Source: a virus. From it: a stretch of 24,638 nt of DNA. A program made the translations under genes and the position numbers. The notes beneath the pieces are model-generated. The model worked only from the letters and a program-made list of their open reading frames with translations, did no database searches and was not told the origin of the DNA. The stretch spans positions 1 through 24,638 of the IMG/VR virus record IMGVR_UViG_3300032087_001274. One strand, given 5' to 3'. Below are positions 1 to 24,638 of the stretch, in pieces. How positions within the stretch are numbered: position 1 is the stretch's first letter; each line of letters starts with the position of its first letter.

Positions 1-894
1 GTTCTTAACGACTCACCTGCTGTAACATACACAACTGGTACAGCAATGACTACAGCAGCTGCTGAAGCATTAGGTGACGCAAGTGGTAATTCATTTGCTG
101 AAATGGCATTCTCAATTGAGAAATCAACTGTGACTGCTAAGTCAAGAGCTCTTAAAGCAGAATACACTATGGAACTTGCACAAGACTTAAAAGCAATCCA
201 TGGTTTAGATGCTGAAACAGAATTGGCTAACATTCTATCTGCTGAAATCCTTGCGGAAATCAACAGAGAAGTTGTAAGAACAATTTATACAAATGCAGAA
301 AAAGGTTCACCAGCAGGTCATGTGACTACAGCAGGTGTATTTGACCTTGATACTGACTCTAACGGCAGATGGTCTGTTGAAAGATTCAAAGGTCTTATGT
401 TTAACCTTGAAAGAGATGCGAACAGAATAGCACAAAGAACAAGAAGAGGTAAAGGTAACATTATCATTACTTCAGCTGATGTTGCTAGTGCTCTTCAAAT
501 GGCAGGTGTATTAGACTATACTCCAGCTCTTAACAACAATCTAACAGTTGACGATACTGGTAATACTTTTGCTGGTGTTCTTAACGGTAGATTTAAAGTG
601 TACATTGACCCTTATAGTGCAAACTCAGCGTCTGCTCACTACTATGTAGTTGGCTACAAAGGTACTTCACCTTATGACGCAGGTATGTTCTACTGTCCAT
701 ATGTACCACTACAAATGGTAAGAGCAGTTGGTCAAGATACTTTCCAACCGAAAATCGGTTTCAAAACTAGATACGGCTTACAAGCAAACCCATTTGCTGA
801 AGCTGGAACTGGTGACGCAGCTGTTATTAACGGTGCTGGTTCTGCTAACGCTAACAGATATTACCAAAGAACGCAAGTTGCGAACTTAATGTAA
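1..894 (+). CDS. gp23: Major capsid protein gp23, C-terminal part (5' end outside window)
   Basis: This is the main shell protein of T4-like heads. The reading frame is open from the first base, so the 297 visible codons are the C-terminal part of a protein that is about 520 residues in T4. The segment FAEMAFSIEKSTVTAKSRAL followed by KAEYTMELAQDLKAIHG is the conserved gp23 core, and the C-terminal stretch FKTRYGLQANPF is also characteristic. The first in-frame ATG (position 46) is internal and is not the start. A strong terminator follows 23 bases after the stop, so the gene ends its transcription unit. The N-terminal propeptide and gp21 cleavage site cannot be seen. Identification is from remembered family sequence and is confident. 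Confidence 0.95.
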   Translation, partial: VLNDSPAVTYTTGTAMTTAAAEALGDASGNSFAEMAFSIEKSTVTAKSRALKAEYTMELAQDLKAIHGLDAETELANILSAEILAEINREVVRTIYTNAEKGSPAGHVTTAGVFDLDTDSNGRWSVERFKGLMFNLERDANRIAQRTRRGKGNIIITSADVASALQMAGVLDYTPALNNNLTVDDTGNTFAGVLNGRFKVYIDPYSANSASAHYYVVGYKGTSPYDAGMFYCPYVPLQMVRAVGQDTFQPKIGFKTRYGLQANPFAEAGTGDAAVINGAGSANANRYYQRTQVANLM

Positions 895-916
895 TAACTG
901 TTTATACAGTAATACG

Positions 917-947
917 AAAAAAGGGGGCTTCGGTCCCCTTTTTTTTT
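917..947 (+). terminator. Rho-independent terminator after gp23
   Basis: An A-run and GGGGGC stem (917-928), a UUCG loop (929-932), the complementary GUCCCC (933-938, one G-U pair) and nine T residues (939-947) form a textbook terminator with a closing C-UUCG-G tetraloop. The flanking A-run can pair with the T-run, so it may also work on the opposite strand. Confidence 0.93.
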
Positions 948-961
948 GGTCCTCCTAAATG

Positions 962-969
962 GATAAATA
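962..969 (+). promoter_or_regulatory. T4-type late promoter box upstream of the gp19 unit
   Basis: GATAAATA differs by one base from the T4 late consensus TATAAATA recognised by gp55-loaded RNA polymerase. It sits between the gp23 terminator and the small membrane protein/gp19 pair. Transcription would begin near 975, giving a leader of about 35 bases before the ATG at 1011. Two similar boxes occur elsewhere in the window (15448, 15814). Confidence 0.7.
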
Positions 970-1010
970 GTATTGTGAAGAAAAAAAGAAGAAATAAGAG
1001 GTTAGGTAAA

Positions 1011-1229
1011 ATGTTTTTACAGTATTCATGGATACTAGGTATTGCTGGTGCAATATTTTTAGTCGCTTATTTTACATATCCTGATAAGAAAAATGCTTTA
1101 GAATTCATTGAAAAAAGAATAGATGATATTCAAATGCAAAGAGAGATTTTGACTGAAAAGGAAAAACAACTAGAACAATTAGCCACAGAAAAAGAGTGGA
1201 AAGAGGTCGACAATGACAACAACAAATAG
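1011..1229 (+). CDS. Small single-pass membrane protein with coiled coil, function unknown
   Basis: I do not recognise this protein of about 72 residues. It has one hydrophobic segment near the N-terminus (WILGIAGAIFLVAYFTY, residues about 7-23) followed by a charged helix rich in E, K and Q (residues about 30-65) that looks like a coiled coil. This suggests an inner-membrane protein with a cytoplasmic helical tail. I chose ATG 1011 because it has AGAGG nine bases upstream. A GTG at 975 in the same frame would lie at the predicted late transcription start and would have no ribosome binding site. The gene is expressed late and its end overlaps the gp19 start (1213), so it is probably translationally coupled to tail-tube synthesis. 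A role in late morphogenesis or lysis is possible but unproven. Confidence 0.7.
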   Translation: MFLQYSWILGIAGAIFLVAYFTYPDKKNALEFIEKRIDDIQMQREILTEKEKQLEQLATEKEWKEVDNDNNK

Positions 1230-1836
1230 TTTTGCAAGACAACCTACAAGTTTAGACTATGCAAGTCCAACGCAGTTTAAATTTCAAATATCTAAACTAC
1301 CAAAAGTAGAATATTTTTGTACGGCTGTTAACTTGCCTTCACTAACAATTAGTGAAACATCACAACCAACACCATTTGTAGATTTACCAATGCCAGGAAC
1401 TAAACTGACTTATGGTACACTAACTATGACATTTTTGGTTGATGAAAATTTAGAGAACTTCCAAGAGATACATGGATGGATTAGAGGGTTAGGCTTTCCC
1501 GAAGATTACCTAGAATATGGTAACCTTGCACAAGCTGGCGCTGACCGTTTTCCTGGTGGGTCAAGTGCAGTATCAACTGAACCAGGTAAAGTTAAATATG
1601 GAACAACAAAACAAGGTGCTGTATTTTCAGACGCAACATTGATTGTATTAACAAGTAAAAACAACCCTATTGTGGAGTGTAGATTTAGAGATTTATATCC
1701 AACATCTATAGGTGAATTACAATATGACCAACAAGCAACAGATGTACAGTATTTGACAACCACAGTAAGCTTTAATTATAGTAGATTTGATTTTGCAGGT
1801 GTTGGTGCTTCAAGCACTACTGTTACAACTTCTTAA
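1213..1836 (+). CDS. gp19: Tail tube protein gp19
   Basis: This protein would polymerise into the inner tail tube through which DNA leaves the capsid. At 207 residues it is longer than T4 gp19 (163) but has the tail-tube-type N-terminal region, with SPTQFKFQISKLPKVEYFC followed by VNLPSL and later YGTLTMTFLVDENLENFQEI, as seen in marine T4-like phages. It overlaps the preceding membrane-protein gene by 17 bases, and both lie behind the late promoter at 962. The gp19 and gp54 folds are related, so a tube-initiator role cannot be fully excluded, but length and position after gp23 favour gp19. Confidence 0.85.
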   Translation: MTTTNSFARQPTSLDYASPTQFKFQISKLPKVEYFCTAVNLPSLTISETSQPTPFVDLPMPGTKLTYGTLTMTFLVDENLENFQEIHGWIRGLGFPEDYLEYGNLAQAGADRFPGGSSAVSTEPGKVKYGTTKQGAVFSDATLIVLTSKNNPIVECRFRDLYPTSIGELQYDQQATDVQYLTTTVSFNYSRFDFAGVGASSTTVTTS

Positions 1837-1842
1837 TCAGAC

Positions 1843-1871
1843 TTTACTTTTTAATGTTTTTGTGATATAAT
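1843..1871 (+). promoter_or_regulatory. Sigma70-type promoter for the uvsY unit
   Basis: TTTACT (1843-1848), a 17-base spacer and a perfect TATAAT (1866-1871) lie in the 57-base gap after gp19. Initiation would be near 1878, about 16 bases before the uvsY ATG, leaving AAGGAT (1884-1889) in the leader as ribosome binding site. Confidence 0.65.
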
Positions 1872-1893
1872 GAAGTGAATATAAGGATAAATT

Positions 1894-2322
1894 ATGGATT
1901 TAGAAAAACTACAAGAAATGGCCGACAAAGATTTGGCCATTAATAATACTGAATTAGATTTAGAATCCCTTAAAACTCCTCAATTACATAACAAGTATAT
2001 GAAACACTATACAAAGTTTAAATTGATGTTGACTAAAGCGGAAACGGATTATAAACAGTTAAAAAAAGACAAATGGGAATATTATACAGGCAAGTCAGAC
2101 GCTTCAGTCTATGCTCAAAAACCATTTGATTTAAAAATATTAAGAACAGATATAGACAAGTATATCGAAGCAGATGAAGAATTGATACGAGGTAAACAAA
2201 AGTGTGAATATCTTTCAACTTGCGTTGACTACTTGGACAAAACAATCAGACAAATATCTAATAGAACTTTTACAATTAAAAATGCTATTGATTGGCAAAG
2301 ATTTACAAGTGGCGCTGTGTAA
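1894..2322 (+). CDS. uvsY: Recombination mediator UvsY
   Basis: UvsY loads the UvsX recombinase onto gp32-covered single-stranded DNA. The 142-residue length matches T4 UvsY (137). Shared features include the N-terminal MDLEKLQEMADKDLAINNTE, the YYTGK segment near residue 65, and the end INRTF-like/IKNAIDWQRFTSG, which corresponds to T4 IKHIQDMRAFEAG. It is helical and charged throughout. It is the first gene of a unit in which every following gene up to def touches or overlaps its neighbour. Its TAA overlaps the ATG of the oxygenase gene by one base. Confidence 0.85.
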   Translation: MDLEKLQEMADKDLAINNTELDLESLKTPQLHNKYMKHYTKFKLMLTKAETDYKQLKKDKWEYYTGKSDASVYAQKPFDLKILRTDIDKYIEADEELIRGKQKCEYLSTCVDYLDKTIRQISNRTFTIKNAIDWQRFTSGAV

Positions 2323-2876
2323 TGTTTTTATCAAAAATATACCATATAAAAGATAGTATTGTACCACATAGTTTTTGTGATGAGATTATTAGTGATGGTG
2401 AGTCACAAAATATTACAAATGCAAATATAAAAGATGGTGATAATAACAATAGAAGCTCAAAGGTATCTTGGTTAGATAATAAAAAATTACAAACATCATT
2501 AAGTAACTTGGTTCAATTAGCTAATGATGAAAACAATTGGAACTTTTCTTTAAAAGAATTTGAACCTTTGCAATATACAATTTATAATATAGGCGACCAT
2601 TATGATTGGCATATTGATAGTCATAAAAAACCATACAATAATGGTTTAATTAGAAAGTTAAGTTTTACATTATGTTTAAATGATGATTATGAGGGTGGTG
2701 ATTTTAGAATATGTCAACCACATCCTAATCCAGATAAAGTTATAATTGAAACATTTAAACCTAAAAAAGGAAGCATGATTGTATTTCCTAGTCATGTATG
2801 GCATAAGGTAAGTAAAGTAACAAAAGGTACTAGAAAGTCTTTGGTGGGTTGGGTAGTAGGAACACAATGGCAGTAG
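2322..2876 (+). CDS. 2OG-Fe(II) oxygenase, PKHD-type hydroxylase
   Basis: This is a 2-oxoglutarate- and iron-dependent dioxygenase of about 184 residues. The iron ligands are visible as H97 and D99 (YDWHIDSH) and H161 (VWHKVSKVTKGTR), and R171 in GTRKSLVGWV should bind 2-oxoglutarate. The order and spacing are those of the prolyl-hydroxylase-like PKHD family (PiuC-like) often carried by marine T4-like phages. I chose ATG 2322 because its TAATG overlap with the uvsY stop gives translational coupling; the frame is open further upstream but would run into uvsY. The substrate is unknown: a protein side chain or a nucleobase are both possible. The position between uvsY and uvsW suggests a link to DNA metabolism, but this is inference. 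Confidence 0.88.
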   Translation: MFLSKIYHIKDSIVPHSFCDEIISDGESQNITNANIKDGDNNNRSSKVSWLDNKKLQTSLSNLVQLANDENNWNFSLKEFEPLQYTIYNIGDHYDWHIDSHKKPYNNGLIRKLSFTLCLNDDYEGGDFRICQPHPNPDKVIIETFKPKKGSMIVFPSHVWHKVSKVTKGTRKSLVGWVVGTQWQ

Positions 2877-4348
2877 TAAAGTATATTGTACTGGAAAAGA
2901 AAGATGAAGTTAATTTGTCTATTGAGGCAGAGGCTGGTATTCGTAGAGATTTATCAGAATATTTTACATTTGAAGTGCCAGGTTTTAAGTTTATGCCACA
3001 ATATAGAAATAGAGTGTGGGATGGAAAGATAAGATTATATTCTTATCAAACTGGTCAAATATATGCTGGGTTATATCCTTACATTATTAAGTGGTGTAAA
3101 GATAATCAAATAGAAGTTGTTGACGGTACTAAAATTAAAGATGTTACTGTTGACGAACAGGCCGTGGATGGTTTTATTAAGGCCTTAAAAATACCATTCG
3201 AAGTAAGAGATTACCAAAAGGAGGCATTTATCTATGCAATTAAAAAATCTCGTTGTTTATTGTTATCACCCACAGCTAGTGGAAAATCTCTCATTGTCTA
3301 TCTTATTGCTAGGTTTAACCTTATTCGGTTAAAAAATAAAAAACAAAATAAGGTATTAATTATTGTACCTACTACATCATTGGTAGAACAATTGACAAAA
3401 GATTTTAAAGATTATGGTTGGAATAGTGAAGCTAATGTACACAAAATATATCAAGGACATGATAAAGATACAAATAAAAGAGTAGTTATATCTACATGGC
3501 AATCAATCTATAATTTACCAAAAGCATGGTTTAAACAGTTTGGTACTATTGTAGGAGATGAGGCACACTTATTTAAAGCAGTATCACTTACTAAAATTAT
3601 GTCTAAATTAACAGACTGTAAGTATAGATATGGATTGACAGGTACATTAGATGGTACAAAAACACACAAACTTGTATTAGAAGGATTGTTTGGTACTGTA
3701 AATAAAGTTATATCTACTGCCGAGTTACAAGATAAAAAACAATTGGCGGCCTTGAAAATTTACGGTTTGATATTAAATTATGATAGTGGTAGTAGGCAAA
3801 TGTTAAGTGGTCTTAACTACCAAGAAGAAATGGACTTCCTAGTTAAACATGAAAAAAGAAATAAGTTTATAGTAAATCTATCTTCTAAACTACAAGGCAA
3901 TACACTATGTTTGTTTCAGTATGTAGAAAAACATGGTAAAGGACTGTTTGAAGATATAACAAAAAAGGCAGAGGATAAAAAAGTATTTTATGTACACGGA
4001 GGTGTAGAGGCAGATGAAAGAGAAAATATCAGAGAAATTACGGAAAAGAGTGACAATGCTATTATCGTGGCAAGCTACGGAACCTTTAGTACCGGTATCA
4101 ATATTCGTAATTTACACAACATTGTGTTTTGTTCTCCTAGTAAATCAAGGATAAGAAATTTACAAAGTATTGGTAGAGGTTTAAGATTAAAAGATGATAA
4201 TTCAACGGCTACTTTATATGATATTGCTGATGATTTAACATACAAAGAGAAAGAGAATTATACATTATCTCACTTTAGAGAAAGGATAAATATATACAAT
4301 GAAGAAGAATTTGATTATGAAATCCATAATGTGGAGTTAAACAAATGA
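2867..4348 (+). CDS. uvsW: Recombination DNA/RNA helicase UvsW
   Basis: This superfamily 2 helicase unwinds branched recombination intermediates and R-loops and ends origin-dependent initiation in T4. The 493 residues match T4 UvsW (503). Visible motifs are the N-terminal UvsW DNA-binding region (FMPQYRNRVWDGKIRLY, residues 43-59), Walker A SPTASGKS (134-141), DEAH (231-234), YGLTGTLDG (motif III), and the C-terminal SIGRGLRLK (motif VI). I chose ATG 2867, which has AGG six bases upstream and overlaps the oxygenase stop. Its last codons overlap the next gene by four bases. Confidence 0.93.
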   Translation: MAVVKYIVLEKKDEVNLSIEAEAGIRRDLSEYFTFEVPGFKFMPQYRNRVWDGKIRLYSYQTGQIYAGLYPYIIKWCKDNQIEVVDGTKIKDVTVDEQAVDGFIKALKIPFEVRDYQKEAFIYAIKKSRCLLLSPTASGKSLIVYLIARFNLIRLKNKKQNKVLIIVPTTSLVEQLTKDFKDYGWNSEANVHKIYQGHDKDTNKRVVISTWQSIYNLPKAWFKQFGTIVGDEAHLFKAVSLTKIMSKLTDCKYRYGLTGTLDGTKTHKLVLEGLFGTVNKVISTAELQDKKQLAALKIYGLILNYDSGSRQMLSGLNYQEEMDFLVKHEKRNKFIVNLSSKLQGNTLCLFQYVEKHGKGLFEDITKKAEDKKVFYVHGGVEADERENIREITEKSDNAIIVASYGTFSTGINIRNLHNIVFCSPSKSRIRNLQSIGRGLRLKDDNSTATLYDIADDLTYKEKENYTLSHFRERINIYNEEEFDYEIHNVELNK

Positions 4349-4761
4349 CAAATATTAAAATAGTTAAACTAGTTAACGGTGATGATATTGTCTGTGCCTT
4401 TCCCTCTGACCAATTACCAGAGGACCACGCATTATTAAGAATAACAAAACCGTTTCAAATTAAATACATTCCTCAGTTAACACCTCAGGGATTTAAAGAT
4501 TATGTGGCATTAGTAAAGTGGACAGCTTATACGAGTGACCATGTTATTACTATTCCAAAAGAAAAGATTATGACAATCACCAACGCAACTGGTGAAATGC
4601 AATCGTCATATGTAAATATTATTAGAGATTATAATGTTGTTGATAAAGTACCAGATAGATTAAAGGTACCCAACTATGAACAAGAAAGAGTGAGTGATGA
4701 AGATGATAGAAGACTTAATGAAATATTTGATGAGTTTGAAGAAGACCCAACCGTCCATTAA
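4345..4761 (+). CDS. Sm-like (Hfq/LSm fold) phage protein, copy 1
   Basis: This 138-residue protein opens with IKIVKLVNGDDIVCAF, followed by a beta-rich stretch ending in ITIPKEKIMTIT and SSYVNIIRDY. That is the pattern of the small Sm-like proteins known from marine T4-like phages, for which a structure of a phage-derived member has been described. A paralogue of 104 residues lies at 20354. The C-terminal tail is acidic (EDDRRLNEIFDEFEEDP). Sm folds usually form rings that bind RNA, so an RNA-chaperone role is plausible but not shown. It starts in an ATGA overlap with uvsW. Confidence 0.7.
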   Translation: MTNIKIVKLVNGDDIVCAFPSDQLPEDHALLRITKPFQIKYIPQLTPQGFKDYVALVKWTAYTSDHVITIPKEKIMTITNATGEMQSSYVNIIRDYNVVDKVPDRLKVPNYEQERVSDEDDRRLNEIFDEFEEDPTVH

Positions 4762-4927
4762 AATTAAAAACAAAGTATCTGTAAGTAATGGCTTAGGAGT
4801 TTATCTCTTTGAACCGGAACACCGCTTATTATATACGATTTTTTTACCATGTCAAGCGTGGTTCGGCCATTTAATTAAAAATAATTATGTCAACCTAGGC
4901 TTGACTATTTGTGAGGATAATGTATAA
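4718..4927 (+). CDS. Small hypothetical protein before gp55
   Basis: This is an unrecognised ORF of about 69 residues from ATG 4718; an earlier in-frame ATG at 4694 would make it 77 residues. The part after the neighbouring Sm-like gene ends (from PSIKIKNKVSVSNGLGVYLF on) looks like a small beta-rich globular domain with three aromatic residues and two cysteines. The stop overlaps the gp55 ATG (TAATG), which supports it being translated and coupled. The start is uncertain because no good ribosome binding site stands out and it overlaps the previous gene. No function can be assigned. Confidence 0.55.
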   Translation: MKYLMSLKKTQPSIKIKNKVSVSNGLGVYLFEPEHRLLYTIFLPCQAWFGHLIKNNYVNLGLTICEDNV

Positions 4928-4928
4928 T
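4901..4928 (+). promoter_or_regulatory. Sigma70-type promoter overlapping the gp55 start
   Basis: TTGACT (4901-4906), a 16-base spacer and TATAAT (4923-4928). The -35 is preceded by CCTAGGC, identical to the promoter at 16358. The -10 overlaps the gp55 ATG at 4927, so transcripts from here would begin at about 4935, at the second in-frame ATG (4936). Confidence 0.5.
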
Positions 4929-5502
4929 GACTACTATGACTAAAAAAACAAAAACACAAAAAGAACATTATGTAAATAATAAGGAGTTTTTGGCTGCCAT
5001 GATTGAATTCAAAAAGGCAGTACAACATGCTGAAAAGAAGAAATTAGATAGGCCTCCTGTTACAGATTACATTGGTAGTTGTTTCTTAAAGATAGCGAAT
5101 CACTTATCGTATAGACCTAATTTTATTAACTATACATTTAGAGATGATATGATTAGTGATGGTATAGAGAATTGTTTACAGTATTTGGATAACTTTAATC
5201 CAGAGAAATCTAACAATCCTTTTGCTTACTTTACACAAATCATTTATTACGCATTTATTAGAAGAATACAAAAAGAGAAAAAACAAGTAACCATTAAACA
5301 AAAACTAATAATGGAACATAATTATGATGATATGAGTTTGCAACCAGGAGAAGATAGGGATTTTAAAAATCAATTTACTGAATTCTTACAAAAGAATACA
5401 ATAATTGACGAACCAGCTAAAAAAGAAAAAAAGAAAAGAACTACTAAAAAATCACAATCAACCTTGGAATATTTTATTAATGAAGATAGCGTTACTGAAT
5501 GA
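4927..5502 (+). CDS. gp55: Late-transcription sigma factor gp55
   Basis: gp55 directs host RNA polymerase to late promoters and is activated through the gp45 sliding clamp. The 191 residues match T4 gp55 (185). The N-terminal HYVNNKEFLAAMIEFKKA corresponds to T4 YVNNKELLQAIIDWK, and the core FRDDMISDGIENCLQYLDNF and NPFAYFTQIIYYAFIRRIQKE is the sigma region 2-like part. Near the C-terminus (residues 177-184) QSTLEYFI aligns with the T4 clamp-binding SLDFLYE element and reads almost as a PIP box. ATG 4927 is coupled to the upstream stop and has GAGG ten bases upstream; ATG 4936 is an alternative. The late boxes in this window are its predicted targets. Confidence 0.93.
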   Translation: MTTMTKKTKTQKEHYVNNKEFLAAMIEFKKAVQHAEKKKLDRPPVTDYIGSCFLKIANHLSYRPNFINYTFRDDMISDGIENCLQYLDNFNPEKSNNPFAYFTQIIYYAFIRRIQKEKKQVTIKQKLIMEHNYDDMSLQPGEDRDFKNQFTEFLQKNTIIDEPAKKEKKKRTTKKSQSTLEYFINEDSVTE

Positions 5503-6529
5503 CACACATTTCGGATGCCGTAATGACTCACCTGCCTTTATAGAATACCAAAATAAGTTTTACAATAACATTTTCTTTCCATACTTGAAAGAACATAACA
5601 TTGGAACATTGGTACATTTAGGTGATGTTGTTGACAGACGAAAGTTTATAAACCATAATACAGCTCATAACTTTAAAAAAGTTTTTTGGGACAAACTAGA
5701 TGATATGGTTATTGATACCCATATAATTATAGGTAACCATGACACATATTATAAGAACACAAACGAGGTCAATGCTTTACAGAATCTTAATATTTCTAAA
5801 AATGCTAAAATCTATACCCGAGCAACTACTGTTAACCTTGGGGGTATTGATATATTGTTTCTTCCTTGGATTTGTGATGACAACTTGGATGATAGTGTAC
5901 ATGCTATTGACAATACCACTTCGACTATTTGCATGGGTCACCTTGAAATTAAGGGCTTTGAAATGCACAAAGGCGTTTACAATGACCATGGACAAGAAAA
6001 ATCACAATTCACAAAATTTGAAAAAGTAATATCAGGCCATTTTCATAAGAAGTCAGATGATGGTCGTATCTATTATCTAGGCACACAATACGAAATTACA
6101 TGGTCAGACTATCAATGTCCTAAAGGTTTTCATATATTCGATACAGAAACAAGAGAACTAGAAAGAATATCTAATCCTTATCGTATGTATAAAAAGATAT
6201 ACTATAATGATAAAGAACAAAACTATTCACAATACGACTTAACAGAGTTTGATAATACTTATGTAAAACTATTCATTGTTAATAAAACAGATGAAGATAT
6301 GTATAATCAGCTTATAGAGAGAATTTATAATACAATTAGTGTACACGAATTACAGATTATAGAAGACCCGATTGATGTTTCTTCTACAGTAAGAAGTGAT
6401 ATATTGGACGCAGGTGAAGATACACAAACTTTCTTAAACAACTACATTGACCAGGCTGATACTGGTGAATTAGATAAACAAAAATTAAAACAGTTTGCAA
6501 GAGAATTATATGGTGAAGCTAGTGAATGA
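5480..6529 (+). CDS. gp47: Recombination nuclease subunit gp47 (Mre11/SbcD family)
   Basis: gp47 is the nuclease partner of gp46, and together they resect DNA ends for recombination-dependent replication. The 349 residues compare with 339 in T4. The metallophosphoesterase motifs are in order: LNDTHFG (D8, H10), LGDVVDRR, IGNHDTYY, GHLEIKG and SGHFHKK. I chose ATG 5480, where the motif-bearing MKIALLNDTHFG begins; it lies 23 bases inside gp55 in another frame. The C-terminal third should contact gp46. It ends in an ATGA overlap with gp46. Confidence 0.94.
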   Translation: MKIALLNDTHFGCRNDSPAFIEYQNKFYNNIFFPYLKEHNIGTLVHLGDVVDRRKFINHNTAHNFKKVFWDKLDDMVIDTHIIIGNHDTYYKNTNEVNALQNLNISKNAKIYTRATTVNLGGIDILFLPWICDDNLDDSVHAIDNTTSTICMGHLEIKGFEMHKGVYNDHGQEKSQFTKFEKVISGHFHKKSDDGRIYYLGTQYEITWSDYQCPKGFHIFDTETRELERISNPYRMYKKIYYNDKEQNYSQYDLTEFDNTYVKLFIVNKTDEDMYNQLIERIYNTISVHELQIIEDPIDVSSTVRSDILDAGEDTQTFLNNYIDQADTGELDKQKLKQFARELYGEASE

Positions 6530-8235
6530 TTACATTTAAGAAAATAAGATATAAGAACTTTCTATCTACAGGTAATGTACCAATTGAGGTAGAACTAGAT
6601 AAAACTCCTACAACATTAATCGTTGGTAGTAATGGTAGTGGTAAATCTACTTTACTTGACGCATTGTGTTATGCTTTGTTTAATAAACCATTTAGAATTA
6701 TTAAGAAAGACCAAATGGTTAATACTATTAATAATGGTGATACACTTGTTGAAGTAGAGTTTGAAGTTGGTACAAATCAATATATGATTAGACGAGGCAT
6801 TAAACCAAATCTATTTGAAATATATCAAAATGATAAACTTATAAACCAAGACGCAAGTAATATAGATTATCAAAAATACCTAGAACAAAATATAATGAAA
6901 CTGAATTACAGGTCATTTATTCAGGTCGTTATTTTAGGTTCCTCATCTTACGAACCGTTTATGAAGATGAAACCAAGATATAGACGAGAAGTTGTTGAAG
7001 AAATTTTGGACATAAGAGTTTTTGGCTTAATGGACTTGATTTTGCGTTCCCAACAGAGTGATTTACAAAAAAGTCTTACGGAGGTGAGGCACCAATGTGA
7101 GTTAATAAAGACCAAGTATGAAACTGAAGCAAAACACTTAAAGTCTTTGGAAGACCAAGGAACAGACATCCAGGCGCACAAGCAAAAATTGTTAGATAAA
7201 AACACACAAGATACACTTGATTATGAACAAAAAATACAAGAACTGAATGAATCAATAGCAGTATCAAAAGAAAAGGTAAAAGACAAACTAAAAGTTGATA
7301 TGAAGTACAATCAACTACAAAAATTAGAAGCTAAGATAGAAACAAATCTATCATCACACAAAAAGACATTAGAATTTTTTGAACAGAATGATAATTGTCC
7401 TACTTGTACACAACCCATAAATGCAGATTTTAAGGAACAAAAATGCAACCACGAACACCAAACCATTTCGAAACTATCAGGCGGCTTGCGAGAGCTCGTA
7501 GAAGAACTTTCCAAACAAGAGGAGAAAGTAACGCAGTTTGGCCGGATAACGAACAAGATACAAGAGATGAATGTGGACATAGCCAAGATTCATACAAGTC
7601 TGGAAAACATAAAGAAAAATAGTGACCAGATACACCGTGATATTTCAATGGCACAAAACAATGATATTGAAAGTATCAAAGAAGATTTAGTTAATATGTC
7701 AGTACAATTAAAAGAAGCTGAAGAAGAACTAAACAAAGTACAAGAACAAAAGAAGTATGTGGATGTATTAAGAGAAATACTAAATGACAAAGGTGCTAAA
7801 GCACAAATCATTAAGAAGTATTTACCTATTATGAACCAGTTGATTAATCAACACTTACAATCTATGGATTTTTATGTTAACTTTAATTTAGATGAAGAAT
7901 TTAACGAAACAATAAAAAGTAGATTTAGAGATACTTTTAATTACAATAGTTTTAGTGAGGGTGAGAAAATGAGAATTGACTTGGCCTTACTTTTTACTTG
8001 GCGACAAATCGCTAAGATGAAAAATAGTACAAATACCAATCTATTAATGTTAGATGAAATATTTGATAGTAGTTTAGATGGTCAAGGTATGGACGACTTC
8101 TTTAAAATTATCAAACAGTTTGAGAAAGAAAACATCTTTATTATATCTCATAAAGGCGATATATTATTTGACAAGTTTACTAATATTATTAAATATGAAA
8201 AATATAAAAACTTTACGAGGTTACAACAAACATGA
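6526..8235 (+). CDS. gp46: Recombination ATPase subunit gp46 (Rad50/SbcC family)
   Basis: This SMC-like ATPase complexes with gp47. The 569 residues compare with 560 in T4. Walker A is GSNGSGKS (34-41). A long coiled coil (about 180-440) is interrupted near residue 290 by the zinc hook CPTC. The ABC signature FSEGEKMRIDLALL is near 474 and Walker B LLMLDEIFD near 505. All catalytic elements are intact. The start is an ATGA overlap with gp47 and the stop is an ATGA overlap with def. Confidence 0.95.
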   Translation: MITFKKIRYKNFLSTGNVPIEVELDKTPTTLIVGSNGSGKSTLLDALCYALFNKPFRIIKKDQMVNTINNGDTLVEVEFEVGTNQYMIRRGIKPNLFEIYQNDKLINQDASNIDYQKYLEQNIMKLNYRSFIQVVILGSSSYEPFMKMKPRYRREVVEEILDIRVFGLMDLILRSQQSDLQKSLTEVRHQCELIKTKYETEAKHLKSLEDQGTDIQAHKQKLLDKNTQDTLDYEQKIQELNESIAVSKEKVKDKLKVDMKYNQLQKLEAKIETNLSSHKKTLEFFEQNDNCPTCTQPINADFKEQKCNHEHQTISKLSGGLRELVEELSKQEEKVTQFGRITNKIQEMNVDIAKIHTSLENIKKNSDQIHRDISMAQNNDIESIKEDLVNMSVQLKEAEEELNKVQEQKKYVDVLREILNDKGAKAQIIKKYLPIMNQLINQHLQSMDFYVNFNLDEEFNETIKSRFRDTFNYNSFSEGEKMRIDLALLFTWRQIAKMKNSTNTNLLMLDEIFDSSLDGQGMDDFFKIIKQFEKENIFIISHKGDILFDKFTNIIKYEKYKNFTRLQQT

Positions 8236-8798
8236 AAGAACTAAAATTAATACCACCAAGCGACCCTAGAGTCAACAATGCAATTGCACCATTTGTTGAT
8301 GAAATGTTAAAAGACGAAGGATTTAAAGATAGAAAAGAATTAGTAGAAGCTATGTTTTTCTCTATGGAAAAATACCATGGTATAGGTCTATCAGCAAACC
8401 AAGTAGGTTTACCTTTTAATATGTTTGTAGTTGGTGGTCATCCACAAATAGAAAATGGTATGAAGTTATCTTGTTTTAATCCTATGATTATAGAATCAAG
8501 TGAAGAAACTATAATGATGAAAGAGGGTTGTTTAACTTATCCGTTCTTGTTTTTAAACATTAAAAGACCAAGAAAGATTACCTTAAAATATACAGATGAA
8601 GACGGTGAACTAAAAGAGGCCAAACTTGATGGTATGATGAGTCGTATTGTACAACATGAATATGACCATATGTTAGGCAGAAACTTTACTGAAAGAGCAA
8701 GTAAGTTAAAGATTGACGCAGCTATGAAAAAGCGTGATAAGATGTTAAAAAGAATTAAGAAATACCAAGAAGCTGAAGCCAAAATGAATAAGGCTTGA
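8232..8798 (+). CDS. def: Peptide deformylase
   Basis: Def removes the formyl group from the N-terminal methionine of new proteins. The 188-residue protein has all three active-site motifs: GLSANQVG (52-59), EGCLTYP with metal-binding C100, and QHEYDHMLG with H142, E143 and H146. It should be active. Compared with host enzymes the C-terminus carries a lysine-rich helical tail (KKRDKMLKRIKKYQEAEAK). Phage deformylases are known from marine T4-like phages, where they are thought to sustain host translation or photosystem protein maturation. The start overlaps gp46 by four bases. The stop codon lies inside the -35 of the next promoter. Confidence 0.95.
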   Translation: MKELKLIPPSDPRVNNAIAPFVDEMLKDEGFKDRKELVEAMFFSMEKYHGIGLSANQVGLPFNMFVVGGHPQIENGMKLSCFNPMIIESSEETIMMKEGCLTYPFLFLNIKRPRKITLKYTDEDGELKEAKLDGMMSRIVQHEYDHMLGRNFTERASKLKIDAAMKKRDKMLKRIKKYQEAEAKMNKA

Positions 8799-8823
8799 CA
8801 TTTTTAATACTTTAGTGTAGGAT
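8795..8823 (+). promoter_or_regulatory. Sigma70-type promoter for the DUF4338 gene
   Basis: TTGACA (8795-8800), a 17-base spacer and TAGGAT (8818-8823). The -35 is preceded by AAGGC, as at other promoters here. Initiation near 8830 would leave only about three bases before ATG 8833, and the -10 overlaps the only Shine-Dalgarno-like sequence (AGGAT 8819-8823). Confidence 0.55.
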
Positions 8824-8832
8824 AGTTATATT

Positions 8833-10131
8833 ATGAGTTACAGTTGGAATAAAGATATGTCGATAGATGACCAATGGCAAAGTTGGCAAGACAATACAGA
8901 TTTGTCTAAAATACCAGATATTGATACAGAAACATTAAAACAAACAATCATTAAAGATTTGACCTTTGTATCAGCTATGACGGTACAAGAGTACACACTT
9001 TATCAAAAATTTCAGGAAGTAAAGTTTAGATATCCAACAGTAGAAACAAATAGTTTCTTTGATGATAAACCTGCTATGTTAAGACCTGAACAGGCAACAG
9101 TTATACAAGAAGTAAAGAATAACTTTTGGTTACCAGATGACCCCGAAGAATACTTAAATTTACAACCAGAATTAGTTTGGACAGATGGTGCTGAAGTACA
9201 ATCACATACAAATGCTAAAGGTTCTGAAGTTTGGAACGCATTGAGAACATTTTTATCTACCATGAAAAACAATAGTAACATTGGTAGAAATCTTAACTTT
9301 TTAGTTAGAGATAAAGTAACACAGAAATACCTAGGTGTTATCTGTATGAGTAGTGACTTTTTAGACCTTACACCTAGAGATGAATATATTGGTTGGGAGA
9401 GAGAAGCTAAAACTCAAAGAATGATTAATCATACTTGCATTGGTAGTACAATTGTACCAATACAACCACTTGGATACAATCTGGTTGGTGGTAAACTACT
9501 TGCTTTATTGTGTTTATCAGATACAGTTGAACAGACATGGGAACATCAATATAAAGATAAACTAGTTGGTGTAACAACAACAAGTCTATATGGTAAGACA
9601 AAGACTATACCACTATCACAATATGATAGATTAAAACATTGGAAGAAAATGGGTTGGACAGCTGGTTCAGTATCATACGAACCAGAGAAAACAACCAATA
9701 CCATGATACAACAATGGTTAATGAAGAACCACACATACAAATACTTTGAATGGTATGTTGCAAAGAAACCTAGTGGTCAGCCTCATAAGAGAGACCATAG
9801 AAATAGAAGTAGAGCATTTACATACAGTAAACTAGGTATTGATAAGAAACTACAAAAGTCTGAACATGCCAGAGGTATCTATTTTGGTGAGTTATTTACA
9901 AATACAAGAGAATTTTTAAGAGAAGAAACTAATACGACAGGTCTGACAAGAGCATTTGACAATTCAGTTGAAGCACTTACAGATTTATGGAAGACCAAAT
10001 ATGCTAGAAAACGAATAGCTAGTTTGAAGAAACAAGACCGTGTTTCAAAGGAAACACATTTCTATGACGATATTATTTTCTTGTCATGGGAAGAAACCAA
10101 AGCAAAATATTTACCACAGGTAGGGAGATAA
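8833..10131 (+). CDS. DUF4338 (DruA-like) family protein
   Basis: This 432-residue protein contains, at about residues 150-260, a segment I recognise as the DUF4338 pattern: NLNFLVRDKVTQKYLGVI, then SSDFLDLTPRDEYIGW, then a helix, MINHTCIGSTIVPIQPLGYN, and LLALLCLSDTVEQTWEHQY. DUF4338 is the family of DruA from the Druantia anti-phage system; its biochemical activity is not established as far as I know. The C-terminal half (KKPSGQPHKRDHRNRSRAF onward) is basic and may bind nucleic acid. No other Druantia gene is nearby. The phage role is unknown. It has its own promoter and runs into mazG. The family call rests on remembered motif similarity, not on a search. Confidence 0.6.
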   Translation: MSYSWNKDMSIDDQWQSWQDNTDLSKIPDIDTETLKQTIIKDLTFVSAMTVQEYTLYQKFQEVKFRYPTVETNSFFDDKPAMLRPEQATVIQEVKNNFWLPDDPEEYLNLQPELVWTDGAEVQSHTNAKGSEVWNALRTFLSTMKNNSNIGRNLNFLVRDKVTQKYLGVICMSSDFLDLTPRDEYIGWEREAKTQRMINHTCIGSTIVPIQPLGYNLVGGKLLALLCLSDTVEQTWEHQYKDKLVGVTTTSLYGKTKTIPLSQYDRLKHWKKMGWTAGSVSYEPEKTTNTMIQQWLMKNHTYKYFEWYVAKKPSGQPHKRDHRNRSRAFTYSKLGIDKKLQKSEHARGIYFGELFTNTREFLREETNTTGLTRAFDNSVEALTDLWKTKYARKRIASLKKQDRVSKETHFYDDIIFLSWEETKAKYLPQVGR

Positions 10132-10136
10132 TTACC

Positions 10137-10532
10137 ATGAGTGAAGGACAACTAGAATTAGAATTAGGTACTGTAACAAACGAAAATCATAAATACAAGA
10201 AAATTAGCGACCTGGATATGTACCAAAAGGTTGCTTTAACAACGGCAATATATCCGAGAGAACAGGCCATTATTTACCCAACATTGGGTTTGACCGGTGA
10301 AGCAGGCGAAGTTGCGAATAAAGTAAAGAAGATAATAAGAGATGGCTCAGATAGTAAAGATGAAAAACTGGTGTCTGAAATCAAAAGTGAAATTGGCGAT
10401 TGCCTTTGGTATATCGCTGTATTGGCTAATGATTTTGACATTAAGTTATCCGACATTGCAAGCGCTAATATAGAAAAATTAGCAACCAGAAAATCAAAAG
10501 GAACTATACATGGTTCCGGTGACAACAGATGA
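10137..10532 (+). CDS. mazG: MazG-like nucleotide pyrophosphohydrolase
   Basis: MazG-fold enzymes hydrolyse (d)NTPs, and in some phages are proposed to act on ppGpp or on alarmone-driven host responses. The 131-residue protein shows the metal-binding helix pair: GLTGEAGEVANKVKKIIRDG (EAGE) followed by SEIGDCLWYIAVLANDF (E..D). I chose ATG 10137, with GGGAG nine bases upstream; the frame extends further into the DUF4338 gene but lacks a start signal there. Common in marine T4-like phages. It ends in an ATGA overlap with the next gene. Confidence 0.9.
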   Translation: MSEGQLELELGTVTNENHKYKKISDLDMYQKVALTTAIYPREQAIIYPTLGLTGEAGEVANKVKKIIRDGSDSKDEKLVSEIKSEIGDCLWYIAVLANDFDIKLSDIASANIEKLATRKSKGTIHGSGDNR

Positions 10533-11302
10533 AACACAGAGTTGTTATCGTAACCGGTGGTTTTGACCCCCTACATTCAGGACATTTAGAATACCTAAAA
10601 TGTGCCAAAGCATTAGGTGAGGTATTGATAGTTGGACTAAATTCAGATGATTGGTTAAGTCGTAAAAAAGGTAAGTCTTTCTTACCATATTATGAAAGAG
10701 AACAAGTATTATTGAATTTAAAAGCTGTAGATAATGTAATAAACTTTGCTGACCATGACGATACAGCCATAGAAGCCATACTAAAAGTCAAAAGATTTTA
10801 TCCAAATGCTAAGTTAATCTTTGCAAATGGTGGTGACCGTAAAGACGATAATATACCAGAATTAGAACACTTTATTGATGAGGAGTGGATTGATTTTGAG
10901 TTTAATGTTGGTGGTTCCAAAAGCAATTCATCATCTAGCATACTTGAAAAATGGGCTGATAATCGCACGGAGAGACCATGGGGTTACTACCGAGTATTAC
11001 ATAATGACAAAGATGTCGTAAAGGTAAAAGAACTGGTGGTTGAACCAGGTAAGTCTTTATCTATGCAACAACACAAATACAGAGCTGAACATTGGTTCAT
11101 TTCATCTGGTGTAGCTACAGTTTATACTATCAATAAAGCATCCACAGATTACGAATTACAAGGACACTACAAAATGTTTGATAATTTACATATTAAAAGA
11201 GGTGATTGGCATATGTTATCAAACGAATCAACCGAATCGTTGCGAATCGTGGAGATTCAATATGGTTCCGAGTGCTCGGAAGACGATATTTTGAGAAAAT
11301 AA
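10529..11302 (+). CDS. Cytidylyltransferase-like / mannose-6-phosphate isomerase-type cupin fusion
   Basis: This 257-residue protein has two domains. Residues 1-135 form an HIGH-type nucleotidyltransferase of the RfaE/TagD kind: TGGFDPLHSGHLEYLK with H16 and H19, then VGLNSDDWLSRKKGK. Residues about 145-250 form a cupin like the C-terminal domain of type II mannose-6-phosphate isomerase/ManC: RPWGYYRVL, VEPGKSLSMQQHKYRAEHW with several histidine metal ligands, and LHIKRGDWHMLSN. The pair suggests activation and isomerisation of a sugar or alditol phosphate for glycan building, perhaps for virion or host surface glycans. The substrate cannot be read from sequence. It overlaps mazG by four bases and ends this unit. 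Confidence 0.8.
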   Translation: MKHRVVIVTGGFDPLHSGHLEYLKCAKALGEVLIVGLNSDDWLSRKKGKSFLPYYEREQVLLNLKAVDNVINFADHDDTAIEAILKVKRFYPNAKLIFANGGDRKDDNIPELEHFIDEEWIDFEFNVGGSKSNSSSSILEKWADNRTERPWGYYRVLHNDKDVVKVKELVVEPGKSLSMQQHKYRAEHWFISSGVATVYTINKASTDYELQGHYKMFDNLHIKRGDWHMLSNESTESLRIVEIQYGSECSEDDILRK

Positions 11303-11400
11303 TCAAAATTTAGCTGCGACAAACACGCTTTTATTTTGTGTGTATTCGTAAACCATTGATTTTACTCGCTTTTTAATTTAAAAAAAAAGCAGAAATAGGC

Positions 11401-11429
11401 TTGACTTATTGATTGTTTTCCTTTATACT
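11401..11429 (+). promoter_or_regulatory. Sigma70-type promoter for the VWA protein
   Basis: TTGACT (11401-11406), a 17-base spacer and TATACT (11424-11429), preceded by ATAGGC. It lies in a 160-base gap after the fusion gene in which I see no other gene. Initiation near 11436 gives a leader of about 27 bases to ATG 11463. Confidence 0.7.
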
Positions 11430-11438
11430 ATCCAGTAT

Positions 11439-11465
11439 ATGATGAAAAAGGACACAAACACTATG
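11439..11465 (+). repeat. Shared translation leader, copy 1
   Basis: This 27-base segment ends in the ATG of the VWA gene and matches 13887-13913, in front of the AAA+ gene, at 23 of 27 positions (core AAGGACAYAAACACTATG). It contains the Shine-Dalgarno AAGGA ten bases before the start codon. The two copies suggest joint translational control. Confidence 0.7.
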
Positions 11466-13766
11466 AATTTAGAAGTAAAATCTAATCTAGCAAAATTACT
11501 TGCTAACGAAAATATTACAATTCAACACAACAATGTTAAGACAGCTTCTTTTGATGTTAAGAACCGTGTCCTAACTCTCCCTATATTTAAAGAAAAATCT
11601 GGTGATGTTTATGATATGTTGATAGCACATGAATGTGCTCACGCATTATGGACTCCATATTCACAATGGAAAGGCATTGAAGACTCTGAATTGAGGTCAT
11701 ATGTCAATGTATTAGAAGATTGTAGAATTGACCACCTTATTCAAGCAAAATATCCTGGTGTTGTTAGAAACTATCAGAATGGTTTTGATATACTAGAAAA
11801 ACAAAATTTCTTTGGTATTTCTGGTAAAGATATCAATAAAGAATTTATGATTATTGACAAGATTAATTTAAGGTCAAAATCATTACAAAGAATGCCTTTC
11901 ATTTTTACTCCTAAAGATAACGAATGGTTAGCTAAAGTTGACGCTCTAAAAACTTTTGATGATGTGTTGACTTTGGCTAAAGAAATGTTAGATTGGCAAA
12001 AAGAACAAGTTGAACAAATGCAAAAATTACCAGACTTCGATAGTCATCCACTTGCAAAAAGTTATGAGCTTGCTGATGATGAAGATGACTTTGATGACTT
12101 TGATGATGAGCAAGATGGCAACGGTGACGGCGAAGGCAATGGTTCAGATACTAAAGAATCAGATGATGACGCTGACGAAAAAAATGATTTCAATAACTTT
12201 GGTGACCAAAAAGCAGATGATGAAAAAGACAGTAATCAATCTGGTGGTCAATCAAGTTCAAAATCAGAAGCAGAAAAATCAGATGACGGTAAAGAAGCAG
12301 ATAGATTTGCTAAAGGTGCCGGCGGTGGTAATTCTATGAAAAAACTTAAATCTATTACAGACGATTCATTTAATCAGAAGCAAGAAGAATTGCAAGATAA
12401 AAAATCTAAAGGTTTTAGATATGGTAAGATACCAACACCAAATCTTGGTAAAGATGGTAACTTAACTTCTTGGAAGACTTTTCTTTCAGACATGGAAAAA
12501 TATAAAGTTAAATCTTTGGCAAGTTATTCAGGTACTTTTAAGTATGTAGAATACCTTGACAGAAAATTCAAAGAGTTTACTAAAGAAAACAAAAAAACTG
12601 TTATGTATCTTGTTAAAGAATTCGAAATGAAAAAAGCTGCTACTGCTTATAAAAGAGCAAGTACAGATAAAACTGGTATTATTGACCCATTGAAATTGCC
12701 TCAATATCAATACAACGAGGACATATTCAAAAAGTTAACTATTATTCCTGATGGCAAAAACCACGGTATGATGATGTTACTTGATTGGTCTGGTTCAATG
12801 TCAGATGTATTATTCAATACTGTAAAACAATTAATCAACCTTGTTGAGTTTTGTAGAAAAGTTAATATACCTTATGAAGTTTATTTCTTTACAAGTGAAA
12901 GAAGCTCATACGATAGTGAAGATAAAACAAAAGGTTTTATACACAATAACGGTGATTGGTTCTTTGAAAACTTCCACCTTGTAAATTGTTTATCTCACAG
13001 AATGAATAAGAAGCAAGCTGACCTTGCATTGAAAACTTTATTTCACATGGGTATGTATTTTGATGATAGATATTCAGGCAGTTGGAGAATGAGGAATTAT
13101 GATGAAGATACTTTAGCTGCTTCAGAAAATTATGGTCTACCTAGTAAATACTATCTTGGTAATACACCATTAAATGAATCACTAATCTATATGGACAAGT
13201 TGATACCAATGTTTAGAAAAAAATATGGTATTGAGAAGATGACTTTTATTACTCTTACAGATGGTGCTGGTAACTCTCCAAGAGGTAAGATTTATGGTAA
13301 TGATATAAACCCATATGAAGATGAAGAATATTACAGACAAAAAGTTTATCAGATTGGTAAATCAAAGTTTGTTGGTGAATATGGTAATTTTACTGAAAAA
13401 CTATTAGAACATTTACAAAAAGCACACAAGTGTAATGTGATTGGTTTCTATGTAGTTAAAAGAGTTAAAAGATGGGATATTGAAAAGTATATCAATAACT
13501 ATAAAGACTATGCTGATAAGGTTGCTCAATACAATAGAATGAGAAAAGAATTAACTAGAGATAAAGCAATAGCTGTCAATGCTGATGGTTATAATAAATT
13601 CTTTATACTAGACGGTAAAAAACTTTCTGTAGAAAGCTTTGATATGGGTAATGTTGAAGTTAAGAAAGGTACTGCCGGAGAATTAAAGAAAATCTTTGGT
13701 AAATCAATGGCGAATCGATTGGTTTCCAGAGTAGTTTTAAACAAATTTATCAAGGAGGTTGCATAA
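11463..13766 (+). CDS. Metallopeptidase-like/VWA domain protein (CobT-like), partner of the AAA+ ATPase
   Basis: This protein of about 767 residues starts with a zincin-like domain: AHECAHALW (HECAH, residues 56-60) and a downstream NVLEDCRID that could supply the third ligand (E85). Residues about 205-300 are a very acidic low-complexity linker rich in D, E, S, N and G. The C-terminal part is a von Willebrand A-like domain with the MIDAS LLDWSGSMSD near residue 440 and TLTDGAG near 605. This layout resembles the putative metallopeptidase-VWA families that work with MoxR-type ATPases and are often labelled CobT in phages. I chose ATG 11463, which has AAGGA ten bases upstream; ATGs at 11439 and 11442 are in frame but too close to the predicted transcription start. 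Confidence 0.8.
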   Translation: MNLEVKSNLAKLLANENITIQHNNVKTASFDVKNRVLTLPIFKEKSGDVYDMLIAHECAHALWTPYSQWKGIEDSELRSYVNVLEDCRIDHLIQAKYPGVVRNYQNGFDILEKQNFFGISGKDINKEFMIIDKINLRSKSLQRMPFIFTPKDNEWLAKVDALKTFDDVLTLAKEMLDWQKEQVEQMQKLPDFDSHPLAKSYELADDEDDFDDFDDEQDGNGDGEGNGSDTKESDDDADEKNDFNNFGDQKADDEKDSNQSGGQSSSKSEAEKSDDGKEADRFAKGAGGGNSMKKLKSITDDSFNQKQEELQDKKSKGFRYGKIPTPNLGKDGNLTSWKTFLSDMEKYKVKSLASYSGTFKYVEYLDRKFKEFTKENKKTVMYLVKEFEMKKAATAYKRASTDKTGIIDPLKLPQYQYNEDIFKKLTIIPDGKNHGMMMLLDWSGSMSDVLFNTVKQLINLVEFCRKVNIPYEVYFFTSERSSYDSEDKTKGFIHNNGDWFFENFHLVNCLSHRMNKKQADLALKTLFHMGMYFDDRYSGSWRMRNYDEDTLAASENYGLPSKYYLGNTPLNESLIYMDKLIPMFRKKYGIEKMTFITLTDGAGNSPRGKIYGNDINPYEDEEYYRQKVYQIGKSKFVGEYGNFTEKLLEHLQKAHKCNVIGFYVVKRVKRWDIEKYINNYKDYADKVAQYNRMRKELTRDKAIAVNADGYNKFFILDGKKLSVESFDMGNVEVKKGTAGELKKIFGKSMANRLVSRVVLNKFIKEVA

Positions 13767-13768
13767 AA

Positions 13769-13873
13769 ATGGCAATTAATTTGATAAAAGTTAGGAAATC
13801 GTTACCTGGTAACGAAAAAAAAGTGAAAAAAATCGTATATAACGCTTGCCTTTTACAGAAAAGGCCTGTATAA
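13769..13873 (+). CDS. Possible 34-residue basic peptide between the VWA and AAA+ genes
   Basis: An ATG at 13769 lies ten bases after a perfect AAGGAGG (13752-13758) and opens a 34-codon frame (MAINLIKVRKSLPGNEKKVK, then KIVYNACLLQKRPV). It has nine lysines or arginines and no recognised domain. Its 3' end runs through the promoter of the AAA+ gene. The strong ribosome binding site argues for translation, but the AAGGAGG also encodes the last residues of the VWA protein. This could instead be a short leader peptide. Confidence 0.4.
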   Translation: MAINLIKVRKSLPGNEKKVKKIVYNACLLQKRPV

Positions 13874-13874
13874 T
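13846..13874 (+). promoter_or_regulatory. Sigma70-type promoter of the AAA+ gene with an inverted repeat in the spacer
   Basis: TTGCCT (13846-13851), a 17-base spacer and TATAAT (13869-13874). GCCTTTT (13848-13854) and AAAAGGC (13859-13865) form a perfect 7-bp inverted repeat with an ACAG centre, filling most of the spacer. The dyad could be an operator. Initiation is expected near 13881. Confidence 0.65.
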
Positions 13875-13886
13875 ATACCTATATTA

Positions 13887-13913
13887 ACAATGAAGAAGGA
13901 CATAAACACTATG
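13887..13913 (+). repeat. Shared translation leader, copy 2
   Basis: This copy matches 11439-11465 at 23 of 27 positions and ends in the ATG of the AAA+ gene. AAGGA sits ten bases before that ATG. An upstream in-frame ATG (13890) lies within the repeat and would give the peptide MKKDINT; the other copy would encode MKKDTNT in the same way. Confidence 0.7.
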
Positions 13914-15134
13914 CTAAACACTAAACAACAAGAGTTCGTTGACTTTGCTATTAAAAAGTTTGGTTCAAACGAATTGACTACTGCTCAATTAAAAGAAGCA
14001 AATGCCAATTTTGGTTGTAAATATGCACCACAATGGCTAATCAAAAATGCCGATTTCAAAATCGGTAAATCATTATTTAAATTACCGAGTGAAGGAGATT
14101 TCGCTACGAATGTTAAAGTCGAATCTAAAGGCGAGGCTGAAAAAGTTTTGACAACTAAAGCACCTGAAACTGCTACAGTATCAGAAGCTGCTTATGTAGT
14201 TTCATCTTTAACTGGCGACATTGTTCCTAAAAAGGATCCTGTGTTCGTTTCATTTGGTAATTATCCTGATGTAAAATCAATTATCAAATCTAAGATGTTC
14301 TATCCTGTATTCATTACTGGTTTATCTGGTAATGGTAAAACTATGGGTGTTACTCAAGCATGTGCTGAGAATAAAAGAGAACTGATTAGAGTTAACATTA
14401 CTATCGAAACAGATGAAGATGATTTGTTAGGTGGTTACAGACTTAAAGACGGTCAAACTGTATGGCAAAACGGTCCAGTTATCGAAGCCATGGAGAGAGG
14501 CGCTGTGCTTCTTCTTGATGAGATTGACTTAGCGTCTAACAAGATTATGTGTTTACAACCTATCTTGGAAGGCTCTGGTGTCTTTGTTAAAAAGATTAAC
14601 AGATTTGTAAAACCTGCCAATGGTTTCAATGTTGTTGCTACTGCCAATACAAAAGGTCAAGGTAGTGATGACGGTAAATTTATCGGTACTAATGTTCTTA
14701 ACGAGGCGTTCCTTGAAAGGTTCCCAATTACTTTTGAACAAAGTTATCCAAGTGTTGCTATCGAGCAAAAAATCTTGATGTCAACTTACAAGCAATCAAC
14801 TGGTAAATCAGATGATGATTTCTGTAAGAAGTTGGTAACTTGGGCTGATGTAATCAGAAAGACCTACTTTGACGGTGGTGTTGATGAGATTATATCAACT
14901 AGAAGATTAGTCCACATCATTCAAGCGTATGCTATCTTTGGTAAAAAGATGAAAGCGGTTGAAGTCTGTACAAACAGATTTGATGATGATACAAAGAATT
15001 CATTTATTGAATTATATACAAAGGTTGACGCTGGCGCTACTGCTGAGCAGATAAGCGAAGAAGCTAGACAAGCGGATATAACTTCACAAATGGATGACAA
15101 TGATAGTGAGTCAGATGACGATAGCGCCATCTAA
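13911..15134 (+). CDS. MoxR/CobS-type AAA+ ATPase
   Basis: This 407-residue ATPase has Walker A GLSGNGKT (about residues 137-144), the MoxR-like segment ETDEDDLLGGYRLKDGQTVWQNGP, Walker B LLLDEID (about 200-206) and sensor 1 VVATANTKG. The C-terminus is acidic (MDDNDSESDDDSAI). Such ATPases pair with VWA proteins to remodel other proteins, and the VWA gene lies directly upstream with the same leader. Phage copies are widely named cobS, but no CobN is present and cobalamin insertion is unlikely to be its role. ATG 13911 was chosen for the Shine-Dalgarno spacing; ATG 13890 is the alternative. A double hairpin follows the gene. Confidence 0.88.
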   Translation: MLNTKQQEFVDFAIKKFGSNELTTAQLKEANANFGCKYAPQWLIKNADFKIGKSLFKLPSEGDFATNVKVESKGEAEKVLTTKAPETATVSEAAYVVSSLTGDIVPKKDPVFVSFGNYPDVKSIIKSKMFYPVFITGLSGNGKTMGVTQACAENKRELIRVNITIETDEDDLLGGYRLKDGQTVWQNGPVIEAMERGAVLLLDEIDLASNKIMCLQPILEGSGVFVKKINRFVKPANGFNVVATANTKGQGSDDGKFIGTNVLNEAFLERFPITFEQSYPSVAIEQKILMSTYKQSTGKSDDDFCKKLVTWADVIRKTYFDGGVDEIISTRRLVHIIQAYAIFGKKMKAVEVCTNRFDDDTKNSFIELYTKVDAGATAEQISEEARQADITSQMDDNDSESDDDSAI

Positions 15135-15145
15135 ATCTATCAATC

Positions 15146-15196
15146 ATAGTGTAAGTCCTTGGTGGAGGGGTAGTGCCCTCCACCTTTTTACACTAT
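15146..15196 (+). terminator. Nested double-stem terminator upstream of bS21
   Basis: The inner hairpin GGTGGAGGG (15161-15169) and CCCTCCACC (15176-15184) is perfect over 9 bp with a GTAGTG loop and is followed by five T residues. It is enclosed by a second perfect 9-bp inverted repeat, ATAGTGTAA (15146-15154) and TTACACTAT (15188-15196). The inner part looks like a terminator for the AAA+ gene. The outer stem would extend or compete with it and ends just before the bS21 ribosome binding site. Confidence 0.8.
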
Positions 15197-15217
15197 CAAG
15201 GGAGGAGGTAATATAGA

Positions 15218-15421
15218 ATGAGTATAACTGTAGAAGTTAGAGGCGGTAACCTTGAAAAAGCTATGAGAGTTTTGAAGAAAAAGGTTATGAAAGAGGGTAT
15301 TGTAAAAGAGTTAAGAGCTAGACAATACTATCAAAAACCGTCAGAAATAAAGAGGGAAAAGAAAAAAGAAGGCATAAAGAATTACAAAAAGAAGATGAAA
15401 AAACTGGAACAGGAAAGATAG
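15218..15421 (+). CDS. rpsU: Ribosomal protein bS21, phage-encoded
   Basis: The 67-residue product SITVEVRGGNLEKAMRVLKK followed by KVMKEGIVKELRARQYYQKPSEIKREKKK has the length, basic composition and sequence pattern of bacterial bS21, the small-subunit protein near the anti-Shine-Dalgarno end of 16S rRNA that helps initiation. In bacteria it is part of the 30S subunit. A phage copy could replace host bS21 and bias initiation toward phage mRNAs; bS21 genes are known in some marine phages. The gene has an unusually strong purine-rich ribosome binding site (GGGAGGAGG, 15200-15208) nine bases before ATG and sits between the double hairpin and a gene-free region. Its transcription must pass the terminator or start from a promoter I did not find. 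Confidence 0.9.
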   Translation: MSITVEVRGGNLEKAMRVLKKKVMKEGIVKELRARQYYQKPSEIKREKKKEGIKNYKKKMKKLEQER

Positions 15422-15447
15422 AATTCCATGCCTGTGCTTATAATATG

Positions 15448-15455
15448 AATAAATA
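15448..15455 (+). promoter_or_regulatory. T4-type late promoter box in front of the ncRNA candidate
   Basis: AATAAATA is one base from TATAAATA. Initiation is expected near 15461, exactly at the beginning of the first predicted hairpin (ACCAGG). A TATAAT also occurs at 15439-15444, but no -35 box is visible at the right distance. Confidence 0.55.
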
Positions 15456-15460
15456 GTGAT

Positions 15461-15742
15461 ACCAGGCAACTCGTAAGACCTGGGGCGTGGAGGGTAGCTT
15501 GACCCATGCATAAGCAGAATTACAAGCCGCAGTTAGGTGGTTCTGAGATAACAAAACCACCACCTAATTCGGGCTCATTGGTCTTCGTAGCACTACGGTG
15601 ATAGGCTTAGTAAGATAAGTTAGTATAATGAGGGTGAGACCTACCTCAGCCCACCAAAATTTAGGGGCGCTAGCGTTAACCTAAATGTGTTTGTTTGGCA
15701 TTTGCGCCTGGTTCAACACTCAAAAGAACTTAAGCTGCGGCT
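15461..15742 (+). ncRNA. Candidate structured non-coding RNA, family not recognised
   Basis: The region has no credible ORF but many complementary segments. CCAGG/CCTGG (15462-15466 with 15479-15483). GCGT plus GGGT paired with ACCC plus ATGC (15485-15495 with 15502-15509). A long-range 10-bp helix, AGCCGCAGTT with GACTGCGGCT-type partner (15525-15534 with 15733-15742; eight bases perfectly Watson-Crick, then one G-U and one A-U). Inside it lie TTAGGTGG/CCACCTAA (15533-15540 with 15560-15567, alternative register possible), GGGCT/AGCCC (15571-15575 with 15648-15652), GGTCT/AGACC (15580-15584 with 15637-15641), CGTA/TACG (15586-15589 with 15594-15597) and TTTAGG/CCTAAA (15660-15665 with 15680-15685) with further internal pairs. 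It begins right after a late promoter. It lacks the tmRNA tag and T-arm and the conserved RNase P core. The bounds are approximate; two bases shared by adjacent helices cannot pair in both at once. Confidence 0.6.
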
Positions 15743-15749
15743 CGATTTT

Positions 15750-15787
15750 GGTAGTTTTTTATAGCCTCTAATATACAAAAAACTACC
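15750..15787 (+). repeat. Isolated 11-bp perfect hairpin between the ncRNA candidate and hsp20
   Basis: GGTAGTTTTTT (15750-15760) and AAAAAACTACC (15777-15787) form a perfect inverted repeat with a 16-base AT-rich loop. No T-run follows on either strand beyond the stem, so it is not a standard terminator. It may end or protect the upstream RNA, or bind a protein. Confidence 0.65.
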
Positions 15788-15813
15788 ACTTGAAATATGA
15801 AATATAATGACTA

Positions 15814-15821
15814 TATAAATA
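15814..15821 (+). promoter_or_regulatory. T4-type late promoter for hsp20
   Basis: TATAAATA is the exact T4 late consensus. Transcription would start near 15827, leaving a leader of about 50 bases with AAAGGAG before the hsp20 ATG. Confidence 0.75.
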
Positions 15822-15878
15822 ACTATGATACGCTCATAAGAGGTATCAAATTTAACTTGCTTAAAAAAGGAGATTAAA

Positions 15879-16331
15879 ATGACAAATCACAAAGCAATTC
15901 AATCAATCTTTAGTAACTTACAACCGTTTACCGTGGGGTTTGACGAGATGTTTAACCATCTTGATTACTTACACAATCATATTCCACATATGACAGCGGA
16001 CAAATATCCACCATACAATATTGTAAAGACAGGTTCTTTATCATATGACATTGAGGTGGCATTAGCTGGATACAGTAAGAAAGATGTATCAGTAAATTAC
16101 GAGGATAATGTACTTAAAATCGAATCAGTAAAGAGTAAAGATGAAAAAGAAGTTGAAGACAATGACGGTGTATTACACAAAGGCATTGCTAAAAGAAACT
16201 TTATGAAACACTTTACAATTGCTGATGATATGGAAGTTAAAGGTGCTGAATTAAAAGATGGACTTTTAAAAGTATCTTTAGAGAAGATTGTTCCAGACCA
16301 TAAAAAAGCTAGAACTATCAATATAAAATAA
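15879..16331 (+). CDS. hsp20: Small heat shock protein Hsp20 (alpha-crystallin family)
   Basis: This ATP-independent holdase is 150 residues long. The N-terminal PFTVGFDEMFNHLDYL is typical of IbpA-like proteins. The alpha-crystallin domain follows from about residue 45 (PPYNIVKTGSLSYDIEVALA, GYSKKDVSVNYEDNVLKIE) with the closing GAELKDGLLKVSLEKI (GxLxV-type). The usual C-terminal IxI motif appears as INI in RTINIK. A late promoter and an AAAGGAG ribosome binding site imply strong late expression, possibly to help head or tail assembly. Hsp20 genes are common in marine T4-like phages. Confidence 0.95.
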   Translation: MTNHKAIQSIFSNLQPFTVGFDEMFNHLDYLHNHIPHMTADKYPPYNIVKTGSLSYDIEVALAGYSKKDVSVNYEDNVLKIESVKSKDEKEVEDNDGVLHKGIAKRNFMKHFTIADDMEVKGAELKDGLLKVSLEKIVPDHKKARTINIK

Positions 16332-16345
16332 CATTTTAAACTATT

Positions 16346-16373
16346 GGCGTCCTAGGCTTGACATTAGGACGCC
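16346..16373 (+). repeat. 9-bp inverted repeat enclosing the -35 of the tRNA/gp45 promoter
   Basis: GGCGTCCTA (16346-16354) and TAGGACGCC (16365-16373) are perfect complements separated by GGCTTGACAT, which contains the -35 hexamer. As RNA it could be a weak terminator for hsp20 (followed by TTTAGTGT). As DNA it could be an operator for the promoter it contains. Confidence 0.75.
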
Positions 16374-16386
16374 TTTAGTGTATTAT
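16358..16386 (+). promoter_or_regulatory. Sigma70-type promoter for tRNA-Gly and the gp45 operon
   Basis: TTGACA (16358-16363), a 17-base spacer and TATTAT (16381-16386). Initiation near 16393 is about ten bases before the tRNA, so the tRNA would head the replisome transcript. The upstream CCTAGGC is shared with the promoter at 4901. Confidence 0.75.
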
Positions 16387-16403
16387 GTGTAACATGAACA
16401 AAT

Positions 16404-16477
16404 GCGGAAGTAGTATAAAAGTAACACACTTGGTTTCCAACCAAGAGAAGATTGGGCAGTACAATCCTTCCGCTCCA
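16404..16477 (+). tRNA. tRNA-Gly (anticodon UCC), atypical D- and T-loops
   Basis: A perfect 7-bp acceptor stem GCGGAAG/CTTCCGC (16404-16410 with 16467-16473) carries an encoded TCCA tail. The anticodon stem CTTGG/CCAAG (16429-16433 with 16441-16445) closes the loop TTTCCAA, anticodon TCC. The T-stem GATTG/CAATC (16450-16454 with 16462-16466) is perfect. Bacterial glycine identity elements are present: G1-C72, C2-G71, U73, C35, C36. The T-loop is GGCAGTA instead of TTCRANN, and the short D-loop AAAAGTA lacks the GG pair, so the usual elbow contact is missing. The D-stem GTAT/ACAC has one A-C mismatch. Confidence 0.8.
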
Positions 16478-16503
16478 ATTAATTATGAAACGGAGATTAT
16501 ATA

Positions 16504-17169
16504 ATGAACATAAGTAGTGATACAGTTGCTATTCTGAAAAACTTTTCAGATATTAACCAGAACATCTTGGTTAAGCCAGGCAATCAACTTCAAACTATTT
16601 CAACACTAAAAAATATATTAGCACAGGCTGATGTATCAGAAAAGTTTGAACAAGAGTTTGCTATCTACGATTTACCAGAATTTTTGAGGGCTGTTGACTT
16701 GTTTGATAAGTCAGACCTTGCATTTAATGGTGGTCAAAATCTAACCATTAAAGATAGTAATAGTAAACAAGCAATTAAATATTATTTTGCAGACAAATCG
16801 GTTGTAGTTGCACCGACTAAAATGATTACCATGCCTGATAAGTATGTAACATTTTCTTTGAAAAAAGATGTCTTTGAAAAATTAATGAAAGGTGTAACGA
16901 CACTTAATTTACCAGACATTGCTGTGACAGGTGATGGTTCAGAGATTAAACTAGTTGCTACTGATAAGAAAACACCATCATCAAATGACTATTCATTTGT
17001 TATTGGTGAAACTGATAAGACCTTTAAAGCTTATTTTAAAACTGAAAACTTTAAAATGATTAAAGATGATTATGATGTAGCCATATCTTCACAAAAGATA
17101 TCTCACTTTATCAATAGAAATAAACCAATACAGTATTGGATTGCTATTGAGCCAGATAGTGAATTTTAA
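16504..17169 (+). CDS. gp45: Sliding clamp gp45
   Basis: gp45 is the trimeric processivity clamp for gp43 and the mobile activator of late transcription through gp55. The 221 residues compare with 228 in T4. The N-terminal NISSDTVAILKNFSDINQNI and LVKPGNQLQTISTLKNILA match the gp45 family, and the end HFINRNKPIQYWIAIEPDSEF matches its C-terminus. A GGAG ribosome binding site lies before ATG. It heads the replisome operon after the tRNA, the usual T4 order 45-44-62-regA-43 with insertions. Confidence 0.93.
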   Translation: MNISSDTVAILKNFSDINQNILVKPGNQLQTISTLKNILAQADVSEKFEQEFAIYDLPEFLRAVDLFDKSDLAFNGGQNLTIKDSNSKQAIKYYFADKSVVVAPTKMITMPDKYVTFSLKKDVFEKLMKGVTTLNLPDIAVTGDGSEIKLVATDKKTPSSNDYSFVIGETDKTFKAYFKTENFKMIKDDYDVAISSQKISHFINRNKPIQYWIAIEPDSEF

Positions 17170-17195
17170 ATTATGAAACAATTGAGGATTATATC

Positions 17196-18140
17196 ATGTC
17201 AGAATACCTATGGGTCGAGAAATATCGACCAAAGAAAATTAGTGAGTGTATATTAAGTGAAGACATTAAGAATACATTTGCTGAATTTCTAAAACAAAAA
17301 GAAATACCTAATCTGTTATTGGCTGGTACGCAAGGTACCGGTAAGACTACAGTTGCTCGTGCTTTATGTGAGGAACTTGGTGCAGATTATATTATCATAA
17401 ACGGTTCAGATGAAGGCCGTCAGATTGATACATTAAGAAACAAGATTAAGAACTTTGCTTCTACCGTATCATTAACTGAACATTCAAATCATAAAGTGGT
17501 GATTATTGACGAGGCAGACTATATGAATGCCGAATCAGTACAACCTGCTTTAAGAAACTTCATTGAAACATTTTACAAAAATTGTAGATTTATCTTTACT
17601 TGTAATTACAAGAACAAGATTTTACCTGCTTTACATAGTAGATGTACCGTAATCGACTTTGCTATCAAGAACGGACAGAAAGTCAAGACAGCACAGGCAT
17701 TATTAAAAAGACTTGGTAAAGTCCTTGATGATGAGCAAGTTGAATATGATAACAAAGTATTGGCTGAACTAATACAAAAATACTATCCTGATTTCAGACG
17801 GACTATCAATGAACTTCAAAGATATTCCGTTAGAGGTAAGATTGATAGTGGTATTTTGTTTAGTTTATCTGAAGCAAATACAAAAGAACTTGTCAAAGTC
17901 TTAAAAGAAAAAAGATTTAATGACATGCGTAAATGGGTTATTGACAATCTTGATAAAGAACCATCATCATTGTTTACTACCATATACGAACTAATGTATA
18001 ATGCTTTAGAAGCTTCTTCTATACCTCAATCAATATTAATCATTGCTGGTTACCAGTACAAGTCTGCTTTTGTGGCAGACCAAGAGATTAATATGGTTGC
18101 GTGTTTGACGGAGATTATGGCTAATTGTAAGTTTAAATAG
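17196..18140 (+). CDS. gp44: Clamp loader large subunit gp44
   Basis: This AAA+ ATPase opens and loads the gp45 clamp with gp62. The 314 residues compare with 319 in T4. It begins LWVEKYRPKKISECIL and has Walker A GTQGTGKTT (about 44-52), Walker B VVIIDEADYM (about 103-112), sensor 1 FIFTCNYKNKI and the arginine finger region LHSRC. All catalytic motifs are intact. It follows gp45 by 26 bases with GAGG upstream. Confidence 0.95.
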   Translation: MSEYLWVEKYRPKKISECILSEDIKNTFAEFLKQKEIPNLLLAGTQGTGKTTVARALCEELGADYIIINGSDEGRQIDTLRNKIKNFASTVSLTEHSNHKVVIIDEADYMNAESVQPALRNFIETFYKNCRFIFTCNYKNKILPALHSRCTVIDFAIKNGQKVKTAQALLKRLGKVLDDEQVEYDNKVLAELIQKYYPDFRRTINELQRYSVRGKIDSGILFSLSEANTKELVKVLKEKRFNDMRKWVIDNLDKEPSSLFTTIYELMYNALEASSIPQSILIIAGYQYKSAFVADQEINMVACLTEIMANCKFK

Positions 18141-18149
18141 AGGTCTATC

Positions 18150-18542
18150 ATGTATGAATTGAAAGACTATCTTAAAGCTATCAATGAAACTAAAGAACCA
18201 TTACTAGACACAGATGATATTGTGTGGGAGAAAAAGTATCCTACATTTATCATTAACAGATGTTTGTCTATGTTCTATGATACAATCATGCATAGTAACG
18301 AGATGAATGGATTACATTTCCTACCAAAACGGATGCAATTCCACTATTTTATAAATAGTATCCGAAAGAAGAAGCGATTTGGTGGGAAGTGGCTATCACA
18401 AAAGAAAGTCAAAGACCTTGAAGTAATAAAAGAGTATTATGGTTATAGTAATCAAAAGGCTAAAGAAGCTCTTAACCTACTTTCAGACGACCAAATTGAA
18501 TTTATAAAAATTGGCCTGAAAAAAGGTGGGAGAAAAAAATGA
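18150..18542 (+). CDS. gp62: Clamp loader small subunit gp62
   Basis: gp62 is the non-ATPase subunit of the clamp loader. At 130 residues it is shorter than T4 gp62 (187), but position and content fit: LKDYLKAINETKEPLL, KKYPTFIINRCLSMFYDTI (the conserved YPPFIVNRCLS-like motif) and QFHYFINSIRKKKRFGGKW. The C-terminus is basic (KKGGRKK). It starts nine bases after gp44 and overlaps regA by four bases. The shorter length is the form seen in marine T4-like phages. Confidence 0.9.
   Translation: MYELKDYLKAINETKEPLLDTDDIVWEKKYPTFIINRCLSMFYDTIMHSNEMNGLHFLPKRMQFHYFINSIRKKKRFGGKWLSQKKVKDLEVIKEYYGYSNQKAKEALNLLSDDQIEFIKIGLKKGGRKK
18350..18357 (+). promoter_or_regulatory. Possible late promoter inside gp62
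   Basis: TATAAATA, a perfect late consensus, lies within the gp62 coding sequence. It could give late transcription of regA and the RimK/RimB gene, but a chance match in AT-rich coding DNA is equally possible. Confidence 0.3.
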
Positions 18543-18979
18543 GTGAAGATACTATAAATTGGTCGCAAAGTGATATGCTAGAAGTCACTATCAAGCAACC
18601 GGACGATTTTCTAAAAGTCAGAGAAACCCTAACTAGAATTGGTGTTGCAAGTCGTAAAGACAAAACACTATTTCAGAGTTGTCATATTTTACACAAACAA
18701 GGTAAATATTACATTACACACTTCAAGGAGTTATTTGCCCTTGATGGTAAGAACTCTACTTTAACAGAAAACGATATACAAAGAAGAAATACAATAGCAT
18801 TATTACTACAAGACTGGAATTTAATAGAGGTAGTTAATACTTCTTTAGTTGAAAACAAGGCACCATTAAGTCAAATCAAAGTATTACCATTTAAAGAGAA
18901 GAGTGAATGGAATATGGTCGCTAAATATAATATAGGCAAAAAACCAGAAGATAGTAAAAGTGCAAGTACAACCGTTTAA
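18539..18979 (+). CDS. regA: Translational repressor RegA
   Basis: RegA binds the initiation region of many early mRNAs and blocks ribosome entry. The segment MLEVTIKQPDDFLKVRETLT, followed by RIGVASRKDKTLFQSCHILHK and YYITHFKELFALDG, is nearly line-by-line T4 RegA (LKKPEDFLKVKETLTRMG, KDKVLYQSCHIL, YYIVHFKEM). At 146 residues it is longer than T4 RegA (122), with an N-terminal extension of about twelve residues and a C-terminal tail ending KPEDSKSASTTV. The stop lies 19 bases beyond the GTG start of the next gene. Confidence 0.95.
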   Translation: MSEDTINWSQSDMLEVTIKQPDDFLKVRETLTRIGVASRKDKTLFQSCHILHKQGKYYITHFKELFALDGKNSTLTENDIQRRNTIALLLQDWNLIEVVNTSLVENKAPLSQIKVLPFKEKSEWNMVAKYNIGKKPEDSKSASTTV

Positions 18980-20345
18980 AAATTACCTAGAAGAGGCTAC
19001 AGGCGATAAAAAGTTTTTGCGTCTGCTTATCATTACAGATGAGCCAGATAATGCAAAAGAATTTCATACTGCCGATAGACTACAAGAAGAATGTAAGAAG
19101 TTAAACTATCCGTTTTACCTCTTCAAACTTACTGGTGGTTATACAACTTTAGAGGACGGTGTTCGTAGATTTCATAACAAAGACGATAAAAAAGGTTTTG
19201 AAGTTGGTGCCATGACAGTTGCTATTGTTCGTGGTAGTATTACAAGAAAAGATAGTTGGTTAGACCTTGTGTCTATACTTGAAAGAGCCAATGCAACACT
19301 TGTAAATCCAAGAACTACAATTAATATTTGTGCAGACAAATATAGAACAGCATTAAGACTTGCAGATTATGGTTTAACACAACCATTGACCAAGTTAATT
19401 AGTGACCCCGAAAAATCTAATGAACAAGTAGAAGAATCAGGTATTAAGTTTCCTCTTATTATGAAAACATTGAGAGGTAGTAAAGGTGTTGGTGTATTGT
19501 TTGTCGATAGTCCAAAAGGTTTAGATTCTATTGTACAACTTATTCACAAACAAGATGAAGACGCTGACCTATTAATACAAGAATATATTAAGACAGAATA
19601 TGATGTTAGAGTACATGTATTAGGTGGTAAAGTATTGGCTGCTATGGCAAGACCAGTTATTGAAGGAGATTTCAGGTCAAATGTATCGCAAGGTTCAGTA
19701 CCTAAAAAGATTAAATTAACTGAACTAGAAATAGAAGAAAGTTTAAAGGCTGCTAAGGCAGTTGGTGGTTATTGGACTGCTGTTGATTTTATACCTAGTA
19801 AGAATAGAGATAGTAAACCACCATATTTTCTTGAAGTAAACTCTTCACCAGGTACAGAGGGTATTGAAGACGCTACAGGTATGAATATTGCAAAAGAAGT
19901 TATTACACACTTTGCAAATAAAGAAAATAGATTTACTGTACCTACAGAGTGTGGGTATAAAGAAATTTTGACTATAAAACCTTTTGGTGAATTAGTATCA
20001 AAATTTGATACGGGTAATTCAGGCATGCCAGTTATACATGCTGATAAATTTAAAATAAACGGAAATAAAATTACATGGTCTCTATTAGATAAAACTATTA
20101 CAAGTGATATTGTTCGTAAAGAAGATATTAAAGTAGGTGGTTTGAGAGATTATGATGAAGACCGATATGTCGTAAAACTAGATGTAGAATTTGCCGGTGG
20201 TTTCTATAAAGATGTAGAATTTACCATTGACGATAGAGAAGATAGAACACCTATTCTTCTTGACCGTGCATTTATGAAAAAATTAAATGTCATGGTAAAC
20301 CCACAAAGAAAGTATGTGATAACAACTAAATATAGTTTAGATTAG
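18960..20345 (+). CDS. RimK-like ATP-grasp ligase fused to RimB-like aspartic protease, with a capsid-targeting-like N-terminus
   Basis: The 461-residue protein has two parts. Residues about 18-325 are a RimK-type ATP-grasp amino-acid ligase: NPRTTINICADKYRTALRLA, FPLIMKTLRGSKGVGVLFVD, LIQEYIKTEYDVRVHVLGGK, GGYWTAVDF and FLEVNSSPGTEGIE (metal-binding E and N). Bacterial RimK adds glutamates to ribosomal protein S6. Residues about 335-461 resemble the RimB/DUF785 retropepsin-like protease, with catalytic D350 in FDTGNSGMPVIHAD and ILLDRAFMKKLNV near the end; RimB is normally a separate neighbour of RimK. The first residues, PFKNYLEEAT, resemble T4 capsid-targeting sequences with a gp21-like site after L-E-E. 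The start is GTG 18960, inside regA. Substrate and packaging are inferred. Confidence 0.85.
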   Translation: MQVQPFKNYLEEATGDKKFLRLLIITDEPDNAKEFHTADRLQEECKKLNYPFYLFKLTGGYTTLEDGVRRFHNKDDKKGFEVGAMTVAIVRGSITRKDSWLDLVSILERANATLVNPRTTINICADKYRTALRLADYGLTQPLTKLISDPEKSNEQVEESGIKFPLIMKTLRGSKGVGVLFVDSPKGLDSIVQLIHKQDEDADLLIQEYIKTEYDVRVHVLGGKVLAAMARPVIEGDFRSNVSQGSVPKKIKLTELEIEESLKAAKAVGGYWTAVDFIPSKNRDSKPPYFLEVNSSPGTEGIEDATGMNIAKEVITHFANKENRFTVPTECGYKEILTIKPFGELVSKFDTGNSGMPVIHADKFKINGNKITWSLLDKTITSDIVRKEDIKVGGLRDYDEDRYVVKLDVEFAGGFYKDVEFTIDDREDRTPILLDRAFMKKLNVMVNPQRKYVITTKYSLD

Positions 20346-20353
20346 GAGATAAT

Positions 20354-20668
20354 ATGAGTGAAGTGAAGTTATTAAGATTGAGTACAGGTGAAGATATAAT
20401 TGCCAAAGTAGGAGAAAACGACCAAGGTGTAAGTTTAAACAAACCGTTTGTAATTATACCACAACAAAAGGGTCCAGGTCAACCCATTCAACTAATGATG
20501 TCATTGTATAATGCGTTTGGAAAAAGCGATACAGTTACGGTTGCAAAAGATAAGATTGTCTTTATGACAGAACCGAAAGATGATATCAAATCAAATTACG
20601 AAGCAAACACAAGTAAGATAATTACTAAACCATCAGGACTTATAACAGAAACTAATTTGCCAGGGTAA
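20354..20668 (+). CDS. Sm-like (Hfq/LSm fold) phage protein, copy 2
   Basis: This 104-residue protein starts VKLLRLSTGEDIIAKVGEND and continues with VTVAKDKIVFMTEPKDDIKSNYE. It matches the first Sm-like protein (4345) in layout: (I/V)K(I/L)(V/L)(K/R)L(V/S)(N/T)G(D/E)DI at the start, a proline-rich centre, and an (I/V)xVxKxKI strand followed by a SxY or SNY. It lacks the acidic tail of copy 1. The ribosome binding site TAGGAG is good. RNA binding is suggested by the fold only. Confidence 0.72.
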   Translation: MSEVKLLRLSTGEDIIAKVGENDQGVSLNKPFVIIPQQKGPGQPIQLMMSLYNAFGKSDTVTVAKDKIVFMTEPKDDIKSNYEANTSKIITKPSGLITETNLPG

Positions 20669-20673
20669 CACCA

Positions 20674-21000
20674 ATGGTAAAAGTTAATTTTGTTAGAGAG
20701 AGTGGTGAAACACTATCAACAGAGGTACCTGTTGGTTACACCATCATGGAGGCAGCTAAACAACTGGATTTACCAGAGATACCTGCTGATTGTGGTGGTT
20801 GTTGTGCATGTGCGACTTGCCATATCTATGTAGATATGTTACAATGGCCACAGTTAAAGATAGAAGAGAACTCTTTAGAACAAGAGTTGTTGGAATATGA
20901 AAAAGGTTATACAGACAAGTCAAGATTGGCATGTCAGATACAACTAAATGATGAATTAAATAATGTAACGGTGAAATTGAGAAAAGATGAACTTCTATAA
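20674..21000 (+). CDS. 2Fe-2S ferredoxin, adrenodoxin type
   Basis: This 108-residue electron carrier has the cluster-binding pattern C40-x5-C46-x2-C49-H50 (ADCGGCCACATCH) and C87 in SRLACQI, as in adrenodoxin/Isc-type ferredoxins rather than plant-type PetF. Two extra cysteines (C43, C44) sit inside the loop. It may serve a host or phage redox enzyme; a 2OG oxygenase does not normally need it, and no reductase is visible here. The gene is coupled to gp43, whose ATG lies 14 bases before its end. Confidence 0.9.
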   Translation: MVKVNFVRESGETLSTEVPVGYTIMEAAKQLDLPEIPADCGGCCACATCHIYVDMLQWPQLKIEENSLEQELLEYEKGYTDKSRLACQIQLNDELNNVTVKLRKDELL

Positions 21001-23476
21001 AAATGTAATTGAACACAAAGGTAAACTTCTTATTCGTGGTGTCTTAAACGGCAAAGAGTATAAAGAAAAGATTGATTTCGGTCCTACTTTATATTGTCTG
21101 ACACAAGAGCATTCAGTTTATAAAACACTACAAGGCCAGTTTCTAAAACCTATTGAGTTTACTAATATAAGTGCAGCTCGTAGATTTCGTAAAGAAGTTG
21201 CCACACAAAATTCGCCAGTATATGGCCTAGAAAGATATCACTATCAATATATCGGTCAAGAATATCCAACCGAGATTGAGTGGGATAAAGAAAATATTAA
21301 AATCTTTACCCTTGATATCGAAACAACTTGTGAAGGAGGTTTTCCAGATGTCGAAGACCCACAAGAACAGTTGTTATGTATCACAGTAAAGAATCAATCT
21401 AATAAACAAATCATTACATGGGGTGTTGGTAAGTTTGTAACTGACCGACCAGATGTAACTTATGTCGAATGTAAAGACGAAAAACAATTGATGTTTGAGT
21501 TTATGAAATTCTGGATTAAAAATTATCCAGATGTTATCACAGGCTGGAACACCAAGTTTTTTGACTTACCATATTTGATGAATAGAATTAAACTGATTGC
21601 AGGTGATAAAGTTGCAAACAGAATGTCGCCTTGGAATTTAATCAATAGAGGTGAAGTTGTTACACATGGTAAAGTACAAACTGTTTACAATCTATATGGT
21701 ATTTCTATGTTAGATTATCTTGACTTGTATAAGTGGTTTATTCCTACAAGACAAGAGAGTTATAGACTAGACTTTATTGGTGAACTAGAACTTGGTCGTG
21801 GTAAAGATGACGCAGGTTATGATACATTTAAAGATTGGTATACAAAAGACTTTCAATCGTTTGTTGATTACAATATTCAAGATGTTGAAATCGTTGACGC
21901 CTTAGAAGATAAACTAGGTCTTATTGACCTGTCACTTACTGTTGCATATGATTCAAAGGTAAACTATGATGATATATTCTCACAAGTTAGAGTGTGGGAT
22001 ACCTTGATTGCAAATCATCTTATGCAAAAGAATATATGTGTACCGCCAAGAGAAGAGAATAGTAAAGAAACAAAATACGAAGGCGCTTATGTAAAAGAAC
22101 CAATCATTGGTGGCCATGACTGGATTGTTTCGTTTGATATTAACTCTCTATATCCACATATTATTATTCAATACAATATTTCGCCTGAAAAGATACTTGG
22201 TGAATCATCACACGGTGTCAATGTTAATAAAATGATTGACATGAAAGTACCACTTAACTATCTTAAAACAGAGGGTGCATGTTTAACACCAAACGGTGCC
22301 AAGTTTAAGAATGATAGTCAAGGTTTTCTTCCTGAAATGATGGAGAAAATGTACAATGAAAGAGTTGTATTCAAACAAAGAATGTTGAAGGCGAAAGCCG
22401 AGTATCAAAAGACTAAAGACCCTAAACTTGTCAAAGAGATTGCAAGGTGCCACAATATTCAATGGTCAAAGAAGATTGCCTTGAACTCAGCTTATGGTGC
22501 AGTTGGTAATCAATACTTTAGATACTATGATGTACGACAGGCAAGTGGTATTACAACGGCTGGTCAGTTTATTATTCGTTTCATTGAGAAGAAAGTGAAT
22601 GAATATCTAAATCAAATACTACAAACAAAAGGTGAAGTAGATTATATTGTTGCGTCTGATACTGATAGTATCTATGTTCGTTTTGGTAAACTAGTAGAGA
22701 AAACTTGTGAGGGTAAATCGAGAGAACAGATTATTGATTTTCTTGGTAAGGTCTGTGACAATAAGATTGAACCATATATTGAAAAGTGTTTTGAAGAGTT
22801 AGCAGATTATTCTAATGCATTTAAAAATGCCATGGTAATGAAACGAGAAGTAATTGCCAACAAAGGTATATGGGTTGCAAAGAAAAGATATATGTTAAAT
22901 GTTCTTGATGACGAGGGTGTTAGACTTGCCGAACCTAAACTTAAACTTATGGGTATTGAGGCAGTTAAATCATCTACACCACAAGTTTGTCGTGGTAAGA
23001 TTAAAGAGGCAATCAAGGTCATCATGGGTAAAGAAGAAACAGATTTACATAAACTTGTTGCAGATTTTAGAAAAGAGTTTATGACATTGCCGGCAGAATC
23101 AATTGCCTTTCCTAGAAGTTGTAACAATCTTAAAAAGTATAGAGATAGTGCAAACATCTTTATCAAAGGCACACCAATACATGTGAAAGGTGCATTGGTT
23201 TATAACTATCAAATACATAGACTTGGTCTACAAAGTAAATATCCTCTCATACAAGAAGGAGATAAGATTAAGTTTATTAAATTGAAGGCTGCTAATCCAT
23301 TTAAGTTTGATGTGATTAGTTATATGACAACTCTACCTGAAGAGTTTAAACTACAAGAGTATATCGACTATGATATACAATTTCAAAAGACTTTCCTTGA
23401 CCCTATGCGTTTCATTCTGGATGCTGTGAATTGGAAAGATGAACCACAAGCAACATTGGAGGCATTCTTTGGATAA
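20987..23476 (+). CDS. gp43: DNA polymerase gp43 (family B)
   Basis: This is the replicative polymerase with proofreading. The 829 residues compare with 898 in T4. Exonuclease motif I is FTLDIETTCEGG (D110, E112), motif II is near TGWNTKFFDLPYL and motif III near YNIQDVEIVDAL. Polymerase motif A is SFDINSLYPHI (about 382), motif B KKIALNSAYGA (about 495) and motif C ASDTDSIY (about 556). All catalytic residues are present. The C-terminus ends QATLEAFFG, a full PIP-box pattern for clamp binding. The end contains the GGAGG and TTG start of the next gene. Confidence 0.96.
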   Translation: MNFYKNVIEHKGKLLIRGVLNGKEYKEKIDFGPTLYCLTQEHSVYKTLQGQFLKPIEFTNISAARRFRKEVATQNSPVYGLERYHYQYIGQEYPTEIEWDKENIKIFTLDIETTCEGGFPDVEDPQEQLLCITVKNQSNKQIITWGVGKFVTDRPDVTYVECKDEKQLMFEFMKFWIKNYPDVITGWNTKFFDLPYLMNRIKLIAGDKVANRMSPWNLINRGEVVTHGKVQTVYNLYGISMLDYLDLYKWFIPTRQESYRLDFIGELELGRGKDDAGYDTFKDWYTKDFQSFVDYNIQDVEIVDALEDKLGLIDLSLTVAYDSKVNYDDIFSQVRVWDTLIANHLMQKNICVPPREENSKETKYEGAYVKEPIIGGHDWIVSFDINSLYPHIIIQYNISPEKILGESSHGVNVNKMIDMKVPLNYLKTEGACLTPNGAKFKNDSQGFLPEMMEKMYNERVVFKQRMLKAKAEYQKTKDPKLVKEIARCHNIQWSKKIALNSAYGAVGNQYFRYYDVRQASGITTAGQFIIRFIEKKVNEYLNQILQTKGEVDYIVASDTDSIYVRFGKLVEKTCEGKSREQIIDFLGKVCDNKIEPYIEKCFEELADYSNAFKNAMVMKREVIANKGIWVAKKRYMLNVLDDEGVRLAEPKLKLMGIEAVKSSTPQVCRGKIKEAIKVIMGKEETDLHKLVADFRKEFMTLPAESIAFPRSCNNLKKYRDSANIFIKGTPIHVKGALVYNYQIHRLGLQSKYPLIQEGDKIKFIKLKAANPFKFDVISYMTTLPEEFKLQEYIDYDIQFQKTFLDPMRFILDAVNWKDEPQATLEAFFG

Positions 23477-23861
23477 TCCTGTTAACATAAGCGGACAATT
23501 ACTAGAGGACAAAGTTGAAGCTTATTGTAGAGAAAATAACATTAGTTATAAAAGAGCCAGGTCTGGCGAACATGCAATAGATTTTATTATTGAAAGTAGT
23601 AGAGGTAAAATATTTGCCGATTGTACTAATCAAAATTCAGGTGGTAGTGTAGAAGAAAAATTACCACACAAACTATGGAAATACTTTAAGAAATATCAAT
23701 ATAGAAATGTGTACATTATAAAAGGCGACCATAAAATATCTAAAAGTGTATTAGACCATTGTAATGAAATGGCAAGAGGATATAATTTCGATTTACATTT
23801 TGTAAACTATGAACAGTTTACGAATAACTTAACAGCTAAAGAGGAGAGTTTCTTTGGCTGA
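23469..23861 (+). CDS. PD-(D/E)XK nuclease-like protein, altered active site
   Basis: The 130-residue product has the layout of small phage and restriction-type PD-(D/E)XK proteins: HAIDFIIES (D38), KIFADCTNQNSGGSVEEKL and PHKLWKYFKKYQ. Relatives usually read E-x-K-N-Q here; this one has D51-C-T53, so the catalytic lysine is replaced by threonine unless K64 takes over. I chose the TTG start at 23469 because GGAGG (23458-23462) is six bases upstream; the earlier ATG 23439 has no such signal. The start overlaps the gp43 stop by eight bases. It ends EESFFG, like the end of gp43. The role may be in repair or branch processing; activity is uncertain. Confidence 0.65.
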   Translation: MDNPVNISGQLLEDKVEAYCRENNISYKRARSGEHAIDFIIESSRGKIFADCTNQNSGGSVEEKLPHKLWKYFKKYQYRNVYIIKGDHKISKSVLDHCNEMARGYNFDLHFVNYEQFTNNLTAKEESFFG

Positions 23862-24390
23862 TTTCCCAACCAAAAAATATGGAGTTATATATGCAGACCC
23901 TCCGTGGTATTTTAAAACGAGGTCAGATAAGGGAAAGGATAAAAGTCCTGAAAGACACTATCCTTGCATGCCTCTTGCTGACATTATTCGGTTACCTGTT
24001 GACCGAATTGCTGAGGACAATGCAGTCCTCTTAATGTGGGTTGTTGACCCTATGTTAGACCAGGCGTTTAAAGTTATAGACGCCTGGGGTTTTAAGTACA
24101 AGACAGTTGGTTTTACATGGGCAAAAACGAATCGAAAGAAGTTAGGATTTTTTACTGGTTTAGGATACTGGACAAGAGGTAATCCTGAAATGTGTTTACT
24201 TGCAACAAAGGGTAGACCGTCAAGAAAGGCCATGGATGTGGCACAATTAGTGGTATCACAAAGAGGTAAACACTCCGAAAAACCACTACTACATAAAGAA
24301 ATAGAAAGACTTGTGGATGGTCCATACATTGAATTATTTGCAAGAAAAAAACCTTATGATAATTGGGACTATTGGGGTAACGAAGTTTGA
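23854..24390 (+). CDS. MT-A70-type adenine methyltransferase
   Basis: This 178-residue SAM-dependent enzyme has the catalytic DPPW (15-18, YADPPWYF) and the MT-A70 pattern VLLMWVVDPMLDQAF, TVGFTWAKTN, NPEMCLLATKGRP and VSQRGKHSEKP, ending in PYIELFARK with a DNWDYWGNE tail. It probably makes N6-methyladenine in phage DNA, which could protect against restriction or mark DNA. An RNA target is possible because the family includes RNA enzymes. The start is TTG 23854 with GAGGAG seven bases upstream, overlapping the nuclease stop by eight bases. Confidence 0.9.
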   Translation: MADFPTKKYGVIYADPPWYFKTRSDKGKDKSPERHYPCMPLADIIRLPVDRIAEDNAVLLMWVVDPMLDQAFKVIDAWGFKYKTVGFTWAKTNRKKLGFFTGLGYWTRGNPEMCLLATKGRPSRKAMDVAQLVVSQRGKHSEKPLLHKEIERLVDGPYIELFARKKPYDNWDYWGNEV

Positions 24391-24392
24391 GC

Positions 24393-24421
24393 TTGACATT
24401 AGCGATACTTTCTGTTATAAT
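24393..24421 (+). promoter_or_regulatory. Strong sigma70-type promoter
   Basis: TTGACA (24393-24398), a 17-base spacer and TATAAT (24416-24421) form a full consensus promoter directly after the methyltransferase stop. AGC precedes the -35, as in the other GCTTGAC promoters here. It would start transcription near 24428 for the next gene. Confidence 0.85.
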
Positions 24422-24462
24422 GATACTCTTATTACCAACAATTTTATTATGGATATGGAACA

Positions 24463-24638
24463 ATGAAGACCCTAAGTAGAGAACATGCCTTACATGTGGC
24501 TAATATATTCTCAGACTACTTTGATAAGTTTAGTCGTATAGACCAGTATATGCGTGACCAGAAAATGGCACAGATTGAAACTATACCGACTTCTCTACCA
24601 GGTATGGGTTTAGATACAGAATTATTTGACGATTTTAC
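24463..24638 (+). CDS. Unrecognised protein, N-terminal part (3' end outside window)
   Basis: ATG 24463 opens a frame that stays open for 58 codons to the window end: MKTLSREHALHVANIFSDYF followed by a charged helix and a loop with PTSLPGMGLDTELFDDF. I do not recognise it. GGA lies a few bases upstream of the ATG, and a strong promoter 42 bases upstream supports expression. It is likely part of a new early or middle transcription unit. Confidence 0.6.
   Translation, partial: MKTLSREHALHVANIFSDYFDKFSRIDQYMRDQKMAQIETIPTSLPGMGLDTELFDDF

Follow-up and report, generated by a model that had tools for sequence, protein, structure and literature searches.

A stand-alone DruA-family protein with a predicted GNAT-like fold in a T4-like pelagiphage core

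What does a phage do with a protein of the DruA family when it carries the gene without the rest of a defence system? Catalogues list DruA as a defence protein without a known function, and a lone member lies in a phage genome fragment (IMGVR_UViG_3300032087_001274) whose full 24,638 bases, here called the window, were analysed. The original prediction, made from the letters alone, placed a DUF4338 protein under its own promoter between def and mazG, and proposed either a counter-defence or inter-phage exclusion factor, or a general nucleic-acid role of the family used by both sides. The features at the locus are as follows.

5405 to 8235, plus strand: SbcD/SbcC-like gp47-gp46 recombination nuclease genes, upstream of def and the DruA-like gene
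8232 to 8798, plus strand: peptide deformylase gene (def), phrog_2890, the upstream neighbour here and the commonest upstream neighbour of the long form
8795 to 8823, plus strand: sigma70-like promoter TTGACA-N17-TAGGAT, 9 nt before the ATG, with a putative transcription start
8833 to 10131, plus strand: DruA-like (PF14236/DUF4338) protein of 432 aa, ATG start, no internal stop, a predicted GNAT-fold acyltransferase
10137 to 10532, plus strand: MazG-like pyrophosphatase, phrog_229 (E 6e-38), the downstream neighbour

Membership in DUF4338 was confirmed by profile searches. The 432-aa protein matches PF14236 at E 1e-23 (84.4 bits against a Pfam gathering cut-off of 27; 84.2 bits on repeat scoring), with residues 131-363 covering model positions 62-296 of 297, and it matches the PADLOC DruA1 model at E 1.4e-19. 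Its closest named relatives, annotated as DUF4338 or hypothetical, are found in the Pelagibacter phages Mosig EXVC030M (84.7% identity) and HTVC008M (54.2%). The gene is under purifying selection, with dN/dS values of 0.06-0.15 in 10 pairwise comparisons with hand-picked relatives. At E <= 0.01 the protein matches 31 phage records, among which a genome may appear more than once; 25 of the records are named Synechococcus, and one Synechococcus phage record labels its own DUF4338 copy 'methylcarbamoylase mom'. Three scans of IMG/VR returned 137, at least 592 and 278 relatives; we kept the 80 best from each scan, with overlap between scans, so that the counts given below describe near relatives of the queries.

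The surrounding genes form a T4-like pelagiphage core, comprising the major head protein, tail tube, UvsY-like mediator, helicase (called UvsW by synteny with Mosig), late sigma factor, SbcD/SbcC-like gp47/gp46 and deformylase, together with the DruA-like gene, MazG, a peptidase, the clamp, clamp loader subunits, a translation repressor, DNA polymerase and a DNA methyltransferase (phrog_359, 23854-24390). The likely mazG ATG lies 5 nt past the DruA-like stop codon, behind a GGGAG site, although a longer open reading frame runs from 10086. Mosig shows the same def-DruA-mazG order, mazG adjoining the DruA-like gene there as well, and in HTVC008M no mazG is annotated next to the long-form copy. 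In the accessible text of a study of pelagimyophages (PMC7029224), typical mazG is reported absent and deformylase is placed in a core DNA-metabolism operon; that portion holds no discussion of the DruA-like gene. Elsewhere in the window, positions 10529-11302 encode a cytidylyltransferase-like domain fused to a mannose-6-phosphate isomerase/cupin domain, and the product of positions 18960-20345, a gene flanked by those for the translation repressor and DNA polymerase, matches a PHROG that bears the name ribosomal protein S6 glutaminyl transferase.

The gene appears to stand alone. When 10 other proteins of the window were scanned with PADLOC, no Dru model appeared among the families shown at E <= 1e-5 (25 of the 28 matches in the case of the SbcC-like protein), and the UvsW-like helicase and the SbcC-like protein matched other, non-Dru models. 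DruB-E, which accompany druA in Druantia type I and include the DruE helicase, were thus not seen among these proteins. Both the lone state and the position between def and mazG hold as originally described. For comparison, one contig classed as viral carries an apparent Druantia I operon (L305:6001-13195, IMGVR_UViG_3300009702_000717). It comprises DruA, two proteins of 952 and 444 aa for which Pfam gave nothing at E <= 0.01, and a DEAD helicase truncated where the locus stops.

Phage DruA-like genes come in a long and a short form, which we separated at 400 aa. Each neighbour given is whichever of 23 reference proteins matched closest to the gene, up to 1.5 kb away; genes of other kinds may therefore intervene. 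The nearest upstream reference gene of the long form is def in 106 of 122 distinct loci and gp46 in 5. Among the 71 distinct open reading frames below 400 aa, 62 have gp44 and/or gp62 as a neighbour, 3 follow gp41 at 3-203 nt, 1 lies between gp43 and uvsX, 2 have neither neighbour type, and the remaining 3 are long forms misassigned by the length split (L115-L117, 397 aa as called). The proteins of Synechococcus phages (phrog_19197) belong to the same Pfam family and, as here, are stand-alone proteins of T4-like phages, but they are shorter (352-383 aa in four checked; 25-28% identical to the 432-aa protein) and are encoded between the clamp-loader genes gp44 and gp62, whereas the 432-aa form sits beside def. 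Such proteins are already published: the Phold paper (PMC12774648) reports six Synechococcus phages that have one, and illustrates the S-PRM1 protein.

Some genomes carry two copies. Within the 16 records searched, these are HTVC008M, whose second, short-form copy lies between gp43 and uvsX, and three IMG/VR records. Two contigs of the Thermoplasmata MAG SG225.bin14 (L247, L248), which resemble phage though binned as archaeal, carry a long-form gene followed directly by a second DruA paralogue. Downstream of the paralogues, directly or after one open reading frame, lies a DNA polymerase matching phrog_262; upstream of the pair lies a DnaB-like helicase (one small reading frame between) or a dUTPase. 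This recurrent placement beside replication genes hints that the proteins act on DNA or on the replication apparatus, not in a defence system.

The 432-aa protein shares with Druantia DruA the invariant residues G151, G168, R182, GGKL 219-222, Y240 and Y264, among others, in an alignment of 13 sequences, and profiles of the two groups align clearly (hhalign, 99.1%, E 1.8e-18). The loops differ: Druantia I has the PPYxxLLGGK type, long-form phage proteins QPLGYNxxGGK. We built a tree from 55 core domains (long branches flagged, root uncertain; L318 dropped, its core being mostly insert), and in it the four Druantia I DruA rows form one clade (100/98). The 432-aa protein falls outside it, in a long-form clade of 24 rows (89/85) made up of 22 phage records and the 2 phage-like Thermoplasmata contigs. 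A short-form clade holds 16 rows (99/91), four of them from MAG contigs that may or may not derive from phages, and the second Thermoplasmata paralogues join the long-form side (92/94). Since the clades are separate, the phage genes seem to have branched off deeply and not to have been taken from Druantia in recent times. The phylogeny of phage against bacterial members, which the original prediction had called for, accordingly sets the phage clades deeply apart, with the caution that long branches are flagged. Two such clades, placed near gp44/gp62, gp41, gp43/uvsX or gp46/47-def and sometimes both present in one genome, appear to be new; we did not find them in print in the part of the literature that we could search.

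The promoter-like site is conserved too. A promoter scan of the window does not by itself rise above chance, since 12 promoter-like sites fall in 8200-10700 against a shuffle mean of 10.4. Across relatives, TTGACn-N17-TAnnnT occurs upstream of 71 of the 122 distinct long-form genes (the window counted in), as compared with 35 of 7450 mononucleotide shuffles of the same upstream stretches, duplicates included. The spacer is 17 nt in all 71 sites although 15-19 was allowed, and the -10 box lies 6-9 nt from the start codon in 67 of them. The promoter-bearing relatives are not independent, yet their spacer letters differ, and at several loci the site remains at the DruA-like gene even where hundreds of bases separate that gene from def upstream. 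The site is missing from most of the listed relatives at greater distance (about 57-63% identity). The claim that the gene has its own promoter is thus upheld, though the site is not unique to it: because similar sites precede the peptidase gene of the window (11401), gp43 in HTVC008M and genes elsewhere, we regard it as one phage promoter class, not the mark of a special gene. With the -10 box so near the start codon, the transcript is probably leaderless or nearly so. A T4-type late promoter, TATAAATA, was considered for the long form and set aside, being found at 0 of 149 loci, duplicates included.

What the protein might do is suggested by its predicted fold. The AlphaFold2 model (pLDDT 84.9, pTM 0.83) has an order of strands and helices that reads as that of the GNAT superfamily, and very probably the 432-aa protein folds in this way. 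Its parts are as follows.

Codons 111-285 (9163 to 9687), plus strand: GNAT-like core of the predicted model, borders set by hand
Codons 153-160, 166-174 and 201-209 (strands), 215-226 (helix), 246-252 and 271-281 (strands), plus strand: elements of the GNAT-like core in the predicted model
Codons 207-223 (9451 to 9501), plus strand: strand-loop-helix IVPIQPLGYNLVGGKLL where a GNAT would have its acyl-CoA loop, a putative assignment from topology
Codons 249-267 (9577 to 9633), plus strand: conserved strand, then turn/helix, TTSLYG...SQYDRL, from alignments
Codons 286-432 (9688 to 10128), plus strand: basic C-terminal part, calculated pI 9.9, charge +13

In the loop region, Q211, P212, G214, N216, G219, G220 and K221 show no variation among the 41 phage sequences that make up alignment A2. 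The charge of the whole protein is not consistently positive among relatives (-0.8 in L109, +0.2 in L168).

Among solved structures, VIA-align ranks Mom of phage Mu first (8bv8, Z 9.9, rmsd 4.1, 169 aligned); the 50 listed entries run from Z 9.9 to 8.2 and are Mom, SpeG chains (up to 9.3) and other acetyltransferases. As entries within one Z unit are ties, the model points to a GNAT-like fold rather than to identity with Mom. Foldseek alone gave no match in the PDB at E <= 0.001, its list consisting mostly of acetyltransferases at weak E-values, and a sequence search of solved structures with the phage profile returned nothing at E <= 10. A second model, built for the DruA of a Druantia I locus on a viral contig, reached pLDDT 46. 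Against predicted viral structures, Foldseek returned four matches at E <= 0.001: one uncultured Caudovirales fragment and three giant-virus proteins from Faunusvirus, Yasminevirus and Dasosvirus (BFVD A0A3G4ZXG3, A0A5K0UAJ3 and A0A3G4ZRA1; E 4.6e-18 to 5.2e-9). As these three match the model, the DruA-like family may extend to giant viruses. The identification of DUF4338 as a GNAT domain is itself published, for domains fused to DndF (Rakesh, Aravind and Krishnan, PMC10853773).

Mu Mom (PF25680) is a GNAT-fold enzyme of DNA adenine modification, and it is connected with DruA at the sequence level through a small intermediate set. Direct comparison does not link them: Pfam Mom is not matched by the 432-aa protein, for which DruA alone is listed at E <= 1; profile comparison gave E 0.24 for phage DruA against Mom and E 0.081 for Druantia DruA against Mom; and we keep the connection as one of fold and bridge only. 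The bridge consists of four transposase-linked DUF4338 sequences, which came from genome samples of two bacterial phyla. In two of them a single open reading frame joins a DUF4338/DruA domain to a DDE transposase domain that passes the Pfam cut-off (L316:1459-3078 and L319:133-2205); a third (L315), whose frame reaches the locus end, has a sub-cut-off transposase DNA-binding match and a weak Pfam Mom match (E 0.0024, below cut-off); the fourth has neither transposase feature. In hhalign runs, whose E-values are those of single comparisons, the four align with Mom (92.6%, E 4.5e-7, 166 columns), Druantia DruA (93.5%, E 2.3e-7) and phage DruA (81.7%, E 1.1e-5), and a deformylase control alignment gave E 0.25-0.5. 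N121 and S124 of Mom align with N136 and S139 of the set (fragment numbering), which are invariant in the four. S124 is the essential serine of Mu Mom, and the title of 8bv8 reads 'inactive mutant S124A'. In the 432-aa protein its counterpart is L225 through the profile chain or G219 in a hand-made register; the register is uncertain, and neither residue is a serine. This set, which bridges the two at sequence level, appears to be new; among the papers listed by a literature search, with subscription journals largely outside it, no DruA-Mom connection was found in print.

Mom itself occurs in other phages. Jumbo phages encode Mom-family enzymes (PMC7824862), and Methylophilales phage Melnitz-2, of the same family (Kyanoviridae), encodes a true Mom (L288:8992-9801, PF25680 E 2.6e-50, annotated DUF465) and has no DruA match. 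We do not press a mutual exclusion of Mom and DruA, as Melnitz-2 is the one Mom carrier among the 16 records. Two of these (G001, W05) are equal in length and probably represent a single genome, several records are fragments, and a DruA-like gene was the reason for choosing every record except that of Melnitz-2.

We postulate that the gene product is a phage-specific, stand-alone DruA-family protein with a predicted GNAT acyltransferase core. Its gene would be read from a sigma70-like promoter of host type, belonging to a class that also precedes some replication genes. The protein would most likely bind acyl-CoA or a similar donor and, in the manner of Mom in phage Mu, may pass the acyl group to DNA; the most plausible substrate is freshly replicated phage DNA, and the modified genome could thereby be shielded from nucleases. 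That the 432-aa protein acts on nucleic acid falls slightly short of an even call, and DNA modification during replication, proposed by analogy with Mom, is our best explanation, held a little more tentatively. In its favour are Mom as the top structural match, the transposase-linked bridge, the replication-gene placement, Melnitz-2 with Mom and without DruA (one case only), and the methyltransferase gene in the window. The first three also lend some support to the general nucleic-acid role that the original prediction had offered. Against it stand the failed direct DruA-Mom comparisons, the missing Mom serine, the tie between SpeG and Mom, the Foldseek result in the PDB, the suggested protein targets of DndF-fused DUF4338 domains, the inconsistent charge of relatives, and immediate neighbours, def and mazG, that are not DNA-modification genes.

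The acyl group might instead go to a host or phage protein, such as RNA polymerase, the clamp loader or a nuclease, and thus aid host takeover or tune the replisome. This seems unlikely. Acetyltransferases of small molecules or proteins, SpeG among them, tie with Mom as matches to the model; the short form lies beside gp44 and gp62, so the clamp loader could be a partner; in phiKMV-like phages the GNAT Rac is directed at host RNA polymerase (PMC7824862), and the DndF-fused GNAT domains annotated DUF4338 could, it has been suggested, target proteins (PMC10853773). The transposase-linked members and their bridge to Mom speak for DNA, however, and the C-terminal part of the 432-aa protein is basic. 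It is quite improbable that acyl transfer has been lost and that a non-catalytic GNAT-like protein binds DNA or replication intermediates, or serves as a scaffold. GNATs use a Q/RxxGxG/A loop, from which the conserved loop differs, and the Mom serine is absent; the invariance of Q211, G214, N216, G219, G220 and K221 nevertheless suggests a ligand site that has been kept.

The defence-related readings of the original prediction, both weak, found no direct support. A decoy that mimics DruA and poisons host Druantia could draw on the region in common with Druantia DruA, but the phage clades are deeply separate and DruA-family matches are rare in the two bacterial phyla sampled (6/296 and 2/191 genomes, each count including a genome chosen for having a match), which makes it very improbable. 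Least probable of all is a lone effector excluding co-infecting phages, as the family name and the kinship with Druantia might suggest, given the lack of a DruB-E partner among the proteins scanned and the steady core place behind def, which is not a variable defence spot.

Returning to DNA modification, the finding would carry furthest if DruA, Mom and the transposase-linked DUF4338 proteins formed one nucleic-acid acyltransferase family. T4-like marine and related phages would then acylate DNA as it is made, with dedicated copies, sometimes two, beside replisome genes, and Druantia would use the same chemistry to mark or sense DNA; we consider this wider scheme improbable. A PADLOC-style DruA match in a phage genome is no evidence of a Druantia system. 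The gene appears to be a phage-specific variant of a known family, for which the model offers a clear chemical prediction. Its predicted GNAT-like fold, the bridge to a known DNA-modifying enzyme and the tie to replication genes lead to a concrete hypothesis, namely that the DNA of pelagiphages and cyanophages may contain modified bases.
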